A DNA stretch of 58,650 nt from Bdellovibrionales bacterium (GCA_023301025.1 JALZUR010000006.1:1-58650); one strand, 5' to 3'; positions 1 through 58,650 are shown, counted from the stretch's first letter. The notes: generated from the sequence alone by a model not told the origin. Numbers and translations are program-made.

Positions 1-308
1 TTTTTAATTGGCTTTTGACCTGTTAAAAACAAGACAGGCATCCCACCAAGCAGTGAATAAGAAGCACAGGTAATAAAATTTGTAGCACCAGGACCCAAAG
101 TTGATAAACAGACTCCAACTTTGTCAGTTAGCCTTGCGTAAACAGAAGCCATAAAACCTGCTCCCTGCTCATGCCTTGTTAAAATAAGTTTAATTTTAGA
201 GTTTTTTAGAGAATTTAAAAAATCTAAATTTTCTTCACCAGGTATACCAAAAATATACTCCACACCTTCTTCTTCTAAACATTTTACTAATAGATCACTT
301 GCTTTCAT
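1..308 (-). CDS. Acetolactate synthase-like thiamine diphosphate enzyme, N-terminal part (runs off window)
   Basis: Only the first 102 residues lie in the window. They form the N-terminal pyrimidine-binding domain of the acetolactate synthase / pyruvate oxidase family: FGIPGEENLDF near residue 20, RHEQGAGFMA with the cofactor-activating glutamate at E47, and LGPGATN at 71-77. Such enzymes decarboxylate pyruvate or another 2-oxoacid and transfer the resulting unit. The ATG is preceded by GGAG at good spacing and lies 15 bases after the previous gene, so it is probably the last visible gene of the upstream run. The specific substrate (IlvB, AlsS or another branch) cannot be settled from this domain alone. 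Confidence 0.85.
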   Translation of the reverse strand, partial: MKASDLLVKCLEEEGVEYIFGIPGEENLDFLNSLKNSKIKLILTRHEQGAGFMASVYARLTDKVGVCLSTLGPGATNFITCASYSLLGGMPVLFLTGQKPIK

Positions 309-323
309 ACTCTGTCTCCGTTT

Positions 324-797
324 TTAAAATTCTTTAGCAATTCCAATATTAAACCCTGGGTGGGACCCACCCCCTAGTCTATCAACCGTAAAAGCTGGTA
401 TAATAATATAATCTTTTTTTATAAAAAACTCTCTACCAAAACCATATCTGGTTTTCCATTCTTTAAAGTCATTAGACCCTAGTAAAATCCCTGAACTCAC
501 AAACAGTTTAAAATGATGATAGTAAAAGCTTACTAAACCACCTGCAAAGTACTTGATTTCATCATCTAAGTCTGTAGCTTCAAAGCTAAGACCTATTGCA
601 CAGTGGTGCTTAAAACTATCAGTAAATCTTTCAACTTCAAATCCAACCTCATAAATCTTGTGATTGTCTTCATCTACCAAACCTGTATTCAATTCTAATA
701 GATAATCACCACCAATGCTGTTTGGTCGTGCTAACTCTTTAGCGAAAGCCGATTGATACATAAGTGAAATTAATATTATAAGATATATATTTTTCAT
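324..797 (-). CDS. Small secreted or outer-membrane protein, unrecognised
   Basis: A 157-residue protein with a clear Sec signal peptide (MKNIYLIILISLMYQSAFA, cleavage near residue 19). The mature part alternates polar and aromatic residues in short strands and ends in phenylalanine (IGIAKEF), which is typical of small outer-membrane beta-barrels; that is inference from pattern only. Its ATG overlaps the stop of the preceding membrane-protein gene by four bases (ATGA), so the two are probably translationally coupled. I do not recognise the family. Confidence 0.75.
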   Translation of the reverse strand: MKNIYLIILISLMYQSAFAKELARPNSIGGDYLLELNTGLVDEDNHKIYEVGFEVERFTDSFKHHCAIGLSFEATDLDDEIKYFAGGLVSFYYHHFKLFVSSGILLGSNDFKEWKTRYGFGREFFIKKDYIIIPAFTVDRLGGGSHPGFNIGIAKEF

Positions 798-1171
798 TTT
801 AAAAAAAACCTGCCAACATCGTACACATCAATAACTAGACTTATGCTGTTTGCAATAATTAATGTAAAAAACCAACATCTAAAGATTAAATTTTGCTCAC
901 CAACTAAAGCGACATTTTGAAATAAAATATAAAGTAAGATGAACCAGCCGAAGTGAGCTAAACCTAATAGCGGGACAAAGCCATAAACAGAAAACAAAAA
1001 GAGCATAAACACAGCTTGAAGCAAAAATATTAACAAAGTGATTTGTGCCATAGGGTGATAAATCAAAAAGATTGGCACAATAAAGTTTAATAAACCCAAC
1101 ACTTTTAGCCAGATGCCCCAATAGGGACCCAGACCCTTCAACTCGTTTAAAAAAATTGAAACTAAGCGCAT
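794..1171 (-). CDS. Small integral membrane protein, unrecognised
   Basis: A 125-residue protein, mostly hydrophobic, with about four membrane segments (approximately residues 22-40, 43-65, 68-88 and 97-117) and a short charged tail (VYDVGRFFLK). It overlaps its upstream neighbour by 10 bases and its downstream neighbour by 4, so it sits in a tightly packed transcription unit with the FG-GAP protein gene. No motif indicates a function. Confidence 0.75.
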   Translation of the reverse strand: MRLVSIFLNELKGLGPYWGIWLKVLGLLNFIVPIFLIYHPMAQITLLIFLLQAVFMLFLFSVYGFVPLLGLAHFGWFILLYILFQNVALVGEQNLIFRCWFFTLIIANSISLVIDVYDVGRFFLK

Positions 1172-1830
1172 CTACGTTTCAACAAACTTAAGAAAGACAG
1201 ACCGAAGAAAACAAAGAAAGCTACATTCATTGCGATTGGCATCAAGTACTGACCAACTGATGGCATTACCAAGAAAATCAGAAAACAGTAAATCACCACC
1301 AATATAGGACTAAAAAACGCCATATATTTAGGAAAATTTGTTTTTGAACTCAAGATCAAATAAATCAAAAATATTGAACCAGCTAAAACTGAAATCCTTG
1401 TAGCCCAAAGCAATGTTTCATTGAAAAAAGCAAACTCATTTAATACGTTTTTAAATTCTAGAGTTTCAGAAGTAAAAGCAAGCTTAGCAACCTTAGCCAC
1501 ATAAATTCTAGAGCCTAACCAGACAGCTCCAACAGACATGCCATAAGAAAAAAGCATTGGCGTTAAAGACTTTTCAACACCACTACAGTTATCTTTTATC
1601 ATACTGTAAATATGAGCAAATCCTATTAAATAAAAACAAGCACAAAAAGCTGCTATAAAGTGTCCCATTGTAAGGTTGGCATCGCTAACACCTGTAAAGA
1701 ATAAGTACTCTTCTCCTCCAAAGCCAATGCTTGAATAATGAAGTTTAGCTTCTGCAAAACCAACAACCATTGCAACGATTAAGCCTGCAAAGGCTGTGTA
1801 AAGACAGTATTGATCTTTTGCTATTTTCAT
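1162..1830 (-). CDS. Polytopic membrane protein, unrecognised
   Basis: A 222-residue protein with about seven predicted membrane segments spread along its length and a short basic C-terminus (LLKRRCA). No catalytic or transport motif is evident. It begins on the base following the stop of the FG-GAP/ASPIC gene and overlaps the next small membrane-protein gene by 10 bases, so co-translation is likely. The pairing suggests a membrane partner for the FG-GAP protein, but this rests on position only. Confidence 0.78.
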   Translation of the reverse strand: MKIAKDQYCLYTAFAGLIVAMVVGFAEAKLHYSSIGFGGEEYLFFTGVSDANLTMGHFIAAFCACFYLIGFAHIYSMIKDNCSGVEKSLTPMLFSYGMSVGAVWLGSRIYVAKVAKLAFTSETLEFKNVLNEFAFFNETLLWATRISVLAGSIFLIYLILSSKTNFPKYMAFFSPILVVIYCFLIFLVMPSVGQYLMPIAMNVAFFVFFGLSFLSLLKRRCA

Positions 1831-3444
1831 CTAGTTAGGTCTTAACTCTTCAACAGATATATTTAGCAGCATGTTATTTTTCACGCCTTGAAAAACTTTG
1901 GAGACACCATTACTAAGCTTCACGATAACTTTATTTACACTTTTTTCCTGCCCTAAACCAAAACTTAAAGTGTGCTCTTGATCAGAACAAAGACCTTCAC
2001 CTGAAACCAACCAATCTGTAAGAACACTACCATCATTAAAGTGAACACTGACCTTTGCACCGAAAGTTTCAGCAACAGAAGGAAGCTTAACTCTTAAAAA
2101 GTCATTTACTCTATTCTTAGACATAAAAGCTTTTGAAGTTCCAGAAAGATTTACTCTGATTTGATCCAACTGCCCATCACCATTAAAATCAGCAATTAGA
2201 GGCGTAATCTCATAACTTCTGTTTTCTGTTTGAGTCTCTTTTTCAACAGATGCAAAAACACCATCTTTATTTTGCATAAGAACTCTTCCTGGAAGTTTAA
2301 AAAACTTATGAAGTGGAAAGTCTACATAGTTTTCAGCTAAAATGATATCCTGTTTTCCGTCTAAATTTAAATCAGCAAATACAGTTCCCCAAGAAAATTC
2401 ATAATCTGCAAGTTTAGTCTTAGCCGCTGAATCAATAAAGTTCATACCACCTTGATTCTCAAATAAAGGAAGTTTTGGAAAAAATGTTTGGTCTTCAGTG
2501 ATGTCTCCACTGGCTAAAAAAGCTGGCGGAGTGGGTCCAACATTAGAAAAGTAAAAATCAACTAAACCACTATTGTTAAAATCACCTACAGCAATACCCA
2601 TGGGATAACCAAGAACATCAGAAAACGGATTCTTAGAATCACTAAATTTTAAATCGCCATCATTTTTCCAAATTTTAACTTTCCCAGTGTCATGAGCAAC
2701 AACAAGGTCAAGGTCACTGTCATCATCCATATCTACAAAAATACCCATGAATGTATTATGTGTGTAACTTAAGCCAGACGTTTCAGTGATATTCGTAAAT
2801 GTGTTGTCACCATTGTTAAGTAATAAAACACTAGTGCCTCCATACCCTTGCTTATTAAAAATGTTTTGGCCTTCCATAGCTGATCTTGTTAAATACGCAG
2901 CTCCGTATAAATCAACATGCCCATCATTGTTTATATCACCCAGACCGAAATCTAAAACTCTAGACTTTTCATTCACAAAAGTTTCAAATTTTGTCTGAAC
3001 AAAATCAGACCCTGAGTTCATTGCAATATAAGAACCGCTCTCTCTATTAATAATCAAATCGTTTTTACCATCTTTATTAAGGTCGATAACAGATGCTCCG
3101 TAGGTAGAATCTTCTCCACTTCGCTTTAAAGTAAGCTCTTCGATTTTTTCAAACTTACCATCTTTAAATTTATAAAAAGAATCTTCTTGCTCAAATCCAC
3201 CCCCTAAAAATATTTCTGGAGTTCCATCACCATCTACATCAATGACAGCAGAGGCCATAACAGGAAGATAATCAGAGCCTTTATAGTTATGTACATGTGG
3301 AATTGAAACCTCTTCGTATTCTGGAAGAGCACTGTCAAATTTTACACTATATGGCTTTGGATTGGCTTTTACATAAGATAAAGTTAAAACTATTACAGCA
3401 ACTACTGTCAGACCTGTACCTGTTATTTTTATTTTTTTACTCAT
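1831..3444 (-). CDS. CRTAC1-like FG-GAP repeat protein with ASPIC/UnbV C-terminal domain
   Basis: A 537-residue protein. An N-terminal hydrophobic stretch (residues 9-24) acts as signal peptide or anchor. At least seven FG-GAP/VCBS blades follow, each with a calcium-type loop such as DVDGDGTPEIFLGG, DLNKDGKNDLI, DINNDGHVDLYG and DLNLDGKQDIILAE, together forming an integrin-alpha-like propeller. Residues about 460-525 form an ASPIC/UnbV domain (GAKVSVHFNDGS, then LSFGLGQ). This combination is known as the CRTAC1 family: secreted or surface proteins probably involved in adhesion or ligand binding, with no established reaction. AAGGAAA precedes the ATG. It is the first gene of a packed minus-strand run. 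Confidence 0.88.
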   Translation of the reverse strand: MSKKIKITGTGLTVVAVIVLTLSYVKANPKPYSVKFDSALPEYEEVSIPHVHNYKGSDYLPVMASAVIDVDGDGTPEIFLGGGFEQEDSFYKFKDGKFEKIEELTLKRSGEDSTYGASVIDLNKDGKNDLIINRESGSYIAMNSGSDFVQTKFETFVNEKSRVLDFGLGDINNDGHVDLYGAAYLTRSAMEGQNIFNKQGYGGTSVLLLNNGDNTFTNITETSGLSYTHNTFMGIFVDMDDDSDLDLVVAHDTGKVKIWKNDGDLKFSDSKNPFSDVLGYPMGIAVGDFNNSGLVDFYFSNVGPTPPAFLASGDITEDQTFFPKLPLFENQGGMNFIDSAAKTKLADYEFSWGTVFADLNLDGKQDIILAENYVDFPLHKFFKLPGRVLMQNKDGVFASVEKETQTENRSYEITPLIADFNGDGQLDQIRVNLSGTSKAFMSKNRVNDFLRVKLPSVAETFGAKVSVHFNDGSVLTDWLVSGEGLCSDQEHTLSFGLGQEKSVNKVIVKLSNGVSKVFQGVKNNMLLNISVEELRPN

Positions 3445-3598
3445 TTATATAGTTTCCTTTTTTAATTTTATTTAAAGCCCAAAACTTTAATACTCTGTAA
3501 CGTTTTTAGATTTTATGACTTTAATTATGATCTTTGCAACAGCTGCCAACTTAAATGAGTTAAATTGATTACAAGCTCAACAAACCACTAACATATTT

Positions 3599-4780
3599 TT
3601 AAATTTCACTTTTTAAAACATCACCAATAAGCTTTATATACTCTTTCGACCCCTTAACTTTAGTAAGCCAAGAAGCAGGAATAGATTTTGATGGGTCAGC
3701 ACAGTAGGCCGCACCTAACATCGCTCCTACAAATATTGAACGTCCGGCATTATCACCAGAGGCTAAGATATTTTCCCTTACTCCAGTCTTGTAATTAGGA
3801 GCTTTATTTAAAATCGCTGTAGACACTGGAAAAGCCTGGTGAACAATACAGTTTGTTCCATACTCCTTACCTAACTGCATAAGCGTTTGATACTCAAAAT
3901 TTAGAGCATGGTTAATTTTTTCTTTTACAATTTTGTCTGCTCCATCAACGGCAGCTTTTAATGCTTTTGGAATAGACTCCCCTAAAATAACTAGCTCAAG
4001 CGCTTTTGCAGCAAACATGCTATACATTACAGCTTCATCATTATCACTGGTGATTCTAATGGCCTCTTCAACTTTATCAGACAATTTAGGGTCACCAGCA
4101 TAACAAGCAACAAGTGGAGGTAGTTTAGAAAATGAAGGCACCTGGTTGTCTTCAGAAAACCCCAAGATACAAGTTCTATTCTTTTCATAAGAACGCACTA
4201 CAGCTTCTAACTGCTTCATAATTTTTTCATCCGTAAAAATTTCGCTCATTGATTTAAGAATCGGAGCAATTAACTCTTCGCCACTTGCAGACAGGCCTAT
4301 CGTTTGAAAGAGCTCATCAACAACCATTAAAGGGTATTTTTCTATACCTGGAGCTTCAGCTTTTGCTTTTTCCATTAGCCTGATTTTTTCTTGGCGGTAG
4401 TTTGCGATGGTACCAGATGTTGAAGCGTCTATGTAACCATGAAAGCTCCCACCGCAATCAAAAGTATGACGAAATGTCTCTAAATAATGAAAAGGTTTCC
4501 ACTCACCACTGTTTTCAGCTAATGAACGCAAGCCTACCACCAACTGCTCACCATAATGAGTCAAATCACCCGCTTCTTTCATTGGATGTGCAAAAAAACC
4601 AGCTACGTTTTCATAGTGGGACTTATTGGGTGTAATGAATTCTGGCGTTTTACCAGCAACCTGACTAATTCTTTCAACATCATACAGCCAGTGCATACCT
4701 AACGAAGCTGCATCAGCAACTAGTGCACCAAGAATTGCATTTTGTTTACGTATCTCAATATTTTTTTCTAGATCACTCAT
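3599..4780 (-). CDS. ADP-ribosylglycohydrolase family protein, variant metal site
   Basis: A 393-residue, all-alpha protein of the ADP-ribosylglycohydrolase (DraG/ARH) fold. Recognisable parts are the opening helix ILGALVADAASLGMHW, with D23, and the closing SGDNAGRSIFVGAMLG (341-356). Canonical members bind two magnesium ions through TDDT and GGDTDT motifs. Here the equivalent places read GDLTHYGEQ (71-79) and SGDNAGRS, so only some of the acidic ligands survive. Enzymes of this fold remove ADP-ribose from proteins or nucleic acids; whether this one is catalytic is unclear. It has no signal peptide, so it is cytoplasmic. An AAAGGAA site precedes the ATG. Confidence 0.8.
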   Translation of the reverse strand: MSDLEKNIEIRKQNAILGALVADAASLGMHWLYDVERISQVAGKTPEFITPNKSHYENVAGFFAHPMKEAGDLTHYGEQLVVGLRSLAENSGEWKPFHYLETFRHTFDCGGSFHGYIDASTSGTIANYRQEKIRLMEKAKAEAPGIEKYPLMVVDELFQTIGLSASGEELIAPILKSMSEIFTDEKIMKQLEAVVRSYEKNRTCILGFSEDNQVPSFSKLPPLVACYAGDPKLSDKVEEAIRITSDNDEAVMYSMFAAKALELVILGESIPKALKAAVDGADKIVKEKINHALNFEYQTLMQLGKEYGTNCIVHQAFPVSTAILNKAPNYKTGVRENILASGDNAGRSIFVGAMLGAAYCADPSKSIPASWLTKVKGSKEYIKLIGDVLKSEI

Positions 4781-4969
4781 GATAATAATTCCTTTGTTTA
4801 AATTTTAGTTATACTTTTAAAAATTTAAATGAAAAACAAAAAAATTATTAATTTCAAATAATATAAGAAATCACCAAAAATGAACTTGAGGCACTTGATC
4901 CATCATATCTTGTTTTAAATGCATACTGTTTTTGTATTTTCCTTATAATGATAATAGCAAAAACATAGA

Positions 4970-4997
4970 AAACAGAAACAAATTTTTATTTCTGTTT
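4970..4997 (-). terminator. Putative intrinsic terminator after the VOC lipoprotein gene
   Basis: Perfect 9-bp arms, AAACAGAAA and TTTCTGTTT, surround a 10-base loop. On the minus strand the hairpin is followed by a T-rich stretch (TTCTATGTTTTTG). It lies about 25 bases after the stop of the VOC lipoprotein gene and would end the metal-handling transcription unit. The stem is A+T-rich and thus of moderate strength. Confidence 0.55.
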
Positions 4998-5022
4998 GAT
5001 AAATAATCTAATTAGAATTATC

Positions 5023-5496
5023 TCATTTTGGAATGTGAGTTAATTCTAATCTAATTCCTCCAGGTTCATAAAACATTGTATGCTTTCCTGGCCCATCACC
5101 CATTAATTCAGGAGAAAACTGCACTTTTACACCTGGCCAAGCTTTAACCTTTTTAAAAATTTCTTCTAAATCTTTAAAGCGATCGATTTTAAGAGCAAGA
5201 TGATGTAAACCAATATTTTTTTTTCTATCAAAAGGAACAACATTCATACTTTTTTCAACCTGCCATAAAGTAATCATAACCGTGCCATCCGAAATAAATA
5301 CGGCGGGATAATCAGGTTTTTCTTTAATGACTTTGAAATTTAAAGCTTCGACAAAAAATCTTGATGTTTCTTTTAGATCTTTTACAGCCAAACCCACGTG
5401 GTGCACACCTTGTGTTTGAAGTTCGTTTTCATATTTTAGATGAGTACATGAAGGTAAAATAACCAACAAAATAAATTTTATGAACAAATTTTTCAC
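5023..5496 (-). CDS. VOC (glyoxalase/dioxygenase) fold lipoprotein
   Basis: A 157-residue protein from a GTG start. That start is preferred because AAGGAGCT lies just before it and the product then begins with a short signal peptide ending in LPSC, a near-lipobox with C17; a longer in-frame start 84 bases upstream lacks a ribosome site and would bury the signal. The rest is one vicinal-oxygen-chelate domain: VHHVGLAVKDLKETSRFF at the first strand-helix unit and MFYEPGGIRLELTH at the end, with metal-ligand candidates in HHVG, LHHLALK and RLEL. The substrate is unknown. An exported, lipid-anchored VOC protein is unusual, since most are cytoplasmic. It follows the MerT-like gene by 117 bases. 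Confidence 0.75.
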   Translation of the reverse strand: MKNLFIKFILLVILPSCTHLKYENELQTQGVHHVGLAVKDLKETSRFFVEALNFKVIKEKPDYPAVFISDGTVMITLWQVEKSMNVVPFDRKKNIGLHHLALKIDRFKDLEEIFKKVKAWPGVKVQFSPELMGDGPGKHTMFYEPGGIRLELTHIPK

Positions 5497-5613
5497 TTTA
5501 TAGCTCCTTGTAATATTATTTAAATCAACATTTTTATACAGCTGTGTCGTTTTTATGAATTCGGTAGCAATTTCTTCCATTTGAAGAGCACCAAATATTA
5601 TTTCATAGTTTAA

Positions 5614-5988
5614 TTAAAATAGTAAAAGAACTACAAAAGCAAAGAAAAAGCCTACTAACCAGATTAGTCCTGAAAATATACTAATTCTAACGGACCATTT
5701 TCTACTACTGATACACGCACGTGCCTGATCAGGATCTATAGGACATGGAGCATTTCGATTTATGTAGATAAGAAGAGCACTTCCCAAAATCATGAGACCT
5801 GAAACACTAAAAACAAGAATTTTATTTTCTGAAAGCCAAACGATTTGTGGAAAAGCACCAATTAGTCCTGCAAACGAAGCCCCCAAGCCAATCGACATTA
5901 ATAAACTCGGCAGAGCACAGCAGAGTATAGTACCAAAAGATGAGAACAGTGATAGGTATGATGTCAGTAAACTCTTATTTTTTATCAA
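5614..5988 (-). CDS. MerT-like inner-membrane metal transport protein
   Basis: A 124-residue protein with three hydrophobic segments (about 12-45, 56-76 and 99-123). Cysteine pair C23-C24 lies in the first helix (ILCCALPSLL), and two more cysteines, C82 and C92, sit in the loop after the second helix. This matches the cysteine layout of the mercuric transporter MerT, which takes Hg(II) from periplasmic MerP and moves it inward. Its start overlaps the upstream HMA gene by 14 bases, as expected of a MerP/MerT pair. The metal carried here is not known; no mercuric reductase or MerR is nearby. Confidence 0.7.
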   Translation of the reverse strand: MIKNKSLLTSYLSLFSSFGTILCCALPSLLMSIGLGASFAGLIGAFPQIVWLSENKILVFSVSGLMILGSALLIYINRNAPCPIDPDQARACISSRKWSVRISIFSGLIWLVGFFFAFVVLLLF

Positions 5989-6322
5989 AACTTTTTGTTA
6001 CCTTTGAAGCTTTGTGATCTTCAATCGAAACAACTTTAAAACCCGATGAAGTGATCATTTCTTTAAGTTTTTTATCAGAAATATACTTTCCTTTTTTAAA
6101 CTTAATGTTAATTATTTTACTCTCTAAATCTACATCAATATTTTTAACAGCCTTTTTTTTCTTAAATTTTTTCTCTAAGCTGTTAGAACAAAACGCACAC
6201 ACCATACCGTGAACTTTCACCACTTTGGAGTACTTTGTTTTTGAATGACGAATGAGCTTATCAGCTTTAGCAAAGACCTGAATAGATGAAGCCATCAAAA
6301 ATGCTGCAATTATCTTTTTCAT
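5975..6322 (-). CDS. Periplasmic heavy-metal-associated (HMA) protein, MerP-like
   Basis: A 115-residue protein with a Sec signal peptide (MKKIIAAFLMASSIQVFAKA). A heavy-metal-associated domain follows, with the ligand motif GMVCAFC (C42, C45), close to the GMTCxxC of MerP and copper chaperones. Very basic linkers flank the domain (KKFKKKKAV, TKSFDKK). The family shuttles soft metal ions (Hg, Cu, Cd) by thiol exchange. The following MerT-like gene overlaps it, so the protein probably delivers metal to that transporter. Confidence 0.82.
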   Translation of the reverse strand: MKKIIAAFLMASSIQVFAKADKLIRHSKTKYSKVVKVHGMVCAFCSNSLEKKFKKKKAVKNIDVDLESKIINIKFKKGKYISDKKLKEMITSSGFKVVSIEDHKASKVTKSFDKK

Positions 6323-6340
6323 ACTTCTTTCCTTTTGTAT

Positions 6341-6985
6341 TTAAAAACGAATCATAAAATTAAATTGCGAGTTGCCTCTAAAATCTTGCCCAATCTCCCA
6401 TAATAAATTTTTATAAAAAAATCTTAACTTCGGCAAATAAATAAACTCATTCAGATCATTTCTAGCTATAACATTAAAGATAATCCAAGAGTTTAACTCA
6501 TCAAATTTTCCAAGATACGGAGCAAAGCCAACAGCTGCTGCCAGCTGGTTGTTTAAACGTTCATTTCTATCAGTTAACCTATGTTCAACGTATCTTAAAA
6601 AGGTATAGATTCGTCTAGTCTCAAAATCAGCCTGAGCACCAAACCTGTATATTGCACCTTCTTGCCCAGACAAAGAACCTTTAGATTCAAGCTTACCATG
6701 GCCCAAACCTCCCAGTAAATAAAAGTTTCCCTGTGCCTCTGGCAGATTCCAACGGTTCACAAGCCAAGCAATCTGACTTGTTGCTAGCTCAAACTCATCT
6801 GGAGATCTCATTGTAACTATGCCAAGTCCTAACCAATACTTTGGTGAGTAAATCATAGATATCTCTTGAATTTCTGGATGCAATTCGGACATTAATGCAA
6901 AGCCACCTTCATAAGATGTGGGGTGCCCGTAAGTAAGACAAGGGATTAAGATAAAAAAGAGTACAGTCGTTAGCTTGTGTTTCAT
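6341..6985 (-). CDS. Secreted outer-membrane beta-barrel-like protein
   Basis: The ATG chosen gives 214 residues beginning with signal peptide MKHKLTTVLFFILIPCLTYG; a longer TTG start 81 bases upstream would place 27 hydrophobic residues before this signal and is less likely. The mature part has repeated short amphipathic strands rich in Y, W, F and G, and ends NFMIRF with terminal phenylalanine, as barrels recognised by BamA do. It is 18 bases ahead of the HMA gene and probably in the same operon, so it may be the outer-membrane member of the metal-handling set. No family is recognised with confidence. Confidence 0.7.
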   Translation of the reverse strand: MKHKLTTVLFFILIPCLTYGHPTSYEGGFALMSELHPEIQEISMIYSPKYWLGLGIVTMRSPDEFELATSQIAWLVNRWNLPEAQGNFYLLGGLGHGKLESKGSLSGQEGAIYRFGAQADFETRRIYTFLRYVEHRLTDRNERLNNQLAAAVGFAPYLGKFDELNSWIIFNVIARNDLNEFIYLPKLRFFYKNLLWEIGQDFRGNSQFNFMIRF

Positions 6986-7098
6986 ATAAAGTAAGGTTTT
7001 TAATATTTTATAAACTATATTCAGAAAACAACAAGCATACAACCAGCTAATACACATCCAGATCAATCACACAGAACTTGATGATAAAAGTGCTAAAC

Positions 7099-8250
7099 TT
7101 AATTGTTAAACATAACCTTACATGAATTGATATTTTTAAAACTTTTAGATGTTAAGACTTTTTTAGATTTCTCTTTAAATTTAGTCAAAAGTGAAGTTAC
7201 TAGTTTGTAGTCAAAGTTCACTCTTTTCATTTCACCTGATAAAGCCATTGCCCAGGCCCCACCAGGAACTAAGTTCATAGCTGCTGTTGGAACAGTAAAA
7301 CCTGTCATATCACCGTGACTGACAAAGGTTGAGACAGGTGTAGATAAAAAGTGTGTTCGTTGTACAAATTTTGTCTCTATTTCTTGGATATTTACAGTTG
7401 TAACTAAGCCACCCGCCATTACAACAAAGGGACTAAATATTTCTTTTGCTTTTTTATAATCAAGTGTCGGTATGAGTCTGTATTTTAACTTACCGTTTTT
7501 CTTATTTACTACTACTGAAAGCCCAAGACTAAAATAAAGATAGAAACCCAAGTTTTCACTAATATACTTAGATTTAGTTTTTTTAGCTAATAGTCTTTGT
7601 AAAAAACTAGGCAATCCAAATCCAGATGCTGTCATAGCACTCATATTAACAACAACAGATTTACCTCTAGCTAACAAATCAGCCTTTTCAAATAAGTTAT
7701 CATTAACCAATTGAATCAACTTGTTAATTTTTGTGTAATCAGCTTTTGTTTTAAAGCTTACTCTTTTTTTGACATTAGACATAACCAAGCTAAGTTTAAC
7801 AAGGTGATTAAGTAGCTTTGCCTTCTCATTTAAAAAATCATTTAATTCAGACTCTGTAATTTTAGTTAATAGTTTATTTACATCATCACTTTTAGAAGAT
7901 GATACAGGCACTACTAAGCCTTCACTTAAAGCTTCTTCATAACTTTTAGTGTTCATTTGATCCGTTAACTCACGAAGATCGTCAATTGTGTAACTTTGAT
8001 CAAGCACAGCCTCTTTATCAGTCTGTGTGTCAGGCTCAAATGTAAATTGAAGCTCATTGGCAGGAATGTTCTCTGTCGCATCTTTCTTCTCCGCATCAGA
8101 GCGTTTATCAATAACAAGTGAAAGTACACTAAATCTACTTTTAGAACTATCAGCATAGGCTGTTTGAAAACAAAAAATCACTGAAAAAAATAGTATTTTT
8201 TTATTAAAATTGAGGATGCTGTAGTGATGTTTTTTTAATAAATTAAACAT
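7099..8250 (-). CDS. Secreted protein, unrecognised
   Basis: About 383 residues from the ATG used here; a TTG 15 bases upstream is possible. There is an N-terminal basic stretch, then a hydrophobic segment (ILFFSVIFCFQTAYA) that looks like a signal peptide cleaved near AYADS. The middle is charged and helical (residues about 95-190); the C-terminal half has mixed strands including a glycine-rich FVVMAGGLVTTVN. It ends in an isolated-cysteine tail (INSCKVMFNN). No family is recognised. It is transcribed divergently from the tandem small-protein array, sharing a 249-base intergenic region. Confidence 0.68.
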   Translation of the reverse strand: MFNLLKKHHYSILNFNKKILFFSVIFCFQTAYADSSKSRFSVLSLVIDKRSDAEKKDATENIPANELQFTFEPDTQTDKEAVLDQSYTIDDLRELTDQMNTKSYEEALSEGLVVPVSSSKSDDVNKLLTKITESELNDFLNEKAKLLNHLVKLSLVMSNVKKRVSFKTKADYTKINKLIQLVNDNLFEKADLLARGKSVVVNMSAMTASGFGLPSFLQRLLAKKTKSKYISENLGFYLYFSLGLSVVVNKKNGKLKYRLIPTLDYKKAKEIFSPFVVMAGGLVTTVNIQEIETKFVQRTHFLSTPVSTFVSHGDMTGFTVPTAAMNLVPGGAWAMALSGEMKRVNFDYKLVTSLLTKFKEKSKKVLTSKSFKNINSCKVMFNN

Positions 8251-8447
8251 ACTAAGTATTAGCAAAAAACATGCCTATTCTAATGAGAAGTGGTTTTAAT
8301 AGATCTGAGATTGTTACAATGGTATTATGCACGTGTGTCTTATCTATAGACACATTGAACACCTTCAATATGAAAAAATAACATAAACTATTAATAATTT
8401 ATGACGGTCTTGTTCTTTAGTTAAAACCTTATAAAACTAAACCTGTT

Positions 8448-8469
8448 GTATTCTATGATAATAGAATAC
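8448..8469. promoter_or_regulatory. Perfect inverted repeat upstream of the tandem small-protein genes
   Basis: Two 9-bp arms, GTATTCTAT and ATAGAATAC, flank the four bases GATA and end 30 bases before the first ATG of the array. The position fits an operator or a 5-prime-UTR hairpin; a T-rich stretch follows, so a weak attenuator is also possible. The regulator is unknown. Confidence 0.45.
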
Positions 8470-8499
8470 TAATACTTTTTATTACAGATAAGGATAAGC

Positions 8500-8934
8500 A
8501 TGAACAAACTACTTTTAACACTAATGGTTTTATTTACTACAACTCAAACTCTAGCTTCAGAAGAGGATCTTTTGGATCAGTTTAACATTGGAGATGAAGT
8601 CTATAACGTAGTTTTAGATGAAGCTGAAGAAGTTAATATTACAACTGGATTAGAAGCTAGTGCGGGCGGTATGAGTAAAAAGTTGATAGCTCAAATTAGA
8701 ATTTACAACACTAAAAAAACTGAAATTACTCCTGGAGAGAAATTTAAGCTATTTATTTTTTCTGGATTAGTTTGCAATGAATTCGGTGAAAACTCTAAGT
8801 CACGTATCAACCCAAAAGGCTCAGGATATATTCTTGAGAGAGCTTTAGCTTTTAATAAAGATGAATTTCTCTCTGATGATAAAAAAACATTCCATTTTAC
8901 TTGCAGTGTTACAGCTCGTCTTAAAAAATCTTAG
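8500..8934 (+). CDS. Small secreted protein, tandem family copy 1
   Basis: 144 residues with a signal peptide (MNKLLLTLMVLFTTTQTLA) and an acidic mature domain (about residues 20-60). Two cysteines in the second half (VCNEFGEN and HFTCSVT) probably form a disulfide. The C-terminus is the family signature TFHFTCSVTARLKKS. The second copy is nearly identical over the first 60 residues and diverges afterwards. The family is not recognised. The ATG is preceded by AAGGATAAGC. Confidence 0.82.
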   Translation: MNKLLLTLMVLFTTTQTLASEEDLLDQFNIGDEVYNVVLDEAEEVNITTGLEASAGGMSKKLIAQIRIYNTKKTEITPGEKFKLFIFSGLVCNEFGENSKSRINPKGSGYILERALAFNKDEFLSDDKKTFHFTCSVTARLKKS

Positions 8935-8951
8935 CACTGAGAAGGAACAGA

Positions 8952-9386
8952 ATGAACAAACTACTTCTAACACTAATTGTTTTATTTACTGCAACTCAAA
9001 CCTTAGCTTCAGAAGAGGATCTTTTAGATCAATTTAACATTGGAGATGAAGTCTATAACGTAGTTTTAGATGAAGCTGAAGAAGTTAATATTACAACTGG
9101 ATTAGAAGCTAGTGCGGGCGGTATGAGTAAAGATTTGATTGCTCAAATCATAATTTACAATACTAAAAAAACAGAGATTACTCCTGGAGAGAAGTTTAAT
9201 CTATTCATGTTTTCTCGATCGATTTGCAGAGAATACGGTGAAAACTCTAAGTCACTTATTAACCCGAAAGGCTCAGGATTTAAACTTGAAAGAATTTTAG
9301 CTTTTAATACAGATGATTTTCTTTCTGAAGATAAAAAAACATTCCACTTTACTTGCAGTGTTACAGCTCGTCTTAAAAAATCTTAG
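8952..9386 (+). CDS. Small secreted protein, tandem family copy 2
   Basis: 144 residues, the same length and organisation as copy 1: signal peptide, acidic domain, paired cysteines (SICREYGEN, HFTCSVT), LKKS end. The start-to-start distance is exactly 452 bases. Differences from copy 1 concentrate between residues 65 and 120, which suggests the two copies diverge mainly in one exposed segment. GAAGGAACAG supplies the ribosome site, and the same linker recurs before copy 3. Confidence 0.82.
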   Translation: MNKLLLTLIVLFTATQTLASEEDLLDQFNIGDEVYNVVLDEAEEVNITTGLEASAGGMSKDLIAQIIIYNTKKTEITPGEKFNLFMFSRSICREYGENSKSLINPKGSGFKLERILAFNTDDFLSEDKKTFHFTCSVTARLKKS

Positions 9387-9403
9387 CACTGGGAAGGAAC
9401 AGA

Positions 9404-9835
9404 ATGAACAACCTACTTCTAACACTAACTGTTTTATTTACTACAACTCAAACTTTAGCCATAGAAGCTGAAGTTTTAGACCAAGTGGGTATTGATTCTG
9501 AAGTATATAATATAGTTTTAGGTGATGTTGAAAATGTTGATATTACCTCTGAAGCAGAAGCTAACCTTGGTCATATGAGAGGAAATTTAGTTGCTCAAAT
9601 GAGTGCATACAGCACAAAAAATAATGTGATTAGTGAATGGTATGCAAATTTAATTTATTTATTCAGCAGGAGTACATGTAGAGCCTTTGGCGATGATTCA
9701 AGAAATATTATAAACCCTGAAGGATCTGGCTATACTTTCAAACGAATTAGAGGTTCAAGTCAAAAAGGTTACCTCTCAGATGATAAAAAAAATTATCATT
9801 TTGTTTGTAAAGTTTCTTATCACCTTAAAAAATAA
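9404..9835 (+). CDS. Small secreted protein, tandem family copy 3 (most divergent intact copy)
   Basis: 143 residues with the family plan: signal peptide (MNNLLLTLTVLFTTTQTLA), EVYNIVLGDVENVDIT matching the acidic block of copies 1 and 2, cysteines in STCRAFGD and HFVCKVS, and an LKK end. The start lies exactly 452 bases after copy 2, showing origin by tandem duplication. Sequence identity to the other copies is much lower, so this is probably the oldest intact copy or the one under least constraint. Confidence 0.8.
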   Translation: MNNLLLTLTVLFTTTQTLAIEAEVLDQVGIDSEVYNIVLGDVENVDITSEAEANLGHMRGNLVAQMSAYSTKNNVISEWYANLIYLFSRSTCRAFGDDSRNIINPEGSGYTFKRIRGSSQKGYLSDDKKNYHFVCKVSYHLKK

Positions 9836-10262
9836 CCATCATTACCGATAGAGTAAACGCACTATTTAAAATTATATTAAGACTTATCTCTTTATATAGC
9901 TGAATCACAAGATCATATAGGTGATAACCCACTAGTACAGTTACTTATTCACTGCAATATCAGCCGCTCAAAATGCTGTTGTTAAGGCGAACACAGCTGA
10001 TGATGATGCTCAAGCACTTACACAAGCACTAAGAGAAGAGTAGCAAATAAGGCCTCTAAAAGGGATAAATTTCTTACTGAAGATAAGAGAACCTACCATT
10101 TTATATGTAAGGTTCTGTATACACTTAAAAAATCTTAGCACTGGAGAAAAACAACTATTAGAATTAATAGTGTCATTATACTATCTAATTAAAAGCTCAT
10201 GAAGATTATTCTGATTTTTAAGATGAATAATTTTCTACCTTTCGATGGAACTACCAAAGATT
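9836..10262. other. Intergenic stretch holding the decayed array copy
   Basis: A 427-base interval between the tandem array and the convergent 703-residue protein gene. Apart from the remnant of the fourth family copy, I see no intact gene, no RNA gene and no convincing terminator. About 120 bases after the remnant are A+T-rich without recognisable structure. Confidence 0.5.
10020..10138 (+). pseudogene. Decayed fourth copy of the tandem small-protein family (C-terminal remnant)
   Basis: A frame open to the stop at 10136-10138 reads KFLTEDKRTYHFICKVLYTLKKS. This aligns with the C-termini of the three intact copies (for example YLSDDKKNYHFVCKVSYHLKK in copy 3). The bases after its stop, TTAGCACTGG, repeat the linker found after copies 1 and 2. 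There is no start or signal peptide, and the distance from the copy-3 stop is about 150 bases short of a full unit, so much of the 5-prime part is deleted. The remaining 9836-10019 has only a short unrelated open stretch ending in TAG. Confidence 0.72.
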
Positions 10263-12374
10263 TTAATCTAACTTAAAATAACCCTTTCTTATAAGCTTCT
10301 TAACTTTAAAGGTGTGAAGCTTAAATATATTGTACTCCGGGTTTGAATAGCACTGATACTCTAAAACACAGGGGTGGAAAGCACTTTTTATCACTCCATC
10401 GATATCTATTTTATAAAACTTTCTCATCATTTTATTATAATGATACTGATACTCCTTAGTTTTTTGCATAGCTAAAAAGTCGGTCATAAAACTGACCCCA
10501 TTAAAAACTAAGTCTCTTCCTTTTTTTGGATTCATTTTTTTTATATAACTTTCAGCCATGGCAGAAAGTTTTTTCTCTCCATACTTTTTAAAATCTTCTG
10601 GATGAATACTAATAGAACGACCAAATTTATTTACTTTTTTAAAGCCCAAAAGTAAATTTCTATGATCAGAGCTCTTAAAAGGACCTGTGGTCATTCTTTT
10701 TCCTGTTCTTAGGTCAACTCCAGAAATACTTTTAACATTCACTTTAGGGCTTGCACTAGCTAGTGCTCCTCCACTTTGTCCATTAGACGTGGTGTTGTTA
10801 ACATTCACAACCATGTTATTTTGAACATTCCCTCTTCCATTTAAGCTAGTGCTACTAGAATTTATTTTAGCATTTGATCTATTAAGCGTTAAAAGTCTAT
10901 CTCCAAAATCATCACTATTTGAAACTGGGGAAGATAAGCCAAGTTCTTTATTTCTTTTTGCAATTGCAGCAGAAAAAGGCGCATTACTTATAGCTGCACT
11001 GTCGTTTGAACTCCTACCAAAATTATAACTGTCTATACTTTCAGATCCAGTACTCGAAACCTCACCGCCTCTTCCAGCTAAAGCCCTAACACTTTGACCC
11101 AACTGGGTGGCTTGAGTAAGACTTTCAGTGTTTAAAGTATCATTTTCATCAAAGAGACCATTTTTTGTTTTATTGTATACAGGCTCTCCAAAGCTATTCG
11201 TTTGTAAAGACCCACTTGTAGTGATCTCATCTGTTTGTGCAATTTTATTTTCCTCTAAATCTCCATCAAAAGAGGCGACACACTTTGAAGCATCTTCTTT
11301 TTTAGCAGTAGCTACTTTTATGCACTCTAAAAACTTATCATCACTATTGTAAAAAGCCATTTTTGCACTAATAAGGCTCTCTTTATTTGCAGAAATGTCA
11401 CGGGTTCCATACTCTACTTCTGTAGCTGTATGACCATGACCCAAATCAACTGTGCCTCTGCCTTCAAGAACGCCTGTAGTAAAAGGGCACTTGTCTTCTA
11501 AAGATTTAAAAATATTAGTGCATCTTGTGCTCTCTTGGCTGGCTTCTTCTATCAAGCGTTCACTTTCACCATAAGAGCTAGAGCAATAAGAAAGACCAGC
11601 ATTTATATGAATGTTACTAAGATTTCTTGCACGCTCAAGATAGCTCATAGCGTGGTTTATGTTGCATGAGACTATAATATTATCAGCATGTGATTTACAC
11701 TGATCGGTTAACCTTTTATATACAGCGTTTTGTTTTTGGTGCAGATCACTTGAAGCAGCACTTCTTGCCTTTATTAATCCCAATGACTTAGCTTGTTTAA
11801 GGTTTTTTTGATTCTGAACTTCCACGCGGTTGTTTTGAATGCAGGTGTGGTAGTTCTGAGTTTTTTCTCCTCGTTCGACATAAATATTGCAATCTTCTTG
11901 ATTGTATTTACTACTTTCTCCGCACTCTAAAATGTCTTGCCCTGGACTTATATCATCAATTCGACCCGTATCAGGACACTGACACCTTACTGTAGCTGTC
12001 CCATGTGATCCGTGAGTTTCTTGATTAAAAGGAGTTGTGCCATCTGCACACCCTGGTGTGCATTTGCCTTCCCAGCCTTTATTTGATGAGACAAACTGCC
12101 AAATCCCACCATCTGAATCACATGCGCTTTTAATTTTTGAATAATCATTACACTCTTTTACTGCTGATTTTAGTTCATAAAAACCTCTACAAGCCTTTAT
12201 CTTCTCTTGTGTTGAAACTTCTAAATGACCACCGCCAAGTGTACAAGCTGAGTGTAAGTAGTCATACTTTGAAAACTCTTGCGGCAGATACTCTTTAATA
12301 AAAGATGCGCAATTAAAGGCATGAGCACTTGATAAAGGAAGTATAAAAAGAGTTAGAAATAAGGCTTTTATCAC
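10263..12374 (-). CDS. Large secreted protein with cysteine-rich N-terminal half, unrecognised
   Basis: 703 residues from a GTG start preceded by AAGG. A signal peptide (MIKALFLTLFILPLSSAHA) is followed by a cysteine-rich segment to about residue 300 (pairs such as CASF, CTLGG, CQCPDTG, CNIY). A serine/asparagine/glycine-rich, probably disordered middle spans about 385-545 (including NVNNTTSNGQSGG). The basic C-terminal block, about 570-703, has two more cysteines (HPCVLEYQCYSNP). No domain is recognised. It follows the serine protease gene by 69 bases on the same strand; it may be a substrate or partner of that protease, but only position supports this. Confidence 0.75.
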   Translation of the reverse strand: MIKALFLTLFILPLSSAHAFNCASFIKEYLPQEFSKYDYLHSACTLGGGHLEVSTQEKIKACRGFYELKSAVKECNDYSKIKSACDSDGGIWQFVSSNKGWEGKCTPGCADGTTPFNQETHGSHGTATVRCQCPDTGRIDDISPGQDILECGESSKYNQEDCNIYVERGEKTQNYHTCIQNNRVEVQNQKNLKQAKSLGLIKARSAASSDLHQKQNAVYKRLTDQCKSHADNIIVSCNINHAMSYLERARNLSNIHINAGLSYCSSSYGESERLIEEASQESTRCTNIFKSLEDKCPFTTGVLEGRGTVDLGHGHTATEVEYGTRDISANKESLISAKMAFYNSDDKFLECIKVATAKKEDASKCVASFDGDLEENKIAQTDEITTSGSLQTNSFGEPVYNKTKNGLFDENDTLNTESLTQATQLGQSVRALAGRGGEVSSTGSESIDSYNFGRSSNDSAAISNAPFSAAIAKRNKELGLSSPVSNSDDFGDRLLTLNRSNAKINSSSTSLNGRGNVQNNMVVNVNNTTSNGQSGGALASASPKVNVKSISGVDLRTGKRMTTGPFKSSDHRNLLLGFKKVNKFGRSISIHPEDFKKYGEKKLSAMAESYIKKMNPKKGRDLVFNGVSFMTDFLAMQKTKEYQYHYNKMMRKFYKIDIDGVIKSAFHPCVLEYQCYSNPEYNIFKLHTFKVKKLIRKGYFKLD

Positions 12375-12443
12375 TGGCCTTATGTCGGTCTTTTTTGAGA
12401 TTTTATTTAATTTTAAAGTGAGGTTATTAGCTTGTTTGCTGTC

Positions 12444-13448
12444 TCAAATTGATTCGTTTAAAAGCTTTCTTTCTAAAACATTTTTAAGTTCAGGGCAGGG
12501 CTCACCACATGCTTTTTCATAGTCTTTACAAAAAAGATTAGACTGAACAAAGCCATTTCCATCTTTCAAGGGGTCAAATTTTTCTTGGTGTATTTCAGCA
12601 TTTCCTTTAGTTATAATACCAACGACAAAGTCTTCCCCATTAATGGTTGTGATTAATGAACTTCCTGAAACTCCATTTTCTACTGGACAACTCGTACCAA
12701 AAATTTTTGCTCTAGGGTGAGAATCAAGCTTACAAGGTCCATTAACTCTCAAAGGAGCATCATAAAGCTCTTGTACCCTATCAAAACTAATATCTAATTC
12801 ATCTTGCTCTAAATCCGGTCTGCCATCTGGAAGGCTTGGGTATAAAGAGGGCTGTCTGTGAAGTCTAAAATCAATAAGACCTTCCCTTGTAGCTTTTCTA
12901 AATTCACTGTCCGTCATCATTAGAGGTCTTACAAAGTTTTTTGGCTTCATAGGTTCATCTATCGTAATAAAAACATAATCTTTTTTTGCGCTTTTTTCCC
13001 AATCTTTAGAGTAAATATACTTAGCATCAGTAATCTTCTGGAAATTATCATCAGACATTGGATAGGGGTCTATAAACTTCATATGATCATTTGGCTCTCT
13101 AACGTCTCTTCCGTCTCTTTTGGCGCGACTGGGCCAATCTAAAGCCCCATGGGCTGTTGCTAGGTAAACCCCTGGACACACTTGAATCCCTTGTGTGTAA
13201 CCACTAAAAGAATCAATCACTACCATGGCTGCACCTACACCCTCATCTGTTGAAAGCTTTGTCATAGAGTTGTCTCTGTCACTATACCAAGTGGCTTTTA
13301 TCATTTTACCTATTTTACCAAGTTGAGAGGCTGAACCGTTGCTTGATCTAATACTACAGTTTTGATCTGAAAAAGCAGGTGTTGAGAGTAGAGATAGAAG
13401 TAAAAAGGCTATTACTTTAGATGATTTAAATGTGTTTAATAAGTTCAT
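12444..13448 (-). CDS. Secreted chymotrypsin-like (S1 family) serine protease
   Basis: 334 residues with a signal peptide (about 1-27, ending TPAFS). The catalytic triad is visible: H100 in YLATAHGAL, D157 in KKDYVFITID and S261 in ENGVSGSSL, replacing the usual TAAHC, DIAL and GDSGGP but keeping their spacing. Cysteines C91, C239 and C254 may form disulfides. This is typical of the divergent trypsin-like proteases of predatory and soil bacteria, acting in the periplasm or outside the cell. The GVSGSS nucleophile loop lacks the second glycine of the standard oxyanion loop. The 703-residue secreted protein gene follows. Confidence 0.82.
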   Translation of the reverse strand: MNLLNTFKSSKVIAFLLLSLLSTPAFSDQNCSIRSSNGSASQLGKIGKMIKATWYSDRDNSMTKLSTDEGVGAAMVVIDSFSGYTQGIQVCPGVYLATAHGALDWPSRAKRDGRDVREPNDHMKFIDPYPMSDDNFQKITDAKYIYSKDWEKSAKKDYVFITIDEPMKPKNFVRPLMMTDSEFRKATREGLIDFRLHRQPSLYPSLPDGRPDLEQDELDISFDRVQELYDAPLRVNGPCKLDSHPRAKIFGTSCPVENGVSGSSLITTINGEDFVVGIITKGNAEIHQEKFDPLKDGNGFVQSNLFCKDYEKACGEPCPELKNVLERKLLNESI

Positions 13449-13585
13449 AAAAAAGCCTTTAAATAACGGTTGTATGTACTTTGTAGCAAGAAGAGTGCCT
13501 ATAGATCAAAGCCCTATTTGATGGGATGTATAGCCCTAAATGTTTTACTTTGATGCGACTATATTCTTTGCAGCTCATAGTCTTT

Positions 13586-13616
13586 TTGACAGTCTTAAAT
13601 AGGTTTACTCTATACT
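13586..13616 (+). promoter_or_regulatory. Likely sigma-70-type promoter for the desaturase gene
   Basis: TTGACA is followed after 19 bases by TATACT, close to both consensus hexamers though the spacer is two bases long. The predicted start of transcription lies about 40 bases before the GTG of the desaturase gene. Confidence 0.5.
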
Positions 13617-13663
13617 GGCTAATTAAACTGATGTAAACTGTCCTATTTTTAAAGGATTAAACC

Positions 13664-14551
13664 GTGCTTCTAAAATACTTAAGTGATACGCATATTGACG
13701 TAAAGCTCTCGCTTTTCAAAAGTCTTCATCTTTGGCTGCCTCTATCTTTTAGTATATATGGTCTCTTTAAAATCTTGAATTCTGGTCAAACTCCAAGCCT
13801 ATTTATAGCACTGATAAATATCTTTTTAGTTTACTTCACTGTGTGTCTTGGTCACTGCCTAGGCCTTCACCGTATGCTGATTCATGAAAGTTTTAAAAGT
13901 CCACAATTTATGAAACCTATCTTTTTATTTTTAAGCTCTTTAAGTGGAATTGGTGGTCCTAAAACTTGGATTAGAGTTCATGCTTTAAGAGATCATTGGC
14001 AAAATCAAAATAAAGCACCAAGAGCACTAACCTATGACAATTCACTCTTTCATGATTTTTTCATAAATCTTCATTGTAAAATTATACCAAAAAATAAGGA
14101 GTACTTAAAACGACTTCCAAAAGGGATTTTATTAGACAGATGGGTTATTTTTTTTGAAGCCTTATGGGCACCTTTAAATGTTTTATTTTTCTTAAGCCTT
14201 TGGCTACTTTTAAACTTAGAGATAGCAATTCATGTGATTGCCTTTAGAATCACTATTTCAATAATTGGGCACTGGCTTGTAGGTTATATTGTTCATCGGT
14301 GGGGCTATAAGACTTACGATATTGAAGAGGCTTCTGAAGAAGGTAGAAACTCACTTGTGCTTGGTTGGTTTACTTTTGGTGAAGCTTATCACAACAATCA
14401 TCATAAATATCCTGACTCTGCATCTATGGGCTTACAAAAATTTGAATTTGATTTGTCTTACGTAAGTCTTTTGATTTTGAAAAAACTAAGGCTTGCAACA
14501 GATATAAAGATTTCTTGTGATCACCACACTAAACAAAAAAAGACACCCTAA
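13664..14551 (+). CDS. Acyl-lipid/acyl-CoA type fatty acid desaturase
   Basis: 295 residues from a GTG with AAAGGA before it. Four hydrophobic blocks flank the histidine boxes of a membrane di-iron desaturase: GHCLGLHRMLIH (H64, H69, H74), HALRDH (H106, H111) and AYHNNHHKYP near residue 245. These enzymes insert a cis double bond, usually delta-9, into fatty acyl chains and adjust membrane fluidity. The second box is not the standard HRxHH; HxLRDxxQ variants occur in part of the family, so specificity is uncertain. It is transcribed alone, divergent from the protease gene. Confidence 0.85.
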   Translation: MLLKYLSDTHIDVKLSLFKSLHLWLPLSFSIYGLFKILNSGQTPSLFIALINIFLVYFTVCLGHCLGLHRMLIHESFKSPQFMKPIFLFLSSLSGIGGPKTWIRVHALRDHWQNQNKAPRALTYDNSLFHDFFINLHCKIIPKNKEYLKRLPKGILLDRWVIFFEALWAPLNVLFFLSLWLLLNLEIAIHVIAFRITISIIGHWLVGYIVHRWGYKTYDIEEASEEGRNSLVLGWFTFGEAYHNNHHKYPDSASMGLQKFEFDLSYVSLLILKKLRLATDIKISCDHHTKQKKTP

Positions 14552-14570
14552 TTTAGGATGCCTTTTAAAT

Positions 14571-14600
14571 ATAACGAGCTTATTTTTACAGGCTTGTTAT
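14571..14600. terminator. Putative bidirectional terminator between convergent genes
   Basis: ATAACGAGC and GCTTGTTAT form a 9-base stem with one G-T pair around a 12-base loop containing TTATTTTTA. It lies between the stop of the desaturase gene and the stop of the repeat-lipoprotein gene, and T-rich tails flank it on both strands. A second small palindrome, CCTAATTTAGG, overlaps the desaturase stop. Confidence 0.45.
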
Positions 14601-14610
14601 TTGGTAACTA

Positions 14611-17589
14611 TTACTTTCTTTTAACACCTTTAACTTTTACTTTAAGGTTTATCCCTGAATGTTGACAATCTGAACTGTCATTGTCACCGATAACGACCAT
14701 TGAAAAGTTAAGAGATTTATTAAAGCCTCTGTCTAATATTGGAGAGATTGAAGACTCAGGAATATTTAAAGAGAACTCACCATTTCTGTCAGTAAGTGGT
14801 ATCTTACAGTTTTGACCAATAACTCCACCTCTACAATACAGCTCATCTGCCTTGAGACGATTAACATCTACTTGACCTTTAAGCATATGCCAATCGTATG
14901 ATAACTCTTCATTAGCAGTCATATTTAAAACTGAAACTTTGTTTGTAGCTAAAACTTTTCCATTTAAGTTTAAGTAAAAGTTATCATCGTATCTGAATGA
15001 ACTAGAACTTGAATTGCTTGAAGTTGTTGATACTGAAGCATCACAAAGGTGAAAATCTTCTTCAAGATTTACAGATATATTTTGATCGACAAAGGCCTGC
15101 ATATAACCATTTCTTTGACCTAAGTTATCTCCTTTTAACCACATACACGTTGTGTTTGTTGAATTAAAGTTAACATCATACTCTAAAGAGACCATGCTCT
15201 GATTAGCTGCAGCTTCTGCACAAAGTGCTGAGTAGTAACCATCAGTATTGCTATAAACACCCCAAGTGTACTTGTAAGATCTAGGGTTTTCACTTCCGTC
15301 GTTAAGAACAACTACAAAATTATGAATTCCGTTTGCTAGATTTGTAAACACTATAGGTTCATTTTGCAGACAAGGCGCTAAAGGGGCTTCATCTAAAGAG
15401 CAAAGTGTTTCAACATTTGAAGCAGGATCTAGGTAGAACTGAAATTCTGCATTTGGCGACTTTGAAACCTGTGGCGGATATCTGTCAAAATGAACTCTTT
15501 CATTGTTTTGACCATAACTTAAAAGGTTTCTTTTACCAATTAGATAAGCTTTTTTATCAGCACTTAAGTTAACAACTGTTCCATCAGCCTGCACAAATTG
15601 AATTCCTGTTAGTTCATCAACATGTAAAAAGTTAACATGAACTAAGTACTCTTCACCTGAAATTGGTCCAATTACACCACCATCAGAATTATCTATATAT
15701 CTTAGATTTGCAGAGTACACATTGTAGTTTTCAGTTACAGATGAAAGCTTAACTTCTGAAGCATCATCAGAAAGTAGAACTCTATCTTTCTTGTTATTGT
15801 TGTAAACTGTAATCTCGAGTTTTGTTTCTTCCCATTCTTTTGTATTACTGTTGTCTGAACTTGCAACAAAGTTAAGACTTAAACCATCAGAACCTTCGTA
15901 TAAAAATATCTTTAACACTCTAGGTTCTGGCTTAGGGCCATTAATAATTGAAGCTGAATAACTCTGATAGTTATAGTTTGAAGCTCCAGATTGAACACCG
16001 CTAAATTCCGAAACTTCTGAAATAAAGTTTTGATTTAAAGGAATTCGTTTTAAATCTTGATCTGACCATAAACCATACTTAGCTATAATCTGACCAGACT
16101 CTCCTAAACCTGTAAAATCATCGAATTTATTTAATGGATCAGAGCCAAAACTCACTTCTAAACCATCGTCAACTCCACCTTCATCAGTATCTTTGATCAA
16201 AGGATTTGTTCCAGTAGTGTTATGCTCAGCACCATCAGTTAGTGTATCACCATCTGTATCAGCAAGGTTTGGATCTGTTCCAAGCTCAAGCTCTTCAGCA
16301 TTTGTAAGACCATCTCCGTCAGTATCTACGTTTAGTAGTGTTTCATCATCAGTTGGATTAAGTGGATCTAAGTTGTTTGCAACTTCAGCTCCATCATTAA
16401 CACCACCCATATCTGTATCATTAATAAGAGGCGATGTTTGATAAACAAAAATCTCTGATCCATCTGTTAAATTATCATCATCAGTATCAGCGTTGTTTGG
16501 TAAAGTTCCAAGACTGATCTCTTGTGGGTTTGTTAAACCATCACCATCAGGATCTTGATTGTCAAAATCATCAGTCTCAAGAACTGGGCTTGATCCATTA
16601 GAAGCTTCTAAACCATCATTAGCACCACCATTATCAGTGTCACTTACCAAAGGATTTGAAGTGTAAAACCTATGCTCCACACCATCACTTAAACCATCTC
16701 CATCAGTGTCAGCTAGGTTAGGGTTTGAACCAATAGCTGCTTCTTCTTGATCAGTAAGTCCATCTTTGTCAGTGTCTAAATCAGAAAACTGAATATCGTC
16801 TTCTTCATTCTTAGGATTTGTACCTAAAGAAACCTCATCACCATCAGAGACACTTCCACCATCAGTGTCAGCTACAAGTGGGTTTGTTCCGTGAACAAAA
16901 ATTTCTGCTCCATCGGTTAAACCATCATCATCACTGTCTGGGTTATTTGGATCTGTTCCAAGTTGCGCCTCTTGAGTATCTAAAAGACCATCATTATCAG
17001 CGTCATTATCTTTTCTATCATCAGCTTGTAAAGTTGGATTTGTTCCCCTTGAAACTTCTAAACCATCATTAACACCACCCTTATCCGTGTCTTTTATCAG
17101 TGGGTTTGTGTTGTGAACGTTTACTTCTAGACCATCGTCTAAGCCATCTTCATCAGTATCAGCAACTGCTGGATCGGTTCCTAGTGCCGTTTCAGCTTCT
17201 AAAGTTAGGCCATCACCATCAAGATCAGAATCAGGCGTTAAGCCATCATCACTTCCATCTAAAGGGTCTAAACCAAAAGAAACTTCATCACCATCATTTA
17301 ATCCACCACCATCAGTGTCAGCTACAAGTGGATCTGTAGAAAAGGCATTAACCTCAGCACCATCAGTTAAACCATCTTCATCAGAATCAGGATTGTTTGA
17401 GTTTGTACCCATTTTATCTTCTAATGCAGCAGTGATTCCATCAGCATCAGCATCTGAGAACGCCTCTTCTGTAAATCTATTATTTCCTGCACCAAACTGC
17501 GAAGTTCCACAGTTTTGAAAACCTAAAATAATTGCAAAAAGGGCACCTAACCCAACTACAACCTTAACTTTAATATCAATTTTTTTCAT
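14611..17589 (-). CDS. Lipoprotein with six thrombospondin-type-3-like calcium repeats
   Basis: 992 residues. A signal peptide ends in an FQNC lipobox-like motif (C27). Residues about 46-496 hold six tandem units of about 75 residues, each with three acidic loops (for example DADNDGL, DSDDDGL, DTDGGS) and the recurring GTDPN, TDGAE and NPL segments; these resemble thrombospondin type 3 calcium repeats. The rest (500-992) is a strand-rich region with several cysteines (ETLCSLDEAPLAPCLQ) and no recognised domain. Such proteins are calcium-stiffened surface stalks. GGGAGC precedes the ATG. The strong acidity makes the reverse strand look like histidine- or serine-rich ORFs; these are shadows. 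Confidence 0.85.
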   Translation of the reverse strand: MKKIDIKVKVVVGLGALFAIILGFQNCGTSQFGAGNNRFTEEAFSDADADGITAALEDKMGTNSNNPDSDEDGLTDGAEVNAFSTDPLVADTDGGGLNDGDEVSFGLDPLDGSDDGLTPDSDLDGDGLTLEAETALGTDPAVADTDEDGLDDGLEVNVHNTNPLIKDTDKGGVNDGLEVSRGTNPTLQADDRKDNDADNDGLLDTQEAQLGTDPNNPDSDDDGLTDGAEIFVHGTNPLVADTDGGSVSDGDEVSLGTNPKNEEDDIQFSDLDTDKDGLTDQEEAAIGSNPNLADTDGDGLSDGVEHRFYTSNPLVSDTDNGGANDGLEASNGSSPVLETDDFDNQDPDGDGLTNPQEISLGTLPNNADTDDDNLTDGSEIFVYQTSPLINDTDMGGVNDGAEVANNLDPLNPTDDETLLNVDTDGDGLTNAEELELGTDPNLADTDGDTLTDGAEHNTTGTNPLIKDTDEGGVDDGLEVSFGSDPLNKFDDFTGLGESGQIIAKYGLWSDQDLKRIPLNQNFISEVSEFSGVQSGASNYNYQSYSASIINGPKPEPRVLKIFLYEGSDGLSLNFVASSDNSNTKEWEETKLEITVYNNNKKDRVLLSDDASEVKLSSVTENYNVYSANLRYIDNSDGGVIGPISGEEYLVHVNFLHVDELTGIQFVQADGTVVNLSADKKAYLIGKRNLLSYGQNNERVHFDRYPPQVSKSPNAEFQFYLDPASNVETLCSLDEAPLAPCLQNEPIVFTNLANGIHNFVVVLNDGSENPRSYKYTWGVYSNTDGYYSALCAEAAANQSMVSLEYDVNFNSTNTTCMWLKGDNLGQRNGYMQAFVDQNISVNLEEDFHLCDASVSTTSSNSSSSSFRYDDNFYLNLNGKVLATNKVSVLNMTANEELSYDWHMLKGQVDVNRLKADELYCRGGVIGQNCKIPLTDRNGEFSLNIPESSISPILDRGFNKSLNFSMVVIGDNDSSDCQHSGINLKVKVKGVKRK
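16101..17454 (-). repeat. Six coding tandem repeats (about 225 bases each) of the calcium-repeat lipoprotein
   Basis: Six units of about 75 codons align in phase, each starting near a DxDxDG loop and ending near a DD/NP segment. The DNA copies have diverged and are recognisable mainly as protein, so this is an old expansion, not a recent slippage tract. Confidence 0.7.
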
Positions 17590-17735
17590 AAAAGAAAGCT
17601 CCCAATTAAATATTCTTAATTAGGTTTATTTTCTATTCTTTTTGCAATTATGAGTATGCTTATGAAATAAAACTTAGTCTTTAGTAAGTATAAATAAATC
17701 TACATTCGAACTAATTACAACTAAAGTCGTACTTC

Positions 17736-20700
17736 TTATTTGTCTGTAATCATTTTTCTGGTCAACTGGCCTCTAATAATTACAGTTTTTAGTCTTCTCT
17801 TTTTCGAATCAGAAAATTTTCTAAATTCAAGTGCTAAGGCCGTTTCTATTTTATCACTAAAACGTGGCTTAGTCCTATTTGAAACTTTCGGTAAGTCTTT
17901 TGCTTTAACAATCCAATTAAACATATAATTAAGTCTGTCATACTCAAATTGCAAAAGAGGATATTTTTTGAATAGCTCTAAATCAAGCATAAAAGAAACA
18001 AGACTGCTCGAGCTAAATTCTTGAAAGTATTTATAAATTACATCTCCAAGACGTTTCATAGTTTTACTAAGAGCTTGATCTACACTGTTATCTATATTTT
18101 GGGGATAGATGTTATCTTTAACAGGGGCCATAACTCTAAGTCTGCTGCCCAAAGTATCTTTCATAAATTCAAAATACTCTAAAATGATCTCTTTTTTAAG
18201 ATCATCATCACCAGCTTTAAATCTTAAGTAAGCCGAAGTAACACTCTTATCATTTACTAAAGCAACTTGACCACCCATTGCTTCAAGCTTTTGAAAAACT
18301 CGAACTTCATAGGAGTCAGTTGATTTATTACGAGGCCACTCTTCATTAAATTCTATCCATAACCTAACATCTCGCTCCAAAATCATATCTGTTTGAATAC
18401 CTGTATTGTTAGATCTTTTAACAGGGCCAACAAATAATGATGGATAGCGCATCTGTGCACCACTACTAGATAAAAAGTCCAGTACTGTGGAATTGTTCGT
18501 AGCTTTAAGAAAGACATAAAGTCTGTCAGCAAGTTTTTTCATACTCAAATCTAAGCTGATGTTTTGAGTATCTAAAATTTCATTATCTTTTACAGGCATT
18601 ACTACACTCTCAAGCTTACCCTTATAAGCTGTTTTAAGATATGAGAAGTACTCTAAAAGAATTGAAAACCTGTGATTGATATCCGTATGTGTAAATTTAA
18701 GGTAAGGTGTGAGTTCAATTAACTCTTCTGTAATAATTTTTTTTCTTCCACCTATAGTTTGATTGATATAATTATAAAGTCCTTTTTCATAAGAACTCAA
18801 ACTCTTAGGAGTCGGCCACTCATCTTTTAACTTTAACCAAAGGCTAACATCCTCTAAACTAAATTTTTTCATTCTATCTTTTTTAGGCTCGAACACTTCA
18901 CCTGTTTTTTCTTGAATCTCTTTTGCCATGACATCAAAAGCATTTTTATCGATATAGTCTCTTCTTAAAAGACCTAAAGCTGTCTCAGAAAGCCCGCCTA
19001 AACTTGCTACAGCATGTAGAACAGCTTGCTCGTCACCTTTTAAAGAGTCCTCATCATCTGTTAAAGGAAGCTTGTTTCCCTTATCTAGCCAACTCTCAAC
19101 CAACGCCCACGCATCTTTTTCTCTAATATTAAATTTTCGTCTTTCTTCAACAACAAGTTTGCTGTTTCCAAAAAAGTCGTTTTCATAAAAAGCAACCTGA
19201 TTGCTTTCTAAGAGCTTTTCAGACAAAACCTCAGCAAATTGACTTGCTGCACGTTGGTGATTTTCTTTATCAAAAACTATTGAAACTTGATCTATTTCAC
19301 TGCTGAACTCATTAGGCTTTTTGGTATCTGAAGAAGAATTTGTATTCAAAGGATCTGAGATAGGGTCTTGAGCATAAAAACCACTGTCTAACATCTGATT
19401 GTAGTTTTGAAGCGACTCCATAATACCAAATGCAGTAGCATCAAATAAAGTTACTAACTCTACATTTTGTTTGCCTTCTGAGAGTCTAAGCACTCTACCT
19501 AAACGTTGTAAAACCTGCCGAGGACCAACCGATTTATTTAAATCAATATATAAAGAAGTGCCTTTCATATCTAGCCCCTCATCACCTTTTCTTACGGTGA
19601 TAAGCACATTCACACTGTCATTTAAAAGACCTTTAATTTTTTCTTGTTCAACGCGCAAACTATCACCCATTCCCGAATGAACAACTTCACTTTTTACCTC
19701 AGGAATTAAATCTTTTATAAAATTTTGAACCATATTTGTATCATCAATTGTAGGAGTTGTTATAAAGATACTTTTATGACTCTTTAATTTGCTTTTTAAA
19801 ACTGAAATAAGCCAAGACATTCTGTCTTCATTCAAAGAGTATCTTGTGTTGCCATCCTCTAAGTTTTTCTGAATGTGTAGATCTTCTGGTACGCCATTAT
19901 GCCCAGGAAGTAACATATAAGAACGGTATACACTGTTAACGTAGGATTTTCTTATGGCTTTTAGAAGTTCTTCAATAAAAACATCTTCTTTTAAAACATT
20001 TGTAGTCTGTTCAAAATAGCTATCTTCATCATGTGTCATCGCTAAAAACACTCTATTCTCAAAAAGATCATTTATAAGGTTAACCTTATAATGAAAAAGA
20101 GTAGCCGTTAGACCTAATAAAAAATAAGGCCTTTTTTGAAGTTCATTTGTTTGTTCTTTTAAAAGATTAAGAAAAGAAGAGATGTTATTTGCACCAGCAT
20201 GATGAACTTCATCATAAATAACAGCTTTTACGATTGTTGAAAGCTCTTCTAAATTTTCTTGCTGCTCTTCATAGGTTAGACCAACATCATCTTTTAGTAC
20301 TGCGCCAGGAAAAGCCTCTAAAGTTAATGAGCGAACAGTTGTAAAAAGAAACGTAAATTTTCCTTCAGCGCGTCTTTCATTGGCTAACCGTATAAGATCT
20401 TCTGTGTTTCCACTGTCATTTTTAGTCCAGTTGATAAGTGCCGAGTCATCACTAAACTGCTCTCTTAAAACAGGATCCTGTTCAATCATAGATTCTAAAT
20501 TTTGCAAAAGCACATGATTTTGATCGGCTGTGAGAACTATCAACCCGGGCTCAAGTGTTTTCAACATGACCTTTAAGCTTTCAATAGCAACATAAGTTTT
20601 TCCAAGTGCAGTTGTTCCCGCAAAGGCAAAACTTGAGTGTTCTAACTCAATTGCTTTTTCAAGTGCTCGAACACCACTAACTTGTGGGGGTTTAGGCTTA

Positions 20701-21191
20701 AAATAAGATTTCTTTAAATAACTTGAAGCTACATAAGGATGAACGGGATGACTTCTAAAAATATTTAAAAGAAAGAGTTCAGTATCTTCAGTTAAAATCA
20801 CTAAATCGTTTCTAGGTAAAATAACTTCAACTATTAGTTTTCCTGATTTATCAGTTTTCTCAAAAGCTTTAACATCTTTAGAGTCGTCTGAAGAACTTAC
20901 AATATATTCAGGTAAAACTATTCCATCTTTTAAAGTGATCGCGGGTATAATAACTTTTTTCTTTAAAACTCTTACTTTCAATTTTGAATCAGAAAGCCTT
21001 TCACCTAAAGCATTAGATAAAACATTAAAAATCAGACCCCCGACACTACCTACATTTCCAAGTGTTTTTCCAGTCGGTTCTGATGACAACAATGTAGCTA
21101 GAGCTACGTTACACGTATCCGATTCACTTCCATAAAGCTTTAAAGGGGTAACAAGAGTGAGAATAGTTGCCAAAGTCGTCCAAAATTTCAT
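17736..21191 (-). CDS. SF2 DEAD/DEAH-box helicase with N-terminal signal peptide
   Basis: 1151 residues. Residues 1-21 look like a Sec signal peptide (basic K2, then hydrophobic TLATILTLVTPLKLYG). The helicase core has motif I AGTTALGKT (191-199), motif II DEVHH (327-331), motif III LTAT (361-364) and motif VI QRLGRVLR (562-569), i.e. two RecA-like lobes of the type seen in restriction- and repair-associated helicases. The last about 400 residues contain two clear repeat modules (about 780-930 and 940-1092), each with a DVxLW...EWP segment followed by a helical part, similar in layout to helicase-associated modules. ATP hydrolysis and strand translocation are expected. A periplasmic destination would be strange, since ATP is scarce there. 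Confidence 0.8.
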   Translation of the reverse strand: MKFWTTLATILTLVTPLKLYGSESDTCNVALATLLSSEPTGKTLGNVGSVGGLIFNVLSNALGERLSDSKLKVRVLKKKVIIPAITLKDGIVLPEYIVSSSDDSKDVKAFEKTDKSGKLIVEVILPRNDLVILTEDTELFLLNIFRSHPVHPYVASSYLKKSYFKPKPPQVSGVRALEKAIELEHSSFAFAGTTALGKTYVAIESLKVMLKTLEPGLIVLTADQNHVLLQNLESMIEQDPVLREQFSDDSALINWTKNDSGNTEDLIRLANERRAEGKFTFLFTTVRSLTLEAFPGAVLKDDVGLTYEEQQENLEELSTIVKAVIYDEVHHAGANNISSFLNLLKEQTNELQKRPYFLLGLTATLFHYKVNLINDLFENRVFLAMTHDEDSYFEQTTNVLKEDVFIEELLKAIRKSYVNSVYRSYMLLPGHNGVPEDLHIQKNLEDGNTRYSLNEDRMSWLISVLKSKLKSHKSIFITTPTIDDTNMVQNFIKDLIPEVKSEVVHSGMGDSLRVEQEKIKGLLNDSVNVLITVRKGDEGLDMKGTSLYIDLNKSVGPRQVLQRLGRVLRLSEGKQNVELVTLFDATAFGIMESLQNYNQMLDSGFYAQDPISDPLNTNSSSDTKKPNEFSSEIDQVSIVFDKENHQRAASQFAEVLSEKLLESNQVAFYENDFFGNSKLVVEERRKFNIREKDAWALVESWLDKGNKLPLTDDEDSLKGDEQAVLHAVASLGGLSETALGLLRRDYIDKNAFDVMAKEIQEKTGEVFEPKKDRMKKFSLEDVSLWLKLKDEWPTPKSLSSYEKGLYNYINQTIGGRKKIITEELIELTPYLKFTHTDINHRFSILLEYFSYLKTAYKGKLESVVMPVKDNEILDTQNISLDLSMKKLADRLYVFLKATNNSTVLDFLSSSGAQMRYPSLFVGPVKRSNNTGIQTDMILERDVRLWIEFNEEWPRNKSTDSYEVRVFQKLEAMGGQVALVNDKSVTSAYLRFKAGDDDLKKEIILEYFEFMKDTLGSRLRVMAPVKDNIYPQNIDNSVDQALSKTMKRLGDVIYKYFQEFSSSSLVSFMLDLELFKKYPLLQFEYDRLNYMFNWIVKAKDLPKVSNRTKPRFSDKIETALALEFRKFSDSKKRRLKTVIIRGQLTRKMITDK

Positions 21192-21318
21192 ACTCAGTGA
21201 GACTACTTTAAAGCTTATTGTATAGGCATTGCTTGCGGTGCTTTTATAAAATATCTAGAACTGTCTAAAATATATACGCTTGATTATGTCTTCGCTTACC
21301 TCTGTAAAGTACAGTTTA

Positions 21319-22179
21319 TTAAAGCAACAAAGAGGTGCCTTTATGCAAATCACCAGGTGTAATTCGCATAAACCTTTTAAATACATTTGTGAAATGGCTT
21401 TGATCAGAAAAACCCATATTTAAAGATACAGTAGATAGATTTACAACATCACCTTTAATGACTGTTAAAGATTTGTTGATCTTAAGCACATTAAAGTATT
21501 GCCTTGGTGTTATACCAAAAGTGTTTTTGAAAACTCTAGCAAGATAAGATGTGCTAATTCCCAGGCTATCACAAGCCTGTTGAATCGTGATTTCATCAGA
21601 AGCTTTAATAGTATTAAAAAAACTGTTAACAGTCTGTCTATGAGCTTCGTTTGAGATAGAGAAAGCTTCAGGAATACAGCTTGCGTCAGCATGAAGATAT
21701 TTTGTTAAACTTTCATAAAAAATCTTTATATTTTTTATAGTTTCAGGACCTACAGATCTTTCATCTGGAGTTAAATTAATAGTTTGTGTGATAACCTCTT
21801 GTCCAAATTTTAAAAAGTTTTCTTTAAGCTCTTCACATAAAACAGAATAAACACCAAGCTTAGATTTTTCATAAAAATTAGATTTTTTAGTATCTATGAA
21901 TCTTAAGTGAATAAATATTGCAGGCGTACTCTTGTTAATAAGATGGTAGTACACACCTGGAGGTATAAAAAAAAAGTCCCCTTTTTTTAAAGGAACCTCG
22001 TTTTTTAAAAAAGACCAAGAGCTTTCACCATCAACACAAAGTACAGCATCGTACCCAGTAGACAAAAGCTGAACTTGACCTCTTTGTGAAGGATCAAAAA
22101 CTGTAAAAAGAGCAAGAGTTTCTTCAAACTGTACAGAGTATCTTCCATAAAAATTTTTGTGTTCCTGTACTAAAGACAT
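21319..22179 (-). CDS. AraC-family transcriptional regulator
   Basis: About 286 residues from the ATG used; a TTG 33 bases upstream is possible. The N-terminal half is a cupin-like sensing domain (GYDAVLCVDGESSW, then KGDFFFIPPGVYYHL). The C-terminal about 100 residues carry the two helix-turn-helix units of the AraC family (TIQQACDSLGISTSYLARVF and VSLNMGFSDQSHFTNVFKRF, ending ITPGDLHK). It follows the haem-motif barrel gene by about 70 bases from this start and is probably the last gene of the redox operon, which it may regulate. The ligand is unknown. Confidence 0.85.
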   Translation of the reverse strand: MSLVQEHKNFYGRYSVQFEETLALFTVFDPSQRGQVQLLSTGYDAVLCVDGESSWSFLKNEVPLKKGDFFFIPPGVYYHLINKSTPAIFIHLRFIDTKKSNFYEKSKLGVYSVLCEELKENFLKFGQEVITQTINLTPDERSVGPETIKNIKIFYESLTKYLHADASCIPEAFSISNEAHRQTVNSFFNTIKASDEITIQQACDSLGISTSYLARVFKNTFGITPRQYFNVLKINKSLTVIKGDVVNLSTVSLNMGFSDQSHFTNVFKRFMRITPGDLHKGTSLLL

Positions 22180-22247
22180 ACCTAAATTATTGCAAAAAAT
22201 AGTAGGTATCAACTACATCAAAGTTGTATTTTGTAATGTTTATTAAA

Positions 22248-23402
22248 TTAGTAGTAAACCTGTGCCATTATAAAGCCAAAGTGACTCTTATTTGGGTCAT
22301 TTTTGATATCTATGTTTTGATATTCAATTTGCAAATTAACATGAGGAACAGGTAGCCACTGAAGACCAAGGCCAGGAGCTTTAGTAAAATCACTAGAGAT
22401 ATCTACATTTTGATTTATATCAAAAATACCATAAGCTCTAAATCCCTTAAAAAACTTATAACCAAGACGTGTATGAGTGATCAATCGATCTGCACTATCA
22501 GCAAAAGAATTTGGATTTTCTAAAACATTTAGATTCTCATAGTCTAACTCATAAACAATATACATTTTTTCTGAAAGCGCGCTAACACCTGAAAGTCCGA
22601 CTAATGAACGACTAAAAGATGGGCTCTCCCCATAAAGATAATTAAAACTTAATCTTGAGTTCCCATTTAGATAGTGCGTAAATTTAAACAGCCCAGATCT
22701 TTCATCTCTTAAAGTTCTGCTTAAATCAATACGACCAAAAGAGTAGTTTGCAAGAATCTCGAAATTTTCAAAAAATTGAGTATACTCAACATTGTAGCGC
22801 TCGGAATAAGATCCAAAGTTTAAATTTCTCTTAACCATTCTATTATGATTTGGATCATTCAACCCGTAATCCACTCTAAACTTCCCTAACCGTAAGCGCG
22901 ATGTTTCGGTTAGGTTGGCTAATACAAAATGCCTTTCAGAAATAAACTCTCTATGATTTTCAATACTCTTAGGGCCCTCTTGACTGCCTAAGGTACCTAC
23001 AAGCATTAATCCTTTATGCTTTAAGCCAATTTCAACATTATTTTGCATAACAAAAAGTGCTCTATCATTAATTTGCGGTGTATCTAAATACCTTTGCAAT
23101 GATCTGAAGTCTCCTCCAACTCTTGCCCATTCACTTTCTTTAAATAGACCACCAAAAGACTGCTCCACACCATCTGCAAGCTTCCACGTGCTCATCAACT
23201 CAGAAGAAAGACTTCTACCATAATCGTTTAACAGGTCACCACCGGATGGCGAATAGTGACAGGTTAAACAGTTGGTATAGCCATGAGTAGCATTTTCTAA
23301 AAAAGCATAAGCATTTTTTGAAGATAAAGTCATAAATGAAAAAAACAAAAAAAATACGAAATAAAGTAAATACTTAGAAATAGAGTTTTTTGTTTTTAAC
23401 AT
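22248..23402 (-). CDS. Outer-membrane barrel-like protein with one c-type haem motif
   Basis: About 384 residues from an ATG preceded by AAAAGGTG; an in-frame GTG nine bases upstream overlaps that site. A signal peptide (about 1-33, ending NAYA) is followed by NCLTCHYSPSGGDLLNDYGR, a single CxxCH haem-attachment site near the mature N-terminus. The remaining about 300 residues show regularly spaced beta strands (many Y, F, N, R; RLGKFRVDYG, LQIEYQNID) and end in MAQVYY. This suggests a beta-barrel with an attached haem domain, perhaps passing electrons at or across the outer membrane. It lies in an operon with a dihaem lipoprotein, YceI and a YHS protein. Confidence 0.72.
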   Translation of the reverse strand: MLKTKNSISKYLLYFVFFLFFSFMTLSSKNAYAFLENATHGYTNCLTCHYSPSGGDLLNDYGRSLSSELMSTWKLADGVEQSFGGLFKESEWARVGGDFRSLQRYLDTPQINDRALFVMQNNVEIGLKHKGLMLVGTLGSQEGPKSIENHREFISERHFVLANLTETSRLRLGKFRVDYGLNDPNHNRMVKRNLNFGSYSERYNVEYTQFFENFEILANYSFGRIDLSRTLRDERSGLFKFTHYLNGNSRLSFNYLYGESPSFSRSLVGLSGVSALSEKMYIVYELDYENLNVLENPNSFADSADRLITHTRLGYKFFKGFRAYGIFDINQNVDISSDFTKAPGLGLQWLPVPHVNLQIEYQNIDIKNDPNKSHFGFIMAQVYY

Positions 23403-23447
23403 TAGTTGCACCTTTTATTATTTAAAAATATCTTTTAGTTTTTAAAA

Positions 23448-24041
23448 TTATTTTTTTAAACCAGCTAAATCAATATCACTTTTTAACTCATTTACTTGAA
23501 TAAGACTAGTAACACTTATCTTAACATCTTCTGCTACGGTAACACCTTTAAATGACGGTATAGCTATACCGAAATCAGAGATCTTTATATTAAAGTCAGC
23601 TTTAACTGTATTTATGTTTTTCTTAGTACCTTTAAATGAAAGTTTACCTTCCACAGGTTTTTCAACATTATGTAGTTTTAGTAACCCAGAAAAACTTATT
23701 TTACCTTTAAGATTTTTTGGAAGCACTAGATCTTTAAGAGTAAGTAGAGCTTTTGGATACTTTTCTACCTCAAGGTACTTATTTTTCATATGATTATCTC
23801 TTAAAGAGATTCCTGTTTCAAATGATGAAATATCAAGTTCAACTTGTCCTGAAGCTTTATTGTCTTTTACTTTTAACTTGCCGTAAGCACCTTTTCCTTT
23901 ACCCTTAATTTTTAAAAGTGCCGGACGACCTTTTGCTAAAAATTCGACGGTTCCTTTATCTGAATTTAAAACAAGCTCTTGATCTGCAAATGTTATAGAG
24001 CCTATAAAAAATAGAAGTGTTGCTGTTATTAGTGATTTCAT
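23448..24041 (-). CDS. YceI-family periplasmic lipid-binding protein
   Basis: About 197 residues. The start chosen is the second in-frame ATG, because AAAGGATT lies just before it; the ATG 18 bases upstream has no ribosome site. A signal peptide ends SITFAD. The body is a YceI lipocalin-like barrel with typical segments: SGQVELDISSFETGISLRDNHMK, split across residues about 65-88, and KYPKALLTL, LKLHNVEKPVEGKL. YceI proteins bind polyisoprenoid or other long lipids and often sit beside cytochromes. The C-terminus adds a short basic tail. Confidence 0.85.
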   Translation of the reverse strand: MKSLITATLLFFIGSITFADQELVLNSDKGTVEFLAKGRPALLKIKGKGKGAYGKLKVKDNKASGQVELDISSFETGISLRDNHMKNKYLEVEKYPKALLTLKDLVLPKNLKGKISFSGLLKLHNVEKPVEGKLSFKGTKKNINTVKADFNIKISDFGIAIPSFKGVTVAEDVKISVTSLIQVNELKSDIDLAGLKK

Positions 24042-24149
24042 TGTTAATCCTTTTTTCATTTTGTTTATTTTTTAATTTTTTAATTTTATCTAATTATTTT
24101 TATTAATGACTGATTAAACTCAATTGATCCCTCAATAATTATTAATCTA

Positions 24150-24863
24150 TCAATCATTTGGGAACCCTTTTTTAATCCATTCAATTAGAACTGATACTTC
24201 CTCTTCTGTTAGTTGAGGAAGTGGGTTTAAATTATACTCTTCGTTTCCAGGAAGAACCAATGGTGGCATGGGTGAAACTGTATCTGTAACCAAAAAAATG
24301 ATTTCTGATTCATCAGCTAAATCTTGATCTAAAAAACCTTCTCCAAAAAGCTCTGCATAGTTATTATTAGACTCTATTATCTTTTCATAGCTTGATAGAT
24401 TAATTTCAGTAGGTGCTGGAGAGTTTGTAGAGCCGTTGTGACACGACAAACATTTCGGCCCTAAAACATTAGTAAAAATTGATTTAAATGTGGGCTCAAG
24501 TGATATTGGTACCTTCTCTTCGCCCCCAGCCTCTAATGGAGATCCATCATTGACCCAACTGTTAAACATTGATTTCTCTTGAGAACTTAGCTGAGGTCCA
24601 CCTTTTGGCATGCGACCGCTAAAAATTGCATTAAAAAGTCTGTCACTTTGAGCAGCGACTGAATCATAGTCTTTATAGTTATCATGGCAGCGCAAACACT
24701 TAGGACCAATGATTTCATTAAAGATATCATCAAAACCAAAACTCATAGCATTGCCATTTGCACCTGATTGCGCAAAAGCTGTTTCAGGATTAATTTTCAA
24801 TCTTGTTTTATTTCCACAACTCACAAGAAGTGGAATCATTATAAGAAAAATTAATTTCATCAT
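24150..24863 (-). CDS. Dihaem c-type cytochrome-like lipoprotein
   Basis: About 237 residues from an ATG behind GGGGGC; a longer TTG start is unlikely. The lipobox LVSC gives C16 for lipidation. Two c-type haem sites, GPKCLRCH (C56, C59, H60) and GPKCLSCH (C138, C141, H142), head two repeat halves that each resemble the planctomycete-type cytochrome c domain (NSWVNDGSP and EWIKKGFPND at their ends). Methionines in GRMPKGGP and SPMPPLV may be distal ligands. It probably carries electrons in the periplasm, anchored to a membrane. Confidence 0.85.
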   Translation of the reverse strand: MMKLIFLIMIPLLVSCGNKTRLKINPETAFAQSGANGNAMSFGFDDIFNEIIGPKCLRCHDNYKDYDSVAAQSDRLFNAIFSGRMPKGGPQLSSQEKSMFNSWVNDGSPLEAGGEEKVPISLEPTFKSIFTNVLGPKCLSCHNGSTNSPAPTEINLSSYEKIIESNNNYAELFGEGFLDQDLADESEIIFLVTDTVSPMPPLVLPGNEEYNLNPLPQLTEEEVSVLIEWIKKGFPND

Positions 24864-24916
24864 TTTCGCTGCCCCCAACTAAACTTTTTTATTTTATTGA
24901 TTTAATTTTAAATTTC

Positions 24917-25525
24917 TTACAAATCATTTTCTAAAATATTAAACCAACTATCGTCTGATTGAGATTGAAAACCTCTTGATGTTTCAAGAATAGTTTCAGC
25001 ATCTTTATCGCCAGCTAACGTCTTTTCTAGAATTTCAACAGAAGTTAAACCTCTTGTTGTTCTTCTATGGTTAAAGTTTTCCATTGCTCTTTGTGCTACA
25101 AAAAAATGAATTCTAATTTTATTACCTTCATCATCAAAATCAAAAGAGAAAAAACGCGTATCTATTGGAACCCTACCACCTGTTCGCATCGCCCAAGCAC
25201 AATAACCACCATAAGTAGGCTCATACTTTTCAGGATTTGTTAAAAACTCTGCACGATTCTCTTCATTGGCAAACCTATAAACAGTACCGCCAAAGTTTTC
25301 TGAGATATCACTTATACCTTTTTCAGGACTAGCGTTAAAAAAAGACACTGGATCAAAACCATCAATAGCTACGGGCACCTGTTGCGGATTTGATTTAGAA
25401 ACTATGTATTCTCTATCAAACTGTTCCAGACGATCATCAATCTGTGCGTATGATTCTGCACCCACAACTAATCCAAGCGTTAAAACAAGTATTAAATTCA
25501 AGCTTAAGCTTATTATTCTGTTCAT
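24917..25525 (-). CDS. YHS-domain periplasmic protein
   Basis: 202 residues with a signal peptide ending ESYA, and AGGGGGAAA before the ATG. The YHS domain is clear: VAIDGFDPVSFF, then YRFANEENRAEFL and KYEPTYGGYCAWAM. YHS domains bind metal and accompany metal or redox proteins; the family role is not well defined. This is the first gene of the run that continues with the dihaem lipoprotein, YceI and the haem-motif barrel. The C-terminal 60 residues are acidic and not part of the domain. Confidence 0.85.
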   Translation of the reverse strand: MNRIISLSLNLILVLTLGLVVGAESYAQIDDRLEQFDREYIVSKSNPQQVPVAIDGFDPVSFFNASPEKGISDISENFGGTVYRFANEENRAEFLTNPEKYEPTYGGYCAWAMRTGGRVPIDTRFFSFDFDDEGNKIRIHFFVAQRAMENFNHRRTTRGLTSVEILEKTLAGDKDAETILETSRGFQSQSDDSWFNILENDL

Positions 25526-25841
25526 TATTTCCCCCTAATGATTTTATTAACCAAAATGTATGGCATTTTAATAAACTAAAGCTGTATTACCTATTCGTAT
25601 TGTAAAAAACTGAACCGAGACTTAACTATTCTGCTTAATCTACATACTTTATTTAAGTATATGGAAAAAATTGATCAAATACTTTTTGAAATAAGACAGC
25701 TTATCGTAAGAAAATGAAGCCTTCATGATTTAGATGAAATATAGAGCCTATATAAATTATTAGATGAGATGACGGCTCTGCCATATCAAAGAAAGACTCA
25801 TCAAAGTAAAGATCAATGCCTAACCCTATATTTTACACTCT
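25526..25841. other. Intergenic stretch of about 316 bases
   Basis: It lies between the redox operon's first gene and the 3-prime end of yggS. A plus-strand frame from ATG at 25661 continues past two in-frame stops to a third stop at 25862, reading MEKIDQILFEIRQLIVRK before the first stop. It might be a decayed small gene, but I do not recognise a family. The rest presumably holds the minus-strand promoter of the YHS gene; no hexamers stand out. Confidence 0.3.
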
Positions 25842-26525
25842 CTAAGACCTCTGGCCAAAAATAGAACTCCCTACTCTAATTTCGGTTGAACCCTCTTGAA
25901 TTGCAATTTCTAAATCACTAGACATGCCCATAGAAAGCGTCTCAAATGAAAATTTATCAGAATGACTATCTAGCATTTTATTTTGTAAGGCTTTTAATAC
26001 TTTAAAGCATGACCTTACCTCTTCAGTATCAGAAGAATTTTTGGCTATAGTCATTAGACCTTTAACATTTAAACAAGAAAAACTTTTAATTTTTTTGATT
26101 AAATCATCTACTGCTTTTGGATCACAGCCATACTTTTGAGTTTCATTTGAAGTGTTTACTTGAATCAATACATCAATTGATCGTCCCTCTTTTTGCAAAG
26201 CATTTTCTAAAGCCAACGATAGCTTATAGCTGTCTAAAGAATGTATCTCACTTACAGACTTAATCACTTTATTAATCTTATTACTCTGCAAATGCCCAAT
26301 AAGACAAAATTCAAAATCTAGTTCTGCTTTTTTTTGAACTATCTCTTGAACTTTATTTTCACCAAATCTCTTAAAACCACACTTTGAAGCTTCTTTTATT
26401 AAATCTGCTGATTTTGTTTTTGAGACAGGCAAAATTGTAACCTCATCTACACTTCTACCAGCTTTGATACACGCTCTATCGATTCTTTTTTGTATTTTTA
26501 AAATATTATCTTTGATTGAAAGCAT
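25842..26525 (-). CDS. yggS: PLP homeostasis protein, YggS/PLPBP family
   Basis: 227 residues, the normal family length. The single-domain alanine-racemase-like barrel shows the cofactor lysine K36 in PVSKTK, and the conserved segments FGENKVQE, FCLIGHLQSNK and LSMGMSSDLEIAIQEGST, the last being the phosphate-binding end. The protein binds pyridoxal 5-phosphate and buffers its supply; it has no known enzymatic turnover. It lies 17 bases after the TonB-like gene, in the pattern seen beside cell-envelope or pilus genes in many proteobacteria. Confidence 0.92.
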   Translation of the reverse strand: MLSIKDNILKIQKRIDRACIKAGRSVDEVTILPVSKTKSADLIKEASKCGFKRFGENKVQEIVQKKAELDFEFCLIGHLQSNKINKVIKSVSEIHSLDSYKLSLALENALQKEGRSIDVLIQVNTSNETQKYGCDPKAVDDLIKKIKSFSCLNVKGLMTIAKNSSDTEEVRSCFKVLKALQNKMLDSHSDKFSFETLSMGMSSDLEIAIQEGSTEIRVGSSIFGQRS

Positions 26526-26542
26526 TTTTATCTACACTTTAT

Positions 26543-27184
26543 TTACAGAATATAGCTCATAGGAAATGTTATAACAATGTTATCGTAGTTACTAGGCAAA
26601 GGTTCTTTAATTTCTAGTTGAGAAACAACCTTTAATGCTGACTTGTTAAGCCTTTGATATTGACTGCTTTTAATGAGCTTTGTTTCTCTTACTTCACCAT
26701 TAGAATTAACCATAAATTTTATATGAACCGTTCCACTTTCTCTTAATTTTTTAGAAAGCCTAGGGTAATTCTTTTTATTGTGAATTTCTGAAATTAGACT
26801 TCTAAAAAACTTTTGAAGCTCTTTTGGGGCTTTTGCAGATTTACTAGAAAAATCTGCCACAAAAGTTGAGCTCTTGATTTTACTTTGACTGATGTTTTTT
26901 GAATTAGATTTTTTATCGATAGATAATTTTTCTTTAGGTGTATTTATAGCTTTTACAACATTTTTTTGAACTCTATTTTGTTTTTTTGTAGATGCTTTTT
27001 GTAATTGAGAGAGGTCTTCTTTACTAAATTTTTCGATATTGATCTGTGTGCTAAATGGTAAAGACTTTTCAGGCTTGGGATTATAAAAACTTAAGTTAAG
27101 GACTTTACTGCTGAAAACCAGTAAAAGACACAGGTGAAGTATGCAGGAGACTGCAAAGAAAAACCTTTCATCAAACTTATACAT
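26543..27184 (-). CDS. TonB-like energy transducer protein
   Basis: About 213 residues. A short cytoplasmic start and one membrane segment (FFAVSCILHLCLLLVFSS) are followed by a lysine/serine-rich periplasmic linker, without the usual proline repeat. The C-terminal TonB domain (about 120-213) has the motifs GTVHIKFMVNSNGEV, SALKVV and a final strand ITFPMSYIL. TonB-type proteins couple the proton gradient to outer-membrane transport; no exbB/exbD lies in this window. The start is uncertain: a GTG 15 bases upstream is also open. Confidence 0.75.
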   Translation of the reverse strand: MYKFDERFFFAVSCILHLCLLLVFSSKVLNLSFYNPKPEKSLPFSTQINIEKFSKEDLSQLQKASTKKQNRVQKNVVKAINTPKEKLSIDKKSNSKNISQSKIKSSTFVADFSSKSAKAPKELQKFFRSLISEIHNKKNYPRLSKKLRESGTVHIKFMVNSNGEVRETKLIKSSQYQRLNKSALKVVSQLEIKEPLPSNYDNIVITFPMSYIL

Positions 27185-27317
27185 TAGGCCATAAAACACA
27201 ATTATTTACTTTAGTTAGTATTCCTAGCATGTAAAGAAATGTGTTAAAAAAGAGCATTTTGTTTTCATTTACTCTTCAATTACATTTTAAGTGAGTTAAG
27301 TGTATGCTCAAATGCCC

Positions 27318-27346
27318 AGATCTAGAGTTTTTTAATAGATCTAGAG
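27318..27346 (-). terminator. Repeat-hairpin after pilR, possible terminator
   Basis: The ten bases AGATCTAGAG occur twice, 19 bases apart. On the minus strand AGATCTA pairs with TAGATCT across an A-rich loop. It starts about 10 bases after the pilR stop. No T-run follows, so termination is only possible. Confidence 0.3.
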
Positions 27347-27356
27347 CTAGAACTGA

Positions 27357-28769
27357 TTATGCGGATTTTTCTTCTTCTAAAATGGCGTTTAAATTGTGCT
27401 TTTCAGCTCTATACCTCATAGATCTAAAAGATATACCTAAAAGCTTTGCAGCTCTTTTTTTAACACCTTTTGCAGCGTGTACCGCTTTTAAGAGAAGTTC
27501 TTTTTCTATTTGATCCATTATCTTATCAATTTCAATACCATCTTCAGTGATTTCGATTTCATCAAAAGAAGCATACTGTTTACCTGATTTAGTTTTAACC
27601 AAAGGAGGTAGCGACTCTGGTAAAATTGTATTACCAACTTCTAAAGCCATACTTCTTTCAATTATATTCTCTAGTTCACGAACGTTACCAGGAAAATTAT
27701 AAGTACTGAGTCTTTCCATGGCTTCATCAGAAATTCCAGATATATCTGAAGCTAACTTTTCGTTAAACTTATTTATAAAGTAATTAGCAAGAAGTGGCAC
27801 ATCTTCAAGTCGTTCTCTTAGAGCCGGTGCATGAATATTTATAACATTTAGTCTGTAGTAAAGATCTTGTCTAAACGTTCCTTCTGTTACCATTTCTTCT
27901 AAATGTCTATTCGTTGCAGCAACAATTCTTACATCAATATTTATATTTTTATTTTCACCAACAGGTCTAATAACTCTTTCTTGAAGTGCACGTAAAAGTT
28001 TTACTTGCATATTTAATGGAAGCTCTCCAACTTCATCTAAGAATAGTGTTCCTTTATTTGCGGCTAAAAATAACCCATCTTTGTCTGACACAGCCCCTGT
28101 AAAAGACCCTTTTTTATGACCAAAAAGTTCTGATTCAATTAAATTTTCAGGGATTGCTCCACAGTTTACTGTAATAAACGGTTTATCACTTAAAGGTCCG
28201 TTAAAGTGTATGGCTTTAGCAATAACTTCCTTACCTGTACCACTCTCCCCTGTAATTAAGATATTTGTTGGCGCTAGAGCCACCTTTTTAATGATGTTAT
28301 AAACATCATGCATCTTATCGCTATCTCCAACTAAATTTGAAAAGTCATAGTTTTTCTTTAATTCTCTTCTTAAAGTTTTATTTTCTTTTGCTAAACTTTG
28401 ACTCTCAAGTGCATGTCTTACATTTATTCTTACTTCATCTAACTTAAAAGGTTTTGTAATATAATCATAAGCACCTAACTTCATAGCCTCAACTGCAACT
28501 TCAGTAGAGCCAAAGGCTGTTATCAACATAAATTGAGTTGATGGGCAGTTCTTATTTACAAATTCTAAAACTTCCATACCCGTCTTATTTGGCATTTGAA
28601 GATCTGATATTACTAAATCAAAACTCTTTTTTTGCATAAGATTAATAGCTTCAGCACCATCAGCGGCAGTGCTAACATCATACTTTTTTTCTTTTTTAAG
28701 CATAATTTCAAGAAACTCACGAATTGAAGCTTCATCATCTACTACTAAAATCTTTTGTTTTAGACTCAT
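27357..28769 (-). CDS. pilR: Sigma-54-dependent response regulator, PilR type
   Basis: 470 residues in NtrC architecture. The receiver domain has D56 in VISDLQMP and K107 in TKPF. The AAA+ core has Walker A GESGTGKE (174-181), the sigma-54 contact loop GSFTGA (221-226) and Walker B FLDEVGE with D and E intact. The C-terminal Fis-type helix-turn-helix reads KKRAAKLLGISFRSMRYR. It should activate sigma-54 promoters, classically pilA. It follows the PilS kinase gene by 136 bases and closes the pil run. The regulatory set is complete, but no pilA is in the window. Confidence 0.9.
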   Translation of the reverse strand: MSLKQKILVVDDEASIREFLEIMLKKEKKYDVSTAADGAEAINLMQKKSFDLVISDLQMPNKTGMEVLEFVNKNCPSTQFMLITAFGSTEVAVEAMKLGAYDYITKPFKLDEVRINVRHALESQSLAKENKTLRRELKKNYDFSNLVGDSDKMHDVYNIIKKVALAPTNILITGESGTGKEVIAKAIHFNGPLSDKPFITVNCGAIPENLIESELFGHKKGSFTGAVSDKDGLFLAANKGTLFLDEVGELPLNMQVKLLRALQERVIRPVGENKNINIDVRIVAATNRHLEEMVTEGTFRQDLYYRLNVINIHAPALRERLEDVPLLANYFINKFNEKLASDISGISDEAMERLSTYNFPGNVRELENIIERSMALEVGNTILPESLPPLVKTKSGKQYASFDEIEITEDGIEIDKIMDQIEKELLLKAVHAAKGVKKRAAKLLGISFRSMRYRAEKHNLNAILEEEKSA

Positions 28770-28905
28770 TAAATTCCCTCTCTTAATAGAATATCTAGTA
28801 AGTCTATCGGCAATTTGTGCATCTATATTAAACTTAAAGAGTTAACTTTAAGATAACCTTTGAGTTAAATTAAGGCTATTCACAAAGTGGGAGTACCATG
28901 TGATC

Positions 28906-30432
28906 TTAGTCTTGAAATTCTATTTGAAAGTTTGTTCCTTTACCTAAAGTACTCTCCACCTGAACAAGTGCTTTGTGCTCTTTAAGTATTCGATGACTTA
29001 AGGCTAGACCTAGGCCTGTGCCCTTATCTTTTGTTGTGTGAAAAGGTTCAAATATTTTTTCTAAATCTAATTCTGAAATACCAGAGCCATTATCATTAAT
29101 ACTCAAGCTGTACTTATGTCCTAAGGATGTACCTTTCACATTAATCTTTGGTTTCATCTCGTTTTTTTCTAAACTGATAACATGATCATTATCAAAAGCT
29201 TCGATAGAGTTTAACAAAATATTTAAAAAAACTTGTTTTAATTTTGGCTCATCCACCTTAACAAAAAAGTCATCAAAGCTATAATCAAACTCTACTCCAT
29301 TTGCTTTTGGGTTAAACCTCAACTCATCTAAAATAGTGCTTATAAAAATTTTCAAATTCACTTTATCTTTTAAAACTACTGTCGGAACAGAAAAACTTAG
29401 AAAATCAGTGACGAGTAAGTTTAATCTATCAATCTCTTTTAAAAGACTGTTAAAAAGCTTTTTATTTATCTCTGGAGCATTGCCACCCTCTTTTAAAAGT
29501 TCAATGCTTCCGCTCATACCAGCTAAAGGGTTTCTTATTTCATGAGCCAAACCTGCAGATAAAGTCCCAACAGCTGCAAGTTTTTTACTCGTTTCCAATT
29601 CTTTTTGCTTTAAGACATAGTCTGTTTCATCACTGATCAGAACAATATAATCTGATTCTTTCTCGTCTGTTTCCTCTTCTAAGGGCGAGTACTGAAATCT
29701 AAAAACTTTTTTATCTAATTCAAATTCTAAACTATTATTAGTGCTACTTAAACCAACATCCATTTTTTTAATTAATTTTGGATAGTTTTTTATAAGCTCT
29801 CTAGCAGATTCATTTAATGCAAGACACTTTTGATCTTTATCATAAATAAAAACACCAGATTTAATGGATCTAATAATCACTTCATTTAGGTTAGATTCTT
29901 GCTTTAGCCTCAAACTTAAAACGTCTAAAATAGAACTGTTCTTTTTTAAAGATGATTTAATATAATAGCCGCCAAAACTGTAAACTGCTAAAACCAGAAG
30001 ATTCGTGATGTACTGATAAGGACTGTACTCAAACCACATAACATCATTAAAAAATAAATTTAAAGTTATAAATAGAATACAAAATGAAGAAACTAGAACA
30101 GCCTGACTTCTTCTTAGTGTTAAAAAAGATAAGAAAATATTAAGACTTAAAATTGTAATGAAAAAGTTAAAGCTATTTACAAAAGAATTGAAAAACATAA
30201 AGTAAATAAAATTTAAAGACAAATAAAGAGCTAGAAGAGATCTTATCTTTTTAAAAATAAAACCAAGTAGTAAAAAAAGTCCAAAGCATAAGGCTACTAC
30301 TTGTGAAAAAATGACATCAACTGGCGGCGTGATAAACTCATAGTTTAAAGAAAACACCAAACCCAGAGCTAAGAGAAGAATAAAAAATAAGTTAACATAG
30401 GCTGAAAGCTCTTTGTTTTTATTTAATTTATC
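28906..30432 (-). CDS. pilS: Sensor histidine kinase, PilS type
   Basis: About 508 residues from a TTG that overlaps the pilC stop by a few bases and has GGGA seven bases before it; an upstream ATG would give a 50-base overlap and no ribosome site. Six hydrophobic segments lie within the first about 165 residues. Then come a PAS-like domain (VIIRSIKSGVFIYDKDQK), the HisKA box GLAHEIRNPLAG with the phosphorylated histidine, and the ATPase part with NDNGSGIS and GTGLGLAL. PilS phosphorylates PilR in response to membrane signals, in the known case the level of pilin. Confidence 0.88.
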   Translation of the reverse strand, partial: DKLNKNKELSAYVNLFFILLLALGLVFSLNYEFITPPVDVIFSQVVALCFGLFLLLGFIFKKIRSLLALYLSLNFIYFMFFNSFVNSFNFFITILSLNIFLSFLTLRRSQAVLVSSFCILFITLNLFFNDVMWFEYSPYQYITNLLVLAVYSFGGYYIKSSLKKNSSILDVLSLRLKQESNLNEVIIRSIKSGVFIYDKDQKCLALNESARELIKNYPKLIKKMDVGLSSTNNSLEFELDKKVFRFQYSPLEEETDEKESDYIVLISDETDYVLKQKELETSKKLAAVGTLSAGLAHEIRNPLAGMSGSIELLKEGGNAPEINKKLFNSLLKEIDRLNLLVTDFLSFSVPTVVLKDKVNLKIFISTILDELRFNPKANGVEFDYSFDDFFVKVDEPKLKQVFLNILLNSIEAFDNDHVISLEKNEMKPKINVKGTSLGHKYSLSINDNGSGISELDLEKIFEPFHTTKDKGTGLGLALSHRILKEHKALVQVESTLGKGTNFQIEFQD

Positions 30433-31642
30433 CAACCGCAGATCCCAATTGAAATATTGGCATAAACATAGAGACAACTAAAAAGCCAATCATCCCACCT
30501 AAAACTACAATAATCATAGGCTCAAGAAGACTTGTCAGCTGATCTGCTGTAGCTTCTACTTCATCTTCATAAAAATCTGCCATGCTCTCAAGCATCGTGT
30601 CTAAATTACCTGTTTTCTCACCAGTAGAGACCATCTGTACAGCAAGACTAGGAAAAAAACTTGAGTGCTTTTTTAAAGGACTTGAAAAAGGTTTACCAAC
30701 AACAATGTCATCTTTTACACTGTCGAGTATTTTTTGAAAGTATACATTCTCAATTGTCTTTTTAGAAATTTCTAAACTTTCATTTAATCTAACACCTGAT
30801 TTCAACAAAACTGAGAGAGTTCTACAAAGACGCGCAAGTGATCCTCTTTTTATAAGATCACCGAACAATGGAATTTTAAATACAAATTTATCAACGGGAA
30901 ACGTTATAGCACCAGATCTGTAAAGAATAAGAAAAATTACAGGTCCACCTATGATAACAGAAAATATTGGAATTGTATTGTTCATAAAATTTTCACTTAA
31001 ATTTACAACAAATTGAGTGATCGCCGGAAGCTCTTGTCCTTGAGACTCAAATATCTCTTTAAACTTTGGAACTACAAAGATAAGCATGGCTGACATCACA
31101 AAAATAGCGACAAAGACCGTTGTAACAGGATAAATCAATGCGCCTTTAACTTTATTTTTTAACTTTTGTCTTTTTTCATAAAAGAGTGCTAAGCGATCTA
31201 GAACCTCATCTAAAACACCACCCTCTTCACCAGCCCTAACAAGGTTAATAACCATAGGGCCAAAAACTCCATCCGATTTTTTCATAGAGTCCGATAAACT
31301 TAAACCACTAGCAATGCTTTCAACTAATCCATCAAGAACTTTTACAAATTGCTTTGAAAATGCAGACTGTTTAAGTGAGTTGAGACTATCGACTATAGGA
31401 ACACCAGCTTTAATCATGGTTGAAAGCTGTCTTAAGAAAACTTGAAACTCTTTATTGTTTAGTTTTTTTCCAGAAAAGATGGAAACTCCTGGAGACTTAA
31501 CACCAACAGCCTTAACACTTATGGGTTGAAAAGACTTACTTCTAAGTTTTGCTTTAACTTCATTTGAAGAGTTAGCAAGAACGACTCCCTTTATGACTTT
31601 TCCATTTGGGGATTTAGCAGAAAATTTAAATTTAGCAGCCAT
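30428..31642 (-). CDS. pilC: Type IV pilus inner-membrane platform protein PilC (GspF family)
   Basis: About 404 residues from the ATG chosen (product begins MAAKFKFSAKSP), which overlaps the preceding stop; a GTG 12 bases upstream is possible. It contains two T2SSF domains (about 65-190 and 268-390), each with the sequence type LxxLxxxGVPIxxSL and with LxxGEExG or STGEKTGNLD, and three membrane segments. It assembles the platform on which PilB and PilT act. Its position next to pilB and pilS/pilR is the standard pil arrangement. Confidence 0.93.
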   Translation of the reverse strand: MAAKFKFSAKSPNGKVIKGVVLANSSNEVKAKLRSKSFQPISVKAVGVKSPGVSIFSGKKLNNKEFQVFLRQLSTMIKAGVPIVDSLNSLKQSAFSKQFVKVLDGLVESIASGLSLSDSMKKSDGVFGPMVINLVRAGEEGGVLDEVLDRLALFYEKRQKLKNKVKGALIYPVTTVFVAIFVMSAMLIFVVPKFKEIFESQGQELPAITQFVVNLSENFMNNTIPIFSVIIGGPVIFLILYRSGAITFPVDKFVFKIPLFGDLIKRGSLARLCRTLSVLLKSGVRLNESLEISKKTIENVYFQKILDSVKDDIVVGKPFSSPLKKHSSFFPSLAVQMVSTGEKTGNLDTMLESMADFYEDEVEATADQLTSLLEPMIIVVLGGMIGFLVVSMFMPIFQLGSAVG

Positions 31643-32642
31643 ATGCCTGATCACTCTTATCTAATAAATAATTTAAACCTTCAGGATCTAAACTTGAAGA
31701 GTAAGCATGCTTTAAACTGATCTCTCTTCTTATAAGCATGGAGTACAAATATCGATTAAAGCTTAAATTTTTATCTTTAAACATATCTACATTTAAATTA
31801 TGCGGAGTCGTCAAATCTTGTTCTTCAACAGATGTGACTTCAAAAATTGGTCTTTTTGCGTTGTGAAGATCAACTACAGATTTAACACCCACAAAACCTA
31901 AGGTTTCACTTAAAAGTATTTTTGTAAGCTCACTACTATTTTCTGCCCACTTGTTAAATACAAATAAAAACTTTTCTAAACTAGACCACGGAGACTTAAC
32001 CATAACTAAAGAGTTTTTTTCAACTAAGCGAAGAAGTTTAAGAGGTTCATAAAGATGAAAATCTTCAAACAGCATATAAGTATCAAAATCTACATCACCA
32101 CAATTTTCATTTTTCATAAAATCTTCATCACTTGTGTGAGTAAAAAAATGATTTTTTGAGCCTAATATCTTAGGATCACGCTTATTAACAATAAGGGTTG
32201 AACCTTTTACGTTAGTAGATCTTTCTTTAACAAAACTAAATTGAACATCTTCTAAAATTTCAGTTTGATTTCCATAGAAAAAAATAAGTCCTTTTTTAGA
32301 GTGAGTCCAATCTGTGACAAATCCAGGTAAGCTTAAGTCATTTAAATTTGCAGTAGTTTGATGCTCTACTTTTTGAATCTCTAGTTTAATCGTATCACTA
32401 AAACAAAAACTCTTTACTAGTAGCTCATTGCCATTTTTATAAATTCTGCTTTCAACCTTGAACTGTTCAAGATGATTTCTTAAATTTAGTGTGTCTAAAA
32501 CAAGTAAGATTTCGTCTTTATCTAAAACAAGCTCAGATAGGTAGTGGCTTTGGCCGTCATCTAAATAGGCTACTGGTCTATTGCCACAAGCTAAAATTAT
32601 TTTCTTAAAATCTTTTCGCTTAATATATGAGTCAATGTTCAT
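31632..32642 (-). CDS. PilT-like pseudo-ATPase (degenerate retraction ATPase) in the pilT position
   Basis: 336 residues, close to the usual 345 of PilT. Aligned by eye, the N-terminus (LACGNRPVAYLDDGQ) corresponds to the PilT segment LSAGLPPMIRVDGD. Residues 118-130, GLIFFYGNQTEIL, lie where PilT has its Walker A (GLVLVTGPTGSGKST), and DTYMLFEDFH (187-196) lies where Walker B (VILVGEMRD) belongs. The C-terminal FNRYLYSMLIRREISL matches the PilT end (LxxLVxxGLISxxxA). No nucleotide-binding residue remains, so an ATPase is not expected. It overlaps pilB by 11 bases and pilC by 11, in the place pilT holds in classic pilBTC operons. The likely role is regulatory or structural. Confidence 0.7.
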   Translation of the reverse strand: MNIDSYIKRKDFKKIILACGNRPVAYLDDGQSHYLSELVLDKDEILLVLDTLNLRNHLEQFKVESRIYKNGNELLVKSFCFSDTIKLEIQKVEHQTTANLNDLSLPGFVTDWTHSKKGLIFFYGNQTEILEDVQFSFVKERSTNVKGSTLIVNKRDPKILGSKNHFFTHTSDEDFMKNENCGDVDFDTYMLFEDFHLYEPLKLLRLVEKNSLVMVKSPWSSLEKFLFVFNKWAENSSELTKILLSETLGFVGVKSVVDLHNAKRPIFEVTSVEEQDLTTPHNLNVDMFKDKNLSFNRYLYSMLIRREISLKHAYSSSLDPEGLNYLLDKSDQAYGC

Positions 32643-34359
32643 CTAACCCCTCGTCACTTATCGAGGAGTTCACCACCTCTTCAATGGTGGTGTAGCCCTC
32701 TTTTAACCGAGATAAAGCAGATGATCTTAGAGTTATTAAACCAGATTTTTTGGCAATAGACTTAAGCTCTGCATTCGTCTTCTCTAAAATTATGGCTCTT
32801 CTGAGGGCGGTTGTCATTTGTAAAATCTCAAAAATTGGCATTCTTCCTTTATACCCAGAGTTATTGCATTTAGAGCAACCCACACCTTTTTGAAGGTTAT
32901 TATAGAGTGGAAGCTCTTCTTTTTTAACACCCAACTCTAAAAGGGCTTCTTCTTCAACTTGATGAGGCTGGGAGCATGAAGAACAGTTTTTTCGCACAAG
33001 TCTTTGTGCAATCACTAAAGTTAAAACTTCTGATACCATATAGGGAGGCACTCCTATATCAACTAGTCTTGTCACAGTTGAAACAGAGTCATTCGTATGT
33101 AAGGTGCTTACAACAAGGTGTCCTGTTGAGGCCGCTTTAAAAGAGATTTCTGCCGTCTCTCTGTCTCGAATCTCTCCAACCATAATTACATCAGGATCTT
33201 GCCTAAGAAATGACCTTAAAGCATCTGAAAAGTTAAAACCAATCTCGGAGTTTACTTGAACCTGATTTATGCCCATTAAATTATATTCTACAGGATCTTC
33301 AGCTGTAGATATATTGATCTCTTTTGTATTGATTTCATCTAAAATAGAATAAATCGTAGTCGTTTTACCAGAACCCGTGGGACCAGTCATAAGAACCATA
33401 CCTTGAGGTTTAGAAATACTATCTTTAATTAAACTAAGCTCACCATCTGAAAGGTAGAGATCATTTAAATCAGCAATTAAATTTGATTGATCAAGAAGTC
33501 TCATAACAATCTTTTCACCAAAAAGAACAGGAACTACACTTACACGAAAATCAACCTCTTTACCTGAAGATCTGCGAACTTTTAATCTACCATCCTGAGG
33601 ACGTCTCTTCTCAGCAATATCAAGTTTAGACATAATTTTAATACGACTCGCTATAGAACTTGCCGCACTCTTAGGGGGGTGCAGCCGCTCTTGTAACTTG
33701 CCATCTATACGAAGTCTTACTCTCGCTGTTTTTTCATAAACTTCTATATGAATATCAGAAGCTTTTGTTTGTATAGCTTCTGCTAAAATAGAGTTTACAA
33801 ACTTGATTACAACAGCATCAGACTCACCAACATCATCAATGTTTAAACCTTCAACTTCAACTTTTGTACTTGTACGTATTTCTTCTTTTTTAAGCTGCTT
33901 TTCGAATTTGTTAGATACTCTTTTAGGTTTGTAAAACTGTGCAATGGCTTCAATAATTTTAACTTCACTCGAAACAACAGCTTGTATTGTTTTTTGAGTT
34001 ACACTTGATAAATCACCTCTAAGTGCCAAATCATTTGGGTTAGCAAAAGCTACAACAATACTCTTTTCACCCACTTTAGATACTGGAATAAGTTTGTGTG
34101 TTCTACAAAATTTTGGTGAAACTAGTTTTAATACACTAGGGTCTGGTTTAAATTGCGAAAGATCTAAATAAGGTACTGAATACTGCTCTGCCAATTTTTT
34201 TGCATGAATTTCTGGGTCACGATACCCCAATGCTTGAATAGCCTCTAAAAAACTTAAACCCTTATCCTGACGAAGTTGGTTAACTTTTTTGATCTGTTCT
34301 TCAGTAAGCTGGCTTTCTGAAATAACCAATTTATTATTATTTGATCCTACATTAGACAT
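32632..34359 (-). CDS. pilB: Type IV pilus extension ATPase PilB (GspE family)
   Basis: 575 residues. The N-terminal MshEN-like domain (about 10-140; LAEQYSVPYLDLSQF) is followed by the secretion ATPase core with Walker A GPTGSGKTTT (326-335), the Asp box (STAEDPVEY), Walker B IMVGEIRDRET (392-402) and the His box STLHTND. A zinc site of two cysteine pairs (459/462 and 495/498) fits PilB. It powers pilus assembly by ATP hydrolysis at the PilC platform. It starts the pil run, 55 bases after ribF, and its stop overlaps the start of the PilT-like gene. Confidence 0.95.
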   Translation of the reverse strand: MSNVGSNNNKLVISESQLTEEQIKKVNQLRQDKGLSFLEAIQALGYRDPEIHAKKLAEQYSVPYLDLSQFKPDPSVLKLVSPKFCRTHKLIPVSKVGEKSIVVAFANPNDLALRGDLSSVTQKTIQAVVSSEVKIIEAIAQFYKPKRVSNKFEKQLKKEEIRTSTKVEVEGLNIDDVGESDAVVIKFVNSILAEAIQTKASDIHIEVYEKTARVRLRIDGKLQERLHPPKSAASSIASRIKIMSKLDIAEKRRPQDGRLKVRRSSGKEVDFRVSVVPVLFGEKIVMRLLDQSNLIADLNDLYLSDGELSLIKDSISKPQGMVLMTGPTGSGKTTTIYSILDEINTKEINISTAEDPVEYNLMGINQVQVNSEIGFNFSDALRSFLRQDPDVIMVGEIRDRETAEISFKAASTGHLVVSTLHTNDSVSTVTRLVDIGVPPYMVSEVLTLVIAQRLVRKNCSSCSQPHQVEEEALLELGVKKEELPLYNNLQKGVGCSKCNNSGYKGRMPIFEILQMTTALRRAIILEKTNAELKSIAKKSGLITLRSSALSRLKEGYTTIEEVVNSSISDEGLDEH

Positions 34360-34414
34360 AGCTATTTATCGGATATCTAACAATAGGCCTTAAGTTCAAA
34401 AGGCTTGTTCTATC

Positions 34415-35359
34415 TTAGATTGAGAATAATGACCTACATTTTTTTATATCACTTTTTATCTGTAGACTTAGGTCCTGAACACTAGAAAACTTTCTCTCTG
34501 ATCTCAAAAATTCTACAAAAAAGACCTTAATAATCGAACTTGTAGACTCTATTTTTTGATCTAAAATATGAATTTCTAGAGTTTTATGTTCAAGACTTTT
34601 TTCACTACCAGCATTTACGGTCGGTCGAACACCAAAATTGACTATTGAAAAATACTTCTTATTCTCAATTTGAGTCAAACAAGCGTAAACACCATTTTCT
34701 AAAACTAAATTTTTAGGGAATTTAATATTTAATGTTGGGAATCCTATTTTTTTTCCTAGGCCTTGATCTTTAATTTGAACGCCTTCTAAAAAATATCTAT
34801 GTCCTAATAACGTTTCAGCCTGATCAAAATTTTTATTTTTTAAAGCAGATCTAATTATACTGCTTGATACTTTTCTGTTATCACAGCTGACTTCATCAAC
34901 AACTTTAAAACCAATATTTTTTTTTAAACACCAACTTTTAAGATCATCTAGACCCGAAGCTCTGCTTTTTCCAAATCTAAAATCAAAACCCACTATTAGG
35001 TTTGAAAAACTTATGTAAGACTGTAAATACTCTAAAAATTCTTCATAATTTTTTTTTGCAAGTTCAGCATCAAAAGGAACGTAGTAAATATTTTTCAAAC
35101 CTTCATTTATCATAAGACGAGCATTCATGCCTTCTGTAGCTAATCTTTCAAATGATTCTTGCTTAGATGGATCTAGAGCATAAAAAAATTCTTTTGGGTG
35201 AGGAGAAAAACTAACAGCACATGCCCCTCTACCCTCTGACATATTTAGAGCCTCTCTGATTAAGGCCTTATGCCCCAAATGCACCCCATCAAAAGCTCCT
35301 AAGCATAGAGCTCCTACTTCGGCTGCAGATTTTAAATCAAGAAGGTTTTGGTGGTTCAT
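34415..35359 (-). CDS. ribF: Bifunctional riboflavin kinase / FMN adenylyltransferase
   Basis: 314 residues, the normal RibF length. The N-terminal adenylyltransferase part has GAFDGVHLGHKALI and the later SSSIIRSAL; the C-terminal kinase part has KKIGFPTLNI and ENGVYAC. It converts riboflavin to FMN and then FAD. The gene is divergent from the CHASE2 kinase gene, with under 80 bases between the starts, and precedes pilB on the same strand. No FMN riboswitch is seen upstream. Confidence 0.93.
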   Translation of the reverse strand: MNHQNLLDLKSAAEVGALCLGAFDGVHLGHKALIREALNMSEGRGACAVSFSPHPKEFFYALDPSKQESFERLATEGMNARLMINEGLKNIYYVPFDAELAKKNYEEFLEYLQSYISFSNLIVGFDFRFGKSRASGLDDLKSWCLKKNIGFKVVDEVSCDNRKVSSSIIRSALKNKNFDQAETLLGHRYFLEGVQIKDQGLGKKIGFPTLNIKFPKNLVLENGVYACLTQIENKKYFSIVNFGVRPTVNAGSEKSLEHKTLEIHILDQKIESTSSIIKVFFVEFLRSERKFSSVQDLSLQIKSDIKKCRSLFSI

Positions 35360-35438
35360 TTAAATCCTTATATATTAGAAATAGGGGTTACTTATACTTA
35401 AAAGATTGACTTTAATCTTTTAATTGCTACATAGCGTT

Positions 35439-37301
35439 ATGCAGTTGAGCCGTAATTTTATTAAAAAGTTTTTTAAAAAAAGACAACTGATCTTAAGACT
35501 TTTAATTGTTTGGTCTCTAGGCCTATTTATTTTGTATTACGATGAAAGTAGGGGTTTTGATATAAGGTTTAAGCTTAGATCAAGCCAGCCCGTCTCCAAA
35601 GATATAGTGCTTATCAATATTTCAAAAAACAGCTGGGATAATGTAATTGATCCATCAATGGCAGTATTTTTAAAAAACACAAAGCCTCTTTCCGACTCTT
35701 ACTTTTGGTCAACTCCTGTTTGGAGAACACTTCTAACACTACTTAACAACAATGACCCATCTTTGATTATGATCGATTTATTTTTTGACCGCTCAGTACC
35801 CATGTCAAAGTTTACAGAATCATCTTTTAAATTAGAAAAGGTAATTTGGAGAGCAGAACTAAGTGAACGCTTTGGCTACAAACGACCAAGGTTTGCAATT
35901 AATATTGTAGAAAAAAATGACATGTCAGAACTATCTTTAGCAAATGTAGCTCTAGGAAGTATTTTTAGAGACTATGACTATACTGCTAGAAGGTATCAAG
36001 AGTTGAACCAAATCAATCTTTTACAAGACATACCTAGAAAAGTTTCAACCAGGCATTTAAATAAAACTATAGAGATAAAAAAAACAGCTTTTATAAACTA
36101 TAGAGGAGAACAAAATACATATCCCACAATTGATATTAGAGATGTCTTAACTGAGTCTTACCCTCCAAATTTTTTTAAAAACAAAATTGTAATTATAGGT
36201 TCAGACTCTATGAACAAACACTTTGTTAAAACCCCACTGGGTGAGATGACGCGTTCTGAATACAATGCAACTGTTATAGACAACATAATTAACGATCTTT
36301 GGATAAAATTTTTAAATCCTAAACTTTATTATTTTTACCTTTTTATTGTTACATTATCTTGTTTTTTAATACTCTATATTTTTAAGCAAAGTATTGCCAT
36401 TTATATGCTGATTTTAACAGGTGTTAGTTTAGTTTCCTTATCAATTCTTGCATTCGATCTCTATAATCTCTGGCTCCCTATAATTAGTCCTATAGCAATT
36501 TTGGTGCTATCGTACACAATACTCTTAAATTTTTTGCTTTCTAAATCTGAGTATCAAACTTGGAAATCACGTAAAAAAGAAGAATCTGTTATAGAAATGA
36601 ATGAGCTTAAAAATAACTTTGTAAGTCTTTTCAGTCATGATTTAAAAACTCCACTTGCTAAAATACACGCTATTTCTGACACCGCAGTTAGCCAATCTGA
36701 AACATCTGAAGCGACAAAAAATAATTTTATGAAAATAAAAAAAGAAGCCAGAGAGCTTGATCGCTACATTCAATCTATATTGCAAATCACTAGAATAGAA
36801 GCTGGAGAGTTTAACTTAGATCTCGCCCCTCAAGATATCAATGAACTTATAAATGAATGTATTGAGCTTTTAAACCCTCTGGCTGTAGTAAAAAGCATAA
36901 ATGTCAGTTTTGATGAAGAACCACTTTTTCCAGTAGAAATTGATACAAAGCTTATTCGAGAAGTTGTTCTAAATTTATTAGACAACGCTATAAAGTACTG
37001 TCCCACGGGTTCAACAATTGTAGTTGAATCATCAGATGATGAGGACTACAGTGAAATCAAGATCAGCGACAATGGGCCTGGCATACACGAAAATGATCAA
37101 AAGCTTATTTTTGATAAATTTTACCAACCTAAAACAAGTGAATCTAACAAAAAAGGAACTGGTTTAGGTCTATACCTTGTAAGATATTTTATAGAAATAC
37201 ATGATGGTACTGTTGATCTGAAAAGCAAACTGGGCGTTGGTTCCACTTTTTCTATACGCCTGCCTTATGTTCACAAAATTAAAGGAGCAAAAAATGTCTA
37301 A
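35439..37301 (+). CDS. CHASE2-domain sensor histidine kinase
   Basis: About 620 residues from the ATG; a TTG 15 bases upstream is also open. One membrane segment is followed by an extracytoplasmic CHASE2 domain (about 35-290; DIVLINISKNSW, MIDLFFD, INYRGEQ and KNKIVIIGS). Three further membrane segments follow (about 297-315, 318-340 and 345-368). The kinase part has SHDLKTPLAKI (phosphorylated histidine about 400), DNAIKYCPTGS, SDNGPGIH and GTGLGLYLV. CHASE2 senses small molecules outside the cell. Its stop overlaps the regulator start by 8 bases, so the two form a coupled pair. The signal is unknown. Confidence 0.88.
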   Translation: MQLSRNFIKKFFKKRQLILRLLIVWSLGLFILYYDESRGFDIRFKLRSSQPVSKDIVLINISKNSWDNVIDPSMAVFLKNTKPLSDSYFWSTPVWRTLLTLLNNNDPSLIMIDLFFDRSVPMSKFTESSFKLEKVIWRAELSERFGYKRPRFAINIVEKNDMSELSLANVALGSIFRDYDYTARRYQELNQINLLQDIPRKVSTRHLNKTIEIKKTAFINYRGEQNTYPTIDIRDVLTESYPPNFFKNKIVIIGSDSMNKHFVKTPLGEMTRSEYNATVIDNIINDLWIKFLNPKLYYFYLFIVTLSCFLILYIFKQSIAIYMLILTGVSLVSLSILAFDLYNLWLPIISPIAILVLSYTILLNFLLSKSEYQTWKSRKKEESVIEMNELKNNFVSLFSHDLKTPLAKIHAISDTAVSQSETSEATKNNFMKIKKEARELDRYIQSILQITRIEAGEFNLDLAPQDINELINECIELLNPLAVVKSINVSFDEEPLFPVEIDTKLIREVVLNLLDNAIKYCPTGSTIVVESSDDEDYSEIKISDNGPGIHENDQKLIFDKFYQPKTSESNKKGTGLGLYLVRYFIEIHDGTVDLKSKLGVGSTFSIRLPYVHKIKGAKNV

Positions 37302-38724
37302 AGCACAAGAACCCTCAAGTCTTAAGGTTTTAATTGTTGATGATGAAGATGAGCTTAGAAGTGCTGTAAGATCTTTAATTACCGACAGTTTTTTACAACC
37401 TGTTTTTATAAAAGAAGCACCTGACGCCGACACAGCCTTAAGGTTTGTTAATCAAGATGACTATGACTTTATTTTTATGGATGTCAGAATGCCAGGCATG
37501 AGCGGTTTAGAAGCTTTAGCAAAAATCAAAGCTCTAGATCCTAGAATAATGGTTGTTATTTTAACTGCACATTCAAATCTACAAGACGCTGTTCTTGCCA
37601 TTAAGAGCGGAGCTTACGATTATTTAACTAAACCTGTCGATTCTACTTCAATTTTAAGAATACTTAACGAAGGTATTACAGCAAAGCGAATGGTTTCAGA
37701 CCTAGCTGTTTCGGCCCCAATTTTTGATGATGATATAGAATCAGAAGTTGTAGGTACTTCTAAAAAAATGAAGGATATTTTTGATTTAGTATTTAGACTT
37801 AGTAAAGTAGACACAACTGTTTTAGTAAGAGGTGAACTAGGCACAGGAAAAGAGCTAGTAGCAAAGGCTATACATCATAATTCATCTAAAAAATCTGGAA
37901 AATTTTTACGCTTTGACTGTTCTGCTTATAATGATAACGAACTTTTATCTGAGCTTTTTGGTCATGAGAAAGATGCTATTGAAGGTGCAGAAAAAAGAAA
38001 AATTGGTGCACTTCAATCTGCTAACAATGGAACGCTATTCTTAGATAATATTGGACAACTCAAACCTGAATTTCAGGTGAAACTCTTAAGTGTTTTACAT
38101 GATAAAACTTTTACTCCACTTGGGAGCAGCAGAGAGTTTAAAACTAATGCAAGGATCATAGCCTCTACTAACTTAAACCTAGAGAAAATGGTTGAAGACG
38201 GTCAATTTAGAGAAGATTTGCTTTACAGACTAAATGTAATGCCAATTTTTCTCCCACCTTTAAGAGATCGCCTAGAAGATGTAGAAGAGCTTTGTCTTCT
38301 TTTTATTAAGAACTACAACAAGGTACACAATAGAAACATTAATAATGTTTCTAAGTCAGCATTAGAGCTTTTAAAACGATGCCCATGGAACGGTAACATC
38401 AGAGAACTTGAAAATGTAATTGAGCAAGCTTTTGTTTTAGAGAAAACGGATCAAATCGCACCTGAAAGTTTACCAGAATACATAAAAAATATTCCGCAAA
38501 AGCCAGATCATCTGAAAAACACCCAAAAAGGACAGATTGAGGGTCCTATGGATTTTGATAAATTTAAAGAAGAGTCAGAAAAGCAGTTTATTATTCAAGC
38601 GCTAAAAAATAACAATGGCAGAATAAACAAGACTGTTGCAGCTGCCAATATTCCTAAAAACACTCTCTTAAGAAAAATTAAAAAATATGAAATCAATGTA
38701 AAAGACTATCAAAAGCAGATTTGA
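37294..38724 (+). CDS. NtrC-architecture response regulator with degenerate AAA+ domain
   Basis: 476 residues from an ATG with AAAGGAG just before it; the frame is open upstream but overlaps the kinase gene. The receiver has D63 in FMDVRMPG and TKPV. Walker A, GELGTGKE (180-187), is normal. The sigma-54 contact loop GAFTGA is replaced by DAIEGA (227-232), and the Walker B pair reads FLDNIG, with N252 in place of the catalytic glutamate. The C-terminus has a Fis-type helix-turn-helix (INKTVAAANIPKNTLLRKI). The protein probably binds DNA and phosphate signals but cannot activate sigma-54 in the usual way. It is coupled to the CHASE2 kinase gene. Confidence 0.85.
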   Translation: MSKAQEPSSLKVLIVDDEDELRSAVRSLITDSFLQPVFIKEAPDADTALRFVNQDDYDFIFMDVRMPGMSGLEALAKIKALDPRIMVVILTAHSNLQDAVLAIKSGAYDYLTKPVDSTSILRILNEGITAKRMVSDLAVSAPIFDDDIESEVVGTSKKMKDIFDLVFRLSKVDTTVLVRGELGTGKELVAKAIHHNSSKKSGKFLRFDCSAYNDNELLSELFGHEKDAIEGAEKRKIGALQSANNGTLFLDNIGQLKPEFQVKLLSVLHDKTFTPLGSSREFKTNARIIASTNLNLEKMVEDGQFREDLLYRLNVMPIFLPPLRDRLEDVEELCLLFIKNYNKVHNRNINNVSKSALELLKRCPWNGNIRELENVIEQAFVLEKTDQIAPESLPEYIKNIPQKPDHLKNTQKGQIEGPMDFDKFKEESEKQFIIQALKNNNGRINKTVAAANIPKNTLLRKIKKYEINVKDYQKQI

Positions 38725-38780
38725 GGTCTTTTTAAGGTCCATTCTTATTACATTGTTTACAATATATTTATTTTAGTTTT

Positions 38781-39842
38781 TTAAAAATTGTATTGAATAT
38801 CAATTTTACTTCCAACTGGTGGCAACGGATCAAAACTTAAAATTTGGTCCTGTACGATAACCTCTGTGGCAAACTCGTCGCCATCTTCAGTTCTTACACT
38901 AACAGTTAAAGAATCTATATCTAGAGATTCTGGTAGCTTGTGAACAAAAGGCAAAAACGCACTATTTACAAAACTTCCAATCTTTTCAACATCTTGGCCA
39001 AAATCTTCATTGCAAATGTTTACTTTAAATCCACCAGTTAAGTCAGCCAACTCACCAACTCTGATACCATAAGAAACAGCACCAGGTCCTGTTGTTGGGT
39101 GTAGCTCTTGCTCATCAAAACAAGCTTGATCACCTTCAAGAATTGCTATTGAAAAAGCTAAAGTCTCTTTTTTTCCTTCAAAGATCTCATCAATCTTTTC
39201 AACTAAACCCGAAGCCTCAAAGAACTCACCATCTATATTAGGACTTTCATCTTCATCAGTAATAATCATTATTACTAAACTTGCAGAGTCTCTAAAAAAA
39301 CCTGCATTAATATCATCTTTTTTTTTCATTGCTTGTTTAACTGCATGTAGAGGTCGTTCTCTATAAGACGCACAAGTGTCAGGATTATCTAACTCACAAG
39401 CAAGTGTTTCATCACGCAGTATAAGCTTTGCAAAAAGCTCATCAGGATTAGAGTCTTCACTAGAAATAAACTTTTTTCCAGTTTTCTCAATCACTGCTAA
39501 ATTACCATGATAACCGGGCGTATCTTCAAAACCAATACTATCAACATCAGTAGTTATAAGGCCAATTCTATAATTTGAATCTTTGATATTAGAAATAAAA
39601 TTTGTAAACTCACGCGATAACTTTTCTTGATCTCCTGCCATACTACCAGAATTATCAACAACAAATAGTATATCAACTTTTTTACTAACAGAGTTTTGTA
39701 TAAAACTCTCATCAAAGTTCAAAACACTATTAGTTAAACTACCTGAATCATTTAGTGAAGTTGTAAACTCAAAGTCATTTGTATTACAGGCAACAAGTTG
39801 TAAAGCTAAAAATAATACTGCAATTGCTCTTAAATTTTTCAT
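38781..39842 (-). CDS. Von Willebrand factor A-domain lipoprotein
   Basis: About 353 residues from the ATG with AGGA before it; a longer start lacks a ribosome site. The lipobox LVAC gives C19. A VWA domain (about 55-260) has an intact MIDAS motif, DNSGSM (in ILFVVDNSGSMAGD), and further conserved positions LITTDVDS and MIITDEDES. Cysteine pairs (ACELDNPDTC, AFDEQELH near another Cys, ICNEDFG) may form disulfides. It is a surface or periplasmic ligand-binding protein with metal-dependent adhesion; the partner is unknown. It lies convergent to the regulator gene, 56 bases away. Confidence 0.85.
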   Translation of the reverse strand: MKNLRAIAVLFLALQLVACNTNDFEFTTSLNDSGSLTNSVLNFDESFIQNSVSKKVDILFVVDNSGSMAGDQEKLSREFTNFISNIKDSNYRIGLITTDVDSIGFEDTPGYHGNLAVIEKTGKKFISSEDSNPDELFAKLILRDETLACELDNPDTCASYRERPLHAVKQAMKKKDDINAGFFRDSASLVIMIITDEDESPNIDGEFFEASGLVEKIDEIFEGKKETLAFSIAILEGDQACFDEQELHPTTGPGAVSYGIRVGELADLTGGFKVNICNEDFGQDVEKIGSFVNSAFLPFVHKLPESLDIDSLTVSVRTEDGDEFATEVIVQDQILSFDPLPPVGSKIDIQYNF

Positions 39843-40023
39843 ATTCCTAAGATCGGGTGTGCACCTATACAAAAACATAGGTGAGACACTTTTAAGAAAA
39901 TGAAATACTAACGTAATTTAATAAATTGAAAAAATTGATTATAAAACATACAGCCAGAGTCTAGATGAGCCAACATACTGTTGCTAAGGGCTTACAGTCT
40001 ATAAGTACCGTCTAAAGTTATAC

Positions 40024-41115
40024 TTAAGGTGTCTCAAGACTATGTATTTTGGCAGAAACTTTACCTATCTTGATCTTTGAGTCTATTCTAAGGATTCTTT
40101 TATATTTATCGTTTGAAAGCCAAATAGTTATATCGCCAACTTTTTTAAACTTACCTTTAGTCTTAAAGCTTGGTTTCAAAACTAAAGCATCAAGCTTTCC
40201 AATTTTAGTTTTAATAATTTCATTTTTCAAAACTTTAGTTTTAGTTTTTATGACTCTTTTATTATCCATCATATTAAACTCAAAAACATCACCAACTTTT
40301 AAATCTAGCGTTCTAACATAAAATATAGCTGAGACTAGATCTTGCGCTGTTGTTGGAAGTTTCCAAGCTCGCTTTCGTCTATAGTTTCCTTTTTTCTTAT
40401 ACCAACCCTCTTCAAAGTAATCAGCTTTGCTGTTTTTCCAATCGTAGTATGTTCTTGATTCATATTTTTGTTTACTTTGATCAACTTTAAAAGCAAGAGA
40501 GTATGGCCTTTTATTTTTTAGACTCCACAAACTGTCGATTTTATCTCTAACTTTGTAGACTAAAGAAAAAACACGAGAAGTATCTCCTTTTGCATAGAAA
40601 TAAAATACATCTTCTCCATTAAATAACATTTCACTATCAACTCCAATCTCAACTTTTCCAGCTTCTACACCAAAATAAGAAAGGCTAAGTGTTAACTTTT
40701 CACCTATTGGAAATCTAATGTACTGGTTTCTCTTTGCCAAAAGAGTTGAGTCACTAACCTCATAAGCTTTGCTGTCTTCATTAGAACTTTCATGCAGTAG
40801 ACCTGGCTCTTTATCACTATCTACAGTTTTTAATTTAGATTTTCTATCGTAAGTGCGAATAGTCTGTGGCTTTTCATTTTTTATAGAAATTTTATTTTTT
40901 TGTCTTAAAAAAATAGAATCAGCTATAAATGAGCGCTTATTTTTAAAGTCTTTAATTTTTTTTCTTATGTGCTTGTGACTCTTTTGTTTGTGAGAGGTAC
41001 TTGTTTGTGATTTTTTAGATTTAGACGTACATGAAGAAAATGTAAGGCTTAATAAAATAAACAAACAAAGATACAAAACAAAATGCCATGTTTGCTTAAA
41101 ATTAAAACGCTTCAC
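40024..41115 (-). CDS. DUF3108-domain lipoprotein
   Basis: 363 residues from a GTG behind GGGGGAAGA. The signal peptide ends LTFSSC (C29), followed by a strongly basic, probably disordered stretch (30-90). From about 125 to the end is a DUF3108 domain: FPIGEKLTLSLSYFGVEAG, then YKVRDKIDSL, then PTTAQDLVSAIFYVRTL, and GDITIWLSND. DUF3108 proteins are periplasmic beta-sandwich proteins, often near lipopolysaccharide or envelope genes; their reaction is unknown. It follows lpxK by 44 bases and is probably the last gene of the envelope run. Confidence 0.82.
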   Translation of the reverse strand: MKRFNFKQTWHFVLYLCLFILLSLTFSSCTSKSKKSQTSTSHKQKSHKHIRKKIKDFKNKRSFIADSIFLRQKNKISIKNEKPQTIRTYDRKSKLKTVDSDKEPGLLHESSNEDSKAYEVSDSTLLAKRNQYIRFPIGEKLTLSLSYFGVEAGKVEIGVDSEMLFNGEDVFYFYAKGDTSRVFSLVYKVRDKIDSLWSLKNKRPYSLAFKVDQSKQKYESRTYYDWKNSKADYFEEGWYKKKGNYRRKRAWKLPTTAQDLVSAIFYVRTLDLKVGDVFEFNMMDNKRVIKTKTKVLKNEIIKTKIGKLDALVLKPSFKTKGKFKKVGDITIWLSNDKYKRILRIDSKIKIGKVSAKIHSLETP

Positions 41116-41159
41116 TCTTCCCCCATTTTTTTCTAATAATGTCCTAATTTTATGCTATT

Positions 41160-42158
41160 CTACTTTATAGAAGTGTCTTTTAAAATCTTATCTAAAATTC
41201 TATCAATCAATGCTTTAGATTCAAGATTAAAAGAACTCTTGATAACATACAAAAACTTAAGGTTAATTTTATTTTTTAACTTATAAAAGTCTTTTTCAGT
41301 GCATACATAGGTTTTTTTAGAGTCTAGATTGTATTTTTTAAAACTATCATGATCTTTAGCTTTTATTTTTTGCGTAATTACTAGATCTCTTATTTTTAAG
41401 AACTGTTTTGTTTTATTATATAGATCTGTGAAGTTTCCTACTCCAGAGATAAGAACAGCATTTGAATCTAGCTGAACCCCTTCACTATTTACGATTCTAT
41501 CAATTTCAAATTTTAAATTACAGCACTCTTTTTTATAAATAAATATTAATGCTTTGCTTAAGAGTGTATTAGCTTTTCTATTTAAAAATACAAAGTCATG
41601 CTTTTCAGATAAAAAAAAGTTTTCACGACTTAAACCAAGTGGAAATGAAAAGAAATCAAAAATAGATCTTGATCCATCCCAAATCAAAATTTTTAAATTC
41701 TTTTTTATTTTAAAATGTTGAGATCCATCATCAATTAAAAAAACCTTATCAGTTATATCTTCTGTCTGTGTTTCTGCAAATTTTAAGGTATCTATTTTTT
41801 TTGGACCTGAAAATACTAGGACACTTGGGAAAGCTTTTTTAAACATCAAAGCCTCATCTCCAACATCTAAAGGACTGTCATCGATAAAAACCTCTTTTGG
41901 CTGTTTTAAAAGGGCTTTATAGCTCTTACATAAAACTACAATATTTTTATTTTTTTGATGAAGTAGATCAATCAACCTTAGTATAAAAGGGCTTTTTCCA
42001 GTTCCACCAACCTGTAAATTTCCGACAGATACTATATAGTTTTTAGAAGTATATGCTTTTGTAGTTTTTCTTTTTATAAAAATAACAACTGAATATATTA
42101 AGGATAAAAGAAATAAAATGGGGAAGAGTACAATTCTAAATAGATTTAGATAGTTCAT
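41160..42158 (-). CDS. lpxK: Tetraacyldisaccharide 4-prime-kinase
   Basis: 332 residues. An N-terminal membrane-anchoring segment (about 8-27) is followed by the P-loop VGNLQVGGTGKSP, the typical LpxK form. Later come the VFLIDDGSQHFKIKK segment, which holds the DDGxQH motif, and a C-terminal half with YVCTEKDFYKL (the TEKDAVK-like motif). It phosphorylates lipid A disaccharide at the 4-prime position on the inner membrane. It overlaps lpxB by 23 bases and probably follows it in one transcript. It shows the low G+C and lysine richness of the region. Confidence 0.93.
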   Translation of the reverse strand: MNYLNLFRIVLFPILFLLSLIYSVVIFIKRKTTKAYTSKNYIVSVGNLQVGGTGKSPFILRLIDLLHQKNKNIVVLCKSYKALLKQPKEVFIDDSPLDVGDEALMFKKAFPSVLVFSGPKKIDTLKFAETQTEDITDKVFLIDDGSQHFKIKKNLKILIWDGSRSIFDFFSFPLGLSRENFFLSEKHDFVFLNRKANTLLSKALIFIYKKECCNLKFEIDRIVNSEGVQLDSNAVLISGVGNFTDLYNKTKQFLKIRDLVITQKIKAKDHDSFKKYNLDSKKTYVCTEKDFYKLKNKINLKFLYVIKSSFNLESKALIDRILDKILKDTSIK

Positions 42159-43305
42159 AATTTATTTCTTCATAAGGATTTTTCTTACCTAGTTCTTTTT
42201 TTAATAAAGACAAATCATTTTTCTGTATTTGATAAAAATCTGGTTTATCAATTAGATCTATCAAATATTTTGCAACATTTTTTGCTTTTAGATCCTCTTG
42301 CAAAAATTCTTTAGAGATTTCTTTACCAGATAAAATATTAACTAAACCAGCATACTTTACCCCTTTTACCAATTTTTTTGCTAAATACATAGTTATGGGA
42401 TTCATTTTATAACCTATTGCCATAGGCACCTCTAATAGTCCTAACTGTAAAGTAGCTGTGCCTGACGCCACAAGTGCGACATCAGCCAAACACATCACGT
42501 CCATAGGGTCATCAGCTTGAAGGCACGTGACATTTATATCTTTATTATAGGCCTTTATTTTATCACGTAGCTCTTTTACCTCATAAGAAGGAGGTACTAC
42601 TGTGAATATATTAAGATCTTTCTTCACTCTTAACACTTCGGCAGCTGTATCTAAAAACTCAGGTAATAGCTTTTCAATTTCAGCCTCTCTGCTACCGAAT
42701 AAAAGACATAAACTTTTAGATCCAGGCTTTAACTTAAACTTTTCTTTTTTTTCATCTATCAGAGTCTTATCAAAATGTTCGTCTTTTAACTCTTGATTTA
42801 ATGGATGCCCAACAAAAACGGCTGAGTACCCATGTTTTTTATAAAACTCTACTTCAAAAGGATGAATGACGAACATTTTATCCACCCATTTTTTAACTTT
42901 AGTAACTCTAGACTCTCTCCAAGCCCAAAATTTTGGAGAGATAAAATAATAAATTTTTTGAGATGGATTAAGTTGTTTAATCTTTTTTGCAAGTCTTAAA
43001 TTAAAACCACCAAAATCGATCAACAAGATAACATCAGGCTTATTTTGTAATATATAATCACTAGAAAGTTTAAAAGCATCTTTAATAGCGCTGTATTTTT
43101 TTAAAACCTCTACTCCACCCATAACAGAAAGTTTTTTCGCATCATAGATTAGATCAAAGTCATGTTTTTCTAAAGACTTAAAACCAACACCTGCATACTT
43201 AATGTTTTTATCTTTACCATCATGAATGAGTTTTAAAGCGTACTGGTTTGCAGATTCTTCACCAGCTACTATAAATACATTTTTTGAAAAGCCACTACTT
43301 TGCAT
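42136..43305 (-). CDS. lpxB: Lipid-A-disaccharide synthase
   Basis: 389 residues, the usual LpxB length. The opening FIVAGEESANQYA, the central LLIDFGGFNLRLAKK and FISPKFWAWRESR, and the sugar-nucleotide half (GSREAEIEKLLPEF, VASGTATLQLGLLEVPM) are all conserved family segments. It joins UDP-2,3-diacylglucosamine to lipid X to form the lipid A disaccharide. It starts on the base after the lpxA stop and overlaps lpxK, giving the compact lpxA-lpxB-lpxK order. Confidence 0.95.
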   Translation of the reverse strand: MQSSGFSKNVFIVAGEESANQYALKLIHDGKDKNIKYAGVGFKSLEKHDFDLIYDAKKLSVMGGVEVLKKYSAIKDAFKLSSDYILQNKPDVILLIDFGGFNLRLAKKIKQLNPSQKIYYFISPKFWAWRESRVTKVKKWVDKMFVIHPFEVEFYKKHGYSAVFVGHPLNQELKDEHFDKTLIDEKKEKFKLKPGSKSLCLLFGSREAEIEKLLPEFLDTAAEVLRVKKDLNIFTVVPPSYEVKELRDKIKAYNKDINVTCLQADDPMDVMCLADVALVASGTATLQLGLLEVPMAIGYKMNPITMYLAKKLVKGVKYAGLVNILSGKEISKEFLQEDLKAKNVAKYLIDLIDKPDFYQIQKNDLSLLKKELGKKNPYEEINYELSKSI

Positions 43306-44094
43306 TTATTTTGCTAAGCCCCTCTTTGAGCTTTTAACAAAATCAATAATTTTTTGAACATATTGTTTATTTTCTAAAGTCTCTACAAAAGACTCTAAGT
43401 CTTTTAAAACTTCTTCTAAAACTTTATCACTTTTTAGAATTGATCTGATCGTTTTATGAATAGATTTAATTTCATCTTGTGAAAACCCAGCTCTTTCAAG
43501 TCCAATTTTATTAGTTACTGAACTTACCGCGTAGTTACCTCTTGCAATGGTATAGGGTAGTATATCTTTATTAACTGAGCTTTCACCTGCAATGTATGAA
43601 TGCTCTCCTAAAGTAACAAATTGGTTGAAACTGCACACTCCGCCGACTTTTACATGATCTTCAACCGTAACATGACCTGCGAAATTTGTAGAATTTGCTA
43701 CAACAATGTGATCGCCTAAAATGCAGTCATGGGCAATATGACAGTACGCCATTACTAGATTATTACTGCCTATTATGGTTTTACCGCCAAAACCTTTTGT
43801 TCCTGTGTTTACAGTTACACATTCTCTAAAGATATTGCTGTCACCAATACGTAGTTCTGTTTTTTCACCCTTATACCTTAAATCTTGTGGCACTCCACCA
43901 ACAACAGCTCCTGGAAAAACAGTGTTGTTTTTTCCAAGCACTGTGACACATTCATTTGATCCTACAGTAGCGTGATTGTGAATATAAGAACCTTCACCAA
44001 TTTTAGTATCACCCAAAACGACAGCCCCAGGACCTATAAAAACATTTGCTTCTATTTGTGATCGTTCATCAATAAAAGCTGTAGGGTGTATCAA
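43306..44094 (-). CDS. lpxA: UDP-N-acetylglucosamine acyltransferase
   Basis: 262 residues. It contains hexapeptide repeats of a left-handed beta helix (IEANVFIGPGAVVLGDTKIG and onward) and the catalytic histidine in AYCHIAHDCILGD; SVNKDILPYTIARGNYA follows, as in other LpxA proteins. It starts lipid A synthesis by acylating UDP-GlcNAc. The stop of fabZ is three bases before the ATG. No lpxD gene accompanies it. Confidence 0.95.
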   Translation of the reverse strand: MIHPTAFIDERSQIEANVFIGPGAVVLGDTKIGEGSYIHNHATVGSNECVTVLGKNNTVFPGAVVGGVPQDLRYKGEKTELRIGDSNIFRECVTVNTGTKGFGGKTIIGSNNLVMAYCHIAHDCILGDHIVVANSTNFAGHVTVEDHVKVGGVCSFNQFVTLGEHSYIAGESSVNKDILPYTIARGNYAVSSVTNKIGLERAGFSQDEIKSIHKTIRSILKSDKVLEEVLKDLESFVETLENKQYVQKIIDFVKSSKRGLAK

Positions 44095-44097
44095 AAT

Positions 44098-44568
44098 TTA
44101 AACCTCAGCCTTAGGCCTAGGCTGTGCAACAGCTAAAACCTCAGCTTCAGCTACAATTTCACCATCTACTTTTGCAGAGCACTGAATGCATTTGATCTTG
44201 CCTCTGTCTTTTAAGATTTCACCCCTTAAAAGAAGCTGATCTCCTGGAACAACAGATTTTCTGAACTTAGCATGGTTTACAGATGCAATCATAAATTCTA
44301 GCTCTGGATCATCAGGCGAATGGTTTGCAAGAGCTCCCACTTGTGCCATGGCTTCTAAAATCAAAACCCCAGGCATAATAGGACGCTCAGGAAAATGACC
44401 ATTGAAAAACTCTTCGTTGACCGTAACATTTTTAATGGCCTCAACAATTTGTCCTTCTTTAGATTTTGAGCTCTTAGCAGGAGTGACCGAAATCACTCTA
44501 TCTACGAGTAAGAATGGGTATCTATGAGGAAGTACCTTTTTAATCTGTTCAATTGAAAAGCTTGTCAC
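44098..44568 (-). CDS. fabZ: 3-hydroxyacyl-ACP dehydratase
   Basis: 156 residues. The single hot-dog domain has the catalytic histidine in LPHRYPFLLVDRV and the second box GHFPERPIMPGVLILEAMAQ with the catalytic glutamate; the C-terminus has ENILxGKV-like positions. It dehydrates 3-hydroxyacyl-ACP in fatty acid elongation and competes with LpxA and LpxD for hydroxyacyl-ACP. It precedes lpxA by three bases, the normal order in lipid A clusters. Confidence 0.95.
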   Translation of the reverse strand: MTSFSIEQIKKVLPHRYPFLLVDRVISVTPAKSSKSKEGQIVEAIKNVTVNEEFFNGHFPERPIMPGVLILEAMAQVGALANHSPDDPELEFMIASVNHAKFRKSVVPGDQLLLRGEILKDRGKIKCIQCSAKVDGEIVAEAEVLAVAQPRPKAEV

Positions 44569-44636
44569 AACTGTTCTCCTTTAAGCACAACAAGTAAAAG
44601 CAAAATTTAAAATCAATTTAGGTAGTAAAATTAAAC

Positions 44637-45137
44637 TCACTTACCGTATTTTTTTACAACTTTAGCGGTTACATCAACAGAGTCCGATCCGAACAATACT
44701 GAACTTCTATTTTTTTCTAAAATAATATCAAAATCGTTTGCTCTAGCATAAACAGTTATAGACTCTCTAAGACCCTCAAGTACTGGCTCTAAAAGTTCTT
44801 TTTCTTTATTGGCAAGCTCTACTTGTGACTCTCTAAAATATTTGTCAGCTGCCATGGCTTTTTGTTGAAACTCTTGCTGAACCTGCATTTGCTTTTCTTT
44901 AGAGTAGACGGCAAACTTTTTTGAAATTTCTTTTTGCTCTTTTTCTAAAGACTTTTTCTTACCATTAAGTTCTTTTTGTTTTTTTTCTTGAATGCCTTTA
45001 AGTTTTTTGATCGATTTTTTACCTTTCTTGGTCATTTCAACAGCTTTTTGCATATCGATAAAACCAATTTTTCCCGCATACGCAGAATTAAGGCTTACAA
45101 AAAAAATCACTGCTACTATAAAAATACTTTTAAACAC
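44637..45137 (-). CDS. skp: Periplasmic chaperone of the OmpH/Skp family
   Basis: 166 residues with a signal peptide (MFKSIFIVAVIFFVSLNSAYA). The mature part starts KIGFIDMQKAVEMT, the standard OmpH opening. It then forms the two lysine/glutamate-rich helices of the tentacle (about 40-120) and ends in a beta-rich part. Skp trimers hold unfolded outer-membrane proteins on the way to the Bam complex. It follows bamA by 110 bases and precedes fabZ, as in many Gram-negatives. Confidence 0.88.
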   Translation of the reverse strand: MFKSIFIVAVIFFVSLNSAYAGKIGFIDMQKAVEMTKKGKKSIKKLKGIQEKKQKELNGKKKSLEKEQKEISKKFAVYSKEKQMQVQQEFQQKAMAADKYFRESQVELANKEKELLEPVLEGLRESITVYARANDFDIILEKNRSSVLFGSDSVDVTAKVVKKYGK

Positions 45138-45247
45138 GTTTGACTCCTATTATATTTTAACTTTTTTTAGTTTATTTATTTTTTATCTTATTTTCTAAAT
45201 TTATTTTATTTATTAATTATTTGTTTAATATTATTTATCAGTCTTCT

Positions 45248-47539
45248 TTAAAAAGATTGCATGATAGAAAACTGAAAATCTTGTTCACCTTCACCAATCT
45301 TTTTATTAGGATTAAGTGGAAAGCCCCACTCAAATCTTAAAGGGCCCATAGGAGAGTTCCACCTTACACCAAGTCCCCATGAAGCTCTAAAGTCTTCAAT
45401 TTTAATATCATCATTAGCAATACCAGCATCAAAAAACACCACACCCCTAATACCTGCTTCTTTTACAAGGCCCCATTCAAACTCTAAATTGTAATACAAC
45501 TGTTGTACACCACCAAGAGGAACCTGGGCCCACTCTTCTGGGTGGTTAAGCCCAGCTGCAATTGCTGCGTTTAGACCATCCCTAGACTGTACTCTTTGAG
45601 CGATACTAAAAAAGTCATAACCTCTCACATTGTTAGGTCCACCAAGTCTATAAAGCTCATTCACCGGAACTAAACCAGGCGAGTTGACCATTCCAAAAAC
45701 TAGGTTGTTTCTCCAAACCAAACTACCAACAAGAGGCTTATAGAAGCGAGCATTAGCAGAAAGTTTACTGTAATTTACTTGCCCCCCTATGCCCGTTTGC
45801 TCTAGGGACAATCGTCCAAAATAACCCTTGGTAGGAAAGCGTCTGTCATTTCTTTTGTCATAAACGGCACTTGCAGTTACACCACTCGAGTATCCTTCAG
45901 CATCTGAAAGTCTGTCTTCAGTAAATACATCTGCAATAGTGTTTGAATTACTTCTTAAATTTACCTTTTCAAATTTATACCTTAAAGAAGCTGAGAAGAA
46001 GTCACTGAAACGTCGCCCTAAAGTAAGCCCACCACCTTTTTTAAGATCTTGAAAATCAATAACAAATCGCTGACTGCTGTAGATATTTAATCCCAGAGAA
46101 TAATCTGTATCTCTAAAATAGGGATCTGTGATGTTTATGTTAAATATCTCTTGGAACCGTTGGGCGTAATTTATATTTGCCCCAAAATTAATACCGTAAC
46201 CTAGGAAATTTGTCTGCTGAACAGAACCCTGAAGTGTAAAGCCTTGAAAACCACCATAGCCGGCACCAATATTTAACTGTCCAGTTTGTCTTTCTTCAAC
46301 ATCAATATCAATATCCATAAGACTTGCATCTATGTCAGAACTTTTAGTTTGAAACTCAACATTGTCAAAAAATCCCAAACGTCTAACGTTTGCCAAAGAT
46401 TTTCTTTTTGCAGTTTCATTGTAAAGCTCACCTTCATAGATACGTAGTTCACGCCTAACTACTTTATCTCTAGTAATGCTATTGCCCACAACATCCATTT
46501 CACCAATTCGAACTAATGCACCTTTAGAAATCTTAAAATCAAAATCAACAATCTTTTCGTTGTTGTTGAATTTAGGTATCGGACTAATATTTGCATAAGC
46601 ATAGCCAAGATCACCGTACTTTGCCTGAAGTTTTTGAACATCTTGAATCAAAGCTTCTCTTGAGAAGAACTCTTTAGAACTGATTGAAACTAAATCCAGA
46701 AGCTCTTCGTTTTTAAAGTCCACATCTCCGATAAAGTTTATACCACCTACTTTGTATTTATCACCTTCATTGATATAAAAATTAACAATCAGACTTCTCT
46801 TGTCCGGGGTTAACATCACTTGCGGCTCTGCTACTTGAACATTTGCATAGCCTTCATTTTGATAAATGTATGCGATCACTTCTTTATCTCTTAACATAGC
46901 CTCTTTTTGAAATGATCCACCCATATTAAAAAGGCCAGTTTCTTTAAGAGCCATAACAGACTTTATTTTTTTATCTGACAAAGCCTTATTACCAATAAGA
47001 TTTACTTTATCAATTTTAACCTTATCCCCTTCAGAGATCTTTATATTTAGGTTTTTAGATGAGTCTTCATTTGTTTCTGTAGAAAAACTTGTTTTGACAA
47101 GGTAATAACCTTTTTCAATATATTTTTGAGATACTTTTTCTAAACCTAAGTTTATCTTATTAACATCTAAAAGCTCATTGAGTTTTAGACCAAGTTCTTC
47201 TGATAGTTCTTCATCATCCAAAGCTTTGTTGCCCGAAAAATTAATCTTTTTTACAACAGGCTTTTCTTCAAAAGTGTAGGTCAAAGTACTTGCCGTAAGA
47301 TCCACTTCAATATTATAAAAGAATCCTGTTTGAAAAAGCCTTCGTACATCTTCGGTAACTTGATTCTGATCGACTTTATCGCCTACTTTAAACGTGATTT
47401 TATCTAAAACAGAGCTTTGTTCGATTCTGTTTAAACCAAGAAATTTAAGATTTTTTACAGTCGCAGCCTCTGCAACAGATGAAAAAATCAGCGCAGCTAG
47501 CATAAAGAGTTGAAATACGTTGGATTTTCGACAAAACAT
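45248..47539 (-). CDS. bamA: Outer-membrane protein assembly factor BamA
   Basis: 763 residues. A signal peptide (about 1-25, ending AEA) is followed by five POTRA domains to about residue 420 (starts at VKNLKFLGLNRI, VVKKINFSGNKAL, KVNLIGNKAL, VGGINFIGDVDF and IGEMDVVGNSIT). The 16-strand barrel has the conserved VRGYD near residue 660 and ends FSIMQSF with terminal phenylalanine. BamA folds and inserts beta-barrels in the outer membrane. The adjacent lolD and skp genes complete a normal envelope neighbourhood. Confidence 0.96.
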   Translation of the reverse strand: MFCRKSNVFQLFMLAALIFSSVAEAATVKNLKFLGLNRIEQSSVLDKITFKVGDKVDQNQVTEDVRRLFQTGFFYNIEVDLTASTLTYTFEEKPVVKKINFSGNKALDDEELSEELGLKLNELLDVNKINLGLEKVSQKYIEKGYYLVKTSFSTETNEDSSKNLNIKISEGDKVKIDKVNLIGNKALSDKKIKSVMALKETGLFNMGGSFQKEAMLRDKEVIAYIYQNEGYANVQVAEPQVMLTPDKRSLIVNFYINEGDKYKVGGINFIGDVDFKNEELLDLVSISSKEFFSREALIQDVQKLQAKYGDLGYAYANISPIPKFNNNEKIVDFDFKISKGALVRIGEMDVVGNSITRDKVVRRELRIYEGELYNETAKRKSLANVRRLGFFDNVEFQTKSSDIDASLMDIDIDVEERQTGQLNIGAGYGGFQGFTLQGSVQQTNFLGYGINFGANINYAQRFQEIFNINITDPYFRDTDYSLGLNIYSSQRFVIDFQDLKKGGGLTLGRRFSDFFSASLRYKFEKVNLRSNSNTIADVFTEDRLSDAEGYSSGVTASAVYDKRNDRRFPTKGYFGRLSLEQTGIGGQVNYSKLSANARFYKPLVGSLVWRNNLVFGMVNSPGLVPVNELYRLGGPNNVRGYDFFSIAQRVQSRDGLNAAIAAGLNHPEEWAQVPLGGVQQLYYNLEFEWGLVKEAGIRGVVFFDAGIANDDIKIEDFRASWGLGVRWNSPMGPLRFEWGFPLNPNKKIGEGEQDFQFSIMQSF

Positions 47540-47668
47540 GAGGCCTGACTATAATGAAAAACCTTTAAGTTGAACACATAAAAAAGCTTATCCTTAATGT
47601 AGGACGTCATCTTTCAAGAATATTATTGCGCTTTGCATTAGTGTGGTGATTAGACACTGATGAATCAG

Positions 47669-48340
47669 TTAACTGGACCACCGGCCTTCTTTCATCTCTT
47701 TTGATCTTTGAAATGACTTTGCAAAGTTTCGATCATGGGTAACAACAATCAAACCCACTCCAAGCTCATCAACGATTTGATTAAATGTATCTCTTATAAT
47801 TATGCTGTTCTCTTTATCTAAATTGCCAGTTGGTTCATCAGCTAGTATGAGCTTCGGTTTCATGACTATAGCTCTAGCAATAGCCACTCTTTGCTGCTCT
47901 CCTCCACTTAAAGATGAAGGAAAATAATCAAGTCTATGTGAAAGCCCAAGTTTTTCTAAAAGTTTAGAAGCCTCTTCTAAGCTTTCGGCTTTTGAAAAAC
48001 CTGCAATTCGCATGGGCATGGCTACATTCTCTTGAGCTGTAAACTCACCGAGTAAATAATGAAACTGAAAAACAAAACCAAGACTTTCATTTCTAAACTT
48101 AGCGAGCTCTGTATCATTTTTTTCAGTTAGATTGAGGCCTTCAAAATAAACCTCACCACTTGTTGGCTGATCCAAGCTTCCAATGATTTGCAAAAGTGTT
48201 GATTTACCCACACCAGAACCACCAAGAATAGATAAAGACTCACCTTCGCCAAGCTTGAGGCTTACTCCGTGGAGAACTTTTGTTTCTCTTTCACTGCTTA
48301 AGTATGTTTTAAAAACATCTTCTACTTTAAGTAAAGGCAA
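47669..48340 (-). CDS. lolD: Lipoprotein-releasing ABC transporter ATP-binding protein
   Basis: 223 residues from a TTG behind GAGGAATAAG. It contains Walker [10 protein letters not shown], the signature [14 protein letters not shown], Walker [13 protein letters not shown] and a switch histidine in VVTHDRN. These fit the MacB/LolD type, which extracts lipoproteins from the inner membrane for the Lol pathway. The permease partner LolC/LolE is not in the window. The order lolD-bamA is shared with several deltaproteobacteria and Bdellovibrio relatives. Confidence 0.85.
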
Positions 48341-48398
48341 TCTTATTCCTCATCTAATACTTTAACTAAATCTATGAATCATAAAAACTATAGAGTCA

Positions 48399-49403
48399 TC
48401 AATTGCTTAAAATATAATTTTCTGGGTCAACAGGTACCCCATTAACACGAACTTCATAATGCAAGTGTGGCCCTGAAGACCTACCTGTGCTTCCAACCTC
48501 TGCAATCTTTTGCCAACGCTTAACGCGTTCTCCAGTTTTTGCCAAAAGCCTAGAGTTATGAGCAAAGCGAGTGACAATTCCGTAACCATGATCAATAGAA
48601 ACAATTTTACCATAACCCCCTTCACGTCCAGCGTAGGAGACCACTCCATCTGCAGGAGAGTAAACAGGTGTACCTGTCATAGCAGCAAAGTCTAAACCTT
48701 TGTGCATTCTTCTTCTCCCCGTAAAAGGGTCCACTCTGTAACCAAAACCTGAAGAAACCCAACCACCTAGTGTGGGCCTGATACTTGGCGTAGCTTGAAG
48801 TAAGTCTTGTTGAGAGGCCATTTTTTCAAATAAAAGTGTAAGCTCTCGCTCCATTTTTGTGGTTTTATCTCTAGTTGTTTTAAAAAGAAAAGATAGGTCA
48901 GCTTCAGCAATGGGATTTGCAAAAGCAAATTCATAGTTGTTCTTTTTAAATAATGGAAAAGGTCCTTCTCTTCCACTGTCATTTGGATCACTGCCCAAAG
49001 ACTCAGAGGCTTGAGCGTTTACAGAGTCTTCTTCTTTAACTTCAATTAACGGAGCACCTAAACTAAGTTCAAGCTGCCTTTCCGGTTCATTTCCACTAGA
49101 CGTTATAGCCTTTAACTTTCTTGAAAATCTATTCACCTTTTCAAGATCAATATTAACGGCTTCCATCTGCTCAGAAAACCCCTTTAACTTAACTTTTAAT
49201 TCTTTATTTTGCTCTAATAAATAAGAATGCCTTGTGTCTTTAATAACTAAACTAAAGTAATCAAGAATAATAAATATTAAAACAAAAACTGCTAAAAGAC
49301 ATAAAGCACAAATAAATGTGAATGTCGTTTTTGAAAGACTTAAGTTGATGGTTTTTAATCTTTGATCGGAACTAATAAGTATATTAAATTTTTCTTGAGA
49401 CAT
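48399..49403 (-). CDS. M23-family (LytM) peptidoglycan endopeptidase, membrane-anchored
   Basis: 334 residues. One N-terminal membrane segment (about 28-50) is followed by a coiled-coil stretch (about 60-95), an acidic linker and the C-terminal LytM domain (about 220-330). The zinc ligands are visible: HKGLDFA and HLHYEV. GYRVDPFTGRRRMHKG and GRSSGPHLHYEV match the active M23 peptidases, so catalysis is expected. These cut peptidoglycan cross-links in the periplasm. It lies nine bases after the PP2C gene, before lolD. Confidence 0.92.
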   Translation of the reverse strand: MSQEKFNILISSDQRLKTINLSLSKTTFTFICALCLLAVFVLIFIILDYFSLVIKDTRHSYLLEQNKELKVKLKGFSEQMEAVNIDLEKVNRFSRKLKAITSSGNEPERQLELSLGAPLIEVKEEDSVNAQASESLGSDPNDSGREGPFPLFKKNNYEFAFANPIAEADLSFLFKTTRDKTTKMERELTLLFEKMASQQDLLQATPSIRPTLGGWVSSGFGYRVDPFTGRRRMHKGLDFAAMTGTPVYSPADGVVSYAGREGGYGKIVSIDHGYGIVTRFAHNSRLLAKTGERVKRWQKIAEVGSTGRSSGPHLHYEVRVNGVPVDPENYILSN

Positions 49404-49412
49404 GGACTACCC

Positions 49413-50141
49413 TTATGACTCTACGTGAATAAAAAGACAAGTGATGTTGTCTTCACCACCTTTTGTGTTGGCCTCATTTATGAGTTCATCAACATAAGTA
49501 TCTAACTTGCCATTCTTGTATCTACTAAGCATCCAATCCTCATCAATCATGCCATGAAGGCCATCAGAACAAAGCATATAAGCTTCACCCGCCATAAGCT
49601 TGCGATCAAAAATATCAACTTCAACCTCTGGCTGAAAACCTATACATCTTGTGATAACATTTTTACCAACATGCTCAGCCTGCTCATCGGTGATTATGCC
49701 TGCTCTAAGTTTTTCGTTAACAAGTGAATGGTCTTCTGTAGCCACCCAAAGCTCCCCTTCTGTGTATAAATATGCTCTAGAGTCCCCAACATTTGCGATA
49801 TAAACACGCCCTTCTTTGATATAAATACACACCAAAGTTGTGCCCATGCCTTTTAAGCTTTTACTTCCCTGAGCAGGTTTATTTGCCTCTAAATGAACCA
49901 TCCTTGTGGCCTCTTGAAAGCCTTTAATTAAAAGTTCACTTGGGTTGTACTCTGCGTGATTTTCAGAAACAAACGTCCTTAAAGTGTCACAAGCCAATCG
50001 TGAAGCAACTTCCCCGCCTTTATGACCACCCATCCCGTCGGCAACGATAAACAAGCTATTTTTCCCATCCATGACCATTGAATCCTGGTTCATTTTTCGC
50101 CGTCTTCCAATGTCTGTTTTACCAAAGAACTTTAAACGCAT
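49413..50141 (-). CDS. PP2C-family protein serine/threonine phosphatase
   Basis: 242 residues. All the metal-site motifs are present: GRRRKMNQDS at the start, IVADGMGGHKGGEVAS, ANVGDSRAYLY, LCSDGLHGMID and GGEDNITCLF. The stand-alone small PP2C form removes phosphate from Ser/Thr residues, typically against Hanks-type kinases, none of which lie in the window. It is the first gene of the envelope run and divergent from the TonB-like gene with 88 bases between. Confidence 0.93.
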   Translation of the reverse strand: MRLKFFGKTDIGRRRKMNQDSMVMDGKNSLFIVADGMGGHKGGEVASRLACDTLRTFVSENHAEYNPSELLIKGFQEATRMVHLEANKPAQGSKSLKGMGTTLVCIYIKEGRVYIANVGDSRAYLYTEGELWVATEDHSLVNEKLRAGIITDEQAEHVGKNVITRCIGFQPEVEVDIFDRKLMAGEAYMLCSDGLHGMIDEDWMLSRYKNGKLDTYVDELINEANTKGGEDNITCLFIHVES

Positions 50142-50229
50142 ATACTAAGACTAGATTACTTTTGTAAGCTTTCCAAGTTGCAAAAAGAATGCTTTAAAAG
50201 TGGTCACAACTCACCGATAGTAGTAAACA

Positions 50230-51267
50230 ATGAAGAACAAAAAACCCAGCACATATATATGGTTTGCTTTGGCCTCACTGGCTCTTCATTTTATTGTATT
50301 TTACGGTCTTCTTTTTATTAATGATTTTTTAATCTATTCAGAGCTTTTTAAACGCCTTGATCATAGTATTGAAGATAAGACCAAAGATTTAAGCACCCAA
50401 ATTGAACTTATTGATATAAATAAAAAACAATTTGTTGAGCAAGACAAAACTGAAGATGGAGAAACGCCTAAAGAAGCTGACTACCTAAGTCAGTCTGATC
50501 AGTTAGTAAAAAAAGAAACCAAAGCACGAGTTAACGACGCTTTTAAAAATTCAAAAGCCTCAAATGCACGCCCTGCAAAATCAGCTAAAGCTAGTGAAAC
50601 CTCTAAAACGCAAAATCAAAAACAAAGCCTCAAAAATATTACAGCCTCAAAAAATAAAAAAGCAGGACAAAAAACACAAGCACAATTTCTTTTATCAAAA
50701 CGACCAAGTCTTTACAGTCAGAATAAAAAACTTAACCCACTTGGTGTTCAAGGCCTTGAGCCCTCAAATAATTTAGATGAAATTCATAAAAGACAAGAGG
50801 CTCTACAACAACAAGCTGCTGAGCAACTAATACGCCCACCACTTTTGCAACAGGCTCTTGCAGGTGCTGCACCAAGTTCAACAGATGATTATTTAGAGGA
50901 TGTTATTGATGGAGATTTTACACGCTTAAACACCAGGCGCTTTAAACACTACTCATTCTACTCAAGGGTTAAAGAACAACTCAGGAGTCATTGGAACCCT
51001 TTAATTAGACAAGAGGTGTATTTTGTCTACTCAACAACAAGATCTTTGGCTTCTTTAGGAAAACGAAGAACAACCCTTAGAGTTACTTTAGATAAAAAAG
51101 GTTACTTAAAAAAAATTGAACTCTTAACCTCTTCTGACAATAAAAAAGTCGACAATGCCGCTATTCAGGCTTTTAGGACAGCAGCTCCTTTTCCGAACCC
51201 ACCTTCTGAACTTCTTGAAAAAGATGGTTATATGCGTGTTTTTTGGGACTTCGTGTTAGAGACCTAA
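50230..51267 (+). CDS. TonB-like (energy transducer) protein with long linker
   Basis: 345 residues. A single membrane segment (about 13-35) is followed by a long lysine/glutamine/serine-rich linker (60-190), probably disordered. The C-terminal about 110 residues resemble a TonB domain (SRVKEQLRSHWNPLIRQ, TLRVTLDKKGYLKKIELL, AIQAFRTAAPFPNPP). It could span the periplasm and pull on an outer-membrane partner. No exbB/exbD is present. Its stop is 21 bases before the dehydrogenase start, so cotranscription is likely but a functional link is not obvious. Confidence 0.78.
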   Translation: MKNKKPSTYIWFALASLALHFIVFYGLLFINDFLIYSELFKRLDHSIEDKTKDLSTQIELIDINKKQFVEQDKTEDGETPKEADYLSQSDQLVKKETKARVNDAFKNSKASNARPAKSAKASETSKTQNQKQSLKNITASKNKKAGQKTQAQFLLSKRPSLYSQNKKLNPLGVQGLEPSNNLDEIHKRQEALQQQAAEQLIRPPLLQQALAGAAPSSTDDYLEDVIDGDFTRLNTRRFKHYSFYSRVKEQLRSHWNPLIRQEVYFVYSTTRSLASLGKRRTTLRVTLDKKGYLKKIELLTSSDNKKVDNAAIQAFRTAAPFPNPPSELLEKDGYMRVFWDFVLET

Positions 51268-51288
51268 GTTATCTGAAACATTGACTTT

Positions 51289-54102
51289 ATGGACCCTAAC
51301 AGTTTGGATTATGTAGAATTCAAACTTTTACTAAGGTGTCACATGGACTTTGATTTTAGCCCCTCAAAAAGTATTTTAAAAAGAGCGCATTACCTCGCCA
51401 ATCAAATGATTTTTTCAGCAAACTACGAAAGAGAAAAATCTAAGGGAGATCCCAAAGTTGGTGGTCACAGCTCTGGTAGTTCAAGCGCTCTTCACATTAT
51501 GGGCGCACTGCACTTGTATGTAAAATCAAGTTTTGATCACATTGCAAACAAGCCCCATGCTTCTCCTGCAGATCACGCCTTTAACTATCTTTTAGATCTA
51601 CTTCTTAAAAAAGACCTAACAAAGCTATCTCTTGAAGATTGCAACATTGCAATGAAAGGACTACGTGCTTTTTCTAAGAATGGCGAACCTGTTTTTCAAT
51701 CCTATCACTCAGCATTCGATCCTGATCAGCACAACTTCTTTCCATCTGGTACCGTTGGAATACCCCCTGTTAATGCAGGCTATCTTGCCCTTGCTTATAG
51801 ATTTGCGAAAAAAAATGGATTTAAAGTCCCTGACGCTCATTTTTGGTGCCTCATAGGAGACGCTGAATTTAGAGAGGGCTCTTTGTTTGAAGCTGTTCCT
51901 GATTTTGCAGAAAGAGAGCTTGGAAACCTAACTTGGATTGTAGATTACAATCGTCAAAGTCTTGATGGTCATCGTATGATCAATCAAAAAACTCTTGGTT
52001 TTAGTGATGCTACACGAATTGCAAAAACAATGGAGGCTAATGGCTGGGAGGTCATACACCTTCAACACGGCAGCAAGAGGCTTGATCTTTTTAAACAAGA
52101 AAATGGTGAGAGTTTTAAAAAGGCTTTAGAAACTGAAATTGATGACTATACACTTCAATCTCTACTCTTAGTTAAAGACCCTAAAGAACTTGTAGATGCA
52201 CTTAAAAAAGACTTTGCTAGCCTTAAAGGTTTTTTAACAAAAGCAGATCCTCAAAAAGTTTGGGATGCTCTAAGAGACTTTGGTGGCCATGATTTAGATT
52301 TAGTCACTAAAGCTTTAATAAAAACCAAAAAATCTACTGATCGTCCTTCAATTATTGTAGCGCACACTCTTAAAGGCTGGGGCTTAGAAATGGCCGCACA
52401 AAGTGGAAATCACTCAGCACTTCCTAGCAAAGATGAGATGTTACAGCTAAGAAAAGCTACGGGACTTACAGAAGACTATGGCAGATTCAAAGCTGGAACT
52501 ACCGAAGCTAAGTTTTTAAAAAAACGTGGAGATGCACTTTATAAAGAGATCAAAGAGCAAAACAAAATCAAGTCTGACAATACTAAAAAATACAAAAAAG
52601 AAATTGGTGAGAAGCTACCAGATACTTTAGGTATCAATTTAAAAATGGCGAGCTATCCACACACCCAATGGATGCTTGGACAGCTCACTTCTAAACTTAC
52701 AAGACTTGCCAATGCATCGGCTAAAGATTTAAACGACAGTGAAAAGCTTTGGAAAGAAGCTTCTGAAATGATGGTTTATATGGCGCCAGATGTAGGAACC
52801 AGCACAAACTTAAACCCTTCAATGGATGGTAAAATCTATCAATCAAACGAGCACGACGACAAAGAGAGTGAATACGGGGTTAAAGATAAAAAACAACCAG
52901 ATCTTATCCCCGGAGAAGATAAATCAGATCGTTTTTTAAGATTTGAAATTGTTGAAGCCAACACCATGTCGTGCATGGGATCTTTTGGACGTTTAAGAGA
53001 CACGTTAGGCATACCCGTTATGCCTCTTATGACTGTTTATGATTTCTTTTTAAAGCGTGCCCATGATCAGTACTTTTACAATCTCTACTGGAAATCAAGT
53101 TATATTGCCGCTGGTACACCTTCTGGTGTTACTCTGTCTCCTGAAGGAGCTCAACACGGTTGGAAATCAGACTTTCAAATTCCAAATCAAATCACTTGGG
53201 AGCCCTTTTTCTGCCAAGAGCTTGATTGGATTTTTTGTGACAGCTTAAAAAAGCATTTTCTTTTCGAAAATGATGAACGCAGTGGAACGCTCGTTAGAGC
53301 CGTAACTCGCGGTGCTGAGCAAAAAGATTTTTTAAAGTACTTAAAAAAACAACTTAGATTCAAACAAAACTTTTCAGGTGAGTTAAACTTTAAAGACTCT
53401 GGTGTTTCAGGCGGGACGGATGAAAGCACTGTAAAAGCCTTAAGTGATACAGAGATTTTTGAAGTTATCAGAAATGAAGTATTAAGTGGAGCTTACAAAC
53501 TTATAGACTACTCAGGCTTTTCTGGTTATGTCCCTGGAGAAAATGTTGTAAATATCTTCTCTTTAGGGTCACTTACAACGGAAGCTATTAAAGCTTCTAA
53601 CGAACTTTTAAAGCAAGGTATTTTTGCAAATGTAATTGTTGTTACAAGTCCTGATCTTTTAGCAGGTAATTTAGCTTTTAAGAACAACTTCAGTTATTTA
53701 AAAAATCACTTGCTTGTAAACTCTGATCTTCACTTGGTTGAAAAAGAGGGCTTAAGCCAAGCTGATGCTTTAACTCTTTCTGCAAGGCGAGTTCCAATTG
53801 TGAGTGTGCATGACGGAGAACCAGGGCTTTTAGATAATTTAGGTTCAATCGTTGGTGTAAAGCATGAGGCTTTAGCTATAAGGAAGCACTCAAAGTGCGG
53901 AACTCCAGAAGATGTTTATGCCTATCACGGTATAGATTCTAAATCTGTTGTTACAGCATGTGGCAAAGCTTTAAGTGAAACAGCTTTAGAAGAGGTAAGA
54001 ATATCTGCCTCTGTGCTTAAAAAGCTTAAGCCAAGTGACGCACCAAAAAATAACGAAAACTGGGAAAGTCTTTGGCCAGAAACCCCAGGCACAAGACACT
54101 GA
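51289..54102 (+). CDS. aceE: Pyruvate dehydrogenase E1 component, AceE type (divergent)
   Basis: 937 residues, somewhat longer than the about 890 of the E. coli enzyme. The thiamine diphosphate motif is visible as CLIGDAEFREGSLFE, ending NRQSLDG. Other AceE-like segments are GGHSSGSSSA near residue 60, IVAHTLKGWGLEMAAQ and SPEGAQHGW in the C-terminal half. The order (cofactor-binding half, pyrimidine half, C-terminal domain) fits homodimeric E1. It should decarboxylate pyruvate and feed E2, but no aceF or lpd is in the window. Many positions differ from the classic sequence, so a relaxed 2-oxoacid specificity cannot be excluded. Confidence 0.8.
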   Translation: MDPNSLDYVEFKLLLRCHMDFDFSPSKSILKRAHYLANQMIFSANYEREKSKGDPKVGGHSSGSSSALHIMGALHLYVKSSFDHIANKPHASPADHAFNYLLDLLLKKDLTKLSLEDCNIAMKGLRAFSKNGEPVFQSYHSAFDPDQHNFFPSGTVGIPPVNAGYLALAYRFAKKNGFKVPDAHFWCLIGDAEFREGSLFEAVPDFAERELGNLTWIVDYNRQSLDGHRMINQKTLGFSDATRIAKTMEANGWEVIHLQHGSKRLDLFKQENGESFKKALETEIDDYTLQSLLLVKDPKELVDALKKDFASLKGFLTKADPQKVWDALRDFGGHDLDLVTKALIKTKKSTDRPSIIVAHTLKGWGLEMAAQSGNHSALPSKDEMLQLRKATGLTEDYGRFKAGTTEAKFLKKRGDALYKEIKEQNKIKSDNTKKYKKEIGEKLPDTLGINLKMASYPHTQWMLGQLTSKLTRLANASAKDLNDSEKLWKEASEMMVYMAPDVGTSTNLNPSMDGKIYQSNEHDDKESEYGVKDKKQPDLIPGEDKSDRFLRFEIVEANTMSCMGSFGRLRDTLGIPVMPLMTVYDFFLKRAHDQYFYNLYWKSSYIAAGTPSGVTLSPEGAQHGWKSDFQIPNQITWEPFFCQELDWIFCDSLKKHFLFENDERSGTLVRAVTRGAEQKDFLKYLKKQLRFKQNFSGELNFKDSGVSGGTDESTVKALSDTEIFEVIRNEVLSGAYKLIDYSGFSGYVPGENVVNIFSLGSLTTEAIKASNELLKQGIFANVIVVTSPDLLAGNLAFKNNFSYLKNHLLVNSDLHLVEKEGLSQADALTLSARRVPIVSVHDGEPGLLDNLGSIVGVKHEALAIRKHSKCGTPEDVYAYHGIDSKSVVTACGKALSETALEEVRISASVLKKLKPSDAPKNNENWESLWPETPGTRH

Positions 54103-54114
54103 TAAAATTATAAA

Positions 54115-54399
54115 GTGAGAACATTGCCTTTTCTTTTGCTAGCCTTGGCCTTTACAGTAGCCACCATTTTTTGTGTGACTACTGAGTCTTTAAGTCATAG
54201 TTTTGAAATCATAAGCGCTCTTAACTGGGGAAAGCTTATGCTTATAGATCTATATCTAGGATTCTTGGTTTTTGCTGCTTTAGTTTTTTATATTGAAAAA
54301 TCATTTTTAAAAGCGATTGCATGGTTAACTCCATGTTTGATTTTTGGAAACTCAATTTCACTTATCTATATCTTCTTTAGACTTTTTAAACAAAAATAA
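54115..54399 (+). CDS. Small integral membrane protein, unrecognised
   Basis: 94 residues from a GTG 12 bases after the aceE stop. Three hydrophobic segments (about 3-22, 38-60 and 68-90), with a conserved-looking ESLSH loop and WGKLMLIDLYLGF in the centre. It resembles small uncharacterised bacterial membrane proteins, but I cannot name the family with confidence. It is likely in the same transcript as aceE. No charged catalytic motif is seen. Confidence 0.6.
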   Translation: MRTLPFLLLALAFTVATIFCVTTESLSHSFEIISALNWGKLMLIDLYLGFLVFAALVFYIEKSFLKAIAWLTPCLIFGNSISLIYIFFRLFKQK

Positions 54400-54419
54400 C
54401 CTAATTGAGTTGATAGAAT

Positions 54420-55247
54420 ATGAATGAATTCTCAAATTTAACGAATAAAAGCGGCAAACGTAAAGACTGGTACAGCTTAGACTTTGTAAAAGTCTTTTGT
54501 AATGTTATAAACCCAAATGAGTTTTACTTTAAAAATAAAGATTTTATAAAAGCATACAAAGACGCTTATTTAAAACTTGAGCTAAAAGATCGCTTAAAAC
54601 ACATAGCGAAACTTATTGATCAGTTTATACAAAAAGATCACAAAACTAAAATTAAGATACTAAAAGCACTCTTAAATGAAGAGTTAATAGAAGAGCAAGG
54701 CATGTTTGATCATGGCTATCATCTCTACCCTGTATCTCAGTGGATTGAAAAAAACTTTGATTCAGATGTTACTGAAAATCTTAGATTTATTGAAGAAATA
54801 ACAAAACGATTTACTGGTGAATGGGCCATACGACCCATTGCAAATTCCTTTGAAGGTCTTGTTTTAAAGCAAGCAAAGCTATGGGCAAAAAGTGATAACT
54901 TTCATTTAAGACGTCTTTCGTCTGAAGGGCTTAGACCAAAACTTCCTTGGGGTACTAGCATCGCTTGGGTAACAGAAAATCCTAAGAAAATTATGCCTAT
55001 TTACAACATCTTGCGAAACGATAAAAGCTTATATGTAAGAAGATCAGTCGCTAATTCTCTAGGAGATATCATAAAGGTAGATGAAGAATTAGCTTTTAAA
55101 ACACTTAACTCCTGGCTTTTAAAAAAACACACAAAAGAAAACCTATGGGTTATCAGACATGCCATAAGATATCCTTTAAAACACAAAGTTCCTAAGTATT
55201 TAAAAATGCAAGAGGAACTTATAAAACACAGAAGCAGGTTTAAATAA
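54420..55247 (+). CDS. HEAT-repeat DNA alkylation repair protein, AlkC-like
   Basis: 275 residues, all helical. The central stretch HLRRLSSEGLRPKLPWG is the characteristic signature of the AlkC/AlkD group (COG4335), followed by HEAT-like helices (YVRRSVANSLGDI, LWVIRHAIRYPL). AlkC proteins remove 3-methyladenine and similar alkylated bases from DNA. The length agrees with a shortened AlkC form. It follows the small membrane protein by 20 bases. A T-rich hairpin follows the stop. Confidence 0.8.
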   Translation: MNEFSNLTNKSGKRKDWYSLDFVKVFCNVINPNEFYFKNKDFIKAYKDAYLKLELKDRLKHIAKLIDQFIQKDHKTKIKILKALLNEELIEEQGMFDHGYHLYPVSQWIEKNFDSDVTENLRFIEEITKRFTGEWAIRPIANSFEGLVLKQAKLWAKSDNFHLRRLSSEGLRPKLPWGTSIAWVTENPKKIMPIYNILRNDKSLYVRRSVANSLGDIIKVDEELAFKTLNSWLLKKHTKENLWVIRHAIRYPLKHKVPKYLKMQEELIKHRSRFK

Positions 55248-55252
55248 GTAAT

Positions 55253-55272
55253 TAAAAAACACTAGTTTTTTA
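55253..55272 (+). terminator. Possible weak terminator after the AlkC-like gene
   Basis: TAAAAAAC and GTTTTTTA form an 8-base stem around ACTA, and the second arm is itself T-rich. The stem is almost entirely A-T, so termination may be weak. Confidence 0.4.
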
Positions 55273-55376
55273 GAAATAAAGAATAAAAATGCTCGAATTT
55301 TACAATTTATATAAAATTTTTTTGCATAAAATATCTGATCATATTATCTGTCATTTGTATTTTCAAGGGGGTTTTT

Positions 55377-55922
55377 ATGAAAATATTTTTTATTTTAACA
55401 GCTGTTATAATTTTTTGTAGTGAATGTTTTGCTAAATTTCACGATGAACCATTCCAATCTACTAACACTGAACATAGCATACAAAATACTGATGATTTCA
55501 AACAACCGGCAACTGTTATCTTAGACCTTGAATTAAATATTTTATGTATCGATCACACATCTGAACTGGCCTTTGAATTAAACACGATACATTGTAGCGA
55601 TGAAGACTTAGCAACTGCTAGTTCAATGAATAAGGGAGATATTCAAGTTGCAGCATACACCCATCTAGCAGCTTTAGGTGGTGGGTGCTTAGGCGGAGCA
55701 ACTGCAAGTATAATGTATAATAGAAATGGACCCTTTGTAAAAAAAGATGAAGATGATGTTGTTTTAGCGCTTCTTATCGGTCTTGGACCTTTATTGGCAA
55801 AAAAGTCTTTAACGTCAGGTATGGCATCAATGGTTACTAAAAGTTATATTTTAGCTTCAGCAACTGGTATTGTAGTTTGCACGTTTGCAACTCATAATAT
55901 TATTAAGTTTTTTTGGGACTAA
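55377..55922 (+). CDS. Small secreted or membrane-associated protein, unrecognised
   Basis: 181 residues from an ATG with a strong AAGGGGG site. A signal peptide (MKIFFILTAVIIFCSECFA) is followed by a polar stretch with two cysteines (LCIDHT and HCSDED). The second half carries glycine/alanine-rich hydrophobic segments (about 97-112, 127-140 and 153-172) and could be inserted in a membrane. No family is recognised. It stands alone, followed by a good terminator. Confidence 0.68.
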   Translation: MKIFFILTAVIIFCSECFAKFHDEPFQSTNTEHSIQNTDDFKQPATVILDLELNILCIDHTSELAFELNTIHCSDEDLATASSMNKGDIQVAAYTHLAALGGGCLGGATASIMYNRNGPFVKKDEDDVVLALLIGLGPLLAKKSLTSGMASMVTKSYILASATGIVVCTFATHNIIKFFWD

Positions 55923-55979
55923 AATTTAAGAATTACTATTAACTTTTGAAGTTTATATTTCTAGTATAAATCGGGAAGC

Positions 55980-56012
55980 ATAACTGGGCATTAATGTCTT
56001 TTGCCCAGTTAT
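55980..56012. terminator. Intrinsic terminator, bidirectional
   Basis: An 11-bp perfect stem, ATAACTGGGCA with TGCCCAGTTAT, surrounds an 11-base loop. It lies between the convergent stops of the small secreted protein gene and katG. A T-rich tail (TAAATTTTAAG on plus) follows, and the reverse complement is equally suited. This is the clearest terminator in the window. Confidence 0.75.
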
Positions 56013-56029
56013 TAAATTTTAAGTATATT

Positions 56030-58339
56030 TTATAGTCTTAAATCAAACCTGTCTGCCGTCATAACCTTTGTCCATGCTTGAATAAAGTCTTGAACGAGCT
56101 TTTGTTTTCCATCATCAGAGGCGTAAACTTCAGCCACAGCTCTTAGTTCAGTATGAGATCCGAAAATAAGATCAACAGGAGTGGCTGTCCATTTTACTTT
56201 ATCTGTTGCTCTATCAACTCCTTCATAAACCCCATCTATACTTGATGACTTTTGCCACTTTGTGGACATGTCCAATAGGTTTACAAAAAAGTCATTAGAT
56301 AAAACACCTAACTTATCAGTAAAGTAACCATGTTCAGCACCTTTGTTGTTGGCACCTAATACACGAAGGCCACCAATTAAGGCCGTCATCTCAGGAACCG
56401 TTAAACCCAAAGTGTTGGCTTTATCTATCATCATTTTTAAAGGCGGAAGTAAACTCTCTTCCGTATAGTAGTTCCTAAACGCATCAGCTTTGGGCTCAAG
56501 GTTAGAAAAAGATTCGACATCTGTTTGAGCCTGCGATGCATCTCCTCTGCCTGAACGAACAGGAACTTTTATATCAAAACCAGCATCACTTGAAGCCTTT
56601 TCAATAGCTGCAGCTCCTGCAATAACAATCAAATCAGCAATAGACACTTCACTTCCTGATTCTTTTTTCACTTTAGATAAGACATCTAAAACTTTGGAGA
56701 GCTCTTCAGGTTGATTGATCTTCCAATCTTTTTGTGGCGCTAAACGTATGCGCGCTCCATTTGCTCCGCCACGCATATCGGTATTTCTATATGAAGATGC
56801 CGAAGCCCAAGCTGTTCTCACCAAATCAGACACGGTTAAACCCGAATCTAAACTTGATTTTAAAACAAGAGTTTTAAGAGATTTAACATTAAGCTTATAG
56901 TCCATTTGAGGAACAGGGTCTTGCCAAGGCATAGTTTGCACAGGCACATCTTCACCAACATATCTAGAAGCTGGCCCCATATCTCTATGTGTAAGCTTAA
57001 ACCAAGCTCTTGCAAAGGCAGCTTCAAAAAGTTTTGGATCTTTTAAAAATCTTTTTGCAATCTTATTGTACTCAGGATCTTCTTTTAAAGCTAAGTCTGT
57101 TGTTAACATAATTGGCTGATGTTTTTTACCTTCAACATGTGCATCTGGAACTGTATCTTTAAGTTTACCTTCTGCCGGCACCCATTGCGTGGCTCCTGCA
57201 GGACTTTTAGATTTAATCCAATCATTAGACATCAGGATTGTTAAATAAAGATGTGTCCACCTTGTCGGAGCAGAGGTCCAAGCACCTTCTAAACCACTTG
57301 TTACAGTATCCTTTCCATGACCTTCTCCGCACTTGTTTTTCCAACCCATGCCTTGCTCTTCTATTGCAGCTCCAGCAGGCTCTTTACCAACACAGTCCTC
57401 AGGTTTATGCGCCCCATGAGCTTTACCAAAAGTGTGTCCTCCAGCAATCAAAGCAAAAGTCTCTTCATCGTTCATAGCCATTCTGCCAAAACTTTCACGA
57501 ATGTCTTGTGCTGCATCTATCGGATCAGAGTTACCACCTGGGCCTTCAGGGTTTACATATATAAGTCCCATCTGCACAGCACCTAATGGTTTTTTAAGCT
57601 TTCTACCTTTGCCTTTGCCCTCGTATCTTCCCTTATCACTGAGCATTTCAGTTTCAGGTCCCCAATACACTAAATCTGGCTCCCAATCATCAATCCGCCC
57701 ACCTGCAAAACCTAGAGTTTTGAAGCCCATAGATTCCATTGCGACATTTCCAGATAAAATCATTAAATCAGCCCAAGAAAGTTTACTTCCATATTTTTTC
57801 TTAACTGGCCAAAGTAGACGTCTTGCCTTATCCAAATTGCCATTATCAGGCCAACTGTTAAGAGGTTCAAAACGTTGCTGTCCACCACCTGCACCACCTC
57901 GGCCGTCAACAGTTCGGTATGTACCCGCACTATGCCACGCAAGACGAATAAAAAATGGACCATAGTTACCGTAATCTGCAGGCCACCACTCTTGAGTTTT
58001 TGTTAAAATCGCTTCAACATCCTTTTTTAAAGTTGTCATATCCAAAGTAGAAAACTCTTCAGCATAGTTGTATGCTTCACCGTATGGATTGGATTCAATG
58101 GAGTGCTGTCTTAAAGCAGAGATGTCTAATCTTTCAGGCCACCAAAAGCTAATAGGCTTTGCAACATATTCATCAACTGCAGCTGAAGGGCTACTGTTCT
58201 GTGAGATAACATCTAAAGAGTTTTTTTTGTTTTGCTCCAAACAACCTGAAATAAGTGCTGCAGTAGATAAAAATATAATAAAGTGTAGCGAAAACAACTT
58301 TTTAGCTTTTATAAAAACTTTTAATTTTAAATAATTCAT
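56030..58339 (-). CDS. katG: Catalase-peroxidase KatG with lipoprotein-type signal sequence
   Basis: 769 residues, with both halves of the duplicated peroxidase fold. The active first half has [11 protein letters not shown] (distal Arg, Trp and His), the Tyr of the adduct in GLIYVNPEG, the Met in FGRMAMNDE and the proximal His in [10 protein letters not shown]. The C-terminal half is the usual inactive repeat. Unusually, the first about 45 residues are an added signal peptide (basic, then [14 protein letters not shown]) with a lipobox at C33. It should break down hydrogen peroxide in the periplasm, attached to a membrane. AAAGGA lies before the ATG. It is transcribed alone. Confidence 0.92.
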
Positions 58340-58650
58340 TTAAGGGGTTCCTTTGTCGATGGTCATAAATTTTCTTAGTAGTGACTATAGTTGCTAGGAC
58401 TTTGAAATCAAATAGCTTTTAACTATCCCTAGATTAGAACAAAAAAGCTGCTTAATAATTAATCTTTTATCTAATTTTTTACAGCTATTTTCATGCGCTC
58501 CTGTCATTAAAGAAAGCTAGCAATGCTAGACTGTACTCGCTTTTGAAAATCATTTAGTACTGTAAATCGGGAGACTAACGTGTGAGAAGAAATGGTTTAT
58601 TTTTTTATATAAAGTGTAAAACACCACGTATTCAAATACTGGTTTGTCTA
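58340..58650. other. Intergenic stretch upstream of katG
   Basis: About 311 bases up to the window edge. No RNA gene and no clear OxyR- or Fur-type operator is seen. It presumably holds the katG promoter. A possible plus-strand CDS starts near its end. Confidence 0.4.
58582..58650 (+). CDS. Possible start of a plus-strand gene cut by window edge
   Basis: A GTG eight bases behind GGGAG opens a frame to the window end, 23 codons (beginning MRRNGLFFYIKCK). The basic start followed by hydrophobic residues could be a signal or membrane segment. Too short for any identification. Confidence 0.25.
   Translation, partial: MRRNGLFFYIKCKTPRIQILVCL

What the first reader, a model, noticed from the sequence alone, without database searches (positions are those of the whole stretch)
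17736..21191. Large SF2 helicase with a signal peptide and repeated C-terminal modules
Seen: all main helicase motifs plus a convincing Sec-type leader, and two roughly 155-residue C-terminal repeats with a DVxLW...EWP segment. Its neighbour is an exported calcium-repeat lipoprotein. Known: SF2 helicases need ATP, normally cytoplasmic. Inferred: if exported by a predatory bacterium, it could act on DNA or RNA inside invaded prey, where ATP is available; alternatively the leader is not cleaved and anchors the protein facing the cytoplasm.
Basis: partly seen in the sequence, partly recalled or inferred. Interest (0 to 1): 0.68.

Follow-up and report, generated by a model that had tools for sequence, protein, structure and literature searches.

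The report
Exported helicase family in predatory-bacteria relatives
The gene encodes an ATP-driven DNA or RNA motor (SF2 helicase) that carries an export signal, and its relatives across the phylum carry one too and avoid cysteine as exported proteins often do, so these bacteria apparently send a helicase, sometimes fused to a transcription factor, out of the cell, which appears to be undescribed.

Summary
The 1151-aa ORF has an intact SF2 motor, a Sec-type leader and two ~156-aa C-terminal repeats. I found about 20 relatives in 13 other Bdellovibrionota genomes (roughly 20-45% identity). Every one with an intact 5' end has a leader: 19/20 family members by a simple rule, versus 0/53 control SF2 helicases. 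A second, independent sign of export is cysteine: 1 in 7,087 motor-core residues, versus 93 in 8,022 in other SF2 helicases of two member genomes. The mature N-terminus keeps one cysteine, plus a CxxxC-type pair that is present or absent as a unit. Behind the motor the relatives carry swapped modules: tandem ~60-aa repeats, a winged helix, or a near-complete RpoH-like sigma factor. G133 has five copies, under purifying selection.

Best explanation: Sec-exported translocases that remodel nucleic acid outside the producing cell, most likely inside prey or host cells that supply ATP. Export is well supported but not shown by experiment; target cell, entry route and substrate are inferred. I found no published exported helicase or sigma factor in the papers searched.

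The parts
17736..21191 (-). CDS of the exported SF2 helicase, 1151 aa, ATG start, TAA stop
21129..21191 (-). Sec-type leader, aa 1-21 (possible cleavage after G21)
   Evidence: a leader is present in all relatives with an intact 5' end
20691..21128 (-). mature N-terminal domain, aa 22-167; family-wide but diverged here, recognisable only by its C-terminal motif
   Evidence: relatives of different GTDB families: hhalign probability 98%, E 2.3e-13; window: only a 23-column match around SHPVHPY
21111..21113 (-). codon of Cys27, the only cysteine of the protein; a cysteine soon after the leader is conserved in the family
20733..20750 (-). HPVHPY motif (aa 148-153), counterpart of the family signature GHxLHPY just before the motor
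20097..20702 (-). RecA-like domain 1 (ResIII), aa 164-365
20595..20603 (-). motif I (GKT, aa 197-199)
20199..20213 (-). motif II DEVHH (aa 327-331)
20097..20108 (-). motif III TATL (aa 362-365)
19482..19817 (-). RecA-like domain 2 (Helicase_C), aa 459-570
19494..19508 (-). motif VI QRLGR (aa 562-566)
18987..19115 (-). possible truncated front part of the repeat (aa 693-735, AWALVESWLDKGNKLP...)
   Evidence: motif-level only; pairwise z below 1, so unproven
18402..18869 (-). C-terminal repeat 1, aa 775-930
17922..18389 (-). C-terminal repeat 2, aa 935-1090

Best explanation
This is a member of an apparently unnamed family of Sec-exported SF2 nucleic-acid translocases found in Bdellovibrionota. 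The leader takes the unfolded protein through SecYEG. The mature N-terminal domain, with a conserved cysteine and usually a disulfide-like pair, folds outside the cytoplasm. The nearly cysteine-free motor and its C-terminal nucleic-acid-binding modules then work in another compartment where ATP exists, most likely the contents of an invaded or permeabilised prey (or host) cell. The C-terminal modules (here two ~156-aa repeats; in relatives 60-aa tandem repeats, a winged helix or an RpoH-like sigma factor) would choose the nucleic-acid target, and the motor would push along or remodel duplex DNA or RNA there, for example to displace bound proteins or redirect transcription. Shown by computation: a leader in all intact relatives, intact motor motifs, cysteine depletion, purifying selection, module swapping. 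Inferred: leader cleavage, passage across the outer membrane (a type II secretin is encoded, but almost all relatives have one), entry into a target cell, substrate and effect.
For: Leader: 19/20 family members pass a rule that 0/53 control SF2 helicases pass, nor any of 13 other SF2 helicases of G000 and G133. Cysteine: 1/7,087 in family cores versus 93/8,022 in those same-genome SF2 helicases, Fisher p 1.4e-24; 5/17,906 over core plus C-termini versus 0.94% in control helicases and 1.1% in neighbouring ORFs. CxxxC-type pair: 11 members have both, 8 with the domain have neither, none has one. The family is separate from control helicases (support 97/95) and found in five GTDB families at best profile E between 5e-50 and 1e-247. 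Motor residues invariant across 12 members; dN/dS of the core 0.12-0.17 among G133 paralogues and 0.12 between the two sigma-fused proteins. Modules: sigma-70 superfamily TIGR02937 above cut-off and TIGR02392 at 1.8e-44 and 4.8e-34; Sigma70_r2/r4 and HTH_24 above gathering cut-offs. Fold and profile: duplex translocases such as SauUSI, RadD, Hef, SNF2 and RIG-I/MDA5 types. Precedent: leader-bearing DNases Bd0934 and Bd3507 of B. bacteriovorus are secreted into the bdelloplast (PMC7925074).
Against: No localisation or activity data exist. SignalP was not available; the leader rule is home-made. How a ~125-kDa ATPase would enter another cell's cytoplasm is unknown, and an ATP-free periplasm would leave it idle. 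The family is rare (17 of 369 phylum genomes at E <= 1e-20, about 14 with a convincing member), all uncultured as far as titles show, so a link to predation is untested. The window protein is a long branch (2.03) and its N-domain matches the family only at the HPVHPY motif. Residues of related proteins are not independent observations, so the Fisher p overstates the cysteine result.
Confidence: 0.55

Rival explanations
1. Feeding enzyme: the helicase is secreted into the digesting prey (bdelloplast) or surroundings and opens nucleic acid or strips proteins from it so that secreted nucleases can degrade it, using ATP leaking from the dying cell. It has no regulatory role.
For: Bdellovibrio secretes leader-bearing hydrolases and nucleases into the bdelloplast (PMC7925074, PMC2797640). 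It explains export without entry into an intact cytoplasm.
Against: It does not explain the RpoH-like sigma and winged-helix fusions, module swapping, or five copies in a 1.7-Mb genome. ATP would be short-lived there. No obvious nuclease gene sits next to the helicases in the loci read.
Confidence: 0.2
2. Effector for a eukaryotic host: several carriers seem to come from sponge microbiomes, and the helicase acts in host cells, perhaps in the nucleus.
For: MAG titles share sample codes with Poribacteria bins (APA_bin_46 and APA_bin_38; that Poribacteria are sponge symbionts is general knowledge). Genomes with several copies are small (1.5-1.7 Mb). L022 carries a strongly basic NLS-like segment.
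Against: Basic clusters are absent from almost all members, including the window protein. A bacterial sigma-factor module points to bacterial RNA polymerase.
Confidence: 0.2
3. The leader is an uncleaved signal anchor: the protein stays in the producer's inner membrane with the motor in its own periplasm or on its surface, acting on incoming or surface DNA.
For: Some leaders have weak or unclear cleavage sites (window LYG; L023).
Against: There is no ATP in the periplasm. Many members have clear sites (L035 AYA, L026 IQA, L124 TLA).
Confidence: 0.12
4. The leader is spurious, or an N-out anchor, and the helicase works in the producer's cytoplasm (defence, repair or DNA uptake).
For: The core resembles defence and repair helicases: SauUSI, RadD, PbeA, dnd-type.
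Against: Leaders in every intact member, positive n-region (N-in), near-absence of cysteine, and no curated defence model reached (TIGR04095 36 of 600 bits, Cas3 37 of 102 bits).
Confidence: 0.07

Closest known systems
SauUSI / RadD / PbeA / dnd-type ResIII helicases (SF2)
   Same: two-RecA SF2 core; best sequence-profile hit SauUSI 7clg (9.5e-21), RadD 6jde (2.1e-13), partial PADLOC PbeA hits (1.7e-12 for the window)
   Different: those are leaderless cytoplasmic restriction or repair enzymes (general knowledge); this family has a leader, a cysteine-bearing N-domain, a nearly cysteine-free core and different C-termini, and stays far below the curated cut-offs tested
SNF2 remodellers and RIG-I/MDA5-like duplex translocases
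   Same: fold class of the motor (best Z 17.8, 281 residues, rmsd 3.7, for an 832-aa relative's model, many ties)
   Different: no sequence-level membership; fold similarity does not show the function
Leader-bearing secreted nucleases of Bdellovibrio (Bd0934, Bd3507)
   Same: nucleic-acid enzymes with predicted signal peptides, released into the bdelloplast (PMC7925074)
   Different: they are DNases; here the enzyme is an ATP-driven motor
Zea, RNA-binding protein secreted by Listeria (PMC6907008)
   Same: a bacterial nucleic-acid-binding protein that is secreted
   Different: small RNA-binding protein without a motor
RpoH (sigma-32) heat-shock sigma factors
   Same: C-terminus of L022 and L024 matches 5-262 and 5-259 of 270 positions of TIGR02392 (1.8e-44, 4.8e-34)
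   Different: 152 and 118 bits, below the RpoH cut-off of 323; fused behind an exported helicase, beside the genomes' ordinary RpoH-like gene

Membership tests
SF2 helicase (ResIII + Helicase_C) | two RecA-like domains with intact Walker A, DExH and motif VI arginines | tested here: met
Sec-exported protein | positively charged n-region, uncharged hydrophobic core, small residue at -1 | tested here: met
   by simple rules; SignalP not available
Sec-exported protein | actual translocation and cleavage | not testable with these tools
   needs a reporter fusion or fractionation
Sec-exported protein | composition expected of a non-reducing compartment (few or paired cysteines) | tested here: met
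This exported-helicase family (window protein as member) | same motor clade as the leader-bearing relatives | tested here: met
   (97/95 against controls, but a long branch); single-sequence E 2.3e-30 to an independent relative
This exported-helicase family (window protein as member) | shared N-terminal domain | tested here: inconclusive
   only the SHPVHPY region matches; the CxxxC pair is absent
Cas3 | score above the curated cut-off of cas3_core (TIGR01587) | tested here: not met
   37.4 of 102.45 bits
Dnd/Pbe-type restriction helicases | score above the curated cut-off (TIGR04095) | tested here: not met
   36.3 of 600 bits for the window, 53-67 in the relatives where it was listed
Sigma-70 superfamily (C-terminus of L022, L024) | superfamily cut-off (TIGR02937) | tested here: met
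   96.6 and 73.0 bits, cut-off 42.9
RpoH sigma factor (C-terminus of L022, L024) | RpoH equivalog cut-off (TIGR02392) | tested here: not met
   152.4 and 118.2 of 323.1 bits; the genomes' ordinary RpoH-like genes (about 242-273 bits) also fall short
INT_rpt (PF14882) repeats in relatives | score above the gathering cut-off | tested here: not met
   best 17.9 of 26.5 bits, in L121; resemblance only
Type II secretion substrate | dependence on GspD | not testable with these tools
   GspD is encoded (G000:C41), but 38 of 39 related genomes have one

The most novel reading that the evidence does not exclude
A class of exported, ATP-driven transcription or nucleoid remodellers: predatory or host-associated Bdellovibrionota deliver a helicase motor into another cell, with interchangeable targeting modules that include a near-complete sigma factor, to take over the victim's nucleic acid or RNA polymerase.
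Probability: 0.3. Interest if true: 0.93.

Novelty: new variant of a known kind. Interest (0 to 1): 0.76.

Why it matters
SF2 motors are held to be cytoplasmic because they need ATP. A phylum-wide family with conserved export leaders and a nearly cysteine-free motor says that some bacteria use such motors outside their own cytoplasm. If the target is prey, it would be a way to reprogramme, rather than only digest, the prey genome; the sigma-factor fusions make that directly testable with E. coli RNA polymerase.

Tried and rejected
Defence-system membership (PADLOC, NCBIfam): only partial core hits, far below the curated cut-offs. Phage or mobile origin: a viral-contig scan found only distant ordinary SF2 helicases, and the flanks of relatives look like housekeeping genes (read by eye). 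The first genome-contig scan with the single window protein found nothing; the profile scan succeeded. Type II secretion as a discriminating partner: near-universal in relatives, so uninformative. INT_rpt as a name for the 60-aa repeats: below cut-off. Homology of the window's repeats to relatives' C-termini: no HMM match; a W/F...P...E..L pattern is enriched (5 against 0.4 in shuffles) but was chosen after looking. AlphaFold model of the window: core usable (pLDDT mostly 60-85), the rest low (mean 49), so the C-terminal folds stay unknown; second model, of an 832-aa relative, mean 58. Lipoprotein reading of the conserved cysteine: no lipobox before it in the sequences read. Nuclear targeting: basic clusters only in L022 and L125.

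Full report
Observation. The window ORF 17736-21191 (-) is as described: 1151 aa, ATG start, SF2 motifs intact, a leader at the N-terminus, and two long C-terminal repeats (aa 775-930 and 935-1090; alignment z = 24 against shuffles). The first downstream in-frame ATG is codon 209, after motif I, so an ATG start that drops the leader would also drop the ATP-binding loop.

Relatives. One search of 39 related genomes, then of the order, class and phylum, brought about 20 relatives. 17 of 369 phylum genomes score E <= 1e-20, of which G249, G272 and G077 are weak (about 1e-21 to 1e-25) and were not followed; about 14, the window's genome included, hold a convincing member. The window's own GTDB family holds most of them; families f13, f14, f23 and f28 hold the rest. 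A scan of 84,980 species' genomes gave only Bdellovibrionales MAGs and one called Bradymonadales (L036, the same protein as L126, whose genome G363 the tool places in this phylum); the next hits are ordinary SF2 helicases at E 3e-14 or weaker. In a tree of the motor the family separates from such controls with 97/95 support; the window protein lies on the family side but on a long branch.

Leaders. Every relative whose 5' end is present starts with a leader. With one simple rule (hydrophobic 11-mer without charges, positive n-region) 19 of 20 family members pass, the window protein included; the twentieth (L028) has a visible leader behind a longer start. None of 53 control SF2 helicases passes with any of its candidate starts, and none of 13 other SF2 helicases from the window's genome G000 and from G133. 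Even two degenerate paralogues (L119, without a DExH motif; L121, a helicase remnant) keep a leader.

Cysteine. The window protein has one cysteine in 1151 residues, at 27. Across the family the motor core has 1 in 7,087 residues, against 93 in 8,022 for the other SF2 helicases of G000 and G133; core plus C-termini have 5 in 17,906, against 0.94% in control helicases and 1.1% in neighbouring genes. The N-terminal region holds the exceptions: a cysteine soon after the leader in the members that keep the domain, and a CxxxC-type pair (3-7 residues between) that 11 members have, 8 lack completely, and none has by half. This is what a disulfide outside the cytoplasm would look like. The counts are not independent, because the sequences are related, but they span proteins mostly 20-45% identical.

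Anatomy. Leader; N-terminal domain of about 110-150 aa ending in GHxLHPY (SHPVHPY in the window), which is conserved between different GTDB families (hhalign probability 98%, E 2.3e-13) but in the window recognisable only at that motif; SF2 motor; then variable modules. Those are: two ~156-aa repeats in the window; 60-aa tandem repeats resembling integrase repeats in L021a-c, L023, L025 and L029 (Pfam INT_rpt only below cut-off); a winged helix in L026 (HTH_24, 3e-6); and in L022 and L024, from two MAGs, sigma-70 regions 2 and 4 and 5-262 and 5-259 of 270 positions of the RpoH model (1.8e-44 and 4.8e-34; sigma-70 superfamily cut-off met, RpoH cut-off not). The ordinary RpoH-like gene is separate in those genomes. 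G133 has five copies, three in a row. dN/dS of the core is 0.12-0.17 among those three and 0.12 between the two sigma-fused proteins, so the motors are kept by selection, and the fusion, seen in two genomes, is not a one-off assembly error.

Motor type. Sequence profiles point to SauUSI, XPB, UvrB and RadD; the folds of the window model and of a relative's model point to duplex translocases: SauUSI, RadD, Hef, SNF2 remodellers and RIG-I/MDA5. Model confidence outside the motor is low, so the C-terminal folds are not settled.

Mechanism. Export is the step I hold as well supported (about 0.88). A motor needs ATP, so the useful destination is another cell's contents. Sigma and winged-helix modules point to DNA and, for the sigma fusions, to bacterial RNA polymerase; together with the phylum, prey is the likeliest target, with host cells and digestion aid behind it. 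Leader-bearing nucleases of B. bacteriovorus are known to reach the bdelloplast (PMC7925074). The step from bdelloplast or outside into a cytoplasm is unexplained. A type II secretin is encoded in the genome, but nearly all relatives have one, so it is permissive only.

Known or new. Phrase searches of the held library found no exported helicase or sigma factor, and the passages of the Bdellovibrio papers that I checked mention none with a leader. One predatosome paper lists a helicase, Bd1370, induced on contact with prey; I did not test whether it is related. The motor belongs to a known superfamily; the exported, module-swapping family does not match any curated family tested. I therefore file it as a new variant of a known kind, with a categorically new effector class as the open case.

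Noticed in passing
L022:7101-11462 (G133) and L024:8606-11854 (G134): An exported SF2 helicase fused to a nearly complete RpoH-like sigma-70 factor, in two MAGs of one genus; the region-2.2-like sequence DLVQxGNxxLxxAxxAYxxExGYRFSTFA is kept in both.
   Followed up: partly
L022:7101-11462, protein residues about 119-141: Strongly basic insert (KKKKLERKKRNKKARRKK) in the N-terminal domain, looking like a nuclear localisation signal; absent from nearly all other members.
   Followed up: partly
L021:1537-13115 (G133): Three tandem leader-helicase genes with different numbers of ~60-aa repeats (tandem period 186-216 bp), a possibly fast-changing targeting array.
   Followed up: partly
L119:307-2952 (G120) and L121:3-1193 (G123): Degenerate paralogues that keep a leader but have lost the DExH motif or most of the motor; L121 keeps the repeats, so the modules may work without the motor.
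   Followed up: no
window 14611-17589: TSP3-repeat exported protein whose leader ends in FQNC; a neighbour of L028 (L028:646-1299) has the same FQNC after its leader, perhaps a lineage-specific lipobox.
   Followed up: no
window 21319-25525: AraC-type regulator with a cupin domain, followed on the same strand by genes for exported proteins including a YceI protein and a weak cytochrome match; looks like a separate gene group.
   Followed up: no
window 16193-16441 and 16818-17072: ORFs antisense to the TSP3 repeats (serine- and histidine-rich translations), most likely artefacts of the repeats, not genes.
   Followed up: no
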